Assembly (NCBI GenBank): GCA_004299845.1
Contig: CP036201.1
Span: forward strand, 3,162,001 to 3,226,000
DNA length: 64,000 nt
From: Verrucomicrobia bacterium S94
Lineage (GTDB): Bacteria > Verrucomicrobiota > Kiritimatiellia > Kiritimatiellales > Pontiellaceae
Direction: 5' to 3'
The notes beneath the pieces are model-generated. The model saw only the letters and a program-made list of their open reading frames with translations, made no database searches and was not told the origin of the DNA. Positions 1 through 64,000 of this stretch are shown piece by piece. The first letter of the stretch is position 1; each line of letters starts with the position of its first letter. Made by a program: the position numbers and the translations under genes.

Positions 1-1061
1 CCAGCGGGGTTGTGGTCGCCAGGCCGGACCGCGGCATCACCCTCTTTAACAATGAAGCCCAGAAGATTACCGGCATCAACGAAGAACAGTCCATTGGTAA
101 ACACATTACCGTCCTTCCGCGTGAAATTTATCTGGCCCTTGAAGTCACACTGGAAAATGAAAACGGCGTACGTAATATTGATGCGACAATTTATCCCGAT
201 GAAAACAGCGAGGATTTCCCGAAATATATCCGTATGAGCTCGGCCTTTCTGCTCGGGCACGACGGCAAACCCATGGGAGCGCTTCTGGTCATCACGGATA
301 TTACTGAACTGAAAGCACTGGAGGAACAGGTACGCCGGTCCGATCAGCTTTCGAGTGTCGGCACACTGGCCGCCGGCATGGCGCACGAAATCAAAAACCC
401 GCTCGTAACCATTAAAACCTTCACCCAGCTGTTGCCCCAACGCTATAACGACGAAGATTTCCGCAAAGATTTTTCATCGCTCGTGGCCCATGAGGTTGAA
501 CGCATTGACGGCATCGTGAATGAACTGCTCAGTTTTTCAAAGCCGGCCAAACCGCACCTTATCGCTATGGATATTCAGGAGACGCTGGATCAGATCCTCA
601 AGCTGGTGCATGAGCAGCTCTCGCAAAACAGCATCAAACTGCAGAACAACTGCAAAGCGGACAAATCGTACATTATGGGCGATGCGAAACTGCTTTCTCA
701 GGCCATTATCAACCTGATTCTAAACGCCATTGATGCCATCGGTGAAAACGGGACTCTCACCATCGGAACCATCAACTGCGCTTATCGTTTTGCCACCGGA
801 GACTCCCCCGACCGCGCCGTCACCCGGAAATGCATCCGCATTCAGATCACGGACAACGGCAAAGGCATTGCCCGCGAGAACCTTCAGAAAATTTTTGACC
901 CCTTCTTTACCAGCAAAAGCGAAGGAACCGGTATGGGACTTTCCGTTGCGCACGGCATAATCAGCGAACACCACGGGGTAATCGAGGTTGACAGTGAACT
1001 GGGAAAAGGAACCACGTTTTACCTCTACATGCCCCTTCTTGAAGAAGAGGTTACCTCATGA
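1..1061 (+). CDS. PAS-containing sensor histidine kinase, 5' truncated by window edge
   Basis: The reading frame is open to base 1 and starts inside a PAS domain (SGVVVARPDRGITLFN, like the usual GvvvvDrdGritlfN), so the true start lies upstream; the GTG at 12 is internal. After the PAS come a HisKA domain with phospho-acceptor in AHEIKNPL (His codon 384-386) and an HATPase_c domain with DNGKGI and GTGMGLSVAHGI boxes. It is an AtoS/ZraS-like soluble or membrane-tethered kinase; any sensor part is outside the window. The stop overlaps the next kinase by ATGA, so the two are translationally coupled. Confidence 0.9.
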   Translation, partial: SGVVVARPDRGITLFNNEAQKITGINEEQSIGKHITVLPREIYLALEVTLENENGVRNIDATIYPDENSEDFPKYIRMSSAFLLGHDGKPMGALLVITDITELKALEEQVRRSDQLSSVGTLAAGMAHEIKNPLVTIKTFTQLLPQRYNDEDFRKDFSSLVAHEVERIDGIVNELLSFSKPAKPHLIAMDIQETLDQILKLVHEQLSQNSIKLQNNCKADKSYIMGDAKLLSQAIINLILNAIDAIGENGTLTIGTINCAYRFATGDSPDRAVTRKCIRIQITDNGKGIARENLQKIFDPFFTSKSEGTGMGLSVAHGIISEHHGVIEVDSELGKGTTFYLYMPLLEEEVTS

Positions 1062-3049
1062 GAACGCTGCCCTCCAGCCTCCTCTACTCCCGCGATGAAG
1101 AACTGACATCGCGCCTCATTCGTGTGGCTTCGACCATTACAGCCATCCATCCTCTGGAAGAACAGGTCGAACTCGAACAATGGTTTCAGCAGTTCGGAGA
1201 TACCGTACTGCTGGCGGATCTGCGTGCCCCCAACTGCCTCGACGTTATCGCCATGCTGCGCCGCGAGCGGCCGTCCACCATAATCATCGTAATCGGCGCC
1301 GACCGCTCCGACCCCATGCTTGCGGCAGAACTGCTGGAACCTTTCGCCAAAACCTCTTTTGAACCGGACCGGCGCGAATTGCAGTCTCTTCTGAAACAGG
1401 CCATTGAATGCCAGATGCTCCGCCAGAAAACCCGTATTCTTGAGGAAGAACTCATCAAGCTGAATGCCCGGAAAAGCGAACAACGGTCGGAGCCTCGAAG
1501 CTTTTTTTCAGCACCGCTGCGGAATTTCTCCAAGGCTCAGCGCAACTTCGACAATGTAGATGCCCTTTTCGAAAGCGTAGTGGAAGGCCTTGTAGCCACT
1601 GCACGGGTATCACGGGCCGGCATCTTCATCCAGCCGGATCCGCAGGACGACTATATTTTCCAGGCCGGAACCCGCTGCCTCGCCGCCACTGAAAAACTGA
1701 AATTCAGCCCCCACGACAGATTCATCCGGTGGTTGGAAATGAATACCCATCTGGTATCGCGCAAAACCCTCGAAAATATTACTGATCCGCAGGAACGGGC
1801 CATGCTCAAGCTGATGCTCGATTCCCTCGGTGCCGAAATTATCATCCCGATCTATGCCGCCGGCCGGATCAAGGGCTGGATTTTCGTCGGTCAGCGCTCC
1901 ACCGGCATTCCTTTCGAAGTGGCCGACCTTGAAGACCTGACCGGGCTGGCAGATCATATTTCCACCACCCTTGAAAAAGCATTCCAATACGAAGAAACCG
2001 CACTCCAGAAAGCGCTCGCCGAAACCGTCCTGCATTCCATTCCTTTCGGTATTGTTGCATGTGATGAAAAAGCGACCATTCGCTGGTTCAACTCCACCGC
2101 CCGCGATATTCTCCGCCCGGAGGAAACCGAAATCATCGGCCGGCGTGTTGAAATCCTCGGCTCCCGCATTGCCGACCTGTTCCGCCGTGCCATCGGCAAC
2201 CAGACCGCCCACGATGTGACCGAATGGACCGACAACCGAACCAAACTCACCGTATCAGCCGAAACCCGCTGCCTCACGGACAGTGCCGGTTGCGTCGGAG
2301 CCATGATGATGCTTCGTGATATCACCGGCGCAAAACTGCTGCAGGAAAAAGAAGAACAGCTCGAACGCGCCTCCTTCTGGAACGAACTGGCCTCCAGCAT
2401 GAGCCACGAAATCCGAAATCCGCTCGTGGCCATAAAAACCTTCTCGCAAATGCTGCCGGAACGCTACGAAGATCCTGACTTCCGCGCCGAATTCAGCAAA
2501 GAGGTCAATTATGAAGTCGACCGCCTTAACCAGATTGTCGATAAAATTAATGAATTTGCCAATCCGCCCAAACCGGTATTCCAGTCACTGGATATCCGGA
2601 AACCGATCGAACACGCCGTTACCCGCATTCAGAACGAGCTCGACCACGATAATCTCAAGATCCACCTCTCCGCCGATGAATCATCCCTCATGATCAACGG
2701 CGATCCGGCCTCCCTTGAGGAAGGTGTGTATCACCTTCTTAAAAATTCCGCCGAAAACCTGGCCAACAAACCGGGCTCCCGCGTCAACGTAACCGTCAAA
2801 GGCCGCACGCCGGACAAACAGTCCGGCAGTATTTACCTGATTATCACCGACAACGGATCGGGAATTGATGAATCCATCCGCGACAAAGTCTTCTCTCCCT
2901 TCACCACCATAAAAGCCCGCGGCCTCGGTCTGGGTCTGCCGATCGCCAAACGCGCCGTGATCGATCACAACGGTCAGATCGACATCGATACCAGCTCCGG
3001 CGGAACAACCATCACGATCATTTTCCCGGCACAGGAGGACGAAACATGA
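1058..3049 (+). CDS. GAF-PAS sensor histidine kinase with pseudo-receiver-like N-terminus
   Basis: 663 aa. Residues 1-125 look like a divergent receiver fold (VLLADLRAPN strand). A GAF-like domain follows at about 165-310, a PAS at about 322-430, HisKA with His450 (SMSHEIRNPL) and HATPase_c to the C-terminus (DNGSGI, GLGLGLPIAKR). No transmembrane segment is obvious, so it is probably a cytoplasmic sensor. The kinase core strongly resembles the preceding gene, suggesting duplication. Overlaps of 4 nt with both neighbours indicate a tight operon ending in a Fis-type DNA-binding protein, the likely output or its fragment. The signal sensed is unknown. Confidence 0.9.
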   Translation: MRTLPSSLLYSRDEELTSRLIRVASTITAIHPLEEQVELEQWFQQFGDTVLLADLRAPNCLDVIAMLRRERPSTIIIVIGADRSDPMLAAELLEPFAKTSFEPDRRELQSLLKQAIECQMLRQKTRILEEELIKLNARKSEQRSEPRSFFSAPLRNFSKAQRNFDNVDALFESVVEGLVATARVSRAGIFIQPDPQDDYIFQAGTRCLAATEKLKFSPHDRFIRWLEMNTHLVSRKTLENITDPQERAMLKLMLDSLGAEIIIPIYAAGRIKGWIFVGQRSTGIPFEVADLEDLTGLADHISTTLEKAFQYEETALQKALAETVLHSIPFGIVACDEKATIRWFNSTARDILRPEETEIIGRRVEILGSRIADLFRRAIGNQTAHDVTEWTDNRTKLTVSAETRCLTDSAGCVGAMMMLRDITGAKLLQEKEEQLERASFWNELASSMSHEIRNPLVAIKTFSQMLPERYEDPDFRAEFSKEVNYEVDRLNQIVDKINEFANPPKPVFQSLDIRKPIEHAVTRIQNELDHDNLKIHLSADESSLMINGDPASLEEGVYHLLKNSAENLANKPGSRVNVTVKGRTPDKQSGSIYLIITDNGSGIDESIRDKVFSPFTTIKARGLGLGLPIAKRAVIDHNGQIDIDTSSGGTTITIIFPAQEDET

Positions 3050-3258
3050 ACCGCAGCGAAACCACTCCCACTCTGGAAACACCGATCAATCTAGAAGAGG
3101 CCGTCGGAAATTTTGAACGCAGCCTGATCCTCCAGGCACTGGAACAATGCAACGGCATTCAGACCCGTGCCGCCGAACACCTCGGGACCACCCGCCGCAT
3201 TCTGCGCTATCGGATGGATAAACTCGGCATTGAGCCTCATTACGGCAAAAACACCTGA
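3046..3258 (+). CDS. Stand-alone Fis-type helix-turn-helix protein
   Basis: 70 aa consisting almost only of a Fis/NtrC C-terminal HTH: the FERSLILQALEQ helix, then AAEHLGTTRRILRYRMDKLGI, which is typical of sigma-54 activator tails. There is no receiver and no AAA+ domain. The start overlaps the kinase stop by ATGA. It could be a Fis-like nucleoid/regulatory protein paired with the kinases, or a relic of an NtrC-type regulator. Being an intact coupled gene argues for function. Confidence 0.8.
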   Translation: MNRSETTPTLETPINLEEAVGNFERSLILQALEQCNGIQTRAAEHLGTTRRILRYRMDKLGIEPHYGKNT

Positions 3259-3327
3259 TTCCGGAAAGAACATTGCCAAAACCCTTCGACAGGTTAAAAT
3301 AAAGACCACAAGTCAGGAGGATAAAAG

Positions 3328-3810
3328 ATGAATATGCTTGTTGCGGTCGATTTTTCACAAAGTACCGATTCCGTACTCAAAGAAGCCGCCGGACTTGCCG
3401 GAAAACTTAAAACTAAACTCTACGTGCTTCATGCTGTCGGCGACGACCCCGCAGCACGGGTCTACCAAACCTCCTCCTTTTCCGATTACGCCCCCGAAGT
3501 GGTCTCCCTGCCCGGTGATGTGCAGCTGGCACGCAATCTCAGTGCCGAGGAACTCAAGCGCGAGCACAACGAACTGCTCAATATTTCCGCCAACCTCCGC
3601 CGGAACGGTACCCAGGCTCAGGCCCTTCTTGTGAAAGGCGATCCGGCCGAAATGATCCTGCAGAAAGCAAAAGAACTGGAATCCGACATGATTATTCTGG
3701 GTTCCCATGGCCACGGTCTGCTCCACAAAGCCTTTCTGGGCAGCGTATCCGAAGCCGTTATCCGCCATGCTGAATGCAATGTTCTGATTGTGCCGACCCC
3801 GGCCGGATAA
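3328..3810 (+). CDS. Universal stress protein, UspA family
   Basis: 160 aa with the UspA fold. It starts MLVAVDFSQSTD and carries the C-terminal ATP-binding signature GSHGHG then GSVSEAVIRHAECNVLIVP (G-x2-G-x9-G-S/T type), so an ATP-binding Usp is likely. An AGGAGG ribosome site lies about 8 nt before the ATG. It stands alone 70 bp downstream of the kinase/Fis operon, in the same direction. Cytoplasmic stress protein; the specific stress cannot be read from the sequence. Confidence 0.9.
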   Translation: MNMLVAVDFSQSTDSVLKEAAGLAGKLKTKLYVLHAVGDDPAARVYQTSSFSDYAPEVVSLPGDVQLARNLSAEELKREHNELLNISANLRRNGTQAQALLVKGDPAEMILQKAKELESDMIILGSHGHGLLHKAFLGSVSEAVIRHAECNVLIVPTPAG

Positions 3811-3992
3811 CCTTCTTTAACAAATCTTAAGACACCGGTTCCGCCCGGTTACTAAGCATTTCGCTCATATTTTCAAAACACATGCCCCTGGCCGAAGGGA
3901 TTGTCCAAGCACCGATTTTCAGGGCGTTTCTTTACTGTTCCAGCTGATAAACGGGGCTATATTGCCTCGTTTCTTTTTTGAAAGGCAAAGAT

Positions 3993-4982
3993 ATGCATGA
4001 TGATATTATTAAGATGAACGAGCGCTATCAGGCGGAAAGCGCAGTGCTCCAGCAGGTCCGCGATGAAGTGGGCAAAGTGATCATCGGCCAGGAGGATCTC
4101 ATCGAAGCCCTCCTCCTCGCCCTGCTCTGTAACGGCCATGTGCTGATCGAAGGCATTCCCGGACTCGCCAAAACACTCGCGGTGACCACCCTCGCACAAA
4201 CCCTGCATGCCGGCTTCAACCGCATTCAGTTCACCCCCGACCTCCTCCCCGGCGACCTGCTCGGGACCATGATGTATAACCCGAAAACCAGCGAATTCAC
4301 TCCGCACAAAGGCCCGATCTTCGCCAACATCATTCTTGCCGACGAAATCAACCGTTCTCCCGCAAAAGTACAGAGTGCACTGCTCGAAGCCATGCAGGAA
4401 CACCAGGTCTCCATCGGCGACGAAACCTATAAACTCGACGAACCCTTCCTCGTACTCGCCACTCAGAATCCCGTTGAGCAGGAAGGCACCTACCACCTCC
4501 CCGAAGCCCAGGTCGACCGCTTCATGTTCAAACTCGATGTGGTTTATCCCACCAAAGACGAAGAGCACCGCATCCTGAAACGTATGGGCAAAACCGACGT
4601 TAAAATCGATATCCAGGCCGTCATGCAGATCGATGATATCACCCGGCTCCGGAAACTGGTCGATGATGTCTTCATGGACGAAAAGCTGGAACACTATATT
4701 CTCGACCTTGTTCAGGCCACGCGCGACCCCGGAAAATTCGGTCTCGATTGCGCCGACATGATCCGCTACGGCGCTTCGCCGCGCGCCACCATCTTCCTGT
4801 CCGTCGCGGCCCGCGGCAAAGCCATGCTCAACGGCCGCGGCTATGTTGTTCCGCAGGATGTTAAAGATGTCGCCATGGATGTACTCCGTCACCGTGTGCT
4901 GCTCACTTACGAAGCCGCCGCCGAAGAAAAATCCTCTGAAGATATCCTTCATCAGATTCTCGACACCGTGGAAGTACCCTAG
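3993..4982 (+). CDS. MoxR-family AAA+ ATPase of the bat operon
   Basis: 329 aa from the ATG at 3993, which has AAAGG 7 nt upstream; a TTG at 3978 is a less likely start. Walker A GIPGLAKT, Walker B ILADEINRSP, sensor ATQNPVEQEGTYHLPEAQ and the C-terminal lid (SPRATIFLSVAARG) are all present. MoxR ATPases act as chaperones for the VWA/DUF58 proteins encoded just downstream (inference from family and synteny). It begins the moxR-DUF58-bat operon, now interrupted by a small inserted element after its stop. Confidence 0.95.
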   Translation: MHDDIIKMNERYQAESAVLQQVRDEVGKVIIGQEDLIEALLLALLCNGHVLIEGIPGLAKTLAVTTLAQTLHAGFNRIQFTPDLLPGDLLGTMMYNPKTSEFTPHKGPIFANIILADEINRSPAKVQSALLEAMQEHQVSIGDETYKLDEPFLVLATQNPVEQEGTYHLPEAQVDRFMFKLDVVYPTKDEEHRILKRMGKTDVKIDIQAVMQIDDITRLRKLVDDVFMDEKLEHYILDLVQATRDPGKFGLDCADMIRYGASPRATIFLSVAARGKAMLNGRGYVVPQDVKDVAMDVLRHRVLLTYEAAAEEKSSEDILHQILDTVEVP

Positions 4983-5462
4983 AAATTAAAAATGCAGATT
5001 TCAGAATGCAGAATTTTGAGATCTGCGACACTTTAGTGATAAGGAGGTCATATGAAAGGCGATGAGCTCAGAATTCGAACCAAGCAGTTTGCACTGCGCA
5101 TCATGAAACTCGTGGAAACATTGCCAAACACGGTTGCAGGAAAAGCCATCGCAAATCAGCTTATGCGTTCTGGCACATCGGTTGGAGCAAACTACCGCGC
5201 GGCATGCAGAGCCCGATCAAATGCAGAGTTCATCGCAAAACTTGGTATCGTACTTGAAGAAGCCGATGAAACTGAATTCTGGCTAGAACTGATAATGGAT
5301 GGACAACTCCTCCCTAAAGACAAAGTTGAATCTTTAAAAAAAGAGGCAGCCCAAATAACAGCCATAATGGCGGCATCCCGAAAAACAGCACAAGACAACA
5401 AATAGGGGTGCGGGGTATCCCCGCCCGCAATTCTTCATTCTGAAATCTTAATTCTTAATTTT
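4983..5462 (+). mobile_element. Small repeat-bounded element carrying a four-helix-bundle gene
   Basis: The gene at 5052-5405 is bracketed by imperfect inverted repeats: 4984-5014 (AAATTAAAAATGCAGATTTC...) and 5430-5462 (ATTCTTCATTCTGAAATC...), with low-complexity ATTAAGAATTCAGAATG character. Both ends recur without the gene at 8277-8390 in the same operon. It sits exactly between the moxR stop and the DUF58 start. The 4HB/IVP family is known from mobile intervening sequences, so a small mobile or mobilisable unit is inferred; no transposase is present. Confidence 0.55.
5052..5405 (+). CDS. Four-helix bundle protein (23S rRNA intervening-sequence protein family)
   Basis: 117 aa, almost entirely helical. 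It has the family hallmark of an RIRTKQFALRIMKLVETLP helix followed by NQLMRSGTSVGANYRAA and later FWLELIMDGQLL. The GATAAGGAGGTCATATG ribosome site is strong, unlike those of the neighbours. The family (IVP/S23, TIGR02436-type) forms homopentamers of four-helix bundles; its molecular role is unknown. It is inserted between moxR and DUF58 of a conserved operon and flanked by inverted repeats, indicating recent arrival. Codon use is more A-rich than in adjacent genes. Confidence 0.9.
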   Translation: MKGDELRIRTKQFALRIMKLVETLPNTVAGKAIANQLMRSGTSVGANYRAACRARSNAEFIAKLGIVLEEADETEFWLELIMDGQLLPKDKVESLKKEAAQITAIMAASRKTAQDNK

Positions 5463-5464
5463 CC

Positions 5465-6355
5465 ATGTCCGAACCAAAAGACTCATACCTTCTCAAAAAA
5501 GTTCGCCAGATCGACATCAAAAGTCGAAAAGTGGTCACCGAACTGCTTGGTGGTGAATACAAAAGTGTCTTCAAAGGCCGCGGAATGGAATTCGACGAAG
5601 TCCGCGAATACATGCCCGGCGATGAAGTCCGTACCATCGACTGGAACGTCACCGCACGTACCGGGAAGCCTTTCGTAAAACGCTTTATCGAAGAGCGCGA
5701 ACAGGCGCTCTTTTTTCTGGTCGACATGTCGGCTTCCGGCACCTTCGGTTCTACCCGGCAAACCAAAAACGAAGTGGCGGCCGAAATCTGCGGCATGCTC
5801 GCCTTCTCGGCCATCAAAAACAACGACCGCGTCGGACTCATTATTTTCACCGATGAAGTCGAATGCTTCATTCCCCCCGACAAAGGACAGCACCATGTGC
5901 TGCGCATTATCCGGGAAATCCTCAGCTTCGAACCACAGGGAACGGGCACCAGTATCGCCGGTGCACTCGACTACCTGGGAAAAATGGTGAAACGCCAGTG
6001 TGTCACCTTCCTTATTTCCGATTTTCAGGATGCAGATTACGACAAGCAGCTGAAACTTGCCGCCTTCCACTACGACCTCATCGCCGTGACCATCACCGAT
6101 CCACGGGAACTTGAACTGCCCGACGCCGGACTCGTGGAACTGCGCGATGCCGAAACCGGAGAACAGATTCTCGTCGATACCGCCAGTCCTGCAGCACGCA
6201 AAAAGTTTAATACCGCCGCCAAAGCCCGACACCTTGAAATCAGAGATCAGTTCATCCGGCTCAATATCGACCAGATTGATGTCCACACCGATCGCGACCA
6301 CGTTCCCGATCTGGTCCGCTTTTTCCGAACCCGTGAACAGAGGCAGACTTTATGA
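5465..6355 (+). CDS. DUF58 domain protein of the bat operon
   Basis: 296 aa. It contains the DUF58 signature GMEFDEVREYMPGDEVRTIDWNVTAR followed by a VWA-like strand, FFLVDMSASGTFGS. Members are encoded next to MoxR and Bat proteins and are thought to be MoxR clients or scaffolds in the cell envelope. No signal peptide is seen. The ATG lies immediately after the inserted 4HB element with no obvious ribosome site of its own, so the element may have altered its expression. It overlaps the next gene by ATGA. Confidence 0.92.
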   Translation: MSEPKDSYLLKKVRQIDIKSRKVVTELLGGEYKSVFKGRGMEFDEVREYMPGDEVRTIDWNVTARTGKPFVKRFIEEREQALFFLVDMSASGTFGSTRQTKNEVAAEICGMLAFSAIKNNDRVGLIIFTDEVECFIPPDKGQHHVLRIIREILSFEPQGTGTSIAGALDYLGKMVKRQCVTFLISDFQDADYDKQLKLAAFHYDLIAVTITDPRELELPDAGLVELRDAETGEQILVDTASPAARKKFNTAAKARHLEIRDQFIRLNIDQIDVHTDRDHVPDLVRFFRTREQRQTL

Positions 6356-7248
6356 AAAAAATCCTGCCCATCTGTACTCTGCTGCTATTCGGCTGTTCTG
6401 AAAAACAGACCGATACGCAACCCTATTCAGAACCCGTCTATTCAAAACAGTACCGCAACCATAGCATGACGGCCATTATTTCGCTCAGCGAAACCAACAT
6501 CCCCAGCTCAGGAAAAATCACCTTGATGCTGGAAATGCATGTCCCGGCCGGAACGGAACCGTCTTTCCCGAACATCGGAAGTCAAATCGATCCGTTCTCA
6601 CTGGGCGAAGGCTATACCGAACCCGTTCAGACCCTGCCCAATGGAAAACAGCTCTACCGCCGGGTCTGGCAGCTGCTGCCGGCCCTCCCCGGAAAAACCG
6701 AGCTCCAACCTCTGGAACTTTCGGCCGGCACCAATTCCATCACCACCGAACCCATCCGCATTGAAGTCACCTCGCTGATTCCTGAAGGAACAGAAAAACT
6801 GGAAATCCGCGACATTGCCGATCCCATTGAGCTACTGCCCGCTCAGGAAAAAAAGCGGCGCTCTATCTACACCGCTGTCGGTGCCCTTTTCACCCTCGGT
6901 CTGATTCCGTTCATTATTTATCTACTGCGCAAACCGAAAACGGTTGCTGTGGTCCTTCCTCACGAAGCCGCATTCCAGGCGCTGGAAAATCTGCCTGAAA
7001 ATCCGGTCGAACGGATTCATGAACTCAACCGCATTTTCCGCACCTACCATGAAGCACGCGTCGGTATTCCAATGGTTGGAAAAACGGTCGTTGAGCTCTC
7101 TGCAGTTCTTGAAGACCACAAAATTATTTCCTTCCTCGAGCGGTGCGACGACATCCGCTTTTCCAATAAAGTTCCGGATGGTTTTATCGCCGAAGCCGCA
7201 CAATTCGTCCGCTCCCACGTGGAAAACACCATGGAGGTTCCGGAATGA
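6352..7248 (+). CDS. BatD-like lipoprotein with one membrane helix
   Basis: 298 aa. The N-terminus ends in LLLFGC, a slightly atypical lipobox, so a lipoprotein is likely. The beta-rich extracytoplasmic part runs to about residue 160. A TM helix follows at about 167-188 (AVGALFTLGLIPFIIYLL), then a helical cytoplasmic tail. The position between DUF58 and the VWA gene and the fold layout match the short BatD/DUF4381-like proteins of these operons. It overlaps both neighbours by 4 nt. Function is inferred from context only. Confidence 0.7.
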   Translation: MKKILPICTLLLFGCSEKQTDTQPYSEPVYSKQYRNHSMTAIISLSETNIPSSGKITLMLEMHVPAGTEPSFPNIGSQIDPFSLGEGYTEPVQTLPNGKQLYRRVWQLLPALPGKTELQPLELSAGTNSITTEPIRIEVTSLIPEGTEKLEIRDIADPIELLPAQEKKRRSIYTAVGALFTLGLIPFIIYLLRKPKTVAVVLPHEAAFQALENLPENPVERIHELNRIFRTYHEARVGIPMVGKTVVELSAVLEDHKIISFLERCDDIRFSNKVPDGFIAEAAQFVRSHVENTMEVPE

Positions 7249-8276
7249 AATTCGCGCTCCCATGGATGCTTCTTTTACTGCTCCCGGTTCTGAAAATGGT
7301 TATAGACCATTTCCGGAAGAGCCGTAGTCCGGCCCTCGGTTTTTCAACACTGGCTTCATTTAAAAAAGTCCCCGCCACCACGCGGCAACGTTTTATGCCG
7401 CTGCTTTTCTGGCTGCAGGTGCTTGCACTGGGACTGCTTATTTTCTCCGCAGCCCGTCCGCAGATCAAAGATATGACTCAGGGCATTCCTAAGGAGGGTG
7501 TTGCCATTGAACTGGTCGTGGATATTTCCAGTTCCATGGATATTTCCATGCCGTTTCAGGACACGACCATGAGCCGTATGGATGTGACTAAAATGGTGGT
7601 CGAACAGTTTGTCAAAGAACGGCCGGACGACCTCCTCGGGCTCATCACGTTCGCCCGCTACGCTGACACCGTCTGCCCACTGACCCTTAGTCACGATTCT
7701 CTGCAATTTTTTATTCAGCAGTTGGAAATCGAGTCGCGGCCCAACGAAGATGGAACAGCTTTCGGCGATGCCGTCACGCTGGCGGCCGCCCGTCTGAAAA
7801 CAGCTGAAGAGCGGTACAGTCAGGAAGATCAGGAAACCGGCTATGAAATTAAATCAAAGGTCATCATTCTGCTGACCGACGGCAACAACAACTGCGGCCG
7901 GCATCTGCCGATGGAAGGTGCCGCACTGGCGCAGCACTGGGGCATCCGCCTGCACACCATCGCCATCACCGACCCGCCGGAAATGAAAACGATTCAGACG
8001 CCGGAAGGTCCCGTTGAAATTGAAGAAGAACCGCTGGTGCAGGAACGTATTCTTCAGAAAATGGCCGAAGAGACCGGCGGCATCTACCGTCGCGCCACCG
8101 ATGAAGCCTCTCTGCGCGATGTTTATAATGAAATCAACACCATGGAGAAATCCGAAATCGAGTCGGACCGTTATCACACCTTTAAAGATGTATTCCAGCC
8201 CTTCGCGATACTAGGACTTCTTCTCCTGATTTTCCATACTGTACTCTCCACCACGTGGCTCAGGAGGATTCCGTAA
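7245..8276 (+). CDS. batA: VWA-domain membrane protein, BatA type
   Basis: 343 aa. Two N-terminal hydrophobic helices flank FRKSRSPALGFS. A VWA domain follows with the MIDAS motif DISSSMD and a later LLTDGNNN, and there is a C-terminal TM helix (PFAILGLLLLIFHTVL). VWA proteins of the Bat (Bacteroides aerotolerance) type sit in the inner membrane and bind partners through a metal-dependent adhesion site. The overlap with the preceding lipoprotein gene is 4 nt; downstream the operon is split by a 114-bp repeat element. Confidence 0.9.
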   Translation: MKFALPWMLLLLLPVLKMVIDHFRKSRSPALGFSTLASFKKVPATTRQRFMPLLFWLQVLALGLLIFSAARPQIKDMTQGIPKEGVAIELVVDISSSMDISMPFQDTTMSRMDVTKMVVEQFVKERPDDLLGLITFARYADTVCPLTLSHDSLQFFIQQLEIESRPNEDGTAFGDAVTLAAARLKTAEERYSQEDQETGYEIKSKVIILLTDGNNNCGRHLPMEGAALAQHWGIRLHTIAITDPPEMKTIQTPEGPVEIEEEPLVQERILQKMAEETGGIYRRATDEASLRDVYNEINTMEKSEIESDRYHTFKDVFQPFAILGLLLLIFHTVLSTTWLRRIP

Positions 8277-8390
8277 AATGAAGAATGTAGAATCAGGAAT
8301 TAAGAATGGTGGGTCTGCGGCACTTTTGTATGGGTGGCCGGAGCATCGCCTACTATTCATTCTTCATTCTGAAAACTTAATTCTTAATTT
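8277..8390. repeat. Empty derivative of the element found at 4983-5462
   Basis: The left end aligns to 4984-5038, including TCTGCGGCACTTTTGT here against TCTGCGACACTTTAGT there. The right end, 8359-8390, is near-identical to 5430-5462 (ATTCTTCATTCTGAAAAC then TTAATTCTTAATTT). The internal 4HB gene is absent. It lies between the batA stop and the batB start. The relation is that of a deletion derivative (MITE-like) to a parent, both in one operon. Confidence 0.6.
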
Positions 8391-8393
8391 CAT

Positions 8394-8407
8394 GGAGGCG
8401 CGCCTCC
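8394..8407 (+). promoter_or_regulatory. Palindrome containing the batB ribosome-binding site
   Basis: GGAGGCGCGCCTCC is a perfect 14-bp palindrome. Its left GGAGG is the only Shine-Dalgarno sequence for the ATG at 8409, and its CCTCC could pair with it (5 bp, 4-nt loop), masking the site. This might tune translation of the second VWA gene; the effect is inferred, not shown. Confidence 0.45.
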
Positions 8408-8408
8408 A

Positions 8409-9398
8409 ATGCTGATCTATTTCTACCATCCTGCCGCCCTGCTCTGGCTGTGGATCGTTCCGGTAATTGCCGGGCTGTTCATCTATTCCTCGGTCAAACG
8501 CAAAAAAGCCGTTTCCGCATTCGGAGCCGGCGCACATTTCATCAGCCGGAAACGCGAAGCCTTCAGCGCCACCGCGGCCATCGGACTGATAATAATAGCC
8601 CTCGCCCGGCCGGCCTGGAATCTTGAAGAAACCAAACTGCAGGAAAGCGGGCGCGACGTCATCTTTCTGCTCGACGTCTCCCGCTCTATGTTGGCAGAGG
8701 ATATGCATCCGAACCGCCTCGAAAATGCAAAAACAGCAATTCATGACTGCATCGAGGGGCTGTCCGGCGACCGCATCGGGCTCGTACTTTTTGCCGGATC
8801 AACCGAAATCCGTTGCCCGTTGACAGTCGATTACGACTATTTCCGCATGGCCCTTCGTAATGCTTCGCCCGATAGCGTGGCGGCCGGTGGAACCATGATT
8901 GCGCATGCGCTGGAACGCACGGTCGAGAAGCTGGTGACGGACGAAAAAGCCGGCATGGTTGACCTTATTCTGATAACCGACGGCGAAGACCAGAAGGATG
9001 GCCCCGATGAAGTGGAGGCTGTCCGGAAGCTGGAAGAGGCCGGTGTACGCTTCATCGGTATCGGACTGGGCGACCGTTCACGCGGAAGCCGTATTGCAAT
9101 TGTTGATGAAGAAACCGGAGTACGCTCGTATCTTAAAAGCGGTAATCAGGAAATCTGGACCCGCCTCAATTCTGAAACGCTGCGCCGTATGGCCGGGGCA
9201 ATTCAGGACGGCATCTATTTTGATGTCGGTAACGGACCATTCAATCTGGCACAGATCTATCGACAGATCATGGTTGATGCCGAACGGACGGCAACCGACA
9301 AACAGGTAATGGAACGGTATGAGGAAAAATTCCATCTGTTTCTTTCCGGTGCAGTCATCCTGCTGCTGATTTCCAACCGCTGGAGGAAACCGTCATGA
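8409..9398 (+). CDS. batB: VWA-domain membrane protein, BatB type
   Basis: 329 aa. It has N-terminal TM helices (AALLWLWIVPVIAGLFIY and ATAAIGLIIIALARP), a VWA domain with perfect MIDAS DVSRSM and LITDGEDQ, and a C-terminal TM (LFLSGAVILLLIS). It is the second VWA protein of the aerotolerance operon and the likely partner of the upstream VWA protein. The start is chosen for the GGAGG at 8394. It overlaps the following TPR gene by 4 nt. Confidence 0.9.
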   Translation: MLIYFYHPAALLWLWIVPVIAGLFIYSSVKRKKAVSAFGAGAHFISRKREAFSATAAIGLIIIALARPAWNLEETKLQESGRDVIFLLDVSRSMLAEDMHPNRLENAKTAIHDCIEGLSGDRIGLVLFAGSTEIRCPLTVDYDYFRMALRNASPDSVAAGGTMIAHALERTVEKLVTDEKAGMVDLILITDGEDQKDGPDEVEAVRKLEEAGVRFIGIGLGDRSRGSRIAIVDEETGVRSYLKSGNQEIWTRLNSETLRRMAGAIQDGIYFDVGNGPFNLAQIYRQIMVDAERTATDKQVMERYEEKFHLFLSGAVILLLISNRWRKPS

Positions 9399-10459
9399 TT
9401 TCCAAAATACTGCCTCTGCTGCTTACAGTAACGCTGGTGCAGGCCGCACCGAAAACCTTCAAGGCGGGAAACAAGGCCCTGGCGGAAGGCCGCCTTGATG
9501 AAGCCATCAATCTGTACCATGAAGCGATTGCCGAAGCTCCGGAATCGGGCGAACTCTATTTCAATCTGGGCAATGCACAGTACCGCTCCGGAAGCTATGA
9601 AGAGGCGATGGCATCCTATGAGCTCGCGGCCTCCATGACGGAATCGGATTACACACGCGGCCGCAGCTGGTACAACATGGGCAACTGCATGGTCAAAGCA
9701 GGAGAGAACCTCCGGGAAACCGATCCGCATGCGGCGGCCGAATACTGCCGGCAGGCGGCCTGGTTCTACCGCATGGCACTGGACTACGATGCCTCGTTTA
9801 CCGATGCCGCATACAATCTGGAAATGAGCCAGCGTATCGTGGCCGGCATCGAGGAGGAAATACAGCAGAAGGAAGAGGACGAACAGAAACAGAACGAACT
9901 CATTACCTACATCCGGGAAAAACTGATGGAGTTTATTGAACGGCAGAACAAACTGCTGGAAACTCAGGATGTCGGCGAAGCCCAGAAACAGCTGGAGAAT
10001 GAGACGCGGGAATTGGCGGAACTGATCGAAGCTTCCGGGCTGCATGCTGATATTCCGATGCCCGACGGAAACGCAGCCCCCGGCCCCCTGAAAGAGACCT
10101 GGGAACATACGGTTAAAGCAGCCGAAGCCATGGCCGTTCCGGATCAGCCGACAGCGCTGGAGGAGCTGACCGCGGCGCTTGGTTCCGCGCCCGAGGATCC
10201 CAATCAGCAGGAGGGCGAATCCGACGAGGAGTCGGAGGACTACGAAGACTATGATATGGAATATGAGGAGTCGGATCAGGATGCGGATATGTACGAAGAA
10301 GCCGATCCGTTCGGTGATTTTTCCGAGTACGAAGAGATTCGCGGCGTTCCGCCGCCGAACCAGACCGAGATGGATATTCTTGCTGAAGAAATCAGAAATC
10401 AGGAACGGCGGAAACAAAAGAAGTCCGGCGAATACAAAGCGGTTGAGAAAGACTGGTAA
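9395..10459 (+). CDS. TPR protein, BatC-like, with acidic tail
   Basis: 354 aa. It has a signal peptide (LLLTVTLVQA-A). TPR repeats at about 25-150 include ESGELYFNLGNAQYRSGSYEEAM. A Glu/Gln-rich helical region (EEEIQQKEEDEQKQ) follows, then a strongly acidic, disordered segment at about 270-320 (EEYDMEYEESDQD type). A periplasmic scaffold of the Bat complex is likely. The acidic tail is unusual and might bind metal or a basic partner. It sits between batB and batD, overlapping batB by 4 nt. Confidence 0.8.
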   Translation: MISKILPLLLTVTLVQAAPKTFKAGNKALAEGRLDEAINLYHEAIAEAPESGELYFNLGNAQYRSGSYEEAMASYELAASMTESDYTRGRSWYNMGNCMVKAGENLRETDPHAAAEYCRQAAWFYRMALDYDASFTDAAYNLEMSQRIVAGIEEEIQQKEEDEQKQNELITYIREKLMEFIERQNKLLETQDVGEAQKQLENETRELAELIEASGLHADIPMPDGNAAPGPLKETWEHTVKAAEAMAVPDQPTALEELTAALGSAPEDPNQQEGESDEESEDYEDYDMEYEESDQDADMYEEADPFGDFSEYEEIRGVPPPNQTEMDILAEEIRNQERRKQKKSGEYKAVEKDW

Positions 10460-10460
10460 T

Positions 10461-12269
10461 ATGAAGAAGCTTATTCTATTGGCAAGTTTAATCGTTGCGG
10501 GCCCCGCGTTGGCCGCGACCAATTTCTATGCCTACGCAACAGCCTCAGAAACCAATGTGTATCTCGGGCAGGTTTTCAATGTGGATGTCATTGTCAAATC
10601 CGGGGCCAAGCCTGACGCTCCCGAATTTCAGACCCCGGAATTCAACACCACCGTGCTGGTGTCCGGACAGGAAACCAGCGAGGAGAATACCTGGCTATAC
10701 CGTTATGCCCTTCGTCCGAAACAGGAGGGCGAACTGACCGTTCCGGCACTGCGCTTCGGAAGCGTATCTTCCGGGCCCATCCGAATCACAGCAAATAAGC
10801 CGGCGACCTCGGACCGGATGAAACTGGAACAAAGTGTTTCTGCAGCTTCCGTCTACGTCGGCGAACCGCTCCTGCTGAAAACCCGATGGGACAGCACCTA
10901 CCCGTTCGGAGCCATCAAAGCGGTCGATTTTCATTTTCCGATTCTCAACGATAAACGGTTCCAGGTTCTGGAAATCTATGAACCCGACAAAGAAAAGCAG
11001 GCCAATGCCACCGGTCTGCCGGTACACGGAACACGTGTACTGGCCTCGCGGAAAAGCTATCAGGTCAACGGCACACAGCATCAGAGTCTGGAATTCAGCA
11101 AAATCCTGATCCCGAAAAAAAGCGGACGCATTGTGGTCGCGCCGGCCACACTGCTCTGCGCTGCGGAACAGGAACAAAACCTTAAAACCAAACCCCGCCG
11201 TTCGGCATTTCAATATCCGGCTTATTTCGACAATACATTTTTCGACCACAATGTTTCCGGCGACAAATGGATACGGATTTATACCGAATCCAAACCGCTT
11301 GAAATCGATGTAAAACCATTGCCCCAGGACGGGCGGCCCGATCTTTTCAACGGCATGGTCGGCGAATTTGATATTGAAGTCACCGCCGAACCAACCGCTG
11401 TTCGTGTAGGCGAACCGATCACCCTGACGGTTACCATAACGTCTTCGAACTATATGGAGAATATTTTCTTCGCATCCCTGCGTTACCAGCCCAACCTCGT
11501 CAACCGGTTCGAGATTCCCTCCGACCGCTCGCTGCCGGAGCGCAAAGGAAAGTCCAAAATCTACACACAGACGATCCGGCCGCTTTCACTTAGTAATACT
11601 GAAATTCCTCCGATTCAGCTGGCCTATTTCAGTCCGACGCAGGAAAAATATGTAATCAAAGAATCCCGTCCCATTCCACTGCAGGTGTCCGCCGCTGAAG
11701 AAATCGGTGTATTCGGCGGATCATTCTATAAGAATCCGCTCCGCTCCGTGGAGGAGGGTATTCGCCAGAATTATGAAAATCCGGACATGCTTAAATCGCG
11801 CCGCCTTCCGCTTTTCGGATGGGCCCATCCGGTCATTGTTCTGCTCATCCTGCTGCTTCCTCCGGCTGTGGCGGGTGGATATTCCGCAGCATCACTCTTC
11901 GGCGAGAAAAAACATTACATTCACCGCACGGCCAAAGCCGCACGGGCCTTCAAAGTGTTCCGGAAAAATGTGGCTCATATTAAATCACACACCATGAAAA
12001 CAGAGATTTACGGCGATCTTGACCAATGTCTGCGCGCCTATCTGGGCGACCGGCTGCACCTTGTGCCCGGAGCACTCTCCTTCAGGGATGCGGAAATGCG
12101 CCTGATGGAAGTCGGTGCTGATGACCAGACTCTGAAAGATCTGAAAAACCTCTTTGCTTTGTGTGAAGCGTACCGCTTTGCGCGGGATTTTAATGAAACA
12201 GGAAATGCTGATGACATTGTGCGTGAAGCCATCCGTATCGTCCGTACCGTTGAGAGGAAACTGAAATGA
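10461..12269 (+). CDS. batD: BatD family protein
   Basis: 602 aa from the ATG at 10461, directly after the previous stop. It has a signal peptide (LLASLIVAGPALA), several beta-sandwich BatD repeats (for example SETNVYLGQVFNVDVIVKSG, then TAVRVGEPITLTVTI), a TM helix at about 452-472 (HPVIVLLILLLPPAVAGGY) and a cytoplasmic helical tail. The family is an envelope 'oxygen tolerance' protein. It overlaps batE by 4 nt. Confidence 0.9.
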   Translation: MKKLILLASLIVAGPALAATNFYAYATASETNVYLGQVFNVDVIVKSGAKPDAPEFQTPEFNTTVLVSGQETSEENTWLYRYALRPKQEGELTVPALRFGSVSSGPIRITANKPATSDRMKLEQSVSAASVYVGEPLLLKTRWDSTYPFGAIKAVDFHFPILNDKRFQVLEIYEPDKEKQANATGLPVHGTRVLASRKSYQVNGTQHQSLEFSKILIPKKSGRIVVAPATLLCAAEQEQNLKTKPRRSAFQYPAYFDNTFFDHNVSGDKWIRIYTESKPLEIDVKPLPQDGRPDLFNGMVGEFDIEVTAEPTAVRVGEPITLTVTITSSNYMENIFFASLRYQPNLVNRFEIPSDRSLPERKGKSKIYTQTIRPLSLSNTEIPPIQLAYFSPTQEKYVIKESRPIPLQVSAAEEIGVFGGSFYKNPLRSVEEGIRQNYENPDMLKSRRLPLFGWAHPVIVLLILLLPPAVAGGYSAASLFGEKKHYIHRTAKAARAFKVFRKNVAHIKSHTMKTEIYGDLDQCLRAYLGDRLHLVPGALSFRDAEMRLMEVGADDQTLKDLKNLFALCEAYRFARDFNETGNADDIVREAIRIVRTVERKLK

Positions 12270-13042
12270 AAAAACTGCTCCTCCTTATTTTTTTCGCTGT
12301 ATCGGTTTTTCCGGCTTTCGGAAAAGACTACCAGTTGCAGGCACTCGAAGATGCCCATACCGCTTTCAAAACTGCCACCGATCCCGCCGGCTATGCCAAG
12401 GCGGCCGAACGTTACGAATCGCTCATTGAAGAGGAAGGTATCCGTAACGGACATCTATTTTATACGGCCGGAAATGCGTGGTTTATGGCCGGAGATATGG
12501 GCCGTGCTATTCTGAATTACCGCCGCGCAGAACAGTATCTGCCCAACGATGCCGACCTGCAGCATAATCTGTCTGAAGCTCTGAAACTGCGTCCGGATCT
12601 GATTCCGGAAAAAGAGCCCAACCCCATGACGGCCCGGCTGCTGGGCTGGCACCTGAACACTTCCACCCGCTTCCGATGGATACTGTTCTCCATCTTTTGG
12701 ATCAGCTTCTGGGGCGCATGGTTCTGGAAACAGCGCACCTCCCGGAAAGAAGCCCGGATCACAACAGCGGCCTGCGGCCTTGTTTCGGCTGTACTGCTGC
12801 TCTCACTGATAACAGAGAGCGTCATGAATACAAAAGCCCGGCCGGGTGTGGTTACTGCCGGGGAAGTTGTTGCACGTAAGGGCGACGGTCCAATGTATGC
12901 GCCGGCTTTTCTGGATCCGTTGCATGCGGGCACAGAATTTCATTGTTTGGAAGAACGTGAAAACTGGTGGCATATTGAACTGGCTGACGGCCGGGCCTGC
13001 TGGATTCCCTCCCACACAGCACAAACGGTGGCTTTACCCTAA
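12266..13042 (+). CDS. batE: BatE-like TPR and SH3-domain protein
   Basis: 258 aa. It has a signal peptide, TPR-like helices (GHLFYTAGNAWFMAGDMGRAILNYRRAE), two TM helices (about 135-155 and 165-187) and a C-terminal SH3-like domain with the ending WWHIELADGRACWIPSH. It is the last gene of the moxR-bat operon. Its stop is tail-to-tail with, and slightly overlaps, the restored end of the minus-strand hybrid kinase. TPR plus SH3 implies protein or peptidoglycan binding outside the membrane. Confidence 0.85.
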   Translation: MKKLLLLIFFAVSVFPAFGKDYQLQALEDAHTAFKTATDPAGYAKAAERYESLIEEEGIRNGHLFYTAGNAWFMAGDMGRAILNYRRAEQYLPNDADLQHNLSEALKLRPDLIPEKEPNPMTARLLGWHLNTSTRFRWILFSIFWISFWGAWFWKQRTSRKEARITTAACGLVSAVLLLSLITESVMNTKARPGVVTAGEVVARKGDGPMYAPAFLDPLHAGTEFHCLEERENWWHIELADGRACWIPSHTAQTVALP

Positions 13043-14490
13043 AAGCTGACGGACCATACTGATAACTTTGTCGGGCGTGAAGGGTTTTTCGAGAATGGAA
13101 GCATCTGCAGGAACCCCTTCTTCGTTGAGCTGGGAACGGGAATATCCCGACATAAAGAGCACCTTGATATCCGGATAAAGCTCCGCCGCCGCCATCGCCA
13201 GCTCTGCCCCCCAAGACCGGGCATAACCACATCGGTGAACAGCAGGTCGATTTTACCTTTGTGATTTCGCGCAACCTTAATACCTTCCCACCCCTCTTCA
13301 GCCTGCAGAATATTGTAATCCTGCGTTTCCAGCGTCTGAGCCACCAGCGTAAGAATCATCGGGTCGTCCTCCACCAGCAGAATCGTCGGCCGATCGGCCT
13401 GAATTTTTTCAGGGGAGTCACCCTCAGCAAGTTCGGACTTTGAAGCATCCTGCTCGATGTCTTTTTCCGGTTTTTTAGCTCCGTGATAGGCATCATCTGC
13501 AAGATCAATTACCGGAAGATATATATAGAAGGTTGTCCCGGAGCCCAGTTTACTGCGCACATCAATAAAACCGTCATTCTCTTTCATGATGCTCTTCACG
13601 ATGGAGAGTCCCAGACCGGTCCCTTTTCCGGAACTTTTCGTCGTGAAGAATGCCTCGAAAATACGGTCGATAATTTCTTCATCTATGCCATGGCCGGTAT
13701 CGTGCACTGAAATTTCGGCATAGGTTCCCTCTGCCAGTTTATCCGGCTTACGGCATTCGCCGTGTGCAACGTTCCTGCTGCTCACCTTAATGGTAATCCG
13801 ACCGCCGTTCGGCATCGCATCGCGGGCATTAACCGCCAGATTCATCAGCACCTGTCCCATCTGGACCGGATCAGCATTCACATAAATCGGGGTATCATGC
13901 GGCTTGGTCACCAGCGTAATTTTTTCGCCGATCAGTCGTGCGAGCATTTTATCGGTATCCTGCAATGTGCTGTTGAGATCGAGCGTAACCGGCTCGGTTT
14001 TTTCTTTCTGACTGAAACTGAGCAGTTTCCGCGTTATGAACGAAGCCTTTCGCGCCGCTTCAATCACTTCATTGGCATGCTGCGGCGTATCTTCACCTTT
14101 GGGATCCGCAACAATCAGGCTGGAATAGCCGTCAATAATCGTAAGCAGATTGTTAAAATCATGTGCAATCGATCCGGCCAGCCGGCCGACGGCTTCCATT
14201 TTCTGTGAATGATGCAGTTGCTCATTCAGCATTTTCCGTTCGCTTTCGAGCATCTCCCGCTCGACGGCCGGCATAATGACATTTTTGCTCAGCAGAATGA
14301 TCAGCAGTACCAGCATAAACAGCATGCTCAACAGACACACCAGTGTCGCGGCCACCATCGGTACTGGGCTTTCTGCACACTCCAGCATACCCATCAATTT
14401 GAACACAAACACCAGCGCCGCACCTGTCACCACAGAGGCTGCCACCGATGCGGCAAACACAATCAGCAGGATTTTGTTTTTTAAGCCCAT
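13034..14490 (-). CDS. Hybrid sensor kinase with C-terminal receiver, frameshifted near the end
   Basis: Two N-terminal TM helices (about 8-32 and 44-68) lead to HisKA with AHDFNNLLTIIDGY, HATPase (DTGHGIDEE, GTGLGLSIVKSI) and a receiver (LVEDDPMI, phospho-Asp in LLFTDVVMPG). Just after GLGG a run of six G (complement of 13207-13212) breaks the frame. As written the protein ends at 13039 in an unrelated tail. With one extra G the receiver would continue AELAMAAAELYPDIKV, then MSGYS and EKPF, ending at 13034. This may be a recent mutation, slippage or a sequencing error. Confidence 0.85.
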
Positions 14491-14590
14491 GTTATCCCTT
14501 AATCGTATACAAACAGGGTAAAGCTATCATCTGGCTTTATGCTCATACATATAAATAACTATAAAAATAAGAGCATTAAAAAACTCATCA

Positions 14591-15208
14591 TTACGCAGTC
14601 GCCCACTGATGGAAATTCCTAAGCATTTGCAGGCCAAACTCCTGCGATTTTTCAGGATGAAACTGCGTGGCAAAAATATTATCTTTCCAGATGCAGGAGG
14701 TATAATCGATTCCGTATCCGGTTCTACCGGCAATAATCGATTCATCCTCCGGACAGACATAAAACGAGTGCACCAGATAGAAAAACGACTCATCCGGAAT
14801 TCCTTTAAACATCGGACAGTCAGACTGCACCTCTGTCATCCGGTTCCATCCGATCTGCGGCACCTTCAATTCCGGCGGAAGATCAAACTTCTTTACTGTG
14901 CCCTTAAAAATTCCAAGCCCCGGAACTCCCGGTGATTCTTCCGAGCTCTCAAAAAGGGCCTGCAATCCCAGACAAATCCCCATCAGCGGTTTGCCCGCTT
15001 CCGCCCAGTTTTCCAGAGCACTCACAAAATCGTGTTCAACCAGATGCGACATGCAGTCGCCAAAAGCTCCGACCCCCGGCAGAATCAGCGCACAGCATTC
15101 ATCCATCTCCTGTTTACGCGTCACAATTTTTGCATCCAGCTCAAGAAAACGGAATGCATTCGATACGCTCCCGAGGTTACCCATGCCATAGTCTATTATG
15201 CCAATCAT
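14591..15208 (-). CDS. hisH: Imidazole glycerol phosphate synthase, glutaminase subunit
   Basis: 205 aa class-I glutamine amidotransferase that feeds ammonia to HisF in histidine biosynthesis. It begins with DYGMGNLGS; the nucleophile elbow is GICLGLQ (Cys79) and the His-Glu pair is in FHPEKSQ. The start at 15208 is chosen because AAAGGAAA precedes it. hisB lies 1.2 kb away on the same strand, separated by a TauE exporter; hisF is not in the window. Confidence 0.95.
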   Translation of the reverse strand: MIGIIDYGMGNLGSVSNAFRFLELDAKIVTRKQEMDECCALILPGVGAFGDCMSHLVEHDFVSALENWAEAGKPLMGICLGLQALFESSEESPGVPGLGIFKGTVKKFDLPPELKVPQIGWNRMTEVQSDCPMFKGIPDESFFYLVHSFYVCPEDESIIAGRTGYGIDYTSCIWKDNIFATQFHPEKSQEFGLQMLRNFHQWATA

Positions 15209-15372
15209 GATATTTCCTTTTGAAAGAAAGTGTAGTGTATCGACCCTCTGTTTCAATGAAATCCAAAAACACCGGGAATTCTGAAATCCTCAACCCTATT
15301 TGTTTTCTAGTATTTTCTACTATAAAAAAGAAGTGGCGCTTTTTCGGAAATACCCCTACAATCATACCCGTG

Positions 15373-15633
15373 TTAAGGGATGAACATTTCGAGGTTGATA
15401 CAGCTACTCTGAAAAAAGCGGATCAGTGCAGACATAATCACATATGTCATGCTGTTGGTGGCAAACCGCTCTGCAGAATTACAGATACAGTAAACGATTC
15501 CGTTTTCTTCACCGATGGACGTAAACCGTGTTACTGCCCTTATCAGCATTCTTTCGGCACTTCGTTCATCTGCACCTGCCCGGTCCGACAGGAGATCTAC
15601 CGAAAATACCGGAGCTAGCCGTATCAACATCAA
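15373..15633 (-). CDS. Possible small protein coupled to the TauE gene
   Basis: 86 aa, not recognised. The start codon overlaps the TauE stop (TGATG), a coupling arrangement typical of real genes, and codon choice looks ordinary. No motif, signal peptide or convincing TM segment is visible. An opposing frame on the plus strand (15220-15618) is less convincing. The rest of 15209-15372 is AT-rich, with no clear feature beyond a possible hisH promoter region. Confidence 0.35.
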   Translation of the reverse strand: MMLIRLAPVFSVDLLSDRAGADERSAERMLIRAVTRFTSIGEENGIVYCICNSAERFATNSMTYVIMSALIRFFQSSCINLEMFIP

Positions 15634-16418
15634 AATGCCTTCAGAATGAGTGTCACGGATGTGATCAGCAGCACGGCATAGATCAGCACCGTATAGTGTT
15701 TCTGCTCCGTCTTATGCGTCAGCCACCAGCCCAACGCCACGCCGAGAGGAATTACCGGCAGCAGCACCGCCCCCAGTTTTAACCCCTCCGGCTGAATACG
15801 CCCCGTCACCGTGAATGGGATCACTTTGATCAGATTCAGCATCCAGAAAAAGGCACAGCTCGTTCCGGCAAATTTTTTCTTTTCCAGTTGCTGCGGAAGC
15901 AAATACATCTGCATGACCGGACCGGCGGCATGAGCAAGCGTTGAAGTCACACCAGCCCCGATCCCGAAGATCATGCCCTTGCTCCAGTTTGGCTGGGATG
16001 CATGGATATGATTCAGAATCCATTTTTTTGCCGCAAAATAAATCACAAACACAATCCCCAGCAGACCGATCAGCAGCTTCAGCGCCCGATCCGAAACCGA
16101 AATCACCGCCGAATCAGACACAAAGAGATAACTGGCAATCGTCACTCCGAAAATCGTTGCCGGCATCAGATAAATCAATCGCCCCCACAACACATGCCTG
16201 CGATAAAAAAACAGGGCAATGATATCCATCAGACACAGCATCGGCAGCATGAAACCCACCGCCGCCCTTGCCGCATTCGCCTGCGCCGGCCACATCAGAA
16301 TAAGAATCGGCAGCGCAATCGCCCCCACCGGGAAACCGCCCTTGCTCATTCCGGTAAGGAAAAGACTCAACCCGATCCAGAAAAGATCCATGAAGCTGTA
16401 GTCGGCCAGAAACTCCAT
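15630..16418 (-). CDS. TauE/SafE family sulfite exporter-like membrane protein
   Basis: 262 aa with about seven to eight hydrophobic helices and the family start LSLFLTGMSKGGFPVGAIALPIL. The second repeat contains FGIGAGVTSTLAHAAGP, the paired GxGxxTSTLAHAAGP motif of this family. It probably exports sulfite, sulfoacetate or a related organic anion; the substrate is not readable. It lies 4 bp from the hisB stop and may be cotranscribed. Confidence 0.85.
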   Translation of the reverse strand: MEFLADYSFMDLFWIGLSLFLTGMSKGGFPVGAIALPILILMWPAQANAARAAVGFMLPMLCLMDIIALFFYRRHVLWGRLIYLMPATIFGVTIASYLFVSDSAVISVSDRALKLLIGLLGIVFVIYFAAKKWILNHIHASQPNWSKGMIFGIGAGVTSTLAHAAGPVMQMYLLPQQLEKKKFAGTSCAFFWMLNLIKVIPFTVTGRIQPEGLKLGAVLLPVIPLGVALGWWLTHKTEQKHYTVLIYAVLLITSVTLILKAF

Positions 16419-16421
16419 AGT

Positions 16422-17030
16422 CTAGGCGCCAATACGCCCTTTGCTCGACGGTAGCAGATCCAGCGCACGCGGATCGGAATCGCAGGCCATACGCAGTGCC
16501 CGCGCCACCGATTTAAAAATGGCCTCGATACAATGATGCAGATCTTCGCCGAATTTCAGTTCGATGTGCAGATTCATTTTGGCCGAGTCGCAGAATGAGC
16601 GCCAGAAATGCTTGATGATAATCACATCAAAATCGCGGATGTAATGCTGCGGATGATCCATTTTATACACAAAAAACGGCCGCCCTCCCAGATCCAGGCA
16701 GACCTCCGCCTGCGCCTGCGCCTCATCCATCGGCAGCACCCAGAACCCGTACCGGTTGATGCCCTTGCGGTCGCCGAGAGCCTGATTAAACGCCTCGCCC
16801 AGCACAATGCCGACATCCTCAACCAGATGATGGTAATCCACATCGATATCGCCTGCGGCTCTGATCTTCAGATCCAGCAACGCATGTTTAGCGAGCAGAT
16901 CGAGCATATGATCAAAAAAAGGAACGCCGGTGGAAATTTCATAATGCGCCTTTCCGTCGATGTTCAACGTCAGATCAATCTGCGTCTCTTTTGTGTTTCG
17001 TTCAATGTGTGCCGTGCGCTGCCTATCCAT
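16422..17030 (-). CDS. hisB: Imidazoleglycerol-phosphate dehydratase
   Basis: 202 aa monofunctional HisB, dehydrating IGP to imidazole acetol phosphate in histidine synthesis. Metal-binding motifs are [17 protein letters not shown] and later [11 protein letters not shown]. The start is the ATG at 17030 with AAGGAAACC upstream; the frame extends further but the added N-terminus is unlike HisB. Upstream, an inverted repeat (17084-17101) separates it from the divergent lipid gene. Confidence 0.95.
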
Positions 17031-17083
17031 GTGGTTTCCTTGGGTTCGCGTTAACTTACGAGTGCGCCATTCTTCCATCAAGC

Positions 17084-17101
17084 CGGAAAGCCCGCTTTCC
17101 G
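17084..17101. other. Perfect 8-bp inverted repeat between divergent genes
   Basis: CGGAAAGC-CC-GCTTTCCG lies between hisB (minus) and the CDP-alcohol transferase (plus). It could be an operator or an attenuator-like hairpin in the hisB leader; no T-run follows in the minus direction. Confidence 0.35.
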
Positions 17102-17177
17102 AAGGTTGGTCTTTTTTGGCTTCGCCTTCGCGCTGAATCCTCATTATGCTTCAAGTCTTAATTAGATAGGGTTTATT

Positions 17178-17786
17178 ATGGCATCTGTTTATGATTTGAA
17201 ACCGAAGTTTCAGGACCTGTTACGATCCATCGTCGTTCATCTTGCAGAAAACAACGTGACCGCCAATCAGGTTACCATAGCAGCACTGGTCCTTTCTTTT
17301 GCAACCGGAGGGCTGCTGATCCGTTTTGCAGGAACCACCCCGATTCTGCTGTTTCTGCCTCTGGTTCTGTTTGTCCGTATGGCGCTGAACGCCATTGACG
17401 GCATGCTTGCGCGGGAACACCATATGAAAACACCGCTCGGTGCCATTCTGAACGAACTGGGCGATGTCTTTTCCGACGCGGCACTTTATCTGCCGCTCGC
17501 TCTCTTTGACGGCTTTAACTTCGGCCTCATCGCTCTTATCGTCATCCTTGCTGTCATTTCAGAAATGACCGGCGTTATCGGACTTCAAATCGGCGCCTCC
17601 CGCCGATACGACGGTCCTATGGGAAAAAGCGACCGCGCCTTCGTCTTTGGCGCCATCGGTTTCCTTTACGGCTTCGGCATCCTCCCCGCCGGCTGGCTGG
17701 GCCTGATTCAATGGCTCATGATGATCCTGCTCATCGTCACCATTGTGAATCGCTGCCGCCGCGCGCTTGCGGAGGTCGGCTCGTGA
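17178..17786 (+). CDS. CDP-alcohol phosphatidyltransferase family protein (YnbA-like)
   Basis: 202 aa, about six TM helices. The catalytic motif reads NAIDGMLAR...GAILNELGDVFSD. The usual DxxDGxxAR...GxxxDxxxD has Asn at the first and third Asp positions. This variant occurs in a YnbA-like branch; whether it changes metal use is not known. It is followed by a cytidylyltransferase and PlsC in an overlapping array, resembling E. coli ynbAB, so a variant phospholipid or CDP-alcohol pathway in the inner membrane is inferred. Confidence 0.85.
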   Translation: MASVYDLKPKFQDLLRSIVVHLAENNVTANQVTIAALVLSFATGGLLIRFAGTTPILLFLPLVLFVRMALNAIDGMLAREHHMKTPLGAILNELGDVFSDAALYLPLALFDGFNFGLIALIVILAVISEMTGVIGLQIGASRRYDGPMGKSDRAFVFGAIGFLYGFGILPAGWLGLIQWLMMILLIVTIVNRCRRALAEVGS

Positions 17787-18721
17787 TCGCCCCGGTTTCA
17801 CCCGTCGTTCTCTGGTTCCTCGGCGGACTGTATCTCATACTCATCACAGCCAGCATCAGCATCCGCATTATCCGGCCGAAACTGACTCCGGCGTCCTATC
17901 ATGAGCTGTATCTCCGTATTCGCTCCTGGTGGATTATGATCACCGTTTTTTCCGTAGCCATTCTGCTTTCCCGGAGAGCCTCACTGATCTTTTTCGGATT
18001 CGTCAGCTTTCTGGCGCTGAAAGAATATTTTTCAATCATCCCCACCCGGCGCGCCGACCGCCGTGTACTCTTCTGGGCCTACCTCTGCATTCCGATCCAG
18101 TATTTTTTCGCTGCAAACGGACGCTACGGCATGTTTCTGGTCTTTATTCCGGTCTATGCCTTCCTTTTCATCCCGCTCCGTATGCTCACCATCGGAGAAA
18201 CCAAAGACTTCCACCGCGCGCTCAGCACCATCCACTGGGGCCTCATGACCACCGTCTTCAGCATCAGCCACATTGCATTTCTGCTCGTACTCAACCGCTT
18301 CAACACCGCCATAATCGGAGCCGGCCTGGTGCTTTTCCTTGTCGCTCTGACCCAATTCAATGATGTGGCCCAGTTCATGTGGGGAAAAACCTGCGGGAAA
18401 AGAAAAATTATGCCCAAAGTAAGCCCCAATAAAACCTGGGAAGGCTTTATCGGAGGCATCGGCTCCACCACCTTTCTCGGCACGCTGCTGGGTCCCGTAC
18501 TCACTCCGATGGACTGGAAATTTTCAATGGCTGCCGGACTGATTATCGGAATCGGCGGATTTATCGGCGACGTCACCGTCTCGGCCCTCAAACGGGATCT
18601 CGGGATTAAGGACACCGGAAGCATGCTGCCCGGCCACGGCGGTATCCTCGACCGTATCGACAGCTTAACGTACACCGCTCCGCTTTTCTTTCATTTCATC
18701 TTTTTCTTCTACTGCCGATGA
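17783..18721 (+). CDS. Phosphatidate cytidylyltransferase (CdsA-like)
   Basis: 312 aa, about eight TM helices. The CDS signature is at the C-terminus: KVSPNKTWEGFIGG, then GDVTVSALKRDLGIKDTGSMLPGHGGILDRIDS. It makes CDP-diacylglycerol from phosphatidate and CTP. The start is a GTG whose last bases overlap the upstream TGA (GTGA). Given its neighbours it may be the YnbB-like paralogue rather than the housekeeping enzyme. Confidence 0.92.
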   Translation: MIAPVSPVVLWFLGGLYLILITASISIRIIRPKLTPASYHELYLRIRSWWIMITVFSVAILLSRRASLIFFGFVSFLALKEYFSIIPTRRADRRVLFWAYLCIPIQYFFAANGRYGMFLVFIPVYAFLFIPLRMLTIGETKDFHRALSTIHWGLMTTVFSISHIAFLLVLNRFNTAIIGAGLVLFLVALTQFNDVAQFMWGKTCGKRKIMPKVSPNKTWEGFIGGIGSTTFLGTLLGPVLTPMDWKFSMAAGLIIGIGGFIGDVTVSALKRDLGIKDTGSMLPGHGGILDRIDSLTYTAPLFFHFIFFFYCR

Positions 18722-19362
18722 ACCAACCGCTGCGCACGCTCTATTTTCATCTGCTGGTCCGCCCGGTTATACACCTCTTTCTGGGGTTGAATGTCCGGCG
18801 CCGCGAAAATCTTCCGACATCCGGACCGGCGATCATTGTGGCCAACCACAACAGCCATCTCGACACCATGGTACTGATGTCATTACTCCCCCGCCATCAG
18901 CTCAGCAGCACACACCCGGTGGCCGCCATGGACTACTTCCTCAGAAACAGATTCCTCGCCTGGTTCGCCACCGAAATTATCGGCATCATCCCCCTTCAGC
19001 GTAAAGTAAAGATAGCTGCCGGACGGCATCCACTCGAAAAATGCTTCCACGCACTGGAAAAAAACGAAATTCTCATCCTTTTCCCCGAGGGCTCCCGCGG
19101 AGAACCCGAAGTTCTCTCCACATTCAAAAACGGGATTGCCCATCTGGCAGAACGCTATCCCGAAATCCCCGTTCACCCGGTCTTTATGCACGGTCTGGGA
19201 AAATCGCTACCCAAAGGCGAAGCCCTGCTGGTCCCGTTTATCTGCGACATCTTCATCGGCAGCCCCATTCAATGGCCGGGCAACCGCCATGAATTTCTCC
19301 GGAATCTGGATACCGCCATGAATCATCTGGCTTCAGAAGGAAAATTTCCACCATGGGAATAA
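18718..19362 (+). CDS. 1-acyl-glycerol-3-phosphate acyltransferase (PlsC family)
   Basis: 214 aa. Acyltransferase block I is NHNSHLDTM (HX4D) and block III FPEGSRGE. An N-terminal hydrophobic segment anchors it to the membrane. It transfers an acyl chain to lysophosphatidate or a similar acceptor. Overlaps of 4 nt upstream and 10 nt downstream make it part of the lipid operon. Confidence 0.92.
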   Translation: MNQPLRTLYFHLLVRPVIHLFLGLNVRRRENLPTSGPAIIVANHNSHLDTMVLMSLLPRHQLSSTHPVAAMDYFLRNRFLAWFATEIIGIIPLQRKVKIAAGRHPLEKCFHALEKNEILILFPEGSRGEPEVLSTFKNGIAHLAERYPEIPVHPVFMHGLGKSLPKGEALLVPFICDIFIGSPIQWPGNRHEFLRNLDTAMNHLASEGKFPPWE

Positions 19363-19892
19363 GAATTGCCGCTTTTATATGGGGACTCGCCGAAGCCACC
19401 CTGTTCTTCATCGTCCCTGATGTCTGGCTCAGTTACGCCGGCCGCGAAAAAATAAAAACGGGGCTCCATTCATGCCTCTTTGCTCTGATCGGGGCACTCA
19501 TCGGCGGCCTCATCATGTATCAATGGGGAAACCGGCACCCGGAATCCGCTTTCCGCGTACTGGAGAACATACCCGCCATCTCCCGAGCCCAGATCGAAAG
19601 CGCCGGCACAGAAATCCGGAACAACCGGTCCGCCGCAGTCATGCTGGCCCCGCTGAAAGGGGCTCCCTATAAAATCTACGCCGTTCAAGCCGGCCACCAG
19701 GCCATCCCGCTCAGTCAATTTATACTCATCACCATTCCCGCGCGCCTGATCCGGTTTATGCTGGTAACGGCCGCCATCCACTATGCCCTAAAAATTTTCA
19801 TGAGTAAAAAATCAGCCCGTGCCAGGCAATGGGCCTTCTGCACGGGCTGGACGCTCTTTTACGCCGGATACTTCTGCGTGATGGGCTTATAA
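19353..19892 (+). CDS. Small multi-spanning membrane protein, possibly YqaA/DedA-like
   Basis: 179 aa with about four hydrophobic helices (ATLFFIVPDVWLSY; CLFALIGALIGGLIMYQWG; FILITIPARLIRFMLVTAAI; WTLFYAGYFCVMGL). The layout and the GNRHPESAF / KGAPYKIYA loops resemble the DedA/SNARE-associated superfamily, but I cannot assign it firmly. It is the last gene of the lipid operon, overlapping plsC by 10 nt, so a membrane-lipid role such as lipid flipping is plausible. Confidence 0.6.
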   Translation: MGIRIAAFIWGLAEATLFFIVPDVWLSYAGREKIKTGLHSCLFALIGALIGGLIMYQWGNRHPESAFRVLENIPAISRAQIESAGTEIRNNRSAAVMLAPLKGAPYKIYAVQAGHQAIPLSQFILITIPARLIRFMLVTAAIHYALKIFMSKKSARARQWAFCTGWTLFYAGYFCVMGL

Positions 19893-19899
19893 TAACACG

Positions 19900-20469
19900 C
19901 TATTCCCCGGTCACCGCACTGTTCGTGGGAATAACCGTCGGCGCAACAATTTCAATCGGCTCATCAATGGCCACCGGGGCATTGGTGCTGCCTGTCCACC
20001 CTTCACTTTTCAACAGCTCAATGGCCTCCGATGCGCTCTCAACGATTTTTTCATAGTGAGCAATCATGACGCCTTCATAGAGCCGGTCGATTTCCATCAG
20101 CCGTTCTTTCGTCTCCTCATCACCCAGCGTATTCTGCGTCAGACGTTCATCCAGCTCCGCCACTTTCACAGTATTGGCCGCACTCATCACTTTCGAGGCC
20201 TCCGCAAACCCTTTGTTCACTTTCATCTGCCGGTTCATCTTCACCAGCTCCGCCTGAATCTTTTCCAGCAGCTCGGCATTCGCCTTCGCTTTTTCAAGGC
20301 TGGCCATGGCAGTCTGTTTCAGCACATCAATGGAGGCCTCATGCGAATCAAGCCGGTTGACATAGTGCTTCTGGTTGGCATCAATCATTTCCTGTACTTT
20401 TGACGTGCTGGCGCAGCCGCTCATCAGCACAGTTATCCCCAGCACAGCCGTAACAGTGGTCGTTTTCAT
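19900..20469 (-). CDS. Coiled-coil lipoprotein
   Basis: 189 aa. Signal peptide with the lipobox VLMSGC, mature Cys19, then an alanine/lysine-rich coiled coil at about 30-150 and a Pro/Thr/Val-rich tail. An outer-membrane or periplasmic structural lipoprotein is likely. It is convergent with the lipid operon and has its own AGGAGA-type ribosome site. No enzymatic motif is seen. Confidence 0.75.
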   Translation of the reverse strand: MKTTTVTAVLGITVLMSGCASTSKVQEMIDANQKHYVNRLDSHEASIDVLKQTAMASLEKAKANAELLEKIQAELVKMNRQMKVNKGFAEASKVMSAANTVKVAELDERLTQNTLGDEETKERLMEIDRLYEGVMIAHYEKIVESASEAIELLKSEGWTGSTNAPVAIDEPIEIVAPTVIPTNSAVTGE

Positions 20470-20620
20470 ATCTTTCTCCTGATTTTTACGCTCACCCTCT
20501 TTTCAGTCGACAACGTATGTTCAATTACAGGTCCGGTCAACCAGAACACGCAGATGATATAATCCGGAGGTTGCAAATTACCCGGTGTTCGCTACGCTCT
20601 TTTCAAGCTTTGGAAACCTC

Positions 20621-21004
20621 ATGAAAAACGAATTTGCCGTCCTGCCGAAATGGCTTATCAATCTGTTCCTCTGGATCGGACTCAGCGCCGGTATCGCCGT
20701 GCGCATGCTCATGATCCTCAACCGCTGGTATCCGCCCGCCGCCGTTTTCGTCTGGCGCTTCGCCATGGCCAGTTATTTTATCTTTTTCCTCTACCGCTAC
20801 ATCATCGGCCGCCGACGTCGAGGGATCGTGGTACGCCACCACCTTATCGATAAAATACGTGCAGCCGACGGACTCGACGAAACCACCCGCGAAGGCACCA
20901 TCTATATCCTCCGTTCCATCGTCCGCTCTAAAGAACTTTTCAACTACGCCTTCATCTGCATTCTCAGTCTGGCCGCCCTTGTGGTGGATTTTTTTGCCGA
21001 ATAA
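20621..21004 (+). CDS. Small membrane protein of unknown function
   Basis: 127 aa with three hydrophobic helices (WLINLFLWIGLSAGIAVRMLMIL; FVWRFAMASYFIFFLY; YAFICILSLAALVVDFF) and a basic loop GRRRRGIVVRHH. Not recognised. The ATG lies 5 nt after an imperfect TTTCAAGCTTTGGAA motif that recurs before other genes in the window. Confidence 0.65.
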   Translation: MKNEFAVLPKWLINLFLWIGLSAGIAVRMLMILNRWYPPAAVFVWRFAMASYFIFFLYRYIIGRRRRGIVVRHHLIDKIRAADGLDETTREGTIYILRSIVRSKELFNYAFICILSLAALVVDFFAE

Positions 21005-21115
21005 ACCGTTCACGTCCTCGAAACCCGGAAATTCCTTAATGAAGTACTTTTTTTGTACTTGATATATTCCCGGTACCCATTAGGTTATCTTCCACTTTCA
21101 ACAAAAGGATAAGCA

Positions 21116-21613
21116 ATGGCTTCAATTACTTTAAAAGGCAATCCCGTTAACACCGTAGGCGAACTCCCTGCCGCAGGCTCAGAGGCTCCGGCCTTCTCTG
21201 CCGTGAAAACCGACCTTTCCGAATGCGCACTCAGCGATCTTTCGGGAAAAAAGGTTGTACTCAACATATTCCCCAGCATCGACACCGGCGTATGCGCCAT
21301 GTCGACCACCAAATTCAATGCTGAAGCCGGCAAACTCGATAATACCGTTGTACTCTGTGTTTCGGTTGACCTCCCCTTCGCGCTCGGCCGCTTCTGCGGA
21401 GCAGAAGGTCTTGAGGATGTCATACCGGTATCAGTCTTCCGCAACCCCGAATTCGGGAACGGCTATGGCGTAACCATTCTGGACGGCCCCCTTAAAGGGC
21501 TCCTGTCGCGGGCTGTCGTGGTCATCGACGAAGCCGGAAAAGTCGTCTACACCGAACAGGTGCCCGAAATTACTCAGGAACCGAACTACGACGCCGCGCT
21601 GGCCGCACTTTAA
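21116..21613 (+). CDS. tpx: Thiol peroxidase, Tpx-type atypical 2-Cys peroxiredoxin
   Basis: 165 aa. Peroxidatic Cys60 in [11 protein letters not shown] and resolving Cys94 in RFCGAEG are both present, as is the family start [10 protein letters not shown]. It reduces hydroperoxides with thioredoxin in the cytoplasm (periplasmic in some species, but no signal peptide is seen here). Monocistronic: AAAGGATAA ribosome site, and strong terminator hairpins downstream. Confidence 0.95.
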
Positions 21614-21645
21614 ACCGTTTTTCCCCGAAACAACCCACCCCATAA

Positions 21646-21682
21646 GAACGGATCGCCGAATTTCCCCTTTGGCGGTCCGTTC
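21646..21682 (+). terminator. Rho-independent terminator of tpx
   Basis: A 12-bp stem, GAACGGATCGCC paired with GGCGGTCCGTTC (one G-T pair), encloses a 13-nt loop and is followed by ACTTTTTC. Confidence 0.75.
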
Positions 21683-21712
21683 ACTTTTTCAAACCGGCAC
21701 AACCTTCATAAA

Positions 21713-21741
21713 AACGGCGCTCCCGTCATGGGAACGCCGTT
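21713..21741. terminator. Bidirectional terminator between tpx and hsp20
   Basis: AACGGCGCTCCC / GGGAACGCCGTT form a stem around GTCAT. CTCTTTTTG follows on the plus strand, and a TTTTT run follows on the minus strand, serving the convergent hsp20 gene. Confidence 0.7.
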
Positions 21742-21768
21742 CTCTTTTTGCAGGGTTAATGGTTAATG

Positions 21769-22212
21769 TTATTTCACTTCAATCTTCCGCGGTGCGGGTT
21801 TCACTGCTTCCGGTTTTTTCGGGAGATTCAGCGTCAGCACACCGTTTTCATAATGAGCCTTGATCGCTTCCTGATCCACGGAATCCGGCAGCTGGAACTT
21901 CCGCTCAAACGAACCGTACTGACGGGTGCAGTAGAGATAGTTTTTCTCTTCGGTCTTTTCTTCAGCTTTCTTTTCGCCCTTCACCGTCAGGACATCGTTG
22001 TCCACCACAATTTCAATCTGCTCTTTTCCGATGCCCGGAAGTTCGGTCACCACGGAAAAAGCATCATCCATTTCCACAATTTCGAACTGCGGAGACAGGC
22101 TGTTTTCAACGGCCGGCAGGCTGCGCGCGGAATCTCCGAAAAAGGATTCGAAGATATGCGCGAAGGGATCAGCGTATACAATGCTGCTGTTTCTTTTTAC
22201 TGGATGGAACAT
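21769..22212 (-). CDS. Hsp20/alpha-crystallin small heat-shock protein
   Basis: 147 aa. It contains the alpha-crystallin domain ending in the conserved ENGVLTLNLPKKPEA (A/G-x-x-x-GVLtl) and the start DDAFSVVTELPGIGKEQIEI, with a C-terminal IEV tail for oligomer contacts. It is an ATP-independent holdase. The ribosome site is AGGAGG. No CIRCE element is visible upstream, so the regulation is unclear. Confidence 0.93.
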   Translation of the reverse strand: MFHPVKRNSSIVYADPFAHIFESFFGDSARSLPAVENSLSPQFEIVEMDDAFSVVTELPGIGKEQIEIVVDNDVLTVKGEKKAEEKTEEKNYLYCTRQYGSFERKFQLPDSVDQEAIKAHYENGVLTLNLPKKPEAVKPAPRKIEVK

Positions 22213-22503
22213 GACATACCTCCTGTTGTTATTGATGTTAAGTTCGTTCAGTAATCGCCTCCCCTTATTGCAACGCCCGTGCCACCGTCATAACCCCTTC
22301 ATTTGCAACGATCAGAAAATTACACACCTTGAAACCTGCGTCATCAGCGCCCGGTTGGAAGGCACAGGTGGGACAATATGTTCACAGAAAGGAACCGGTA
22401 ACCGGATAACTTTTTATAAACCGAAACTTACACCGAAAAAAAACATGATTATCCGTGTTCAACAGAAACTCCTCCATTATTTTAACCACCTTAAGGAGCG
22501 CGA

Positions 22504-22956
22504 ATGACACGTTGTAAACACTGCAAAACCAAGACCGATCTGATCGATAACCGGTGCCCCTGTTGCGGAATTGAAGCCGGGAAAAACCCGGCGGATCTCA
22601 CAAAAGCGGAAAAACGCGTGCTCTTTCATGCCCTCGGCATTCGGGCCGCTGCTATCGCGCATGTGTTTGCCGCAGGAGTTATTCTCTTTCAGATACCGCA
22701 CTTCCCTTCTCCGGCGGTAATTGCGGTCCTGGTGATTATAAATGCCGGCCTGGCCTATGGCCTGTTACGCTTCTCACTCGCAGCCTACAGAGCAGCTGTC
22801 GTCTACTACTTTATGTTCGGCATGGTGAATGTCGTATCCATCCAGCGCGGCCCGGAACATCTCGGCGGACTGCTGCTCTGTCTGCTTGCGCTTTACCTCA
22901 TCGGCAACAGAACCTCGAAAGCCATTTTTGAGCGACAGCTTCCCGAAACATTATAG
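22504..22956 (+). CDS. Zinc-ribbon membrane protein of unknown function
   Basis: 150 aa. The N-terminal treble of CKHC and CPCC (two CxxC knuckles, residues about 4-21) is followed by four hydrophobic helices (AIAHVFAAGVILFQI; AVIAVLVIINAGLAYGLL; AVVYYFMFGMVNVV; LLLCLLALYLIG). The ribosome site is TAAGGAG. The architecture is common among small bacterial membrane proteins without known function. Upstream, 22213-22503 has no gene. Confidence 0.7.
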   Translation: MTRCKHCKTKTDLIDNRCPCCGIEAGKNPADLTKAEKRVLFHALGIRAAAIAHVFAAGVILFQIPHFPSPAVIAVLVIINAGLAYGLLRFSLAAYRAAVVYYFMFGMVNVVSIQRGPEHLGGLLLCLLALYLIGNRTSKAIFERQLPETL

Positions 22957-22960
22957 TGTA

Positions 22961-23467
22961 TTAAAACCTACGGCTGTCATACGCCCAGTGCAGTAAAGCC
23001 TGCCGTTGACGCGGACGACAGGAGAAATCACCGCGCGGACAGTTTTTCACCAGTTGGCCGATATGGCGGGTCATATTTCTCCAGCGTTTGATCTGCCGGT
23101 CATCGTCAGCGTGCCGACGACCCATATAGTAGCGGCAGTACCACTGAAACCAGCCCCGCGGATCATCGGGATGAATCCAGTCCTTTTCAAGCCAGTAAGA
23201 CAGCGGCTTAGAGGCATTCACCCCGAAAAAATTCAGTTTCGGATCGTGCCGCTCCGGACAGAGCTTTGCGTTTCTGAACCAGTCATCCGGAAATTCCGCC
23301 CGGCAATCAGTCATATATTTCCCGCCGAAAATCCCCATCGCCAGCAGTTCCTTCGGTGAAAGCTCAGGATCAAAATCCGCCCGGAAATTTTCCCCGACCG
23401 GTTCGCTCAGCAGATAACGGTAATCGCGCTGCATCCGGTCGTTCACAATAACTTCTTTTGCTTTCAT
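22961..23467 (-). CDS. Conserved hypothetical protein rich in aromatic and basic residues
   Basis: 168 aa from the ATG at 23467. Not functionally recognised, but it has the look of a conserved family, with GIFGGKYMTDCRAEFPDDWF, DDPRGWFQWYCRYYMGRR and CRPRQRQALLHWAYDSRRF. Soluble; many Trp, Tyr, Arg and four Cys suggest nucleic-acid or metal binding, which is only a guess. It lies between a membrane-protein gene and the gltA terminator. Confidence 0.65.
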   Translation of the reverse strand: MKAKEVIVNDRMQRDYRYLLSEPVGENFRADFDPELSPKELLAMGIFGGKYMTDCRAEFPDDWFRNAKLCPERHDPKLNFFGVNASKPLSYWLEKDWIHPDDPRGWFQWYCRYYMGRRHADDDRQIKRWRNMTRHIGQLVKNCPRGDFSCRPRQRQALLHWAYDSRRF

Positions 23468-23492
23468 AGCCCTGACCGGCACTTCCCCATAC

Positions 23493-23515
23493 AAAAAAGG
23501 CGGCCATTGACCGCC
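23493..23515 (-). terminator. Terminator downstream of gltA
   Basis: Read on the minus strand, GGGCGGTCAATGGCCGCC forms a GGCGG/CCGCC hairpin followed by TTTTTT. It closes the sdh-suc-gltA transcript. Confidence 0.7.
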
Positions 23516-23541
23516 CTTTCCCAAGGATGGGAATCCGGAAT

Positions 23542-24831
23542 TTACCGTTCTTCAACCGGAACATACTTCTGCTGGGTCTCTCCGGTATAGACCTGACGCG
23601 GCCGGCTGATACGCAGACTCTGCACATGCATTTCACGCCAGTGCGAAACCCAGCCCGGCATACGGCCGATAGCAAACAGTACCGTAAACATATTCACCGG
23701 AATTCCAATCGCCCGCAGCAGAATACCACTGTAAAAGTCCACGTTCGGATAAAGATTCCGCTCAATGAAATAATCTTCAGAACGGGCCATTTCTTCGAGC
23801 TCATAGGCAATATCCAGCAACGGATCCTGAATATTCAGCGCTTTCAGCACATTATCCACCTGTCCCTTCAGAATCTTTGCCCGGGGATCGAAACTCTTGT
23901 ATACCCGATGACCGAAACCCATCAGTTTTTCCGGCGAGTTTTTATCTTTCGCCTTTTCCACAAAATCATGCGGACTGATGCCCTCGTCGTGAATCCGGGT
24001 AAGCATTTTGATGACTTCGCAGTTGGCTCCTCCGTGCAGCGGCCCCCAGAGAGCACCGACCCCGGCAGATACCGCACTGAAAAGACTGGCATGGGACGAA
24101 CCGACCATACGCACTGTGGACGTGGAACAGTTCTGCTCATGGTCCGCATGCAGAATCAGGAAGAGATCCAGCGCACGTTCCACATCCGGATGCACTTCAT
24201 ACATATTAAACGTTTCGGAAAACATCATATGCAGAAAGTTCGCACTGTAGCTCAGGTCCGGCCGCGGCGGCATAAACGGTTTTCCGATCGAGGTCCGGTA
24301 GGCCCACGCCGCAATTGCACGGACTTTGGAGATAATTTTGGTCGCCGGAAGTTCAAAAGCCGGGCCTTCTGTTGCAGTGGTCAGTAAATCGGTATTGTAG
24401 CAGGAAAGCACATTCAGCATAGCGGAAAGCACCGCCATCGGCGGCGCATTATCCGGAAAGCCGTCAAAATGACCTTTCATACCATAGTGCAGCGTAGCCT
24501 CCGAACCGATACCGGCTTCGAACTTATCCAGCTCCTCCCGGGTCGGAAGATGCCCGTAAAGCACTAAAAAAGCCGTCTCCATAAAGGTCGACTTTTCCGC
24601 AAGCTCCTCAATCGCATAACCCCGATATTTCAGAATGCCTTTTTCACCGTTAATAAACGTGATTTCAGAAGTACACGACCCGGTGTTGCCGAACCCTGGG
24701 TCCAGGGTAATCATGCCGGTTTTGGCCCGCAGAGATGTAATATCGATACCGACTTCATTTTCCGTTCCGATAATCGTATCGAGTTCGATTTTTTTACCGT
24801 CATACTCAAGGGTTGCTTTTTTATCGCTCAT
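23542..24831 (-). CDS. gltA: Citrate synthase
   Basis: 429 aa, type-II (hexameric) length. Active-site motifs are LHADHEQNCSTSTVRMVGS, GPLHGGANCEVIKML and MGFGHRVYKSFDPRAKIL; the N-terminal domain has the expected DPGFGNTGSCTSEITFI. It condenses acetyl-CoA with oxaloacetate. It is the last gene of the minus-strand TCA operon, 21 bp after sucD. Confidence 0.97.
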   Translation of the reverse strand: MSDKKATLEYDGKKIELDTIIGTENEVGIDITSLRAKTGMITLDPGFGNTGSCTSEITFINGEKGILKYRGYAIEELAEKSTFMETAFLVLYGHLPTREELDKFEAGIGSEATLHYGMKGHFDGFPDNAPPMAVLSAMLNVLSCYNTDLLTTATEGPAFELPATKIISKVRAIAAWAYRTSIGKPFMPPRPDLSYSANFLHMMFSETFNMYEVHPDVERALDLFLILHADHEQNCSTSTVRMVGSSHASLFSAVSAGVGALWGPLHGGANCEVIKMLTRIHDEGISPHDFVEKAKDKNSPEKLMGFGHRVYKSFDPRAKILKGQVDNVLKALNIQDPLLDIAYELEEMARSEDYFIERNLYPNVDFYSGILLRAIGIPVNMFTVLFAIGRMPGWVSHWREMHVQSLRISRPRQVYTGETQQKYVPVEER

Positions 24832-24852
24832 ATCTCTTTTTCTCCTGCTCGC

Positions 24853-25731
24853 TTAATTTATCAGGGCCTCTTTCACCATACGGCCGATGTCGGCGGGCGA
24901 TTCTACCACACGGATTCCGCATTCGGCCATCAACTTCTTCTTAGCCGCCGCCGATTCATCCGCACCGGAAACAATAGCGCCGGCGTGCCCCATCCGGCGG
25001 CCGGGCGGTGCCGTCTGGCCGGCAATAAACCCAACGACCGGCTTGGAAACATGCTCTTTCGCATACTGCGCCGCTTCAATTTCCATCGATCCGCCGATTT
25101 CCCCAATCATCACAATGGCCTCGGTTTCCGGATCGTTCTCAAACATTTCGAGCAGATCCTTCATGGTTGTTCCAATGATCGGATCGCCGCCGATCCCGAT
25201 GCAGGTGGACTGCCCCAGCCCCTGCTGAACCAGCTGATCCACCGCCTCATATGTCAGCGTGCCGGACTTTGAAATCACGCCCACCGTTCCCTTCCGGGCA
25301 ATAAAACCGGGCATGATGCCGACCTTGGCCCCTTCGGGAGTCAGAATCCCCGGGCAGTTCGGACCAATGAAACGGGACCCGGTTTTTTCCACAAACGCCT
25401 TCACCTCAACCATCTGAGCCACCGGAATACCTTCGGTAATACAGACAATCAGCTCAATACCGGATGCGGCAGCTTCCATAATCGCATCCGCCGCGAACGG
25501 CGGCGGAACAAAAATCAGGGAAACATCTGCACCGGTTGCTTTCCGCGCCTCCGCACAGGTATTGAAAACCGGAACCCTACCGTCGAGTGCGGTCCGGCCG
25601 CCTTTTCCCGGCGTTACACCGCCGACCACGTTATTTCCGTATTCAAGACATTGCCCCGCATGAAACGAACCTTCCGACCCGGTGATGCCCTGCACGATGA
25701 TCTTTGAATCTTTATCTACTAAAATCGCCAT
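24853..25731 (-). CDS. sucD: Succinyl-CoA synthetase alpha subunit
   Basis: 292 aa. N-terminal CoA-binding domain ([20 protein letters not shown]), phospho-His region [18 protein letters not shown] and the [19 protein letters not shown] loop. It couples succinyl-CoA to nucleotide triphosphate together with SucC, encoded 38 bp upstream. Confidence 0.97.
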
Positions 25732-25768
25732 AATTCAGTCCTATTTAAAACCGCAAAAAACACACCGC

Positions 25769-26944
25769 TCAGAGCCCGGCAGCCTCGACCACTTTCACCG
25801 CCGCATCTTCAAAATTATCCGCAGAAATCAGATCAACCCCGGAACCGGCCAACAGCTCTTTCGCCACATCCGCATTGGTGCCCGCCAGACGAACCACCAC
25901 CGGAACATTCAGATTGAGATCTTTTACGGCTTCGATAATCCCGTTGGCAATACGGTCACAGCGGACAATTCCGCCGAAAATATTAATCAGAACCGCTTTT
26001 ACATTCGGGTCGGAAAGAATAATACGGAATCCGTTTTTAACAGTTTCCACATTTGCACCGCCGCCGACATCCAGAAAATTGGCCGGCGAACCGCCCCGCT
26101 GTTTAATGATGTCCATCGTGGCCATGGCCAGACCGGCGCCGTTCACCATGCATCCGACGTTTCCGTCGAGTTTAATATAGTTCAGGTGATATTTCCCGGC
26201 TTCAACTTCGGCCGGATCCTCTTCATCAAGATCGCGCATCGCCTCCACATCCGGGTGCAGATACAGCGCATTGTCATCGAAATTAATTTTTGCATCAAGG
26301 GCAACCAGATCGCCGTCCGGCGTTGTAATCAGTGGATTGATTTCGACAATGGAGCAATCCAGATCGCGGTAGAGTCTGTACAGATTCTGAAAAATACCGG
26401 CTGCCTGTTTTGCCGCCGGCCCCTCAAGACCCAGCGCCAGCACAAGATTGCGGGCCTGGAAAGGACGCAGACCAAATCCCGGCCGCACGGTTTCCTTCAC
26501 AATTTTTTCAGGAGAGGTTTTCGCAACCTCTTCGATTTCCACGCCCCCTTCGGTAGAGACCATGAAGACATCCATACCGCTTGCACGGTCGAGCGTAATG
26601 GCCACATAAAACAGCCGGTCCATATCGAACCCCTGCGCAACCATCACTTTTTTAACCGGCTGCCCTTCGGCTCCGGTCTGGGGCGTGACCAGCGTCATTC
26701 CCAGGATGTTTCTGATGTTTTCAAGCGCACTTTCGCGATCGGGCGAAAATTTAACCCCGCCGCCTTTTCCACGTCCGCCGGCATGAATCTGGGCTTTAAT
26801 TGCAAACGTTGACGCACCGAATTCGGTGCTGACCTGATCCAGTGCGGATTCCGCCTGCGACAGATCTTCAATCGTTACGCCGTCCTGTATCGGAATGTCG
26901 TATTTTTTCAGGAGCTGTTTCGCCTGAAACTCATGTATCTTCAT
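25769..26944 (-). CDS. sucC: Succinyl-CoA synthetase beta subunit
   Basis: 391 aa. ATP-grasp domain from MKIHEFQAKQLLKKYDIPI through IVEINPLITTPDGDLVALDAKINFDDNAL, and a C-terminal CoA-ligase domain with NIFGGIVRCDRIANGI. It binds the nucleotide and succinate. It is followed immediately by sucD and preceded by sdhB with a gap of 50 bp. Confidence 0.97.
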   Translation of the reverse strand: MKIHEFQAKQLLKKYDIPIQDGVTIEDLSQAESALDQVSTEFGASTFAIKAQIHAGGRGKGGGVKFSPDRESALENIRNILGMTLVTPQTGAEGQPVKKVMVAQGFDMDRLFYVAITLDRASGMDVFMVSTEGGVEIEEVAKTSPEKIVKETVRPGFGLRPFQARNLVLALGLEGPAAKQAAGIFQNLYRLYRDLDCSIVEINPLITTPDGDLVALDAKINFDDNALYLHPDVEAMRDLDEEDPAEVEAGKYHLNYIKLDGNVGCMVNGAGLAMATMDIIKQRGGSPANFLDVGGGANVETVKNGFRIILSDPNVKAVLINIFGGIVRCDRIANGIIEAVKDLNLNVPVVVRLAGTNADVAKELLAGSGVDLISADNFEDAAVKVVEAAGL

Positions 26945-26994
26945 AGTACCCTTTCCTTAATGGAATGGGGGCGACCATCAGCCGCCCCCGTCCT

Positions 26995-27747
26995 TTAGCT
27001 TTTAAAGCCGTGTTTGATGAACTCACGGTTGAGGCGTGCAATGTTTTTCACATCGATCCCTTTCGGGCAGGCCACGGCACACTCGTATTCATTCGAGCAG
27101 TTGCCGAAGCCCAGTTCATCCATTTTCGAAACCATTGCTTTTACGCGCTTTGCACGTTCCGGATGGCCCTGCGGCAACAGGGCATACTGGGAAACCTTGG
27201 CCGAAGTAAACAGCATGGCTGAACCGTTCGGACAGGACGCCACACAGGCGCCGCAGCCGATACACTCCGCAGCATCCATGGCTGCTTCAGCAAGCTCCTT
27301 CTTGATCGGCGTGGTGGAGGCCTCCGGCGCATTACCGGTTTTAACCGCCACATAGCCGCCTTCAGTAATGATTTCATCCAGCCCGCTGCGATCCACAATC
27401 AGGTCTTTCAGAACCGGGAATGCATCCGCGCGGAACGGCTCAATCACCAGTTCCTGACCATCTTCAAAATGGCGCATATGCAGCTGGCACAGTGTCGTGC
27501 GATCATGCGATCCGTGTGTTTTACCGTTCACCAGCGCCCCGCAGCAGCCGCAGATCCCTTCGCGGCAGTCGTGCTCGAACGCAATCGGTTCAATGCCTTT
27601 AACGGTGAGCTCATCGTTCACCACATCGAGCATTTCCAGAAACGAAGCATCGGTATCGATATTCTTCGCTTCATAGGTTTCGAAGCGCCCAGCTTCTCCT
27701 TTGCTCTGGCGCCATACTTTCAGTGTAAGATTAATTTGCTTAGACAT
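26995..27747 (-). CDS. sdhB: Succinate dehydrogenase/fumarate reductase iron-sulfur subunit
   Basis: 250 aa. The 2Fe-2S ligands are in CREGICGCCGALVNG. The 4Fe-4S and 3Fe-4S ligands are in CIGCGACVASCPNGSAMLF and CSNEYECAVACPKGI. It passes electrons between the SdhA flavin and the SdhC haem/quinone site. The start overlaps the sdhA stop by one base (TAATG). Sequence and length fit the Bacteroidetes/epsilon-type enzyme with single-subunit SdhC. Confidence 0.96.
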   Translation of the reverse strand: MSKQINLTLKVWRQSKGEAGRFETYEAKNIDTDASFLEMLDVVNDELTVKGIEPIAFEHDCREGICGCCGALVNGKTHGSHDRTTLCQLHMRHFEDGQELVIEPFRADAFPVLKDLIVDRSGLDEIITEGGYVAVKTGNAPEASTTPIKKELAEAAMDAAECIGCGACVASCPNGSAMLFTSAKVSQYALLPQGHPERAKRVKAMVSKMDELGFGNCSNEYECAVACPKGIDVKNIARLNREFIKHGFKS

Positions 27748-29660
27748 TATTTGTACGACCTCTGTGTAAGTTTGACTTCTTCGAACTCAAGCGGTTCTTT
27801 GTGCAGAACCGGCTCTTTATCCAATCCCTGGAATTCCCATGCCGCAACGTAGCAGAAGTTTTCGTCATCACGCTTCGCTTCGCCTTCCTCGGTCTGGCTC
27901 TCTTCCCGGAAGTGGCCGCCGCAGGATTCCTTACGTTCAAGGGCATCTTTAACCATCAGCTCGGCAAACTCCATGAAGTCTGCCACGCGGTTGGCTTTTT
28001 CCAGTGCCTGGTTCAGGTCGTCTGCAGAACCCGGAACATTGAGATTCTTCCAGAATTCCTCGCGGATCTGCGGAATTTTCTCAAGGGCTTCTTTCAACCC
28101 CTTCTCGTTACGGGCCATACCGCAGTTGTTCCACAGCAGGTGGCCGAGTTCCTTGTGGAAATCGTCGACGGTACGTTTACCGTTAATGGCAAGCAGACGG
28201 TCGAGTTTTTCCTTGGCGGCCGCCTCTGCCTTCACGAATTCCTCGTGGTCAGTGGTCGCTTTTTCAATCTTCGCGGTTGCAAGATAATCGTTAATCGTGT
28301 TCGGGATCACAAAATATCCATCGGCCAGCCCCTGCATAAGCGCGGAAGCACCCAGACGATTGGCCCCGTGGTCGGAGAAGTTGCACTCACCCAGCGCATA
28401 AAGCCCCGGAATCGTAGTCATCAGATTGTAGTCCACCCAGAGACCGCCCATGGTGTAGTGCACCGCAGGATAGATCATCATCGGGGTTTCATACGGATCG
28501 TCATCCGTAATCCGATTGTACATTTCGAACAGGTTGCCGTAGCGCGCTTCAATTACATCTTTTCCAAGACGCTGAATGGCTTCGGCAAAATCGAGGTAAA
28601 CCGCCTGGCCTGTCGGACCGACCCCGCGGCCTTCGTCGCAGACCACTTTCGCGTTACGCGAAGCGAGGTCGCGCGGAACGAGGTTACCGAAACTCGGATA
28701 TTTACGTTCGAGATAATAATCGCGCTCATCCTCCGGAATCTGTTCCGGCGGGCGGGTATCGCCTTTTTTCTTCGGCACCCAGATACGGCCGTCATTACGC
28801 AGCGATTCAGACATCAGCGTCAGCTTCGACTGATATTCACCGTGAACCGGGATACAGGTCGGGTGAATCTGCGTGAAACACGGGTTGGCAAAAGCCGCCC
28901 CTTTCTTATACGCGCGCCACGCCGCCGAAGCATTGCAGTTCATCGCATTGGTCGAAAGGAAGAAGACGTTACCGTAACCGCCGGTCGCCAGTACCACGGC
29001 ATCCGCCACATGACGGGTCAGTTCGCCGGTCACCAGATTGCGGGAGATAATACCGCGCGCCTGTCCGTCGATCACCACAATATCAATCACTTCACAGCGG
29101 GTGTGCATTTTCACACCGCCCGATTTGATCTCTTTACAGAGTGCACCGTAGGCACCGATCAGCAGCTGCTGTCCGGTCTGCCCGCGGGCATAGAACGTAC
29201 GGGACACCTGCGCGCCACCGAAGGAACGATTGGCCAGATAGCCGCCGTATTCACGCGCAAACGGAATCCCCTGCGCCACACAGTGGTCGATGATCAGGTT
29301 GGAACATTCCGCCAGACGATGCACGTTGGCTTCACGGGCCCGGAAATCGCCGCCCTTTACCGTATCGTAAAAAAGACGGTGAACAGAATCGCCGTCGTTG
29401 GGATAATTTTTCGCCGCGTTGATCCCGCCCTGAGCGGCAATCGAATGCGCACGACGCGGACTGTCGGAATAGGTAAAGCAGTCAATGTTATACCCCTGCT
29501 CCGCCAACGTGGCCGCCGCAGAAGCGCCCGCCAGGCCGGTACCGACAACAATAATATTGTATTTTCGGCGGTTGGACGGATTGACCAGTTTCACGTTAAA
29601 TTTATGGTTGGTCCATTTTTCGGCCATCGGGCCTTCTGGAATCTTTGCATCAAGTTTCAT
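27747..29660 (-). CDS. sdhA: Succinate dehydrogenase/fumarate reductase flavoprotein subunit
   Basis: 637 aa from the ATG at 29660. FAD-binding [17 protein letters not shown], the covalent-flavin His in [15 protein letters not shown], substrate and active-site motifs HPTCIP and PRDLASR, and [12 protein letters not shown]. It oxidises succinate at the cytoplasmic side of the membrane. The length matches the B-type (one-cytochrome-subunit) enzymes, and its neighbours sdhC and sdhB complete the complex. Confidence 0.97.
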
Positions 29661-29679
29661 GTCTCTGTGTCCCCCTGGA

Positions 29680-30339
29680 TTAACGTGTGAAAGCAATGAT
29701 CGGAATGATGGCAAACGTCGCAGCCATAAGCGTTGCAATAACGGTTGAGGCTTTTTTGATTTTGCTGCCTTCACGCGGGACATAAATACCGTAGGTCTGG
29801 AGCGCACTCTGCAGCGCATGGCTGAGGTGCAGACCGACGGCAATCATGAACAGAACATAAAACGCCACGTGAACCGGATGCTGGAATTTTTCCAGAACCA
29901 TACCGTAAACGTCGTAGCCTGTTTGACCGTGCATGTCGATTTCCGCCTTCTTTGTAAACGTGAAATCGAGCAGATGTTTCACGATGAAAATGAAGATCAT
30001 ACCCCCCGATACCGGCATAAGGCGTGCCGCCCATGAACGTTCTTTGGATGATTTCTGAGAAACCCGCTTGGACGCCGCCTTTTTATTGGCCAGCACCACC
30101 CGGATGCCCATAATCATGTGCACGGAGATTGAGACAAGCATCAGCACTTCGATCCCGATCACAATCGGAACCAGCTTGTGCAGATGATGGGCGTAGGAAT
30201 TAAAGATATCCTGCCCAAACAGAAACAATATGTTTCCTCCCATATGCGGGATCAGAAACAGAAGAAACATTATCAGTCCGGAGGTCGCCAGCAACAGCTT
30301 CTGACCTATCGAAGATAATATCGATGTTTTTATACTCAT
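29680..30339 (-). CDS. sdhC: Succinate dehydrogenase cytochrome b subunit, single-subunit type
   Basis: 219 aa with five hydrophobic helices and the conserved histidines expected for two haems (for example [47 protein letters not shown]). The family is the B. subtilis/Bacteroidetes cytochrome b558 type, replacing the SdhC-SdhD pair. It is the first gene of the sdhCAB-sucCD-gltA operon. An inverted repeat 31-56 bp upstream may regulate it. Confidence 0.92.
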
Positions 30340-30369
30340 TATGTGTATTCCCTGATTAATTTCCGCCTA

Positions 30370-30395
30370 TATAGGAATAGATGAGCATTCCTATA
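30370..30395 (-). promoter_or_regulatory. Inverted repeat upstream of sdhC, candidate operator
   Basis: TATAGGAAT and ATTCCTATA are perfect 9-bp inverted arms separated by 8 bp, 31 bp before the sdhC ATG. They overlap a region with promoter-like AT content. A transcription-factor site controlling the TCA operon is inferred. Confidence 0.45.
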
Positions 30396-30800
30396 ATAAT
30401 TTCCAGTGATTGCAAAACGATTATTTACGGTTTCTCGCAAATTCCCGCTGCATTTCACCGGAATTAGACACTTAATTTAACAAACAAGCCGCGAAGTGTA
30501 GTCCTCGACACAAAGCTCATCAAGCCCGCTCTCGCTTTTTTCGCTATTTATATATCGATTCAATAACAGCGTATTAAAAAGCCCGAAACAGACCGCCCAC
30601 TTCTTCCGATATACGGCCGGATTTATTGATTCGGAGTGTAAATGCTTCATAGAAAAACCGGAACTTTGTTTTTCAGATTTCTTCCACCGGCTGTCTTCAA
30701 ACGAAAAAAACGTCCGGTGCCCGCGTGCGGCTCAGCGGTGCTTCTGTTCGAACCGGGCAGGCGGAGAGGCGGATCTGGAATTCCGGACCACAGTATGTTA
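30396..30800. other. Gene-poor stretch between the TCA operon and the IS256 remnant
   Basis: No convincing gene. A plus-strand open frame at 30642-30992 runs antisense into IS256 remains and has no ribosome site worth noting. TTTCCAGTGATTGCAAA at 30400-30416 resembles a motif seen before other genes here. Confidence 0.5.
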
Positions 30801-31263
30801 GGTTTTGGCGCGGACATTACGGAATGGATTCTCAATACAGCGTTCTCCTTCTTTTTGCCACAGTCGGCTGACTTCACCATGACTGGTGCCGGATGCGCCC
30901 TTAAACATGCGTTTTTGCTCCCGCGAAGGCATTCCGGCCATAACCGCCCTAAGCATATGGGTCGCGGCTCTGGGCTGCTTCATAGGACTTGAGGCACACC
31001 TCTTTGCCGTTTTTGCGCACGCGCGGACGACGGACGGCCCCTTCTTCGGTCCCGAAGAAATAGCCTCCGGGAGCGGAACCTGTGCGTTGATAATCAGAGT
31101 CAGCAGCTCGTTGATAAGCTTTACCGCAGAGCGACTCAACCTCGTGAAATAATACTGCAGTAAAGGCCGAGCGGGCCGCCATGCGAAGATATGATTCAAC
31201 CGCTGCTCCCGCCTCGGAATCCTCGGCTTGTGCCAGCAAGTCGATCAGTGATACATGATCCAT
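30800..31263 (-). pseudogene. IS256-family transposase, 5' fragment with frameshift
   Basis: From the ATG at 31263 (AAAGGAG upstream) the frame encodes the IS256/mutator N-terminus, including FHEVESLCGKAYQRAAD and APGGYFFGTEEGAVRRPRVR, and stops at 30949. The homology continues in another frame (HMLRAVMAGMPSREQKR, then TSHGEVSRLWQKEG) to about 30815 and then ends. The catalytic DDE core is missing. It is a dead remnant at the left border of the cassette region. Confidence 0.8.
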
Positions 31264-31366
31264 TGTGTGGTCTCCTTTCATCGGTCTGAAAAGTCCAGTC
31301 TATACAGACCGGACGTGAAGGCCACACACCTAAATTTTAACAATCAAAAAATACTTCCCGGGGCCG

Positions 31367-31553
31367 TGATCGTAGCGCAGGCGGCTCACCTGCTGCAAAA
31401 CCGCACCCGTCCAATCCTTGAAAATACTTAATTTTATCCTTACGGATCATCCAACGTTTTATTACCGTGCTGTGTAAAATAAATGGCGCGAAATTTCTGC
31501 CTAACACCTGATATCAGGACATAGCCAGAATACATTCCGCCTAATCAACTGTT
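31367..31553 (+). repeat. 187-bp direct repeat, copy 1 (second copy at 34338-34525)
   Basis: It begins at TGATCGTA, includes a REP-like GCAGGCGGCTCACCTGC palindrome, CTTGAAAATACTTAATTTTATCC, and an attC-like inverted repeat at its 3' end. The two copies are about 90% identical and diverge immediately after the final GTT. Each copy is followed within 10-15 bp by the start codon of an unrelated orphan gene. It may supply a promoter: TTGAAA at 31418-31423 is -35-like, and copy 2 has TATAAA. Confidence 0.75.
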
Positions 31554-31557
31554 CTGC
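31499..31557 (+). other. attC-like recombination site, short type, copy 1
   Basis: Left end GCCTAAC (fits RYYYAAC), inner TGATATCAGG facing CCGCCTAATCA (imperfect complement), right end GTTCTGC. The AAC/GTT conserved triplets of integron attC sites are in place, and the copy at 34471-34529 diverges exactly after GTT. GGAG and ATG of the next gene follow at once, as in gene cassettes. Confidence 0.5.
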
Positions 31558-31568
31558 ATGGAGAAAAT

Positions 31569-32099
31569 ATGATCATTAAAGGAGCCAAAGATTTCGCAAA
31601 ACACTGTGCAGCAGTTCGTGCTTTTATGAACTGTCGATATTTTCTGTCATTACTAAAAGATGAGAGTAATAAGGAAATTCGTTCCGCTCTTTGGGGAGCC
31701 GCTTGTGTGAACTATCGACGTCCGTTTGGGAAAAATGGAGAATTTGGAACAATTAAAACGACATTGATTCCTTCTGAATTTAAGGACCTCCATTCCTCCC
31801 TAAAAAATCAACGTGATGATTTATTTGCCCACAGCAATAGCCGAGCTGAAAAAGATGGAGAACGAATTCACGAAGTTATCTTTACCGTTAGCGACACGAG
31901 ATTAAAAATACAAGATCAGTTTGCCCATCCCAACAATGGGGATCCTGAAAAATTAGATGATCTGACCGTCCATTTAATCAAAGAGATTTCATCTGCACAA
32001 AACACCTATCTGGCTGAACACCACAGTGATTTCAAGTTTGAACAAGGTGAATACATTTTAGATTGGGATACTAATAATCTAATCAAAAAAGAAAACTAG
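31569..32099 (+). CDS. Cassette gene: hypothetical protein with HEPN-like motif
   Basis: 176 aa, soluble and helical. The segment LHSSLKNQRDDLFAHSNSR contains R-x5-H, resembling the Rx4-6H RNase motif of HEPN proteins, within a plausible helix. This is suggestive only. GGAG lies 6 nt before the ATG. The gene sits between two attC-like sites (31499-31557 and 32099-32186), and its stop overlaps the second. Its AT-rich codon use differs from the core genes. If HEPN, it may be a toxin or defence RNase. Confidence 0.6.
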   Translation: MIIKGAKDFAKHCAAVRAFMNCRYFLSLLKDESNKEIRSALWGAACVNYRRPFGKNGEFGTIKTTLIPSEFKDLHSSLKNQRDDLFAHSNSRAEKDGERIHEVIFTVSDTRLKIQDQFAHPNNGDPEKLDDLTVHLIKEISSAQNTYLAEHHSDFKFEQGEYILDWDTNNLIKKEN

Positions 32100-32186
32100 C
32101 AGAACCAGAGGCTTGACCTTACCGTGAAAACGCCCGGTGATCCGGTCAATGTTTATGTGCACGGCAGGTCAGCCTTAACGTTCGCA
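32099..32186 (+). other. attC-like site A, long type
   Basis: GCAGAAC...GTTCGCA outer boxes. AGGCTTGACCT pairs with AGGTCAGCCT leaving one unpaired T, and CCGTG/CACGG extends the stem. AAC and GTT triplets and an extrahelical base are hallmarks of integron attC sites. It separates two orphan genes; the next gene's GGAG ribosome site follows directly. Confidence 0.65.
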
Positions 32187-32198
32187 TGGAGAAAAATA

Positions 32199-32615
32199 AT
32201 GAATGCGATCGAGTTAATACTCAGGGAAATATCAAATGGCAGAAAATCTTTCATACCTGTAGATAGCACTCAAGAATCCATGGAGGACTTCCAGTCTATC
32301 GCAAAATTACTGATCTATTGCGAAAAGCAAAGTTGGTTAGATTCCATAAAACCCAAAAAGGAAAGTCGTTCTGGCAATGATTGGTACGAAACAGTTCCAG
32401 TGTTAGGAGACTTAACTTATGAGGGTGAACAATATTTAGAATCCTTAGCGTCTAAAAATACTAATTCAGAGAATTCCCCAAAAGAAGATATTATCGAATT
32501 GAAGCCTAACTTCATGGGGATAGGGATCAATCTCAATGCACTTATTCGCTGGAGGAAAACCAAAAATAAGCAGAACCAGAAATTGGAGCCTACCGTGAAA
32601 ACGTCGGTCGAGTAG
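32199..32615 (+). CDS. Cassette gene: hypothetical protein
   Basis: 138 aa from the ATG at 32199 (GGAG 7 nt upstream); the open frame begins earlier, inside the attC-like site. Helical N-terminus, a PVLGDLTYEGEQYLESL segment resembling a winged-helix wing/helix, and the tail LKPNFMGIGINLNALIRW. The last about 15 residues are encoded by the following attC-like site B. Function not recognised; a DNA-binding role is only a guess. Confidence 0.6.
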   Translation: MNAIELILREISNGRKSFIPVDSTQESMEDFQSIAKLLIYCEKQSWLDSIKPKKESRSGNDWYETVPVLGDLTYEGEQYLESLASKNTNSENSPKEDIIELKPNFMGIGINLNALIRWRKTKNKQNQKLEPTVKTSVE

Positions 32616-32658
32616 GTCGAGGTTTATGCGCACAGCGGCTCACTTTTAACGTTGGATT
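32570..32658 (+). other. attC-like site B, long type
   Basis: It starts GCAGAACCAG like site A and ends TTTTAACGTT then GGAT. GGAGCC faces GGCTC, and CCGTG faces CACAG. Matching to site A ends after GTT. It overlaps the 3' end of the upstream gene and lies 11 bp before the next start codon. Confidence 0.6.
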
Positions 32659-32669
32659 TAAATAGATAA

Positions 32670-33095
32670 ATGCAAGAAGAAGAGAACATTATCACAGTCA
32701 GATGCCCGGAGTGCTTAGAAGATACTTCCATTAATTTATCGAAGAATCTGAAGTGCAAGCATTGCGAAAAATCTCTGACAAATTCGAGATACATCAAGCC
32801 CCTTATTAAAGGAACTTCTATCTTCACAACTGCAATCCTAATCGGGATTGGTAGTGGAATCGGTTTAGACGAAGTTTTTGAAAAAGATCGTTATCCAATA
32901 TCAGTTGAGTACTCGATCATCGAACGAAGCCTATCTGGTGATTCCACTCCAGTTTCCAGACGTTGGTTTAAATCGAAAAAAGAGGCGTGTTTTGAGGCGT
33001 TAGAGAGGACTCAGAAAAAAATTAGCTATAAAGAATACAAGGAAGAACCACTTAAATTCATGGATGAATATGAGAAGCAATTATTCAAAAAATGA
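32670..33095 (+). CDS. Cassette gene: zinc-ribbon protein with one membrane helix
   Basis: 141 aa. N-terminal zinc ribbon CPEC-x16-CKHC (residues about 12-34), then a TM helix at about 51-68 (SIFTTAILIGIGSGIGL) and a charged C-terminal domain. Not recognised further. It begins 11 bp after the GTT of site B with no strong ribosome site, and is followed by a terminator hairpin. It is AT-rich like the other cassette genes. Confidence 0.65.
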   Translation: MQEEENIITVRCPECLEDTSINLSKNLKCKHCEKSLTNSRYIKPLIKGTSIFTTAILIGIGSGIGLDEVFEKDRYPISVEYSIIERSLSGDSTPVSRRWFKSKKEACFEALERTQKKISYKEYKEEPLKFMDEYEKQLFKK

Positions 33096-33098
33096 ATT

Positions 33099-33121
33099 CA
33101 GGGAGGGGATTTCCCTCCCTG
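33099..33121. terminator. Terminator-like hairpin after the zinc-ribbon cassette gene
   Basis: CAGGGAGGG and CCCTCCCTG form a perfect 9-bp stem with a GATTT loop between two convergent small genes. There is only a weak T-run, so it could serve either direction. Confidence 0.55.
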
Positions 33122-33129
33122 ATGCGGTC

Positions 33130-33249
33130 TTATTTCGATTTAGAACCACTGCCTTTACTGGCTCCACCTTTAGGAGGGTTATTCCCTCTTCCTCCTCCAG
33201 ATTTGTTTCCAGTTGTACTCGGTCCATTCGGCGGTGTATTTTTGCTCAT
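33130..33249 (-). CDS. 39-aa Gly/Pro/Ser/Lys-rich small protein
   Basis: On the minus strand AAAGGAG lies 7 nt before an ATG opening a 39-codon frame that starts MSKNTPPNGPSTTG. It continues with glycine-rich (SGGGRGNN) and PPKGG segments and ends in SKSK. It is low-complexity, basic and probably disordered. The excellent ribosome site and position (convergent with the zinc-ribbon gene, sharing a hairpin) support a real gene. Function unknown. The larger plus-strand frame over it appears spurious. Confidence 0.55.
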   Translation of the reverse strand: MSKNTPPNGPSTTGNKSGGGRGNNPPKGGASKGSGSKSK

Positions 33250-33326
33250 TTTTGTTCTCCTTTGTTAATGAGTTGGGAGCATTCAACCAGAACCTGAGGG
33301 ACAAATGGGGACAGTTGGTTGATTTT

Positions 33327-33683
33327 ATGAAAAAATCTGAAAAACAGAAATTGCTCAGAACCCTCATTGGAAAGATGGGATGGAGTTACAATGCATTTGC
33401 CCGAAGATGGATCTGGGAGAAAAATGATACCGATGATGAAGCTGAAATCAGACGGTTTGAGGAAAAGTTCAAAAAACACCTAACCCGCGAAACGACAAGG
33501 GAATCACTTATTGATTCCTACATTGAATTTCTATTTCAACAACCTGAAGCTGAAAAAATAGATTACGTAAAGCCGATTGGTGATCCTATTAAGGATGAAC
33601 TCTCGGAGAGATTTTACCGACTTTCAAAAAAACTAAATGAATCCAACCAGTCATCTGAGGTGGTCCGCCAACGTAAAAACTGA
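33327..33683 (+). CDS. Cassette gene: hypothetical helical protein
   Basis: 118 aa from the ATG at 33327; the frame is open upstream but that part is antisense to the small gene at 33130-33249. Lysine/glutamate-rich, with MGWSYNAFARRWIWEK, DDEAEIRRFEEKFKKHL and LSERFYRLSKKLNE. MGWSYNAFARR could be a small HTH-like N-terminus. The last residues run into an attC-like half site joined to an IS110-type end. Confidence 0.55.
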   Translation: MKKSEKQKLLRTLIGKMGWSYNAFARRWIWEKNDTDDEAEIRRFEEKFKKHLTRETTRESLIDSYIEFLFQQPEAEKIDYVKPIGDPIKDELSERFYRLSKKLNESNQSSEVVRQRKN

Positions 33684-33783
33684 CTTTCTATCGGTCCGTT
33701 TAACCTAATGGCGTCAGGATGTTCGTATATGATTTTGATTCATCCGGAGCCCCGTCTTTTGAGGATGCTGGTATAATGCAGTT
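33649..33783. repeat. 135-bp direct repeat, copy 1: attC-like left half joined to an IS110-type 3' end
   Basis: It starts AACCAGTCATCTGAGGTGGTCCG (left half resembling long-type attC sites), then CAACGTAAAAACTGAC, then the 3' end of an IS110-family transposase gene (stop at 33740). It is about 95% identical to 37449-37583, including the junction. Two IS copies therefore entered two related attC-like sites at the same point. Confidence 0.6.
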
Positions 33784-34144
33784 CATCGTAGGGGATCTGC
33801 TCTTTCCAGCACCGGTACAGGATACGGATCCATTTGTAAGCCAGAGCACGAACGGCCTGATGATGACCCATCCCTTTTTCACGGGCCTGGATGTAAAAGG
33901 CCCGGGCCCACAATGAATGTCTGGTCGTTTCATTGGCCCATTCATGGAAACTCTGCCGGACGAAGTTGGAGCACTTCCACGGGCGGTGCACCCAATCGAA
34001 AGGGTCAGCCCTCGGATCCAAGTATTTTACCCTTCCCCGCGCCCCTATCCCCTCAAGCGCCCCGCTCACCTTACGGCGTTCCACTGCGGACTCGGCGGCT
34101 CTGCGGGAGATCCATTTTTCAAGCACTTTGGCAAAAGGACGCAA
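33740..34144 (-). pseudogene. IS110-family transposase, C-terminal fragment
   Basis: 134 aa matching the IS110/IS116/IS902 C-terminal end, including WARAFYIQAREKGMGHHQAVRALAYKW and IRILYRCWKEQIPYDE. The N-terminal DEDD domain is absent. The frame is closed by a TGA about 50 nt upstream of 34144, in sequence that is no longer transposase-like. Its non-coding 3' end is shared with 37500-37583. Confidence 0.75.
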
Positions 34145-34337
34145 AGCCTTTGGCCGGGCCGGGCGTCCGGCGGAATAGCCCGGCGTTCACCGCCCGATGG
34201 GGCATCGGGCCTACAGGTATGCGAGTAACTGATGTGGCCTTAACAGGATACCCCTCTAAAGCAAATCATCTGTTATACGAGGCAGGCCGGCGGCCTGCGA
34301 TACCAGCCTGAACCGCCGCCTCGATGACATCGGAATC
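34145..34337. repeat. Non-coding stretch with REP-like GC palindromes
   Basis: It contains GCAGGCCGGCGGCCTGC (34282-34298) and, at the border of the next repeat, GCAGGCGGCTCGCCTGC. There is also a CGCCCGATGGGGCATCGGGC hairpin (34191-34210). No gene is supported. These resemble the REP-type GCAGGC...GCCTGC repeats of many environmental bacteria. Confidence 0.45.
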
Positions 34338-34525
34338 TGATCGTACCGCAGGCGGCTCGCCTGCCGCAAAACCGCACCAGTCCAACCCTTGAAAATACTT
34401 AATTTTATCCTTACAGATTACCCAACGTTTTATTACCGTGCTGTATAAAATAAACAATACGAAATTTTCTGCCTAACACCTGATATCAGGACATAGCCAG
34501 AATACATTCCGCCTAATCAACTGTT
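34338..34525 (+). repeat. 188-bp direct repeat, copy 2
   Basis: Partner of 31367-31553. This copy has TATAAA (34444-34449) inside TGTATAAAATAAAC, a good -10 candidate, and CTTGAAAATAC upstream. Identity ends after CAACTGTT. It leads into the orphan gene at 34536. Confidence 0.75.
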
Positions 34526-34529
34526 AGCA
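34471..34529 (+). other. attC-like recombination site, short type, copy 2
   Basis: GCCTAAC ... GTTAGCA with the inner CCTGATATCAGG palindrome. Here the right core GTTAGCA is closer to GTTRRRY than in copy 1. The start codon of the next gene is 7 nt away. Confidence 0.5.
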
Positions 34530-34535
34530 AAAGAT

Positions 34536-35045
34536 ATGTACATACTATTGCCTGATGGAACTATTGATGATTTCGAGTTGGATGAACTAAAAGAGTTCAT
34601 ACCGATACTTGATCGTAATCATGCGACAATTTATGAAAAACTGGAAAAGATACCAGCGCCAGAACACAATGTTTACTGGTCAAGATTGTCATATATTTCA
34701 GGCCTTGGTTTTACCATGGCACAACAATACATCAGCACAACTATCAGCTCTTCGGATATTGATTATAAGGTGGCATTTGAACTTCCACCATTTGACAAAT
34801 CAGGTATCAGCAAGATTTCAATAATCAACGCGGGAGCAAATTATTGGAAACATTACTGTGATTATTCAAATGAGCCATTGCACAAAGGGACAAAGACGAT
34901 TTTAGACAGTATAGATTTTGACATATCTTCATACGGAATATTTGTCCTTCTCTACAAAGTTGCAGTTGTTGAAATTAATCCATTTAACAAGCTTTGTGAA
35001 ATCCTGGAGGAATGGAGGAACAACATGGTTGCTAACCACCATTAA
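34536..35045 (+). CDS. Cassette gene: hypothetical protein
   Basis: 169 aa, AT-rich, soluble. It begins MYILLPDGTIDDFELDELKEF and includes YWSRLSYISGLGFTMAQQYISTT and NAGANYWKHYCDY. No recognised family. It has no clear ribosome site, so it may depend on the repeat's promoter with a very short leader. The TAACCACCATTAAG at its end could be the start of another, truncated attC-like site. Confidence 0.55.
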   Translation: MYILLPDGTIDDFELDELKEFIPILDRNHATIYEKLEKIPAPEHNVYWSRLSYISGLGFTMAQQYISTTISSSDIDYKVAFELPPFDKSGISKISIINAGANYWKHYCDYSNEPLHKGTKTILDSIDFDISSYGIFVLLYKVAVVEINPFNKLCEILEEWRNNMVANHH

Positions 35046-35610
35046 GTCCTCTTCAGTAAAGACAAAAAACTCCCCGCTTCAATTTTAATGGTTTTCCAAC
35101 TACCACTATCGATTGAACTAAACAACCTGGTCTCAACTTGGGCCGTTTTTATTTCTACATGGGCGAGTGGAGCAAGGCTCCCTCAAACAACCGTGCGGGC
35201 TCAGGCGGCCGGTTCTCCCCGAAGGTTCGGGGCGGCGGCTGTCATAGATTACTACGATCTATGACGTCCCAGCTGAAGCGAAGCGCAAATAATTTCCGAA
35301 GGAAATAGGCCGAAGGTCGGTTCAAATCATGCGGTTCTTCCCTGCGCGCTACCTATTCAAGAAAACATCGGGTGTCCGCCGTAAAGACGGAGTCCAGTTT
35401 GGTGCGGGTTTGCGGCAGGGTCGGCTCCTTATTAAATCAGGTTCTGTAAAAACCGGAGGCGGCGGTTCCAATCAAGACGATCGGGTACGGGTTCTTTCCA
35501 GCTCGGCTGATTCGGATTCAAACCATTTTATTATGCCGTGCATCGGATGACCTCTTTGTCCCAGTCAGAACGTACGGATCACCACCACCTCCTTAAAAGC
35601 GTATGTTAAA
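35046..35610. other. Non-coding stretch with a run of hairpins
   Basis: No gene supported. Between 35168 and 35305 several perfect hairpins follow one another: GGAGC/GCTCC, AACCG/CGGTT, CCCCGAA/TTCGGGG (35217-35232), TCATAGAT/ATCTATGA (35242-35264) and TTTCC/GGAAA. This looks like a structured RNA or a degenerate intron/IS end. The part from 35330 to 35610 leads into the 3' end of the IS110-type element. Confidence 0.4.
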
Positions 35611-36667
35611 TCATCGTCTTCCCTTTATAAGCTGATCAACTGAAAAGCCGGTCCTGCGGTCCAGCATGAAGTAGACGGCACGGGCAATCTTGGCCGCTAT
35701 AATTGCGTTTGCAGTGTGTTTGCCTTTTCTGCGTTCGAGCTTCTGATAGTAGGTGTTGAGTTTCGGATCGGCCCGTTTGCAGAGAATGGCCGCCTGCATG
35801 AACGCCCACTTTAGGTACGGATTGCCCATTTTGCGGCCCTTACCGCCGAAGTCCTTCCCTCCGTTTTCATTGGTACCGGCCACAAGGCGGCAGTAGCTGA
35901 TATAATCCTTCACAGCTGGAAAACGTTTGATGTCGATGGTTTCGTAGAGAACGGTCAGCGCGAGTATTTTTCCAATGCCCGGAGCGGTGCGGAGCAGGCG
36001 GTAGTCCTGCTGCTGAAAATCCCGGGCATGTTTTTCGATCCGCTGCTCCATTTTAAGGATGACCCGGTCATAGCTTTCGATGATCTCCAGCTCCGCATCC
36101 GTTGTGAATGAGTCCACCGGGTTATCAAAGCTCGACCGCACACCTTCCCGCCAGCGCTCTTTGCTGTTGGAGCTGATCGTCAAGGGCCGGTTTCCGGCAG
36201 CCATCACCTCGCAGGCGGAATGGCCGGTAAGTTCGGCCCGGTTCTTCACGAACTGGTTTCGACGGCGCAGCAGCTTGCGGACCGGGCGCAGATCACGGGG
36301 ACAGACATAAGCGAATGGAATCCGGCTGGTCCGCAAACACTCGGCCAGTTCCCGGGCATCCTCCTTATCATTCTTATGCTTGTTCGCCGCAATCGATTTA
36401 ACATAGTAGGCATGAGCCAAAACAAATTTGATCCCGGCATCCTCGCAGGCATCAGCCAGCCAGAAACAGACAAAGCAGCTCTCGCACGTTACCGTTAGAT
36501 CATCCCTGTACGGCTCAACCAGTTTAAGGAAAAAGGCGAAATCATTGTTCCGGATATTCCGATGGACCAGAATGTTCCCATCCAGATCCATCAAGCATGA
36601 TGTACATCTGCCGGGTGTGCAGGTCGATTCCGCAGTTGTATTTCGTAGTCGTTTTGTAATACTTCAT
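35611..36667 (-). pseudogene. IS110-family transposase with early frameshift
   Basis: The 327-codon frame (36594 to 35611) carries the DEDD region from TCESCF and NDKEDARELAECLR plus the C-terminal domain (APGIGKILALTVLYE, GKGRKMGNPYLKWAF). The true start, ATG 36667 with GGAGGAGA upstream, encodes KYNCGIDLHTRQMYI including the first catalytic Asp. One extra A then shifts the frame. In relatives as I recall them a Ser stands where this protein has Asn in NENGGK, possibly the serine nucleophile. Probably inactive. Confidence 0.8.
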
Positions 36668-36757
36668 CTCAGTCTCCTCCGTATAGTTGGCAATTTGAGA
36701 CGCCACCTTCGGGTGGTCAGCCGTATGCTTGACCAGGAGGAGGGCCTCAATTTTAGA
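36668..36757 (-). ncRNA. Candidate bridge-RNA region of the IS110-type element
   Basis: The non-coding end 5' of the transposase folds into hairpins on the minus strand: GGTCA...TGACC and CCACCCGAAGGTGG. In IS110-group elements this end encodes the bridge RNA (established for IS621). The assignment here rests on position and foldability only. Confidence 0.35.
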
Positions 36758-36796
36758 ATAAGGAATAAACCGTCCTTTTCAGAGGACTTAGATGAG

Positions 36797-36883
36797 TATC
36801 AAGAGGCTTGAGCCTACGGTGAACCCGCCCGTTTTGGTGAAGGCAAAGTTTATGAGCACCGAGGCTCATCCATAACGTTCGCA
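36797..36883 (+). other. attC-like site C, long type
   Basis: AGAGGCTTGAGCCTACGGTG faces CACCGAGGCTCA with one unpaired A, and it ends ATAACGTTCGCA like site A. The left AAC has become ATC, so the outer box is degenerate. It lies about 40 bp from the IS110-type element end and directly precedes the toxin-antitoxin cassette. Confidence 0.55.
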
Positions 36884-36891
36884 GAATCAAA

Positions 36892-36929
36892 TTGACAGTC
36901 CCATACACATTGCGTACGTTATTGCGTAC
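36892..36929 (+). promoter_or_regulatory. Promoter and direct-repeat operator of the toxin-antitoxin genes
   Basis: TTGACA (36892-36897) and TACGTT (36915-36920) are spaced 17 bp. Two copies of ATTGCGTAC at 36909-36917 and 36921-36929, 12 bp apart, overlap the -10, as expected of an autoregulatory antitoxin site. Confidence 0.55.
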
Positions 36930-36941
36930 CAAGGAGGCAAT

Positions 36942-37184
36942 ATGACAACTTTAACTGCAACTGAAGCTCGCAAACAGCTATACAACCTATTGGATGATGT
37001 TTCCGACTCTCATGAACCAATCCAAATTACGGGTAAAAGAAATTCAGCAGTCCTTATTTCCGAATCAGATTGGAAAGCTGTTCAGGAAACTCTGTACCTT
37101 TCATCAATCCCCGGCATGAGTGAATCAATCAAAGCTGGATTGGCAGAATCAGTAGATAATTGTGATTCGGAGTTGGATTGGTGA
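36942..37184 (+). CDS. Antitoxin, Phd/YefM family
   Basis: 80 aa. The N-terminal DNA-binding half is typical of YefM/Phd (TATEARKQLYNLLDDVSDSHEPIQITGKRNSAVLISESDW); the acidic C-terminal tail, ending in SELDW, would bind the toxin. AAGGAGG ribosome site. It overlaps the toxin gene and neutralises it. Having its own promoter is typical of TA cassettes in chromosomal integrons. Confidence 0.93.
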   Translation: MTTLTATEARKQLYNLLDDVSDSHEPIQITGKRNSAVLISESDWKAVQETLYLSSIPGMSESIKAGLAESVDNCDSELDW

Positions 37185-37444
37185 GTTGGAATATCGTTTA
37201 CACCAATCAAGCCAAGCGAGATGCCAAAAAATTATCACGATCAGGATTAAAACCACAGGCACAAAAACTATTGGATATTCTTAAAGAGAATCCATATCAA
37301 AATCCGCCATCCTATGAAAAATTGGTTGGGGATTTATCCGGAGCGTATTCAAGAAGAATCAATATCCAGCACAGATTGGTTTATCAAGTTTTAGAAGAAA
37401 TCCAATCCGTCAAAGTAATTCGGATGTGGAGCCATTACGAATAA
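37181..37444 (+). CDS. Toxin, YoeB/Txe family mRNA interferase
   Basis: 87 aa from the GTG at 37181, which overlaps the antitoxin TGA (GTGA). RelE-fold YoeB hallmarks: RDAKKL, PYEKLVGDLSGAYSRRINIQHRLVYQV and the C-terminal RMWSHYE with catalytic His-Tyr. It cleaves mRNA at the ribosome. It is followed within 5 bp by an attC-like half site. Confidence 0.93.
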   Translation: MSWNIVYTNQAKRDAKKLSRSGLKPQAQKLLDILKENPYQNPPSYEKLVGDLSGAYSRRINIQHRLVYQVLEEIQSVKVIRMWSHYE

Positions 37445-37448
37445 GTTG

Positions 37449-37583
37449 CGAACCAGCCATCTGAGGTTGTCCGTCAACGTAAAAACTGACTGTCTATCGG
37501 TCCGTTTAACCTAATGGCGTCGGGGTGTTCGTATATGATTTTGATTCATCCGGAGCCCCGTCTTTTGAGGATGCTGATATAAT
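37449..37583. repeat. 135-bp direct repeat, copy 2: attC-like left half joined to an IS110-type 3' end
   Basis: GCGAACCAGCCATCTGAGG... is the attC-like half following the toxin gene. It then joins the same IS110-type 3' end as at 33680-33783, after which the IS sequence stops at about 37583. Sequence between here and the ISL3 fragment (37584-37690) encodes no recognisable protein. Confidence 0.6.
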
Positions 37584-37710
37584 GGATATGCCGCTTCTGC
37601 CTTTTTGGGCTTTGGATATTATGGATCGTTTGAATTTTTGTTAGAATCTGGATTTAACGTTACCTTTACAGAATCTGATTACACAGGCAGTCAAATGCTT
37701 CATTCCGGGC

Positions 37711-37983
37711 AGAGGCGGATCTTCCGGGCATTCGGCCATGCGCTCGCATTTCGACCCTATGAAAAAAATTGTCGGAACGATCCGTCGGTACCAGCCGCTG
37801 ATCCTGAACGGGTTCAAGACCCGGAAGGCCTATTCATCAGGCGCCGTCGAGGGCCTGAACCGCAAAGTAAATCTGGTAACGAGAAAAGCGTTCGGTTTTC
37901 GAAGCTATGAAGTGCTTGAAATCGCCCTGTTTCACACTATGGGCGAGCTTCCTGAGCCAGAACTAACCCACAGATTTTGCTGA
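37711..37983 (+). pseudogene. ISL3-family transposase, C-terminal fragment
   Basis: The frame from about 37711, with a Met codon at 37738, encodes the ISL3 tail: MRSHFDPMKKIVGTIRRYQP, then AYSSGAVEGLNRKVNLVTRKA, GFRSYEVLEIALFHTMGELPEPE and THRF. The catalytic core upstream is missing. It marks the right edge of the accessory island. Confidence 0.8.
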
Positions 37984-38073
37984 AGAGGCATTTTTAAAGA
38001 GCGTAAGCCGAATTTTCAATGATTGAAACTTTCCGCTCGCGTTTTTTCCAAAGCTTGGAAATGCTCCCGCCCC

Positions 38074-39012
38074 ATGAAAAGAAGACTGCCAGCAGAATGG
38101 GAACCGCAGGATGCCGTCCTGCTCGTTGAGCCACAACCGCACATGGACTGGGCCTACTGCCTCGACGACGCACGCGCCACCTTTTTCAATATCCGTAAAG
38201 CCATCGAACGCTTCCAGCCGGTCCTCTGGGTGGAAGACTTCGACTGCAACGACACCTGGAGCCGCGACATCGCCCCCGTCACCATCGAAGAAAACGGCAA
38301 CCCCGTACTGCTCGATTTCACCTTTAACGGCTGGGGCGGAAAATTTCCCCACAACCTCGACAACACCCTCACCCGCCGCCTGCACGAAGCCGGCGCCTTC
38401 GGCCCAACCGAAATCCGCCCCATCGATATGATCCTCGAAGGAGGAAGTATTGAATCCGACGGCGCAGGCACCCTGCTCACCACCACCGCCTGTCTGCTCA
38501 ATAAAAACCGCAACCCCGACCTTTCCAAAACCGAAATCGAAACCCGGCTCACCGAACTGTTCGGACTCCGTAAAATCCTCTGGCTCGAAAACGGCCACCT
38601 CGCCGGCGACGATACCGATTCCCACATCGACACCCTCGCCCGCCTTGCTCCCGACCAAACCATTCTTTACGTATCCTGCAGCAACCCGGAAGATGAACAC
38701 TACGAAAACCTCCAGGCCATGGAAGCCGAACTGAAACAGTTTGAAGGCTTCCGGCTGCTTCCTCTCCCCTGGCCTGCACCAAAATTTGACGGTAACCGAC
38801 GGCTGCCCGCCACCTACGCCAACTACCTCGTCATCAACGGAGCCGTCCTCGTCCCCACCTACAACGATCCCGCCGACGCCCTCGCCCTCGAAACCATCGG
38901 CAAAGCCTTCCCCGGCCGCGAAATCATCGGCATCGACTGCTCCACCCTCATCCGCCAGGGCGGCTCCCTCCACTGCGTCACCATGCAGCTCCCCGCAAGG
39001 GTAATGCCCTGA
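38074..39012 (+). CDS. aguA: Agmatine deiminase (peptidyl-arginine deiminase family)
   Basis: 312 aa from the ATG at 38074; an upstream extension is open but unlike the family. Catalytic motifs are TWSRDIAP, LEGGSIESDG, the HIDTLAR His and nucleophile Cys301 in GGSLHCVTMQLP. It hydrolyses agmatine to N-carbamoylputrescine and ammonia. The partner amidase gene lies 3.5 kb downstream. A TTCCAA-AGC-TTGGAA motif lies 13 bp before the start. Confidence 0.93.
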   Translation: MKRRLPAEWEPQDAVLLVEPQPHMDWAYCLDDARATFFNIRKAIERFQPVLWVEDFDCNDTWSRDIAPVTIEENGNPVLLDFTFNGWGGKFPHNLDNTLTRRLHEAGAFGPTEIRPIDMILEGGSIESDGAGTLLTTTACLLNKNRNPDLSKTEIETRLTELFGLRKILWLENGHLAGDDTDSHIDTLARLAPDQTILYVSCSNPEDEHYENLQAMEAELKQFEGFRLLPLPWPAPKFDGNRRLPATYANYLVINGAVLVPTYNDPADALALETIGKAFPGREIIGIDCSTLIRQGGSLHCVTMQLPARVMP

Positions 39013-39160
39013 CTATCCCAATTCCGATCTGCTTGCCGATCTCGCAAAAACAAACTATTCTTTACCAGATTTATTAAAATTCTGCGACATGTTGCATCCG
39101 GCACCGTCGCTAAAACTTAACCCAAGAGGTATACCTTGAGTTTTCTATGTTGAGGAACAC

Positions 39161-39906
39161 ATGAATAACAGTCAGCCATTGATTCAAGTTTCCGAGGTGA
39201 TCAAGAAAAGCGACCAAGGAATCACACGCCCGTTTATCTGCCGGGACGATTCAGGCCGACAGCTTTGGGTAAAGGGCGCGGAACTCTCAAAGCCGGAACT
39301 GGCCGCAGAATGGATATCTGCATGTCTGGCCAAAGAATGGGGGTTGCCTATTGCGCCCTTCGGCTTGGTTTATATCGACCCTCTTTTAATTGAGTATAGC
39401 TCCATGCCCGAAATTTCATCTTTGGGATCAGGTATTGGTTTTGGTTCTTATCATGTGGAGGGAGCTGTTGAGCTCGATTATCCGGAATCTTTGAAAATCG
39501 ATTCAGAGCTCAGGGCCGACATTCTCCTCTTCGACTATTGGATTCAGAACGAAGATCGCACTTTGGGAGAGAACGGAGGAAATCCCAACCTGCTGTTGCA
39601 TATTCCCGAAGGCGACGTAGTTATAATCGACCATAATCTCGCATTCGATGTCAGTTTTGCAAAGGAAACACTTTTCGGGACTCATGTATTCCGGGATTTC
39701 CGCCAAAAATGGACCGGGGAGTACATTAAAACGCATCAGAAAAAATTGCTGGATATCTGATACAGCTGGCCTCAATACCCGACGAGTGGTTTGAGGATGA
39801 CGACCTCATAAAAAAACCTTTGAAGAATGAAGTTGGGCGAATGGAACATATTCTGCGTAGAGTTGAAACGAATTCCCAAGATTTCTGGGAGGTGCCTCAT
39901 GAATAA
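39161..39906 (+). CDS. HipA-like kinase family protein, C-terminus frameshifted
   Basis: The uninterrupted frame (39161-39760, 199 aa) holds a compact HipA-like kinase: a WVKGAELSKPELAAEW phosphate-binding region, DYWIQNEDRTLGENGGNPNLL (catalytic D/N motif) and VVIIDHNLAF (metal-binding Asp). After a stop at 39758-39760 another frame continues with ASIPDEWFEDDDL and ends at 39906, overlapping the DUF3037 start. A small indel has probably removed the natural C-terminus. GAGGAACAC ribosome site. Confidence 0.75.
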
Positions 39907-40756
39907 ACTGGTTTGTAATTACAGCGTCATACGATTTCTTCCTTATCCGGAAACGGGGGAGTTTGCGAATGTCGGTATTCTTGCCTGCTGTCCACAGATC
40001 GGTTGGATGGACTTTGCCGTGGAAGTGCGTAAAACCAAGCGGATTACCGACTTTTTTCCAGAACTGGACGTTCATATGTACACCCATGGCCGCCAGCATT
40101 TACTTGCGGAGCTAAAGCGCTTAAGGCCGGAATTTGACTCCGCTGAATTTAAACAGCTGGTCTTGCCTCAACACCAGAAGATGATTGCCGGAATATTTGC
40201 TGAAATTATCCGGCCACGCGAAGAGCTGTTCCGTTTCGGGGCCCCGGCTACATTGCTGACGGAGGATCCGTTCAAAGATCTGGAAGCGCTATTTGATCAT
40301 TATGTTGATCGAAACTTTGCGAAACATAAGGACTATCAAGAAAAAGTCATGACGGATAAGCTGACCCAGATTTTCCGGGCAGAAAACCTATTGCACCGCT
40401 ATCACAGCGAAAAGGTCGGCAACGACGATTATCATGTAACGCTGCCCTTTGTTGAAAGCGCGGAGAATGACACGCGTCCATTGCGTGCGATTAAGCCACT
40501 AAACCTCACACAGACCGAGGCTACACAGATACGAGATCGCGGTGATGCCTGGCGAAACCGAGTTGATCGCCTTCAACAGATGGATTTCTTGCCGCGGCAC
40601 ATGTTGTTTGCGGTTCAGTGCCCTCCGGAAGCAGATGCCAAGCGCTATGCCGCCGCTCGGGAAATTTGTGATCTCCTTAAAAGTCAGGGTGTTGCAGTTG
40701 AACCATTTGATAATCAGCGAGCCGTCACTCACTTCGCATCCCGGACGCAGGCTTGA
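39899..40756 (+). CDS. DUF3037 domain protein
   Basis: 285 aa from the ATG at 39899 (GGGAGGTG upstream). DUF3037 start CNYSVIRFLPYPETGEFANVGILACCP, then a helical C-terminal half. The family is regularly encoded next to small HipA-like kinases, as here, and the kinase's original stop overlaps this ATG (ATGAATAA). Role unknown; it may be the kinase's substrate or regulator. Confidence 0.85.
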   Translation: MNKLVCNYSVIRFLPYPETGEFANVGILACCPQIGWMDFAVEVRKTKRITDFFPELDVHMYTHGRQHLLAELKRLRPEFDSAEFKQLVLPQHQKMIAGIFAEIIRPREELFRFGAPATLLTEDPFKDLEALFDHYVDRNFAKHKDYQEKVMTDKLTQIFRAENLLHRYHSEKVGNDDYHVTLPFVESAENDTRPLRAIKPLNLTQTEATQIRDRGDAWRNRVDRLQQMDFLPRHMLFAVQCPPEADAKRYAAAREICDLLKSQGVAVEPFDNQRAVTHFASRTQA

Positions 40757-40905
40757 CCTCTCTGACGCGACGAGCCCGAAATCTTGATGCATATCGAGTC
40801 CATCCCCGCCGCCAAAATAGTTTCCAATTTCCTTCGCGCTCCCCGTGTCTTCGCAGGTAAAAAAACGGCATTATCAACCCAACCCAATGATAAGGAACCC
40901 CGGAC

Positions 40906-42420
40906 ATGACCACCGAAGAAGCGCTGAAAAAACTGGAACCGTTTAGCGGCCGGATTCCAACCGATGCACTCAATACCATCCGCAAAACCTGGCCGGAGGC
41001 GGAATCGGTACTGCTCGAAGAGCTGGACTGGCGTATTGAATACCCATATGCCGACGACCGGTCCGCCCGGTTTGTCTATGCCCTTTTTCTTTTGGCGGAA
41101 CTGAAAAGCGCGGCGGCGTTCGAGCGCTATGTGACCCTCGCTTCGTTCCCGGAATTTATTCTGGATCGGATTTTCGGCGATATGGTGACGGAGTCGCTGC
41201 GCCATTTTCTGGCGCTTACCTGCTGCGGTCAGATTGAAAAACTCCAGGCCTTCATCGAAGGCCGCGCAGTTTTTGAATACGCCCGCTCGGCAGGGCTGTT
41301 TGCTCTTGAGCAAATTACACTCAACGGCGGGTTCCCGCTGAAAAAGATGGAGATGTACTGCATCGAACTGCTGAGCCGACGACTGGAACAGAAACCTAGC
41401 TATATCTTTGATACCGTGATTACGGTGTGTGATCACCTGAAATTCAAAACTGCACTGTCGTTCATTAAAACTGCCTACGACCGCAACCTCGCCGATCCTT
41501 ACATACAATCCTACGAAGAAATTGAAATTTCGCTGAACCAGGCCGATGACCTTCCGCCGGAGAAACGGCGGTATGACGTCCTTGAACCGACTGAGCGGGA
41601 AATCCATTTCTATACCGACTATTGGGGCGACCATGGTGGCCCCGTCGGTGAAAAGGATCATTCCGGTCTGCTCAATGCACCGGCCAACGAACGACGGCAG
41701 CAGAATCGCAGAAACATGGCCGGGAAAGAGCCCGGACGTAATGAGCCCTGCCCGTGCGGTAGCGGGAAAAAATATAAGAAATGCTGCATCGCCACCGGAT
41801 TCGTACGGTCGGATATTCCGGATGAAGACCGGGTCGAAATGCCGGCAACCCGAACCGATGAATGGATTATGGCCGGATACTACTATATGAAACATCGCGA
41901 TGACTGGAAGGCGCTGTGTTGCTGGAAAACCGCCTGGCCGCTGGTCCTGGAAAAAATCCCGCCGGCGGTCACCAGTCCGGCTGATCCGCGTACCGATGCC
42001 CTGTTCAACGGTTATGATTTTTTCAGCAACTGGATTCAGGATCTGCAGGCGGTCATTGATAATATGGCGAATGATTCAGTCGCGGCTCTACAGTTCGGCT
42101 TTGAATATCTACCCCGTCTCCAGGAGCGTTTCCCCGATATGGATACCGTGCTACGATGTAATTTTGAAGAGAGTTTTGCGCGGATGGAACACGCCTGCGG
42201 CAAAACGGAACAGGCCACTGAGCGACTTGAACGCATGATTGAACTCTATCCGAAACGGGCGCAGGGCTATGCGGTACTGGCGGAGCTCTTCAGCTTCGAT
42301 GCGCACGGGGAGCCCGACGTTCCCCGCGCTCAACAGCTCCTCACCCAGGCCCTGCTTAATGCTGAAGATTGTGCGGACTGGGATATCAAGGTCCGTCTTG
42401 ATAACCTCCGGCACTGCTAA
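40906..42420 (+). CDS. DUF1186 and SEC-C motif protein with TPR-like tail
   Basis: 504 aa. The N-terminal helical-repeat part resembles DUF1186. The zinc-binding SEC-C motif GRNEPCPCGSGKKYKKCC lies at about residues 278-295. A C-terminal TPR-like helical region follows (ERMIELYPKRAQGYAVLAELF). SEC-C motifs bind zinc and often mediate protein or ribosome contacts, as in SecA. Cytoplasmic; specific role unknown. AAGGAAC ribosome site. Confidence 0.8.
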   Translation: MTTEEALKKLEPFSGRIPTDALNTIRKTWPEAESVLLEELDWRIEYPYADDRSARFVYALFLLAELKSAAAFERYVTLASFPEFILDRIFGDMVTESLRHFLALTCCGQIEKLQAFIEGRAVFEYARSAGLFALEQITLNGGFPLKKMEMYCIELLSRRLEQKPSYIFDTVITVCDHLKFKTALSFIKTAYDRNLADPYIQSYEEIEISLNQADDLPPEKRRYDVLEPTEREIHFYTDYWGDHGGPVGEKDHSGLLNAPANERRQQNRRNMAGKEPGRNEPCPCGSGKKYKKCCIATGFVRSDIPDEDRVEMPATRTDEWIMAGYYYMKHRDDWKALCCWKTAWPLVLEKIPPAVTSPADPRTDALFNGYDFFSNWIQDLQAVIDNMANDSVAALQFGFEYLPRLQERFPDMDTVLRCNFEESFARMEHACGKTEQATERLERMIELYPKRAQGYAVLAELFSFDAHGEPDVPRAQQLLTQALLNAEDCADWDIKVRLDNLRHC

Positions 42421-42457
42421 ACGATCACTCTATCTTCAAGCGGCAATGAAGTCCCTT

Positions 42458-42490
42458 TTGTTTCGTGTACTTCGTGTATTTCGTGGTGTA
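42458..42490 (+). repeat. Short tandem TTCGTGTA-type repeat
   Basis: TTTCGTGTACTTCGTGTA then TTTCGTGGTG: three near-copies of TTCGTG(T/G) 12 bp before the amidase start. Similar short tandem phrases occur in intergenic DNA of many environmental genomes; role unknown. Confidence 0.4.
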
Positions 42491-42501
42491 AAAAGACCGT
42501 C

Positions 42502-43368
42502 ATGAGCAAGTTGATCACAGGTTTAGTCCAGCAGTCGTGTTCGGGCGACCGCGGGACGAATATTGAAAAGAGCATCGCCGGGATCCGGCGCTGTGCGGCG
42601 CGGGGTGCGAAACTGGTGGTTTTGCAGGAGCTGCATACATCGCTTTATTTTTGCGATGTGGAGGATCCGGCGAATTTTGATCTGGCGGAAACCATTCCCG
42701 GTCCGTCGACGGAAACCTTCGGGGCGCTGGCGAAGGAACTCGGCGTGGTGATCGTGACCTCGCTGTTTGAAAAGCGCGCGCCGGGGCTGTATCACAATAC
42801 CGCCGTGGTATTGGAAGCCGACGGATCGATTGCAGGAAAATACCGCAAAATGCATATTCCGGACGATCCGGGCTATTATGAAAAATTTTATTTTACGCCG
42901 GGCGATCTCGGTTTTTCTCCCGTCGAAACATCGGCCGGAAAGCTGGGCGTTTTGGTCTGCTGGGATCAGTGGTATCCGGAGGCGGCGCGGCTGATGGCGA
43001 TGGCCGGCGCGGACCTGCTGATTTACCCGACGGCGATCGGCTGGGATCCGGCCGACGATGCCGAAGAGCAGGCGCGCCAGCGCGAGGCGTGGATTACGAT
43101 TCAGCGCTCGCACGCGGTGGCCAACGGTATTCCGGTGCTGAGCGTCAACCGCACCGGCTCCGAACCGGGCGGCGCGGTTTTCTGGGGATCGAGCTTTGCG
43201 GCGGGCTGTCAGGGTGAACTGCTGGCACAGGCCGGAACGGATGAGGAAACGGAACTGATTGTGGCGCTGGAGAAAAACCGCTCGGAAACGGTCCGGCGCA
43301 TGTGGCCTTTTTTCCGCGACCGCCGCATTGATGCCTACGAAGACCTCACCAAGCGGTTCCGGTATTAA
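42502..43368 (+). CDS. aguB: N-carbamoylputrescine amidase (carbon-nitrogen hydrolase)
   Basis: 288 aa nitrilase-fold enzyme. Catalytic triad Glu43 (LQELHTSLYF), Lys116 (KYRKMHIPDDPGYYEKFYF) and Cys153 (LVCWDQWYPEAAR). The YYEKFYF and CWDQWYPE signatures are those of the AguB branch. It releases putrescine, CO2 and ammonia from N-carbamoylputrescine, completing the pathway begun by the agmatine deiminase at 38074. Confidence 0.94.
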   Translation: MSKLITGLVQQSCSGDRGTNIEKSIAGIRRCAARGAKLVVLQELHTSLYFCDVEDPANFDLAETIPGPSTETFGALAKELGVVIVTSLFEKRAPGLYHNTAVVLEADGSIAGKYRKMHIPDDPGYYEKFYFTPGDLGFSPVETSAGKLGVLVCWDQWYPEAARLMAMAGADLLIYPTAIGWDPADDAEEQARQREAWITIQRSHAVANGIPVLSVNRTGSEPGGAVFWGSSFAAGCQGELLAQAGTDEETELIVALEKNRSETVRRMWPFFRDRRIDAYEDLTKRFRY

Positions 43369-43387
43369 ACAGAGAAGGAAAATCATT

Positions 43388-43993
43388 ATGAAATCGCTGA
43401 AACCGCTTTTTGATAAAAACCGCGAATGGGCGGAAAACGTTGAGAAGGAACAGCCCGGATTTTTTGAAGAACTGGCGAAACAGCAGTCGCCGGAAATTCT
43501 ATGGATCGGCTGTGCCGACAGCCGTGTACCGGCCAATGAGATTATCGATCTTCCGCCGGGAGAGGTTTTCGTACACCGCAATATTGCCAATGTGGTGGTG
43601 CATACCGATCTCAACTGCCTCTCCGTTATTCAGTATGCGGTGGAGGTTCTGAAGGTGAAACATATCATTGTCTGCGGCCACTATGGCTGCGGCGGCGTGG
43701 CGGCTTCGATGGAGGAGGCCAACCATGGTCTGATCGATAACTGGCTGCGCCACATTCAGGATGTCTACCGCATTCACGCCACGGAACTGAATGCCATTGA
43801 AGATGCGGTTGCGCGCCGCGACCGGCTCTGTGAACTCAATGTGATTGAACAGGTCGGCAATGTCTGCAGTACCACCATGGTACAGAATGCCTGGAAGTCC
43901 GGCCAGGAACTGCATGTCCACGGCTGGATCTATCGTCTCGAAGACGGTCTGCTGCGGGATATGGGGGTCACCGCCACCGGCCTCGACCGGTAG
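43388..43993 (+). CDS. Beta-class carbonic anhydrase
   Basis: 201 aa. Zinc ligands Cys in GCADSRVPA, and His and Cys in CGHYGCGGV, with the Asp-Arg dyad in ADSR. The fold and the ending HGWIYRLEDGLLRD are typical. It interconverts CO2 and bicarbonate in the cytoplasm. GAGAAGGAAA ribosome site. It follows the amidase by 19 bp, so it could use the CO2 that AguB releases (inference). Confidence 0.95.
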   Translation: MKSLKPLFDKNREWAENVEKEQPGFFEELAKQQSPEILWIGCADSRVPANEIIDLPPGEVFVHRNIANVVVHTDLNCLSVIQYAVEVLKVKHIIVCGHYGCGGVAASMEEANHGLIDNWLRHIQDVYRIHATELNAIEDAVARRDRLCELNVIEQVGNVCSTTMVQNAWKSGQELHVHGWIYRLEDGLLRDMGVTATGLDR

Positions 43994-44016
43994 TCAGGAA
44001 AGGCACATGTCTGCTC

Positions 44017-44424
44017 ATGAATCTCCTTGCCGATATACAACCTGCCCGGATGCTGGGCATCACGGTTTCCAGACAGTGGAAAAACGGCATTGAGTTATGT
44101 GCTCCGCTGGAGAAAAACCGGAATGACAAAGGAACCGGATTTGCCGGTTCCATTTCGTCCATCCTTACGCTTGCCGGCTGGGCATTGATGACCCGGAAAC
44201 TGCACGAAGCCGGCCTTCAGGCCGAGGTTATGGTCGTGAAATCCGAAACGGAATTCACCGCTCCGGTAACCGGCGATTTCATGGCTGCCTGCGAAACATC
44301 GGATGCCGAAACAGCGCGCGTTTTACAGGAACTGGAAGCCCGCGGTCGCAGCCGGATTGAACTTTACAGCGAAATTCCCGACTGTGCCCGCATGACGGCA
44401 TCCTATGCGGTGATCGCTATTTGA
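44017..44424 (+). CDS. Thioesterase of the YiiD C-terminal (hotdog) type
   Basis: 135 aa. The LEKNRNDKGTGFAGSISSILTLAGW segment is the signature of the YiiD C-terminal-domain family of hotdog thioesterases, and FTAPVTGDFMAAC fits the second half. It presumably hydrolyses an acyl-CoA or acyl-ACP; the substrate is unknown. It overlaps the stop of the convergent EIIA gene by 8 nt. Confidence 0.8.
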   Translation: MNLLADIQPARMLGITVSRQWKNGIELCAPLEKNRNDKGTGFAGSISSILTLAGWALMTRKLHEAGLQAEVMVVKSETEFTAPVTGDFMAACETSDAETARVLQELEARGRSRIELYSEIPDCARMTASYAVIAI

Positions 44425-45259
44425 TCACCTTGCGGGTCTGCTGCACCAGAGCTTTCCAGAGCTCTTCCTCGTTTTCCGCGTTAAGCAGCAGATCGCGGGC
44501 CGTTTTATCGCGGAAGGTCTGCGAAAGTCCGGCCAGCAGTTTAAGGTAAAATGCACTGGTGGCGGTCGGAATCACCATAAAGAAAAAGAGGCGCGTAAGC
44601 GTCCGGCCGGGGCCGCCGAAACGAATGCCTTTTTTATGAATGCCCAGCGCCATGGTCAGCCCGCCGCCCTCCACTCCGCGCACGTGCGGAAATGCCATTC
44701 CACCGTCAATGGCGGTGCTGATGATGTCTTCGCGCTGCATCGCCATATACAACAGCTGGCGACCGTCTTCCACAAAGCCTTCGGCCTGCATGCGTTCACA
44801 GATTTCGCCAAGCACTTCCTCGGGCGTATTTCCGGTCAGCGGAGTAATCATCAGCGGCTGTGTGGAAAAGCGGGCAATGCCGATCTTCCGTTTTTCGCCA
44901 TACACCCGGCTGGCATGTTCCCGGGCCACCACTTCAGACGGCACGTAAAGATAGCGGGTGCAGTTCGGGCAGCGATGAATGTCCTCTGCATGATGCACTT
45001 CATTCACCTGGCTGATGCTGAGCTTCATACCGCAGCCCGTGCAGTGCCCGTCAATCAGCGGCACCACCGCTTCCGGATGCTTTTTGAGCAGATCGTTGAT
45101 ATGGGTCTTCGTACGTTGCGGAATGTTTTCGCTGAGCAATGCAATATTCTCGTCAAGTACGTCGAGCGGTGCTTTGGGCATCGCGACTTTTTTCTGGATG
45201 CGGGCAACTACAAGTTCCTGCAACTGAATCAGCTGATTGATGAGTTTACGATTATTCAT
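44417..45259 (-). CDS. Zinc-ribbon/EIIA(Ntr) fusion protein
   Basis: 280 aa. A helical N-terminus is followed by a zinc ribbon (Cys73-x2-Cys76, Cys97-x2-Cys100) and a PTS EIIA type-2 (Ntr/fructose-like) domain, about 135-280, with active-site His192 in AFPHVRG. No EIIB/EIIC is linked, so it is more likely a phospho-regulator than a sugar carrier. It starts inside the SulP stop (ATGAATAA) and is probably the SulP regulator. Confidence 0.85.
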   Translation of the reverse strand: MNNRKLINQLIQLQELVVARIQKKVAMPKAPLDVLDENIALLSENIPQRTKTHINDLLKKHPEAVVPLIDGHCTGCGMKLSISQVNEVHHAEDIHRCPNCTRYLYVPSEVVAREHASRVYGEKRKIGIARFSTQPLMITPLTGNTPEEVLGEICERMQAEGFVEDGRQLLYMAMQREDIISTAIDGGMAFPHVRGVEGGGLTMALGIHKKGIRFGGPGRTLTRLFFFMVIPTATSAFYLKLLAGLSQTFRDKTARDLLLNAENEEELWKALVQQTRKVIK

Positions 45260-46925
45260 GTTTCTTTCCTTTCTGGATTAGCTCCTGTGCACGCTCAAGA
45301 GCGGCATCAATGGAGGAGCAGAAATTTTCAGCGCCGACCTCGTCGAGGAACCCGGACTGTTTAAAGGTTCTGTGCGGCTGGGCAGCAACGCCGGAAAAAA
45401 CCAGCTCGGTTTTCTTTTTGCGGCATTGCGCATGCAGCTGCCGCAGATTATGCAGGCCGGTGGCATCAATGGCCGGAACGTGCCGTATCCGCAGAACCAG
45501 CACCGGAATATTTTTACGGCGGTTCCCCAGTGCATTCCAGAATGTATCAGCCATCCCGAAGAAAAACGGTCCTTCAACCTCGTAAACCTCAACCCCCGGC
45601 GGCACCTCACGCAGCGCAAAGGCCCGGGGATCTTCGGCAGAGTCGACATCGCCGCTGACGGCATCGGTGATCACACTGACATTGGCGATTTCCGACATCC
45701 GCCGGATAAACAGCAGGGCCGACAGCACAATACCGACTTCCACCGCCACGGTCAGATCGATCAGAACGGTCAGCAGAAACGTAAGCACCAGCACCAGCCG
45801 GTCACTGCGCGGTCCTTTCAGAATGGACAGAAAATTCTGCTTTTCACTCATATTCCAGGCGACCACCACAAGAATGCCCGCCAGCGTGGAGAGCGGAACC
45901 ATTTTAGCCAGCGGCGCAAACAGCAGAAGAATCAGGGCCAGCGTGACGGCATGGATAATTCCGGCCAGCGGGGAGCGGGCTCCGCTTTTCACATTTGCGG
46001 CGGTACGGGCAATGGCGCCCGTAGCCGGAATTCCGCCGAAAAAGGCCGAACCGATGTTGGCAACACCCTGCGCAATAAGCTCGGTATTCGGGCGGTGCTT
46101 TCCGCCGATCATGCCGTCGGCGACCGTGGCCGACAACAGCGACTCAATGGCCGCAAGCAGAGCAACCGTAAAAGCCGGGACAATCAGGTTCCGGAGTTCG
46201 GATAATTCGGGAATAGCAAACATGCCAGGCAGCGGCAGGGTACGCGGCAGTTCGCCGAAACGACTCCCGATGGTTTCAACATCAAGGTGCAACAGCGCCG
46301 CAACGGTGGTAGTTGCCAGCATGGCGATTAGCATGGCAGGGGTTCGGGGAGCCCACCGTCGCGACGCATAAATGATTAAAACCGTGGCTATGCCCAGCGC
46401 GGCCGCCGCCGGTGTGCAGGTGTCCATGGCCTGGAAATAGACCGCCCATTTCGGAATAAATTCTGCGGGAACAGTCTCGATATGCAGTCCGAACAGATCT
46501 TTGATCTGCGTGGAAAAAATGACCAGTGCGATCCCGCTGGTAAATCCGGTGGTGACCGGAAACGGGATGAAGCGGATCAGACCGCCGAGCCGGAACAGAC
46601 CGAACAGAATCAGCAGCAGGCCGGCCAGCAGCATACACCAGACGAGCCCGCTATAGCCGAATTCCGCCACAATGCCGGCAACAATCACCACAAATGCGCC
46701 TGTCGGCCCGCCGATCTGCACCCGGCTGCCGCCGAGCAGCGAAATCAACAATCCGGCAACGATGGCCGTGAAAAGTCCACGTTCCGGCGGCAGTCCGCTG
46801 GCTATGGCGAAAGCCATCGCCAGCGGCAGGGCAATCACCCCTACGGTAATCCCGGCGGAGATATCAGCGATAACGGTTTCCCGGGTACTGGTTTTCAGAA
46901 GAGTGAAGAACTTTGGGCGGAACAT
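45252..46925 (-). CDS. SulP family anion permease with STAS domain
   Basis: 557 aa. About 11-12 TM helices with the SulP signature (GVIALPLAMAFAIASGLPPERGLFTAIVAGL, GGSRVQIGGPTGAFV) and a cytoplasmic STAS domain (FFFGMADTFWNAL, VLRIRHVPAIDATGLHNLRQL). It transports sulfate, bicarbonate or another anion. With carbonic anhydrase 1.3 kb away, bicarbonate is a reasonable candidate (inference). It overlaps the EIIA-fusion gene. Confidence 0.93.
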   Translation of the reverse strand: MFRPKFFTLLKTSTRETVIADISAGITVGVIALPLAMAFAIASGLPPERGLFTAIVAGLLISLLGGSRVQIGGPTGAFVVIVAGIVAEFGYSGLVWCMLLAGLLLILFGLFRLGGLIRFIPFPVTTGFTSGIALVIFSTQIKDLFGLHIETVPAEFIPKWAVYFQAMDTCTPAAAALGIATVLIIYASRRWAPRTPAMLIAMLATTTVAALLHLDVETIGSRFGELPRTLPLPGMFAIPELSELRNLIVPAFTVALLAAIESLLSATVADGMIGGKHRPNTELIAQGVANIGSAFFGGIPATGAIARTAANVKSGARSPLAGIIHAVTLALILLLFAPLAKMVPLSTLAGILVVVAWNMSEKQNFLSILKGPRSDRLVLVLTFLLTVLIDLTVAVEVGIVLSALLFIRRMSEIANVSVITDAVSGDVDSAEDPRAFALREVPPGVEVYEVEGPFFFGMADTFWNALGNRRKNIPVLVLRIRHVPAIDATGLHNLRQLHAQCRKKKTELVFSGVAAQPHRTFKQSGFLDEVGAENFCSSIDAALERAQELIQKGKKHE

Positions 46926-46940
46926 GGAACGGTCCTTTGT

Positions 46941-48245
46941 TTAATTCATGAAATAACGAAGATAGATGTAGGCACTGCCGACAAGCAGACTGATGATCAT
47001 AAACGGGAAACCGTATTTGGTGAAGGAGCCGAAGGTGACTTTACAACCGTTCCGGTTGGCCACCTGGGCAATCACAACGTTGGCCGAAGCTCCGACCAGG
47101 GTGCCGTTGCCGCCGAAACAGGCCCCAAGTGCCAGCGACCAGAGCAGCGGCTCAGCAATCTGCGCATGAATGAGTGCCTCATCGCTGATTCCCATCTGTT
47201 GCGCAAAAACGGGAATAATGCCTTTCACCAGCGGAATCATGGCCATCACCAGTGGAATATTATCCACAATGGCCGAGGCAAGAGCACTGAACCAGAGAAT
47301 CGTCAGTGCGGTAGCCATCAGATTGCCTTTACAGATATGCAGAATAAATTCCCCCATCGCCTCGAAAACATGGGCATGTTCCAACGCGGCAATCATCATA
47401 AACAGACCGGAAAAGAAAAGAATCGTATTCCATTCGACGTGCAGCAGCGAATGGTGAATATCCTTCCGGCAGATCAGCACCATCAGCATGGCTCCCGCCA
47501 GCGCAATAATCCCCGGCTCGATGTCGAGCAGGCGACTGCTGAAAAATCCGGCAAGAATCAGCCCGAAAACGAAAAGCGATTTTTTCAATACCGCCGGCTG
47601 CAGAATCGCCTTTTCCGGACGGGACTGTTCGATGCGTTTACGCGTCTGTTCCGTGGTTCGGGTCTGTTTGCGGAACAGCAGGGCCAGCAGGGCCAGCAGC
47701 AGAACCATGCTTATAAGAACCGGCGGAGTGAGATTCAGCAGAAAGTCGTTGAAAGACAGATGCGTCTGCGAACCGATCAGAATATTCGGCGGATCGCCCA
47801 CCAGCGTTGCTGTGCCGCCGATGTTGGAAAAAACCGCTTCCATAATAAGAATCGGCGCGGCCGGAATTTCCAGAAGCTGACAGAGCAGAATCGTGATCGG
47901 CGCCATCAGAATGACCGTAGTCACATTGTCCAGGAACGCCGAAAGCAGTGCGGTGAGAATCATAAAAAAGATGACAATCACCAGTCCGTTGCCTTTGGCA
48001 ACGCGGGCCAGCTTGATCGCCAGCCATTCAAAGACTCCGGTATCGGTGAGGGTGTTGACAACCACCATCATACCGATCAGCAGAAAAAGAACATTCAGAT
48101 CAATGGCGTGCAGTGCCTCTTCATAGCCCACCAGATGAAAACAGACCATAATGCCGGCACCGATCAGTGCCGCAATGGTTTTATCAACAATTTCGGTGGC
48201 AATGAAAAAGTAGACCACCAGAAATACAATAATTGGAACGAACAT
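46941..48245 (-). CDS. SLC13/ArsB-NhaD type ion permease
   Basis: 434 aa, about 11-12 TM helices. Ion-transporter-superfamily hallmarks: SAFLDNVTTVILMAPITI, GGTATLVGDPPNILIG and ACFGGNGTLVGASANVV, two repeats with the conserved GD-PN/GAxxN. Probably Na+/H+ antiport or sodium-driven anion transport. GGAG ribosome site. It is flanked by the SulP gene and an EIIA-CBS regulator. Confidence 0.9.
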   Translation of the reverse strand: MFVPIIVFLVVYFFIATEIVDKTIAALIGAGIMVCFHLVGYEEALHAIDLNVLFLLIGMMVVVNTLTDTGVFEWLAIKLARVAKGNGLVIVIFFMILTALLSAFLDNVTTVILMAPITILLCQLLEIPAAPILIMEAVFSNIGGTATLVGDPPNILIGSQTHLSFNDFLLNLTPPVLISMVLLLALLALLFRKQTRTTEQTRKRIEQSRPEKAILQPAVLKKSLFVFGLILAGFFSSRLLDIEPGIIALAGAMLMVLICRKDIHHSLLHVEWNTILFFSGLFMMIAALEHAHVFEAMGEFILHICKGNLMATALTILWFSALASAIVDNIPLVMAMIPLVKGIIPVFAQQMGISDEALIHAQIAEPLLWSLALGACFGGNGTLVGASANVVIAQVANRNGCKVTFGSFTKYGFPFMIISLLVGSAYIYLRYFMN

Positions 48246-48255
48246 GGGTTACTCC

Positions 48256-49173
48256 TCAGTGGTTGATGACGGTGTCGAGCACCAGGCCTTTATCAATACT
48301 ACCGACCCAGCGATTGTTTTCATCCACGACGTAAAGCTTGGGATAGGATTTGATCGCGAGGTCGAAAACGATTTCCATGATGGTGTAATCCATCGGCACC
48401 GTTTTCACTGTCGGTGACATCATATCTGCAGCAGATGCAGCCTGTTCGTCTTCAAAATATTTTTCGAACGGATCAAATTCGGCAATAAAGGAGACGCTTT
48501 TGAGTTGGCCGAAAAATTCCGGCAACCCGTATTTAAAGAGGCGTTCCACCGTAATTTCACCGAGAATCCGCTGCTCTTTATCAACAACCGGAATCGCATG
48601 CTGGTGATTCACACTCATCAGATGCGAACAGACGGAAACCGGATCGGATTCTTTCAGGCTGAACCGGGGAGGGCGCATGATGTCACGCGCCAGAATCGGT
48701 TTGTCGATCCGAGGATTGTGCGCCAGAAAAATATCGCGCAGTTCAGTCGGGCTCTTTGCATTCAGTACCGCGCGCCGGACCGGCGGGTCCGTGAGCAGTC
48801 GCGAGAGCTGCGCCATGATTTTGAGCGAAACCGAGGGATCGACCTGCGGCGTCAGAATCAGGCAGACAATCCGAACCGGGGCCTGCTCAAACATGACCGG
48901 TTCTTCAAACGTGGCTACTGCGAACAGGGCCTGATGCAGATGTTCCAGCCGTGCATGCGGAAAAGCAATCCCGTCTCCCAGTGCCGTGGTCTGACGGTTC
49001 TCACGGGCAATAACCGCTTTCAGCACCGCCTCCGGGGTCAGCGTTGCGTTCACGTCATAAAATCCGTTGCTGCAAAGGCGGTTGAGCATCGTTTCAAATA
49101 CGGCGTCACGTGGAGCAGACCGGAGAGCGGGCTGCCACGATTCCTCACCGCGGGTATAATTCATGATATTCAT
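48256..49173 (-). CDS. EIIA(Ntr) domain protein with two CBS domains
   Basis: 305 aa from the ATG at 49173 (GAAGGAG 7 nt upstream). The EIIA domain, about 20-155, has His73 in GDGIAFPHARL. A CBS pair follows (AIPVVDKEQRILGEITVERL; YPKLYVVDENNRWVGSIDKG). It combines PTS phosphorylation with adenine-nucleotide or ion sensing and probably controls the adjacent permease encoded 10 bp downstream. Confidence 0.88.
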   Translation of the reverse strand: MNIMNYTRGEESWQPALRSAPRDAVFETMLNRLCSNGFYDVNATLTPEAVLKAVIARENRQTTALGDGIAFPHARLEHLHQALFAVATFEEPVMFEQAPVRIVCLILTPQVDPSVSLKIMAQLSRLLTDPPVRRAVLNAKSPTELRDIFLAHNPRIDKPILARDIMRPPRFSLKESDPVSVCSHLMSVNHQHAIPVVDKEQRILGEITVERLFKYGLPEFFGQLKSVSFIAEFDPFEKYFEDEQAASAADMMSPTVKTVPMDYTIMEIVFDLAIKSYPKLYVVDENNRWVGSIDKGLVLDTVINH

Positions 49174-49186
49174 AGAGCATCTCCTT

Positions 49187-49654
49187 CTAAAGCATTGCTT
49201 CAGCTTTGGCCTGCAGGTAGTGAGAAAGAATATTCTTCGCCTCAAGGGTTCCCACGAGACGGCGCTCGCTGTCCACCACGGCAATTTCACGGATATGGTT
49301 CAGCTGCATCAGGTCGAGCACCTCTTTCAGGGGAGAAGCGGTCTGAACAGTGACCGGATGTTCCGCAAGATCGTGGCCGCGGAAAAAATTCAGCACATAA
49401 CTGATGGCGGGCAGCAGGTCGGCTTCTTCGCTTCTGTTTCGCGAGAGTTCAAGCATTTTAACCGCAATCTGCTTGGCCTGTATGACACCGACCAGACGGC
49501 CGGAGGCATTTTCAAGATACACCTTGCTGCGGTCGGATGCGCAGAGTGCCGAAGCCAGCTTTTCAAGCGAAACGTCGCTTTCAGCACGCAGACAGGTACT
49601 GTTAATGAGGTGGGCAATATCTTTAACGGTGGTTTTTTCAAGACTGTTCTTCAT
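49187..49654 (-). CDS. CBS-domain protein
   Basis: 155 aa from the ATG at 49654. Two CBS motifs: VYLENASGRLVGVIQAKQIA and IREIAVVDSERRLVGTLEAKNIL. It probably binds adenine nucleotides as a stand-alone regulator of the neighbouring transporters. The ribosome site of the following EIIA-CBS gene overlaps its stop. The frame open upstream to 50017 is not used. Confidence 0.85.
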   Translation of the reverse strand: MKNSLEKTTVKDIAHLINSTCLRAESDVSLEKLASALCASDRSKVYLENASGRLVGVIQAKQIAVKMLELSRNRSEEADLLPAISYVLNFFRGHDLAEHPVTVQTASPLKEVLDLMQLNHIREIAVVDSERRLVGTLEAKNILSHYLQAKAEAML

Positions 49655-49766
49655 GGAAGTCCTTTTGATTGAATTCGTGCAGTAATGAGAGTGGTTCACC
49701 ATCAGTACGATGGTTTTTCCTGCCCCCGGAACCGGATGAGGTCCGGGGAATCTCACATCAGCGGAA

Positions 49767-50084
49767 TCAAATCCGCAGAGGCATACGCCATCCGCCGGCC
49801 ATTGGAGCCCCACTGGCGGACAGCATAAAAAAGCGGCATTTCGTATAGCCGAAATGATCAAATGCAAACGCGTACCTCTTACACGGAGCATCAAAGAAAT
49901 ATACGCGGACATCCTCCGGAGAATCCCGGTCCGGTACGGTACCGTCGATGCGGCACAGCTCATCGCTTTGTTCAATACAGGTCTGGACATTCCGTTCCCG
50001 CAGCGGCTCTGCAACAAAGACGGCCAGCAGATTCAGCATCAGCGGAATCAGCAGCGCAAACAGAATGGTGCGGTTTCTGAGCAT
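49767..50084 (-). CDS. Small exported or membrane-anchored protein
   Basis: 105 aa. N-terminal hydrophobic helix (TILFALLIPLMLNLLAVFVA) acting as signal or anchor; then a small domain with four Cys (QTCIEQSDELC, DAPCKRY, TKCRFF), possibly disulfide-bonded in the periplasm. Not recognised. It starts 8 bp after the antiporter stop and is in the same orientation, so it is probably cotranscribed. Confidence 0.6.
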   Translation of the reverse strand: MLRNRTILFALLIPLMLNLLAVFVAEPLRERNVQTCIEQSDELCRIDGTVPDRDSPEDVRVYFFDAPCKRYAFAFDHFGYTKCRFFMLSASGAPMAGGWRMPLRI

Positions 50085-50092
50085 AGTATATT

Positions 50093-51766
50093 TTATCCTG
50101 TAACCGTCCGGCGTTTAACCAGCTCGGCATTAATGCTGCGGCGCGCGGCACGGATATCGAGCACACCGAGCAGTTTGCCCGATGCCTGACTGTCGATAAC
50201 GGGAAGCGACTCCACCTGATTGTTACTCATTTCCTTGAGTGCTTCAGCCAGACTCATGGTTGAGAGCAGTTTATGGCGGGCCGGCTGCATCACATCGCCC
50301 ACTACCAGCCACTGCCAGGTATCACGCTCATTGAGCAGTTCCTTCAGGTTTTCAAACGTCAGCACGCCGATAATTGTTCCCTCGCTGGAAACGACCGGAT
50401 ATACAAAGGTGTCCTGATCGGCAAAGTGCTGGATCACAGTCTCAAGCGGAGTGCCTTCGTGCAGTGGAACGATGCCTTTATCAACGACATCATTCACTTT
50501 CATTTCCGCCATGACATCTTCTTCGGTCACATTGCAGCCGATTTCTCCGGCTTTTTTTACCGCCATGCGTGTAAACACCGGACCGATCAGCTGCACGCAC
50601 AACGTGGTAGCCGTGACCGTGAAAATGATCATATCGCCCAGGTTCATCCCGTCCAGAATTTCGATGTGGCGCATGTTCTGACTGGCCACAATGGAAAGAC
50701 CGACAGCCACCCCGCCCTGCGCAAAAATCGCCATACCGAGGTAGTTCTGTACCGGTTTTTCAGCGTTTGAAATGCGCCCGCCCCAATACGCGCCAATCCA
50801 CTTTCCGAAACTGCGCATCACCACATAGGCCGCCACCAGCCCCCATACCCATATCGGCATGTTGTTGAGCGAAAGACGGGCCCCGACCAGCACGAAGAAA
50901 ATGATGTAAATCGGTGTCGCAAATGAACGAACGGTTTCAAACAGCTTCTTGGAACGGTTCGGCGCTTTGTTGATCAGCACAATACCAACGGCCATGGTCG
51001 CCAGAATCAGGTCCATCTTGAAGGCCACCGCCAGACCGATGCACACCAGGATCAGGCCGATGGAAATCCCCAGACGTTTTTCGCTCTGAGGCAGATAACT
51101 CATCACATAATCGAGCACAAATCCGCAGATGATCCCCAGCAGAATGGCGCCGCCGAGTTCAATAAACGTATGCAGCAGTGTCAACCCGATGGAATGATCA
51201 CTGCCCTGAACCAGAATGGTTGCAACGGATGTACCGAGCCCGTAGAGCGTCATAGCCAGCGCATCGTCCAGCGCCACAATCGCCACAATCGCCGTCGTCA
51301 GCACCCCGGCCGAGCGGTATTCCCAGAGCACATCAATGGTCGATGCCGGATCGGTGGCCGAAGCAATCGCCCCGAAAACAATTCCGGCGGCCAGTGCAGT
51401 CACCCAGTTATGGCAGACAAAATAGAGAATCAGCGTGGAAACCGCACACACCAGCACAAAGGCCGCAACGCCTTCACCAATCAGAATCGTCGTGAACTGT
51501 CTGCCGTATTTCTTGAAAATACCGGCACTGAGCTCGCCGCCGACCAGAAACCCGATCAACCCGAGCGCAAAGTTGTTGAAAGGGGTTAAGGCTTCAATAT
51601 CACTCGGATGCAGCAGTCCGATTCCGGTATCACCAATCAGCACTCCGACCACAATATAGCCGACCACCTGCGGAACTTTCAGCTTCTGGAAAATAAATGC
51701 GCCGATCACCCCGCCGGCGACACAGATTCCGAGGATGGCAAGAACGCCTAATTCGATACCGGGCAT
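50093..51766 (-). CDS. CPA2-type cation/proton antiporter with C-terminal CBS pair
   Basis: 557 aa from the ATG at 51766. About 12 TM helices of the Na+/H+ exchanger fold (VPQVVGYIVVGVLIGD; ASATDPASTIDVLWEY; VALDDALAMTLYGLG carrying the paired Asp). Two cytoplasmic CBS domains follow at about 420-550 (TFVYPVVSSEGTIIGVLTFENLK; ESLPVIDSQASGKLLGVLDI). It exchanges Na+ or K+ for protons. CBS instead of the usual TrkA-N tail suggests nucleotide control. It lies 4 bp downstream of an HTH-EIIA gene. Confidence 0.92.
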   Translation of the reverse strand: MPGIELGVLAILGICVAGGVIGAFIFQKLKVPQVVGYIVVGVLIGDTGIGLLHPSDIEALTPFNNFALGLIGFLVGGELSAGIFKKYGRQFTTILIGEGVAAFVLVCAVSTLILYFVCHNWVTALAAGIVFGAIASATDPASTIDVLWEYRSAGVLTTAIVAIVALDDALAMTLYGLGTSVATILVQGSDHSIGLTLLHTFIELGGAILLGIICGFVLDYVMSYLPQSEKRLGISIGLILVCIGLAVAFKMDLILATMAVGIVLINKAPNRSKKLFETVRSFATPIYIIFFVLVGARLSLNNMPIWVWGLVAAYVVMRSFGKWIGAYWGGRISNAEKPVQNYLGMAIFAQGGVAVGLSIVASQNMRHIEILDGMNLGDMIIFTVTATTLCVQLIGPVFTRMAVKKAGEIGCNVTEEDVMAEMKVNDVVDKGIVPLHEGTPLETVIQHFADQDTFVYPVVSSEGTIIGVLTFENLKELLNERDTWQWLVVGDVMQPARHKLLSTMSLAEALKEMSNNQVESLPVIDSQASGKLLGVLDIRAARRSINAELVKRRTVTG

Positions 51767-51770
51767 GCGT

Positions 51771-52412
51771 TTACTCTCCAAACAACTTTGAATGAATAAA
51801 TGCGGGATCGTCGGATTCAATGATGGCCTTACGTACGGCGGCATCCTTCAGCCGGTTGCTGACCCCCGAAAGCGTCCGGATATATTTGGCATGCTGATCG
51901 GAACGCGCCGCCAGCATGCAGACAATCTGAACCGGCTGATTATCGAGCGAGGAATAACCGCTGATCGGTTTTTTGCAAACCGCCACCGCCATCACCAGAT
52001 CGGATACCGAATCGATGCGCACATGCGGCACCCCGACCCCGAAACCGATGCCGGTACTCATCAGCTCCTCACGGGCAAAAATTCCTTTCAGCAGTTCTTC
52101 ACGATTATGCACAAACGGCGTCTCTGCCAGCAGATCGACCAGATTCCGCAGCACCGTATCTTTATCCCCTTCTTCCAGAATCAGGATACGTTCCGCCGTC
52201 AGCGTTGCACTGCTGGTCATCCCTTTTTTCTTCGCCGGCATCTGCTGCGAGATCCGGGAATTCACCCAGTTTTCCACATCGCTGCGCTTAAAGCGCCAGG
52301 TGGTCCCCAGCTTACCGCCGGGCAGATCTCCCTTCTGAGCCCAGTCATAGACCGTTCGTTCAGAAACGCGAAGATATTCAGCCACTTCTTCAATCGTCAT
52401 AATTTCGTGCAT
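51771..52412 (-). CDS. Excisionase-type HTH fused to an EIIA(Ntr) domain
   Basis: 213 aa from the ATG at 52412 (GGAGGG upstream). Residues 1-55 are a MerR/excisionase-like HTH (TIEEVAEYLRVSERTVYDWAQ, then PGGKLGTTWRF). Residues about 70-213 are EIIA with His130 in GVGVPHVRI. It couples PTS phosphorylation to DNA binding and probably controls the antiporter gene 4 bp downstream. A TTTCCAGAGATTGGAAA motif lies 65 bp upstream. Confidence 0.88.
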   Translation of the reverse strand: MHEIMTIEEVAEYLRVSERTVYDWAQKGDLPGGKLGTTWRFKRSDVENWVNSRISQQMPAKKKGMTSSATLTAERILILEEGDKDTVLRNLVDLLAETPFVHNREELLKGIFAREELMSTGIGFGVGVPHVRIDSVSDLVMAVAVCKKPISGYSSLDNQPVQIVCMLAARSDQHAKYIRTLSGVSNRLKDAAVRKAIIESDDPAFIHSKLFGE

Positions 52413-52505
52413 ATTCGACACCCTCCGTTCGGATATGCGAAAAACTACAACAAACCGCACTGTATGCAAGTGATAATTTCCAGAGATTGGAAATTACCGA
52501 AAAAA

Positions 52506-52537
52506 CCGCCCCTGCCGGATCTCAGGCAGAGGCGGTA
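52506..52537 (-). terminator. Terminator of the Orp/Mrp-type operon
   Basis: ACCGCCCCTGCC and GGCAGAGGCGGT form a 12-bp stem around GGATCTCA. On the minus strand it is followed by TTTTTTC. It lies between the NifX-like gene (stop 52677) and the EIIA-HTH gene. A further nested hairpin (AACCGGA/TCCGGTT) sits at 52623-52641. Confidence 0.75.
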
Positions 52538-52676
52538 ACCCAGAAGTATCCGTACCTAACCGACAGGCACAGCAACCCATGTTTCCTTCTGAAAAGTTAA
52601 AGACCGCAGACAAACACAGTTGAAACCGGATTTATTCCGGTTCATCTGTGCCGGTCTGCAGAGGCCGGTTTATGAA

Positions 52677-53015
52677 TTAATGATCACACGCATTGCTTCC
52701 GGGAACCAGTTCGCCCCCCAGCCATGCTTCTGCAACGGCCCGGGGCTCCCCGGACGGCGCCCCCACGATGGTTTCGATATTATTCTGGGCAAACAGCTGC
52801 TGCGCTCGCGATCCCATACCCCCGGCAATAATCGCCGTGGCTCCCTGCTCAGCCAGCCAGGCCGGCAGAACCCCCGGCTCATGTGGCGGCGGCACCAGTT
52901 CGGTGCTGGCCGTAATCGTCTTTTTCTCCGGATCAACATCCAGCAGAGTGAACACTTCGCAGTGTCCGAAGTGCATACACAGTTTTCCTTCTGCAGTAGG
53001 TATTGCAATTTTCAT
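52677..53015 (-). CDS. NifX/NifB-C-like (dinitrogenase iron-molybdenum cofactor family) protein
   Basis: 112 aa. Family pattern KIAIPTAEGKLCMHFGHCEVFTLLDV, then ATAIIAGGMGSRAQQLFAQNNIETIVGA. Small proteins of this fold bind Fe-S or Mo-Cu-S clusters; the Desulfovibrio orange protein (Orp) is an example encoded beside Mrp-type ATPases. It is the last gene of the operon and follows the Mrp ATPase. Confidence 0.88.
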   Translation of the reverse strand: MKIAIPTAEGKLCMHFGHCEVFTLLDVDPEKKTITASTELVPPPHEPGVLPAWLAEQGATAIIAGGMGSRAQQLFAQNNIETIVGAPSGEPRAVAEAWLGGELVPGSNACDH

Positions 53016-53033
53016 GATAATGTCCCTTTGTGG

Positions 53034-53924
53034 TTATAATTCATTTTTTCCCGAAAGCTTCTTAACCCGGCCGTTTTCCACCCTGTCCGCGGTACAGTGC
53101 TGTTCGAGCTTCAGAAGAGGTTCGATAATGTCATTAAGCAGCCGCGCGGTTTCGGAAGCGGCATGACTCTGAATAAAGGGCCGGCCCGAATCGCACGCTC
53201 TGCCAACCGCCGGATCAATCGGAATTTTTCCAAGAAAAGGTACCCCGAAATCCGCCGCCATGGATTCGCCACCGCCGGAAAGAAAAATATCCACCACTTC
53301 ACCGCATTTCGGGCAGGTGAAACCGCTCATATTCTCCACAATACCCAGTACCGGCATAGACAGTTTTTCACAGAAGCGCAGCGATTTCCGCACATCCACT
53401 GCGGCCACCTGCTGCGGCGTTGTCACAATCACCGCGCCGGACGGCTCCTCAATCAGCTGACAGATCGACAACGGTTCATCGCCCGTACCGGGCGGACAGT
53501 CGACAATCAGATAATCCAGCTCACCCCATTCAACATCGCCGAGAAACTGCCGGATAACCCCCATTTTCATGGGACCGCGCCAGATAAACGGATTATCGGC
53601 ATCTTCACACAGAAAACCCACCGACATCACCTTCAGGCTTCCGGCATAAACCGGCTGAATCGCTTCGTCGGTCCCCGTCAGCAGAAGCGGACCGATCCCG
53701 AGCATCGTCGGAACACTGGGACCATGAATATCAACATCCAGCAGACCGACACGCCGGCCGGCTTCCGCCAGCGCAACCGCCAGATTTACCGCCACGGTAC
53801 TTTTCCCGACACCGCCTTTGCCGGACAACACGCAGATTTTATGCTTCACCCGCGCCATACGGTCATTGATTTTCCGGCGTTCTTCTTCCGGATTATGCGG
53901 AGGTTTCGCAGCGCATTCACTCAT
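53034..53924 (-). CDS. Mrp/NBP35-type iron-sulfur cluster carrier ATPase
   Basis: 296 aa. Deviant Walker A SGKGGVGKSTVAVNLA, DVDIHGPSVPTMLG switch, VDCPPGTGDEP, and the CxxC of FTCPKCG that bridges an Fe-S cluster in the dimer. The ApbC/Mrp branch carries or inserts Fe-S clusters. GGAGAAAG ribosome site; the start overlaps the MBL-hydrolase stop by 8 nt. Confidence 0.93.
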   Translation of the reverse strand: MSECAAKPPHNPEEERRKINDRMARVKHKICVLSGKGGVGKSTVAVNLAVALAEAGRRVGLLDVDIHGPSVPTMLGIGPLLLTGTDEAIQPVYAGSLKVMSVGFLCEDADNPFIWRGPMKMGVIRQFLGDVEWGELDYLIVDCPPGTGDEPLSICQLIEEPSGAVIVTTPQQVAAVDVRKSLRFCEKLSMPVLGIVENMSGFTCPKCGEVVDIFLSGGGESMAADFGVPFLGKIPIDPAVGRACDSGRPFIQSHAASETARLLNDIIEPLLKLEQHCTADRVENGRVKKLSGKNEL

Positions 53925-54834
53925 CGTTCTTTCTCCACCTCATGTTAAAACCGGCGAAACCGGATATAATTTCTGCATCGAGATGATCCCTGAAACAGTT
54001 CACCGCCGCCTCTCCGGTACAGTGACACGGAACCATAAAGGCCGGAGCAAATTCCCGAAGGGCCCCGACCGTCGCGGCCAACCGCTCTTCCGTCGCGCTT
54101 TTCAGATGAAGTCCGCCGATAATACCGAGAACCGGTTTTCCGCCGGTCGTATCTCTTATGTAGTCGAGCGTGTTAATCAGACCGGAATGGCAGCATCCGC
54201 ACACCACCAGTAATCCATCGGGAGTCTCAATCCACATCGCCATATCATCCCTGATCGGATCCGGCCGCAGCCCTTCCCGATCACAGAAAAAAGGCCCGCC
54301 CGTATCCTCCAGTGTATGGGAACGTGGAATCGGACCGGTCAATCCAACTCCGGGCGCAATTTCCATCGGTTCCCGGACCCAGTGCAGATGCGAATCCGTC
54401 AGATTCGCCACCAGCAGCCGCTGTTCCGCAGGCATGGAAATCTCTTTCGGATCCCGCCCCGGATAAATACTGAAACGTTCACTGAAAATTTTCGGATGGC
54501 CATACACCTGAATCTCAGGATTTTCCCCAAGTACCACATCAACTGCACCCGTATGGTCATAATGACCGTGACTCAGCACAAAAATATCCGCATCCGCCAG
54601 CTCGAATCCGCATGCCTCCGCATTCTGCTCCAGCGCATGGCCCTGTCCCGTATCCATCAGAATTTTTTTACCGCCCGCGTCAATCTGCACCGAAAAGCCA
54701 TGCTCGACCATCAGCCCCTCCGCCGCTGTATTATCGACCAGAATCCGAAGCCCCCGGAATGTACCGCCCGATTGCCCGTTCCAGAAAAAAGATTCGCTTT
54801 GGAGTGTGCCCGTTGGAGGTTTACGAGGTGACAT
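53917..54834 (-). CDS. MBL-fold metallo-hydrolase (COG1237 type)
   Basis: 305 aa from the ATG at 54834, inside the end of the upstream ATPase gene. Metal motif LSHGHYDHTGA (HxHxDH), then CGCCHSGLINTLDY and the final PCHCTGEAA. Members are often encoded with Mrp/MinD-like ATPases in anaerobes. The substrate is unknown; the fold is related to ribofuranosylaminobenzene phosphate synthase-like hydrolases. Confidence 0.88.
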   Translation of the reverse strand: MSPRKPPTGTLQSESFFWNGQSGGTFRGLRILVDNTAAEGLMVEHGFSVQIDAGGKKILMDTGQGHALEQNAEACGFELADADIFVLSHGHYDHTGAVDVVLGENPEIQVYGHPKIFSERFSIYPGRDPKEISMPAEQRLLVANLTDSHLHWVREPMEIAPGVGLTGPIPRSHTLEDTGGPFFCDREGLRPDPIRDDMAMWIETPDGLLVVCGCCHSGLINTLDYIRDTTGGKPVLGIIGGLHLKSATEERLAATVGALREFAPAFMVPCHCTGEAAVNCFRDHLDAEIISGFAGFNMRWRKNDE

Positions 54835-55705
54835 GACAACACTCCTCAGCGAAAAGCTGTTTTTGAATGGTTTCCCAGATTTCGCGTACTGCCCGGGCGG
54901 CAGCGCCATCGGAACTCTCGACCAGTGCCCGGGCATTGACCTGAGCATCAGTCACTGCCGCATCATATGGAATACGACCGACCGGCACCGCCTTCATCGA
55001 TTTCGCCAGCGCCTCAATCCGTGAAGTCATTTTCGGGTTAATATCCCACTTGTTCACACAAATCATTGCCGGAATCCGGAAGTGGGTAATCAACTGAAGC
55101 ACCCGCTCAAGATCGTGCTCTCCGGAAAGAGTCGGTTCGGTAACCACCAGTACAGCATCCGCACCGGTAATGGAAGCAATCACCGGACAGCCGATGCCCG
55201 GAGAGCCGTCAACCAGCACCACCGTGGCCTTTTCTTTTTCCGCTATTTTCCGGATTTCAGAACGCAGCAGACTTACCAACTTGCCGGAATTCTCGGCCCC
55301 GGGGTGCATCCGTGCATGTACCATGGAACCGTGCCGCGTCTTTGAACGATGCCAGACTCCGCATTCCTGTTCCGGAAAATCAATGGCTTGTTCCGGACAG
55401 AACTCCACACACGCGCCGCAGCCCTCGCACGCCATCACATCCACATTAAAATCCTTAATCGCATCGAAACGGCAGACCGCCATACATAGACCGCATTGCA
55501 TACAGTCTCCGGACCGTATTTCAGCCAGATGACCGCTTACAAAGTTTTCCGATGTCTGAATTTCGGGTTGCAGAATCAGATGCAGATCGGCGGCATCAAC
55601 ATCGCAGTCCGCCAGCACCGGATGTACCGCAAGGGCCGCGAAAGAGGCCGTAATACTGGTTTTCCCCGTGCCCCCTTTCCCACTGATAATCACTAATTCC
55701 TTCAT
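54821..55705 (-). CDS. MinD/Mrp-like ATPase with inserted 4Fe-4S ferredoxin domain (paralogue 1)
   Basis: 294 aa. Walker A SGKGGTGKTSITASFA, then ferredoxin motifs CMQCGLCMAVCRFDAI and CEGCGACVEFCPEQAI at about 65-110, then VDGSPGIGCPVIASI. Such ferredoxin-ATPases are found in the Orp complexes of Desulfovibrio. ATP-driven cluster assembly or electron transfer is inferred. It overlaps its paralogue upstream by 4 nt. Confidence 0.92.
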   Translation of the reverse strand: MKELVIISGKGGTGKTSITASFAALAVHPVLADCDVDAADLHLILQPEIQTSENFVSGHLAEIRSGDCMQCGLCMAVCRFDAIKDFNVDVMACEGCGACVEFCPEQAIDFPEQECGVWHRSKTRHGSMVHARMHPGAENSGKLVSLLRSEIRKIAEKEKATVVLVDGSPGIGCPVIASITGADAVLVVTEPTLSGEHDLERVLQLITHFRIPAMICVNKWDINPKMTSRIEALAKSMKAVPVGRIPYDAAVTDAQVNARALVESSDGAAARAVREIWETIQKQLFAEECCHVTS

Positions 55706-56535
55706 AACATCGCCTTTAATTTTTCAGGAACAGCCCGCAGTGTTTCATTCAGTCCGGGCATCACCGAATTGATGGATTCGCCACGGGAATAGGCCTCGGC
55801 CGCACGGCGGTCTTCCGGAACCTCGACCAGCAGCGGAATCCCCTCAGCCTCACAATACGTGCGAATCGGATGCGCTTCGTCAGTCACCCGGTTTACGGCC
55901 ACTCCGAATGGAACCCCCAGATCGCGAATAGTTTCCACCGCCAGCTTCAGATCGTGCAGACCGAACGGCGTCGGCTCGGTTACCAATATCGCGGCATCAC
56001 ACGCCTTCACCGCCGTTACATACGGACAGGATGTCCCCGGCGGACAGTCCACAATCGTAAGGCCATCCGGCGAAGCGTGCTCCAGCGTTTTACGGATGAG
56101 CGGCGGCGACATCGCCTGCCCCACATCGAGCCGACCCGAAACAAAACGGACATGATCCCGCCGGCCGGTTTCAATCTGCCCGATCGGCTCTTCTATTTCT
56201 TTAAGCGCTCCGGTCGGACAGATCCGGATACAGGCCCCGCAACTGTGACAGAGCTCATTAAAAACCAGCGTCTTTTTGCCTACGCTCACCACCGCATTGA
56301 ACCGGCATACCCGTGCACATTCACCGCACCCGGTACACACCGCTGAATCAACAGCCGGTACAGGTCGGCAGACCTGTTCCCGGCTTTCAATTTCCGGACG
56401 GATAAAAAAATGACTGTTCGGCTCCTCCACATCGCAGTCGAGGAGCGTGACCTCCTCCTGCACGGCAAACGCCATTGCACAGGAGAGGGTCGTTTTACCC
56501 GTTCCGCCTTTTCCGGATGCCACGGCAATTTTCAT
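55702..56535 (-). CDS. MinD/Mrp-like ATPase with inserted 4Fe-4S ferredoxin domain (paralogue 2)
   Basis: 277 aa from the ATG at 56535, which overlaps the previous stop (TAATG). Walker A SGKGGTGKTTLSCAMA, ferredoxin Cys clusters CTGCGECARVCRFNAV and CHSCGACIRICPTGAL, then VDCPPGTSCPYVTAV. It was likely paired by gene duplication with the next gene and may form a heterodimer with it. Confidence 0.92.
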   Translation of the reverse strand: MKIAVASGKGGTGKTTLSCAMAFAVQEEVTLLDCDVEEPNSHFFIRPEIESREQVCRPVPAVDSAVCTGCGECARVCRFNAVVSVGKKTLVFNELCHSCGACIRICPTGALKEIEEPIGQIETGRRDHVRFVSGRLDVGQAMSPPLIRKTLEHASPDGLTIVDCPPGTSCPYVTAVKACDAAILVTEPTPFGLHDLKLAVETIRDLGVPFGVAVNRVTDEAHPIRTYCEAEGIPLLVEVPEDRRAAEAYSRGESINSVMPGLNETLRAVPEKLKAML

Positions 56536-56897
56536 TATACCCAATGGCCTTCCACGTTAGCTTCCTCCGCCGGTTGCAATTCACCTTTCCGCAACTGCTC
56601 AACCGCCTTCGATACCACCGTGTTTTCGCACGTAAAGACCTTAACCCCTGCCGCATCAAGCACGGCAAACGCTTTAGGCCCGCAGTTTCCGGTAATCACT
56701 GCATCAACCTGCTCTTCACATACACAGGCGGCGGACTGAATACCCGCCCCCTGTGCAGCATTCAGGTTCTGCTTATTCTCCTTCAGCGAAAACGTTCCTG
56801 TTTCTGTATCGTAAATCAGGAAACGCGGCGCGCGCCCGAAACGGGTATCCACGGGCGCGCTGAGATTTTCGCCGGATGTACTGATGGCAATCTTCAT
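56535..56897 (-). CDS. NifX/Orp-like iron-molybdenum cofactor family protein
   Basis: 120 aa. Starts KIAISTSGENLSAPVDTRFGRAPRFLIYD; the CEEQVDAVITGNCGPKAFAVL segment is the cofactor-family core. It is the second NifX-like protein in the cluster. TAATG coupling to the downstream ATPase and an ATGA overlap with the upstream DUF5320 gene suggest a tightly balanced complex. Confidence 0.9.
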   Translation of the reverse strand: MKIAISTSGENLSAPVDTRFGRAPRFLIYDTETGTFSLKENKQNLNAAQGAGIQSAACVCEEQVDAVITGNCGPKAFAVLDAAGVKVFTCENTVVSKAVEQLRKGELQPAEEANVEGHWV

Positions 56898-57091
56898 TGC
56901 CCGGCCCCATTCCGTCCATTGCCTCTCATGCCCATTCCCCGTCCACCGCCACAGCGGTTTCCACGTCGCATCGCCCGGCCCAGCCGTGTGGTCTGCTGAC
57001 CGCGTGCAGCGCCATTGTTCGTGCAGTTTCCTGCACCTCGTCCAGTCATCGGGCCCTCACCATTGGGGCCTGTTCCATTTCTATTCGGCAT
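56894..57091 (-). CDS. DUF5320-type Gly/Arg/Asn-rich small protein
   Basis: 65 aa from the ATG at 57091 (AAAGGAGG upstream). The start MPNRNGTGPNGEGPMTGRGAGNC is the hallmark of the DUF5320 family, regularly encoded beside NifX-like and Mrp-like genes. Low-complexity, basic and probably disordered. It overlaps DUF134 by 11 nt and the NifX-like gene by ATGA. Confidence 0.85.
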   Translation of the reverse strand: MPNRNGTGPNGEGPMTGRGAGNCTNNGAARGQQTTRLGRAMRRGNRCGGGRGMGMRGNGRNGAGQ

Positions 57092-57461
57092 CTTGTGCCT
57101 CCTTTGCGTTTGGTTGTTCACATACACCCCGCCGCCGGCGTCGTTGCCCTTTTCTGCAGCAGGTTTTCCCGCGAATCACAACCGCCCCGCCTTCCATTCG
57201 GATCGCTTTTCCATTTACTAACGCATCAGCAACTTTCCCCCGCGCCGATGTAAGGATCCGCCCGACTGTCTGCCGGGAAATATTCATCCGTTCTGCGACC
57301 TGTTCCTGATACAATCCTTCATGATCCGCCAGTCGGATCGCCTCAATCTCATCGAAAGAAAGTACAACTTCGCCAATCTCGCTCATGCGTACCCCCGCCG
57401 GCTTAAACCAGGTCAGATCAGGCATATGTTCAATTTCGCGAATATTTTCAGGTCTCGGCAT
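57081..57461 (-). CDS. DUF134 family HTH protein
   Basis: 126 aa. Starts MPRPENIREIEHMPDLTWFKPAGV, then a sigma-like HTH (LSFDEIEAIRLADHEGLYQEQVAERMNISRQTVGRIL), and a basic Cys-containing tail (KTCCRKGQRRRRRGVC). Presumed transcription regulator of this operon, of which it is the first gene. A palindrome at 57485-57500 could be its site. Confidence 0.9.
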   Translation of the reverse strand: MPRPENIREIEHMPDLTWFKPAGVRMSEIGEVVLSFDEIEAIRLADHEGLYQEQVAERMNISRQTVGRILTSARGKVADALVNGKAIRMEGGAVVIRGKTCCRKGQRRRRRGVCEQPNAKEAQDAE

Positions 57462-57484
57462 CTATCAGTCTCCTTGGCCAGGAT

Positions 57485-57500
57485 ATGAGCATATGCCCAT
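57485..57500 (-). promoter_or_regulatory. Near-perfect palindrome upstream of DUF134, candidate operator
   Basis: ATGAGCATATGCCCAT is symmetric at 14 of 16 positions (GCATATGC core), 24 bp before the DUF134 start codon. It is probably bound by the HTH regulator of the cluster. The remaining 57501-57600 holds no gene. Confidence 0.4.
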
Positions 57501-57600
57501 TACTTGCTCAAGCAAAAATGCGGGTTATTTTGCCCGTATTTAAATGCCGCTGATCGCGATCAACACTTTTCAGCACGACCCACCTCATCGAAAACGACGG

Positions 57601-57996
57601 TCAATGACTGAAAAACTTCGGCCGCCAGCCCTTCACTTTGCCGGACTTATAACTTTCGACCGCCGCATGAATGGTCTCCGCCGCCAGATCCGCGCAATGA
57701 AAATGATCCTCCGGAATCGGATCACACTGCCGCAGCACGTCCACCCCGGTCATCGATTCCGCTTCGGCAACCGTCATGCCCTCCGACATACAGATCGCCG
57801 TCGAACAACAGTGCTTTGAATAGCCGCATCCGTCCGTGAGAAAGGAACTCTTTCGAATTTTACCCCCATCAATCCGCAGCCAGACCTCAACCGTATCGCC
57901 GCACTCACCGTGCACTTTTGCATGGCCGTTTGCATCGCGCATCGGCCCGAAACGCTTTGCGCGCTCCTCGAGCTGTTTAATGATATCTTCGTACAT
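57601..57996 (-). CDS. NifU/IscU-like iron-sulfur scaffold protein
   Basis: 131 aa from the ATG at 57996 (AGGAGGG upstream). Cysteines typical of the scaffold lie in HGECGDTVEVWL, DGCGYSKHCCSTA and DHFHCADLAAETI. It offers a site for cluster assembly and probably supplies the downstream Mrp-type carriers. It is followed by the DUF134 operon in the same direction. Confidence 0.88.
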   Translation of the reverse strand: MYEDIIKQLEERAKRFGPMRDANGHAKVHGECGDTVEVWLRIDGGKIRKSSFLTDGCGYSKHCCSTAICMSEGMTVAEAESMTGVDVLRQCDPIPEDHFHCADLAAETIHAAVESYKSGKVKGWRPKFFSH

Positions 57997-58115
57997 ATGC
58001 CCTCCTGAAGAGCTGAAGCGCCGAATCAAAACGCCAGCTCCCGATCAGGTCAATAAAATACGGTACATATTATACGGATTAACAGAATGGCCGGTAATTG
58101 ACCGGGATATTAATT

Positions 58116-58133
58116 CATACATTTAAATGTATG
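58116..58133. promoter_or_regulatory. 18-bp perfect palindrome, operator candidate 1
   Basis: CATACATTTAAATGTATG, upstream of the scaffold gene (start 57996). It shares the CATACATT...AATGTATG arms with the palindrome 59 bp away, so a dimeric repressor or activator binding two sites is likely. Confidence 0.5.
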
Positions 58134-58170
58134 ATATCGTAAAAATCTTTTAATACAGGCATAGCATATT

Positions 58171-58196
58171 ATTTCATACATTATAATGTATGAAAT
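58171..58196. promoter_or_regulatory. 26-bp perfect palindrome, operator candidate 2
   Basis: It is symmetric about 58183/58184 with arms ATTTCATACATTA and its complement. It lies 35 bp after the bioB stop and 175 bp before the scaffold gene start. A bioB terminator is less likely because no T-run follows. Confidence 0.5.
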
Positions 58197-58230
58197 AAGT
58201 TTCTCAGCGAAACCAATCCTGACCTTCTTT

Positions 58231-59193
58231 TTAAACCGGTTCGACAGCCAGGTTAAGCCGTTCGATCATCTCCAGATCGGATTCATACTGCGAACCGGCA
58301 ACGGTCAGGTAATTCCCCGTCATCAGACCGTTAGCCCCGGCGGCAAACAGTTCTGACTGCCGGTCACCGAGAATATGTGCACGGCCACCGCAGATACGCA
58401 GTGTCACATCGGGAAGAAGAAAGCGGTACACCGCAATAATCCTCAATGCCTCCGCCGCGCTCAGCGGCTTCTGACGTTTCAATGGCGTGCCCGGATGCGC
58501 ATAAAGAAAGTTGATCGGGACTGAATCAACACCGAGTTCCCGCAGGGCGATAGCCAGATCAATCCGGTCTTCCCAGCGCTCCCCCATGCCGAACAACCCC
58601 CCGCTGCAGACGTTCAACCCGGCGGCCTGTGCCGCCTTTACCGTCTCCAGCCGCTGTTTCCAGCTCTGGGTCGTGCAGATTTCGGCATAAAAATTTTCCG
58701 ATGTTTCCATATTATGGTGAAAACGCGTAACACCCGATGCCTTCAGCATGGCGAGCTCTTCCGGCGTCAGACGGCCCAGCGACGCGCAAACCGCCGTTTT
58801 CTCTCCACCGCCGATTTTTCTGACTACACCGGCCAGCTCTTTCAACTCCGTGGTTGAAAGCTTGCCGCCGCTGGTCACAACTCCGCATTTGCGATTACCG
58901 TCCTTGATATCCTCACGGATCTGATGTTCCAGGGTTCGGGAATCCATAAAGGGATAAACATCAATCTCAGTTGAATTATGTGCACTCTGGGAGCAGAACC
59001 GGCAATCCATATCGCACCTGCCGCTCTTGGCATTGATAATGGAGCACAGCTCGATGCTATTCCCGAAAAACGCTTTGCGGATCTCCGTCGCCGCCGCCAG
59101 CAGCTCGTTTTCATCCCATTCAACCAGCGCCAGCGCTTCATCCGCCGAGCAGCCGGTTCCGGAAATACACTTTTCTTTAACCTGATCGATCAT
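58231..59193 (-). CDS. bioB: Biotin synthase
   Basis: 320 aa from the ATG at 59193 (GAGGAAG upstream). Radical-SAM cluster ligands in CDMDCRFCSQSAHNST, then the 2Fe-2S ligands (CASLGRL, MFHHNMETS-like region, CSGGLFGMGE). It inserts sulfur into dethiobiotin and depends on Fe-S supply, which may explain its location beside the Fe-S scaffold genes. Divergent from dnaE; other bio genes are not in the window. Confidence 0.95.
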   Translation of the reverse strand: MIDQVKEKCISGTGCSADEALALVEWDENELLAAATEIRKAFFGNSIELCSIINAKSGRCDMDCRFCSQSAHNSTEIDVYPFMDSRTLEHQIREDIKDGNRKCGVVTSGGKLSTTELKELAGVVRKIGGGEKTAVCASLGRLTPEELAMLKASGVTRFHHNMETSENFYAEICTTQSWKQRLETVKAAQAAGLNVCSGGLFGMGERWEDRIDLAIALRELGVDSVPINFLYAHPGTPLKRQKPLSAAEALRIIAVYRFLLPDVTLRICGGRAHILGDRQSELFAAGANGLMTGNYLTVAGSQYESDLEMIERLNLAVEPV

Positions 59194-59271
59194 GACTTCC
59201 TCAAATAAAGCCGAAAATTTAACCACGAAAGTCATTCAGAACGAAGGGAGATTGCGTCCGAATTAGAAAAG

Positions 59272-59345
59272 TTCCAACCATTGGAAGTTTGTTCTGGGAA
59301 TCCCCTGAACCGAAATTTATCTTAATCGTTTTCCAACCTCTGGAG
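59272..59345. promoter_or_regulatory. Two TTCCAA-N3-TTGGAA type motifs between bioB and dnaE
   Basis: TTCCAACCATTGGAA (59272-59286) and TTCCAACCTCTGGAG (59331-59345). The second contains the dnaE ribosome site. Similar motifs occur before other genes in the window (38046, 52477, 20601, 30400). Confidence 0.4.
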
Positions 59346-59355
59346 GCCTTTTTCC

Positions 59356-62300
59356 GTGAACAGTGTACCGTTTGCCCATCTTCATTTTCATACCTGCTAC
59401 AGCCTGCTGGACAGTACAGCAAAGGTGAAGGATTCGGTGGCGGCCGCAACGGATATGGGCATGCAGTATCTGGCGATGACCGACCATGCGGTGCTGTACG
59501 GGGCGGTGGAATTTTATAAGGCATGCTACGCCGCCGGTATCAAACCGATCATCGGGTGCGATATGTATGTGGCGCGGCACGGCATTGCCCACCGCGAGTC
59601 GATGCGCGACAACATGAGTCTGGTGCTGCTGGCGGAAACGCAGGAAGGCTATGAAAATCTGGTGCGCCTCGTTTCCATCGCCCACCTCGAAGGTATGTAT
59701 TACAAGCCGCGTATTGATAAGGAACTGCTGAAAAAATACAGCAAAGGGCTGATCGCGCTTTCAGGCGATATGCGCGGCGAAGTGGCGGAAGCGTGCCGGA
59801 ATGATGATCTGAAAGCAGCAATCGATCTGGCCCTGGAATATTCCGGCATCATGGGAAAAGACAATTTTTTCATCGAGCTCTTCGACCATGGCCTGGAGGA
59901 GGAAAAGGGGCTAAAGGAAAAGCTGCTGCAGGTGGCCGAAGCAACCGGTCTGCCGATTGTTGCCACCAATGATGTTCACTATATCCGGCAGGAGCATGCC
60001 GACGCGCACGATGTATTGACCTGCCTGCAGCGCGGCTATCTGGTGGCGGACCCGAACCGGTACCGTTACCATGGCGATCAGTATTATATGAAAAGCGGCG
60101 AGGAGATGGCCGAACTTTTCAAGGATCATCCGGAAGCCATTTCCAATACCATTGAAATTGCACAGCGCTGCAACGTGGAATTCTTTTTCCCGGAAAAGGC
60201 GGAGGATCTTCATTTTCCAAAGTTTCCGCTGCCGGAAGGTTTCTCCCGTGATCTCGACTATCTGATTTATCTGGGCAAAGAAGGATTACGCAAACTGTAC
60301 GGCATCGAAGATCTGGACAACCCGAAAAACGATTACGAAAAGGAGATCAACGAGCGCTTTTACTACGAAGTGGGCGTGATCGAGAAAACCAACTACATCA
60401 ACTATTTTCTGGTGGTGGCCGACTTTATTCAGTGGGCGCGCGGCCAGGGTATTCCGGTCGGTCCGGGCCGCGGGTCGGGCGCGGGATCGCTGCTCGCCTA
60501 TTCGCTGGCGATTACGACGATTGAGCCGCTGAAGTATAACCTGATTTTCGAACGGTTCCTGAATCCGGACCGTGTGTCACCGCCGGACTTCGATATCGAT
60601 TTCTGTCCGACAAGACGTCAGGACGTCATTCAGTATGTGCGGGAGAAATACGGGGAGGAATGCTGCGCCCAGATCATCACCTTCGGAACGCTGGGTGCCA
60701 AAACCCTGATGCGCGACCTCGGCCGCGTACTGGAAATTCCCCTGCCCTACTGCGACCGACTGGCCAAAATGATTCCGGATACGCCGGGGACCACCATGGA
60801 AAAGGCCCTGGCGGAAAGTCCGGAATTCAAACAGGCCACCAGTACGGAACCCGACGCCCTGCGTATTATGAAATATGCCCGACTGCTGGAGGGACTGCCC
60901 CGGCATACGGGAATGCACGCCGCCGGCGTGGTGATCGGCGAAAAGCCGCTGATCGAAATTATTCCGCTGACCAAAGAGGCCAAAGAGGGGCTGACCGTCG
61001 TTCAGTTTGAAAAAGGTCCCACCGAGGAGATCGGCCTGTTGAAGATGGACTTCCTCGGGCTGAAAAACCTGACCATCATTTATGAAGCGTGCGATTTGAT
61101 CAAACGCAACCACGGCGTTGAGATCGACCCGGAAAAACTGGATATCAAGGACGAAAAAACGTTCGAGCTTCTGGCCCGCGGCGACACGGTGGGCGTATTC
61201 CAGCTGGAATCGGGCGGCATGCGCGACACCCTCCGGCAGGTCGCACCGGACTGCATTGAAGACATCATCGCCATTCTGGCCCTTTACCGTCCGGGGCCGA
61301 TGCAGTTTATCCCAACCTATATCAAACGGAAACACGGACAGGAAAAAGTCGAATACGACCACCCGATTCTTGAACCGATTCTCAAAGAAACCAACGGCAT
61401 TATCGTTTATCAGGAACAGATTCAGCAGGCCGCCCAGAAACTCGCCGGTTTCTCGCTCGGCCAGGGGGATATTCTGCGCCGCGCCATGGGTAAAAAGAAG
61501 CCGGAGGTGATGGCCGAGCAGCGCGGAAAATTCGTTGAAGGGTGCAAAACAACCAACAATATCGACGAAAAACTCGCGAATAAGATTTTCGACAATATCA
61601 CGGAATTCGCGAAATACGGTTTTAATAAATCCCACTCCACTGCGTACGGATTTGTGACCTATCAGACCGCCTGGCTGAAGGCCCACTATCCCGCCGAATT
61701 TATGGCGGCCCTGCTCTCCGGTGAAATGGGCAACTCTGATAAACTGACCCAGTTTATAGGTGAAGCCAAGGAGATGGGCATCGATGTTCTGCCGCCGAGC
61801 GTCAACGAATCCATCGGGCATTTTAATGCCGTGCAGGACGGCAGCGGCATCCGGTTCGGACTCGCCGCCATCAAAGGCGTCGGCGAAGGCGTGGTGGAGG
61901 AAATCGTGAAAGAACGCGATGAAAACGGGCCGTATCTCGGATTGATGGATTTCTGCGCCCGCGTCACCAGCGCCAATAAAAAGGTGCTGGAAAGTCTGAT
62001 CCGCTCCGGCGCATTCGATTTCAGCAGCGCGCACCGGGCCCAGCTTTTCAACGGTATTGATATTGCCATCGGCCGCGCCGCCGAAGCCCTGAAGGATAAG
62101 GCGTCCGGTCAGGTGTCGATGTTCGATATGATGGCCGACAGCGAAGCCGAAGCCAGCTCGGCGGGTTCCGACGACGAGCTGCCGGATGTAAAACCCTGGA
62201 GCGAATCCGATATGCTGGCCGCCGAAAAAGAGCTGATTGGCTTCTTTATTTCCGGTCACCCGCTGGCCCGCTATGAATGGGTGCTCGATAAATTTGCTCT

Positions 62301-62901
62301 GAAAAAGGTGGCTGAAGTCGGCAAACTGCTGCCGGGAACTCGGACGCGCTGTGGTGGGATGGTTACGGAAATGCGCAAGCTTTTCACGAAGAAGGACCAG
62401 AAACCGATGGCCGTTTTTAAAATCGAAGGGCTCGAAGGCTCCATTAATGCCATCATTTTCCCGGGACCGTTTGAGCAGTACGGCCACCTGATTACCGAAG
62501 ACGCCACACTGATGTTCGGCGGAACCATGATGGACGAGGAAGGCGGCGACCCGAAACTCCAGGTTATGGAAATCTTTCCGCTCGATGCCGCCGCATCAAC
62601 CTTCTGCGACCGGATAAGCATCCATCTTCCGGAAATCGGGGTGAATGAACAGGTGATTGCCGACCTGAAAAGCACCGTTCAGAAATTCCGCGGCAATATT
62701 CCCCTGCACATCTGTATTGAATTTGCCGAAGGACAGAAGATTTTTCTGAATACCGATCACGATTACAAAGTTCGCCCCTGCGCCGAACTGGTGCGTGAAA
62801 TCGAACAGATTATCGGTGAAGGAACCGTGTTTGTTGCGGCCAAATCCGATGCCCTCAAAAACCCGCCGAAACCGCGGAAATGGGAGCGGAAAAAAGGATA
62901 A
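59356..62901 (+). CDS. dnaE: DNA polymerase III alpha subunit
   Basis: 1181 aa, GTG start with TGGAGG 9 nt upstream. N-terminal PHP domain (HLHFHTCYSLLDS), catalytic palm with PPDFDIDF and GPGRGSGAGSLLAYSL, the motif MRDTLRQVAPDCIEDIIAILALYRPGPM, then HhH and OB domains (FKIEGLEGSINAIIFPG). Replicative polymerase of the DnaE1 type. No intein or frameshift is seen. Confidence 0.97.
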   Translation: MNSVPFAHLHFHTCYSLLDSTAKVKDSVAAATDMGMQYLAMTDHAVLYGAVEFYKACYAAGIKPIIGCDMYVARHGIAHRESMRDNMSLVLLAETQEGYENLVRLVSIAHLEGMYYKPRIDKELLKKYSKGLIALSGDMRGEVAEACRNDDLKAAIDLALEYSGIMGKDNFFIELFDHGLEEEKGLKEKLLQVAEATGLPIVATNDVHYIRQEHADAHDVLTCLQRGYLVADPNRYRYHGDQYYMKSGEEMAELFKDHPEAISNTIEIAQRCNVEFFFPEKAEDLHFPKFPLPEGFSRDLDYLIYLGKEGLRKLYGIEDLDNPKNDYEKEINERFYYEVGVIEKTNYINYFLVVADFIQWARGQGIPVGPGRGSGAGSLLAYSLAITTIEPLKYNLIFERFLNPDRVSPPDFDIDFCPTRRQDVIQYVREKYGEECCAQIITFGTLGAKTLMRDLGRVLEIPLPYCDRLAKMIPDTPGTTMEKALAESPEFKQATSTEPDALRIMKYARLLEGLPRHTGMHAAGVVIGEKPLIEIIPLTKEAKEGLTVVQFEKGPTEEIGLLKMDFLGLKNLTIIYEACDLIKRNHGVEIDPEKLDIKDEKTFELLARGDTVGVFQLESGGMRDTLRQVAPDCIEDIIAILALYRPGPMQFIPTYIKRKHGQEKVEYDHPILEPILKETNGIIVYQEQIQQAAQKLAGFSLGQGDILRRAMGKKKPEVMAEQRGKFVEGCKTTNNIDEKLANKIFDNITEFAKYGFNKSHSTAYGFVTYQTAWLKAHYPAEFMAALLSGEMGNSDKLTQFIGEAKEMGIDVLPPSVNESIGHFNAVQDGSGIRFGLAAIKGVGEGVVEEIVKERDENGPYLGLMDFCARVTSANKKVLESLIRSGAFDFSSAHRAQLFNGIDIAIGRAAEALKDKASGQVSMFDMMADSEAEASSAGSDDELPDVKPWSESDMLAAEKELIGFFISGHPLARYEWVLDKFALKKVAEVGKLLPGTRTRCGGMVTEMRKLFTKKDQKPMAVFKIEGLEGSINAIIFPGPFEQYGHLITEDATLMFGGTMMDEEGGDPKLQVMEIFPLDAAASTFCDRISIHLPEIGVNEQVIADLKSTVQKFRGNIPLHICIEFAEGQKIFLNTDHDYKVRPCAELVREIEQIIGEGTVFVAAKSDALKNPPKPRKWERKKG

Positions 62902-62984
62902 CGCGGAAACAAACCCTGGAATTCCATAAACCTTTCTCTGGCTTTCCGGAAAAATTGGTATTCATATTGCTTGTTAAGTTTGCA

Positions 62985-63833
62985 ATGAAAACTAAAAAAT
63001 ATAATATACTGCAAATGCCGATTATGGCGTTTTTTTCACCTCGTCTCTACCGGGACGTTGGCCTGAACTGGAAGGGGGCCAACCTGATTTATCTCTTTCT
63101 GCTGACGGTCGTTTGCTCCATTCTACCGGCCCTCCAGTACCGCGATCAGATTCTGCACATACTGGAAACCGACGCAGATGCTATCCTTAAACAGCTTCCC
63201 GAAATCCGGATTCAAAACGGTATTGCAAATGTGTCAACGGAAATGCCCTGCTATATAAACAATGAGGCAGGCAATCCGGTGGCTATCATCGACACCACCA
63301 GAAACGTAAACTTTATTGACCCTCCTCCTTCCGTTCAGGTCATGCTTACCGAAACCAAACTGATTGTCCGTAACGGCCCGCCAAGGTTCAACAAGCTCGA
63401 TCTCAGCACCGTAAACGGATGGATTATTAATCAGGAACAGATCAAAAAATGGCTGGAAATCTTCTATGAAATAGCGACCCCGCTCATCTGCAGCATCTGT
63501 TGCATACTTGCCTACCTGGTCGCCGTCATGCTCATGATCTTCGTAGCAACGGCCGGACGGATAATCGCCGGCATCGCACGCCGCCCGTTACGTTTCAAAG
63601 ACACCATGCGCCTTGCCGTTACAGCATCAACTCCGGCCGTTACCGGATTCACCACCTGTTTCGCCTACGATATTTCTATTCCCGGCTATATCTATCCTGC
63701 CGTCATTTTCGGCTATCTGCTGCTCGCTATTGCCGCCTGCTCCAACCGGGAAAAGGAAACCCCTAAAAACCGCACCAATCTTAAAGCGGCACTTGACCCG
63801 AAGCAGATAGCGACACTCGACGAAGCCGCATAA
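62985..63833 (+). CDS. DUF1189 family membrane protein
   Basis: 282 aa from the ATG at 62985; later Met codons at 63015 and 63024 are possible starts because a TATAAT lies at 63000. Starts FFSPRLYRDVGLNWKGANLIYLFLL; an extracytoplasmic beta-rich loop follows the first helix, then three to four helices near the C-terminus. It resembles DUF1189; function unknown. It lies downstream of dnaE in the same direction. Confidence 0.7.
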   Translation: MKTKKYNILQMPIMAFFSPRLYRDVGLNWKGANLIYLFLLTVVCSILPALQYRDQILHILETDADAILKQLPEIRIQNGIANVSTEMPCYINNEAGNPVAIIDTTRNVNFIDPPPSVQVMLTETKLIVRNGPPRFNKLDLSTVNGWIINQEQIKKWLEIFYEIATPLICSICCILAYLVAVMLMIFVATAGRIIAGIARRPLRFKDTMRLAVTASTPAVTGFTTCFAYDISIPGYIYPAVIFGYLLLAIAACSNREKETPKNRTNLKAALDPKQIATLDEAA

Positions 63834-63836
63834 AAA

Positions 63837-63871
63837 AATCCAGGTGCTGGAAATATTCCAACCCCTGGATT
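63837..63871. terminator. Bidirectional terminator between the DUF1189 gene and serS
   Basis: AATCCAGGTGCTGGAA and TTCCAACCCCTGGATT arms enclose ATA. An A-run (63832-63838) and a T-run (63870-63873) lie on either side, so both convergent genes can use it. Confidence 0.7.
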
Positions 63872-63890
63872 TTCATCCTTTTCGAAACCG

Positions 63891-64000
<110 letters not shown>

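Follow-up and report, generated by a model that had tools for sequence, protein, structure and literature searches.

Conserved pairing of an EIIA-CBS2 protein with a CitMHS/ArsB-type carrier, alongside a probably regulatory phosphotransferase system, in Verrucomicrobia bacterium S94

In the nitrogen phosphotransferase system of E. coli (PTSNtr, PtsP-PtsO-PtsN), the terminal EIIA protein controls cation transport through YcgO, TrkA and KdpD (PMC11808508, PMC13104625). In particular, unphosphorylated PtsN binds and inhibits the K+/H+ antiporter YcgO (PMC11808508). The incomplete, permease-less PTS of Brucella has EI, HPr and EIIA and a regulatory role, with two EIIA proteins only (PMC2937029). 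We found no description of a pairing of these Brucella EIIA with ion carriers. Transport is also controlled by CBS pairs that sense adenine nucleotides or c-di-AMP (PMC7900238). We searched the literature for fusions of EIIA with CBS domains or antiporters and obtained no relevant result, and the terms CBS, "fused", c-di-AMP and Verrucomicrobia are all absent from the text of a review from 2026 on PTSNtr (PMC13104625). Where EIIA and ion carriers form conserved one-to-one pairs, as found here across a phylum, likely targets are named, and the role of EIIA in permease-less PTSs becomes a testable question.

The DNA analysed here, hereafter the window, is a 64,000-nt stretch from Verrucomicrobia bacterium S94 (Kiritimatiellota, marine), the genome of which is one 4.1 Mb contig. 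The initial annotation had described, in region 44417-52412, an island of seven proteins encoded on one strand, in which transporters alternate with EIIA proteins that keep their active-site histidine. Pfam searches and reading of the DNA bear out the seven proteins, their common strand (minus) and the histidine in all three EIIA, which match PTS_EIIA_2 with 77-96 bits (cut-off 27). The alternation is not strict, since the carrier and the SulP transporter adjoin each other. Three starts were corrected from the DNA, at 49173 for EIIA-CBS2 (RBS GAAGGAG), 49654 for the CBS2 protein and 51766 for the CPA2-CBS antiporter. The latter start is 4 bp past the stop of HTH-EIIA, and genes inside each half of the island are either spaced by 4-15 bp or overlapping. 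A 438-bp gap splits HTH-EIIA and CPA2-CBS from CBS2 and the remainder, so that the island may be two transcription units. This gap holds a 105-aa ORF (49767-50084, minus strand) with a hydrophobic N-terminus and no Pfam match. Its status as a gene is uncertain; a 40% identical ORF occupies the same place in one relative (G005, locus L043).

EIIA-CBS2 (305 aa, 48256-49173), the regulator of the second module, was identified by Pfam and by its structure model. Its partner is a CitMHS/ArsB-type carrier (434 aa, 46941-48245; PF03600, E 6e-90). A stand-alone CBS-pair protein (155 aa, 49187-49654; PF00571) is encoded upstream of EIIA-CBS2, as it is in the genus and order. The class of the carrier is assigned at the superfamily level only, as it stays below the cut-offs of the subfamily and equivalog models MamN, the nearest in NCBIfam (188 bits for a cut-off of 500), ArsB (120 for 457) and NhaD (50 for 577).

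A survey of 97 relatives identified 31 carriers orthologous to that of the window, in 29 genomes. EIIA-CBS2 is upstream and on the same strand in all 31 cases, and within 339 bp in 30 of them. The distance is at most 55 bp in 29 cases and 339 bp in one, which is a partial carrier match; in the last case, a tandem copy of the carrier lies between. The most distant carriers have different flanking genes. The arrangement is also kept in a distant paralogue pair (27-31% identity). Across the phylum, we analysed 40 EIIA-CBS2 loci, a non-random sample chosen by hand among the best-scoring entries of the match list. A CitMHS-like gene is located directly 3' of EIIA-CBS2 in 37 of these 40 loci, and a CLC chloride channel takes its place in two (L191, 2393-3832; L192, 2269-3714; PF00654, E ~6e-84). 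The remaining locus (L170) truly departs from this pattern: the gene 3' of EIIA-CBS2 is dihydrolipoamide dehydrogenase-like. The active-site histidine is kept in 40/40 proteins. With a crude choice of ORFs, homologous neighbour pairs amount to 1% upstream of EIIA-CBS2 versus 55% downstream. All these genomes share common ancestry, and the conservation counts are therefore not independent. For EIIA-CBS2 and its carrier, the conserved pairing in relatives that the initial annotation expected of EIIA and transporter genes does hold. Its recurrence through the phylum suggests that the energy state of the cell could control ion traffic, and the swap from a CitMHS/ArsB-type carrier to a CLC channel would fit a regulator able to switch partners.

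Structures were modeled as single chains. The EIIA-CBS2 model (mean pLDDT 84, pTM 0.65) is similar to EIIA-Ntr and to CBS pairs, among them AMP-bound and c-di-AMP-bound ones; it does not establish how its two parts are positioned relative to each other. The stretch that separates the CBS units (residues 218-239) is conserved in sequence and modeled with low confidence. The fold matches of the CBS pair recall the CBS-regulated transporters and channels CLC, MgtE and OpuC. In contrast to these, the CBS pair is here part of a separate subunit and is joined to a putatively phosphorylatable EIIA.

The first module associates an HTH_17-EIIA regulator (213 aa, 51771-52412; Pfam HTH_17 and PTS_EIIA_2) with a CPA2-type cation:proton antiporter carrying a C-terminal CBS pair (557 aa, 50093-51766). 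Membership of the antiporter in CPA2 is indicated by PF00999 (E 2e-33, in addition to the CBS match) and by the acidic motif VALDDA, recognized by eye. Chlamydia "PtsN" proteins likewise combine a DNA-binding domain with EIIA, and we know of no pairing of these proteins with a CPA2-CBS antiporter. The pairing proposed by the initial annotation is conserved in one direction: 39 of 41 CPA2-CBS orthologues have an EIIA gene at most 341 bp upstream. In some distant cases, this EIIA is devoid of the HTH part and is at times preceded by a separate HTH-EIIA. Conversely, 13 HTH-EIIA matches are on contigs without the antiporter, and several small genomes have HTH-EIIA, beside TatD-like and other genes, with no antiporter found at the threshold used. 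HTH-EIIA therefore probably has a role beyond CPA2-CBS.

The zinc-ribbon-EIIA protein (Zn-EIIA, 280 aa, 44417-45259; Zn_ribbon_9 and EIIA) is encoded next to a SulP-STAS anion transporter (557 aa, 45252-46925; PF00916 and STAS). Most genomes of the class encode a full-length Zn-EIIA, with 36-97% identity and varied neighbours, and its four cysteines and histidine are kept in 46/46 homologues. SulP is beside it in part of the genus only, so that this pairing is not conserved beyond the genus. Zn-EIIA is best explained as a separate class-wide regulator, and SulP with Zn-EIIA as a genus-level add-on. In two relatives (G022 and G006), a complex-I/Hyf-like module is found next to Zn-EIIA instead of SulP. 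Such membrane modules were seen at L045 2543-11932, with an extra HTH-EIIA, and at L049 287-5635. As for the identity of SulP, the bicarbonate transporter BicA (NF050096, 252 bits versus a cut-off of 880) and the dicarboxylate transporter DauA (NF008660, 516 bits versus 614) were both rejected, the scores being below the cut-offs.

A phosphorylation network of the kind put forward in the initial annotation supposes EI and HPr in the genome. Both were found outside the window, with HprK, in a cluster of HprK, HPr and EI genes. There are two PF00381 (HPr) proteins, both with the GIHxRP motif; the gene of the second is close to an aldolase gene. A further EI of the PtsP type (L009 2982-5267) combines GAF with the PEP-utilizers N and C domains, a feature of the EI of PTSNtr. 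In the same region (L009 2982-7062), the GAF-EI gene is immediately 5' of an amtB-like gene, which reads as an ammonium transporter. The GAF-EI and an HPr relay ending in EIIA recall the E. coli PTSNtr (PMC11808508, PMC13104625). Unlike in E. coli, HprK is present and many EIIA occur together with CBS2, HTH or zinc-ribbon domains, several being linked or fused to transporters. With the PtsN equivalog model TIGR01419 they score 35-72 bits (35-54 for the three of the window), below the cut-off of 138.7. The search for permeases used PF02378 alone, outside of which lie other EIIC and EIID families; it gave no EIIC in this genome and a match in 8 of 97 relatives. Because the phosphorelay is present while PF02378 is lacking, the PTS of this genome is probably regulatory, without a sugar permease of the standard type.

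The genome encodes ten PTS_EIIA_2 domains, and the active-site histidine is present in 10/10. It is likewise kept by all homologues inspected within the class (46 Zn-EIIA, 23 EIIA-CBS2 and 31 HTH-EIIA). Six of the ten are fused to a transporter or directly adjoin one: a CPA2-EIIA fusion, an APC-EIIA (amino-acid permease) fusion, an EIIA by a second CPA2 and the three EIIA of the window. In the CPA2-EIIA fusion (L001 5499-7217), NN (VALNNIL) is found at the usual DD/QD/ND of CPA2, and the ion-binding aspartate may be missing. One relative has a CPA2 antiporter and two EIIA domains in a single 895-aa protein (L055 2997-5684). A second Zn-EIIA is two genes away from the APC-EIIA fusion. Two EIIA domains follow a USP-like region (recognized by eye, no Pfam match) and are encoded near Rnk/GreA-like genes; the second of these genes (L004 8038-9266) is in two overlapping frames, possibly by a frameshift. 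Finally, an EIIA is fused to DacZ_P and diadenylate cyclase domains (L005 5137-6477, minus strand), in which inspection by eye shows the DGA and RH motifs to be intact; a CdaA gene is present as well. The same fusion is found at L102 9298-10647 and L105 3729-5075, and in two relatives the EIIA-diadenylate cyclase gene is inside a Zn-EIIA2/RlmN/APC-EIIA cluster. Through such a fusion, the state of the PTS may be tied to c-di-AMP, which regulates potassium and osmolytes. Fed by two HPrs, the ten EIIA proteins may be subject to cross-talk instead of dedication.

A single conserved seven-gene island was rejected: in the closed genome G032, CPA2 is at 3.34 Mb and the carrier at 0.33 Mb, and the modules are therefore not one fixed unit. 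Neither does the general proposal that each EIIA gates its neighbour find support, given the unrelated neighbours of Zn-EIIA and the HTH-EIIA found without antiporter. We rather favor, with reasonable confidence, a regulatory PTS with two conserved transporter modules and a SulP/Zn-EIIA add-on, where EIIA-CBS2 would gate its carrier. Phosphoryl groups would flow from PEP to EI (ptsI or GAF-PtsP), then to HPr and to at least ten EIIA domains. EIIA-CBS2 would be a dedicated regulatory subunit bound to its carrier. Carrier activity would be set by two inputs together, namely phosphorylation of His73, which would reflect the PEP/pyruvate state, and binding of c-di-AMP or an adenine nucleotide by the CBS pair. 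We infer this dual control from the silencing of YcgO by unphosphorylated PtsN in E. coli, taken as the model (PMC11808508), and from CBS biology (PMC7900238), the evidence at hand being that of genes. HTH-EIIA would probably regulate transcription, possibly of the antiporter operon, besides or instead of binding the antiporter. More tentatively, with the balance slightly against it, EIIA-CBS2 could be a phylum-wide subunit of ion transporters that reads both PTS phosphorylation and an adenine nucleotide and switches partners. An EIIA-diadenylate cyclase would be among the further outputs of its presumably permease-less PTS, which would thereby tie together the state of PEP, c-di-AMP and the balance of ions.

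The HTH and zinc-ribbon domains, the HTH-EIIA found without CPA2 by TatD-like and other genes in small genomes, and the class-wide Zn-EIIA with its varying neighbours would also suit EIIA proteins that chiefly control transcription or have other targets in the cytosol; their genes would then adjoin those of transporters because of shared expression and not for gating. We hold this to be rather unlikely: EIIA-CBS2 has no DNA-binding domain, yet accompanies its carrier phylum-wide and through the CLC swap, and EIIA is fused to CPA2 and APC transporters. One-to-one pairing is compatible with either direction of signaling, and regulation by PTSNtr proteins reaches several targets (PMC13104625), so that the transporter might be the sensor, setting the phosphorylation or location of an EIIA that reports ion status to the PTS. 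The known action of PtsN on TrkA, KdpD and YcgO runs from EIIA to the transporter or its regulator (PMC13104625, PMC11808508) and makes such a reversal improbable. The fructose/Ntr type of the EIIA domains could finally evoke functionless remnants of sugar PTS operons. This idea was already disfavoured and is very hard to reconcile with the histidine kept in all homologues examined, over wide divergence, and with the retained EI, HPr and HprK; a degenerate sugar PTS was rejected on these grounds.

Two genes on the plus strand are convergent with the island, a YiiD_C-type thioesterase (44017-44424; PF09500), which overlaps Zn-EIIA by 8 bp, and a beta-carbonic anhydrase (43388-43993; PF00484). 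A beta-carbonic anhydrase is also near Zn-EIIA or CPA2-CBS in the relatives G001, G009, G017 and G025. Upstream of the island, region 52677-55705 reads, from its sequence only, as NifX-like and MinD/Mrp-type P-loop genes.
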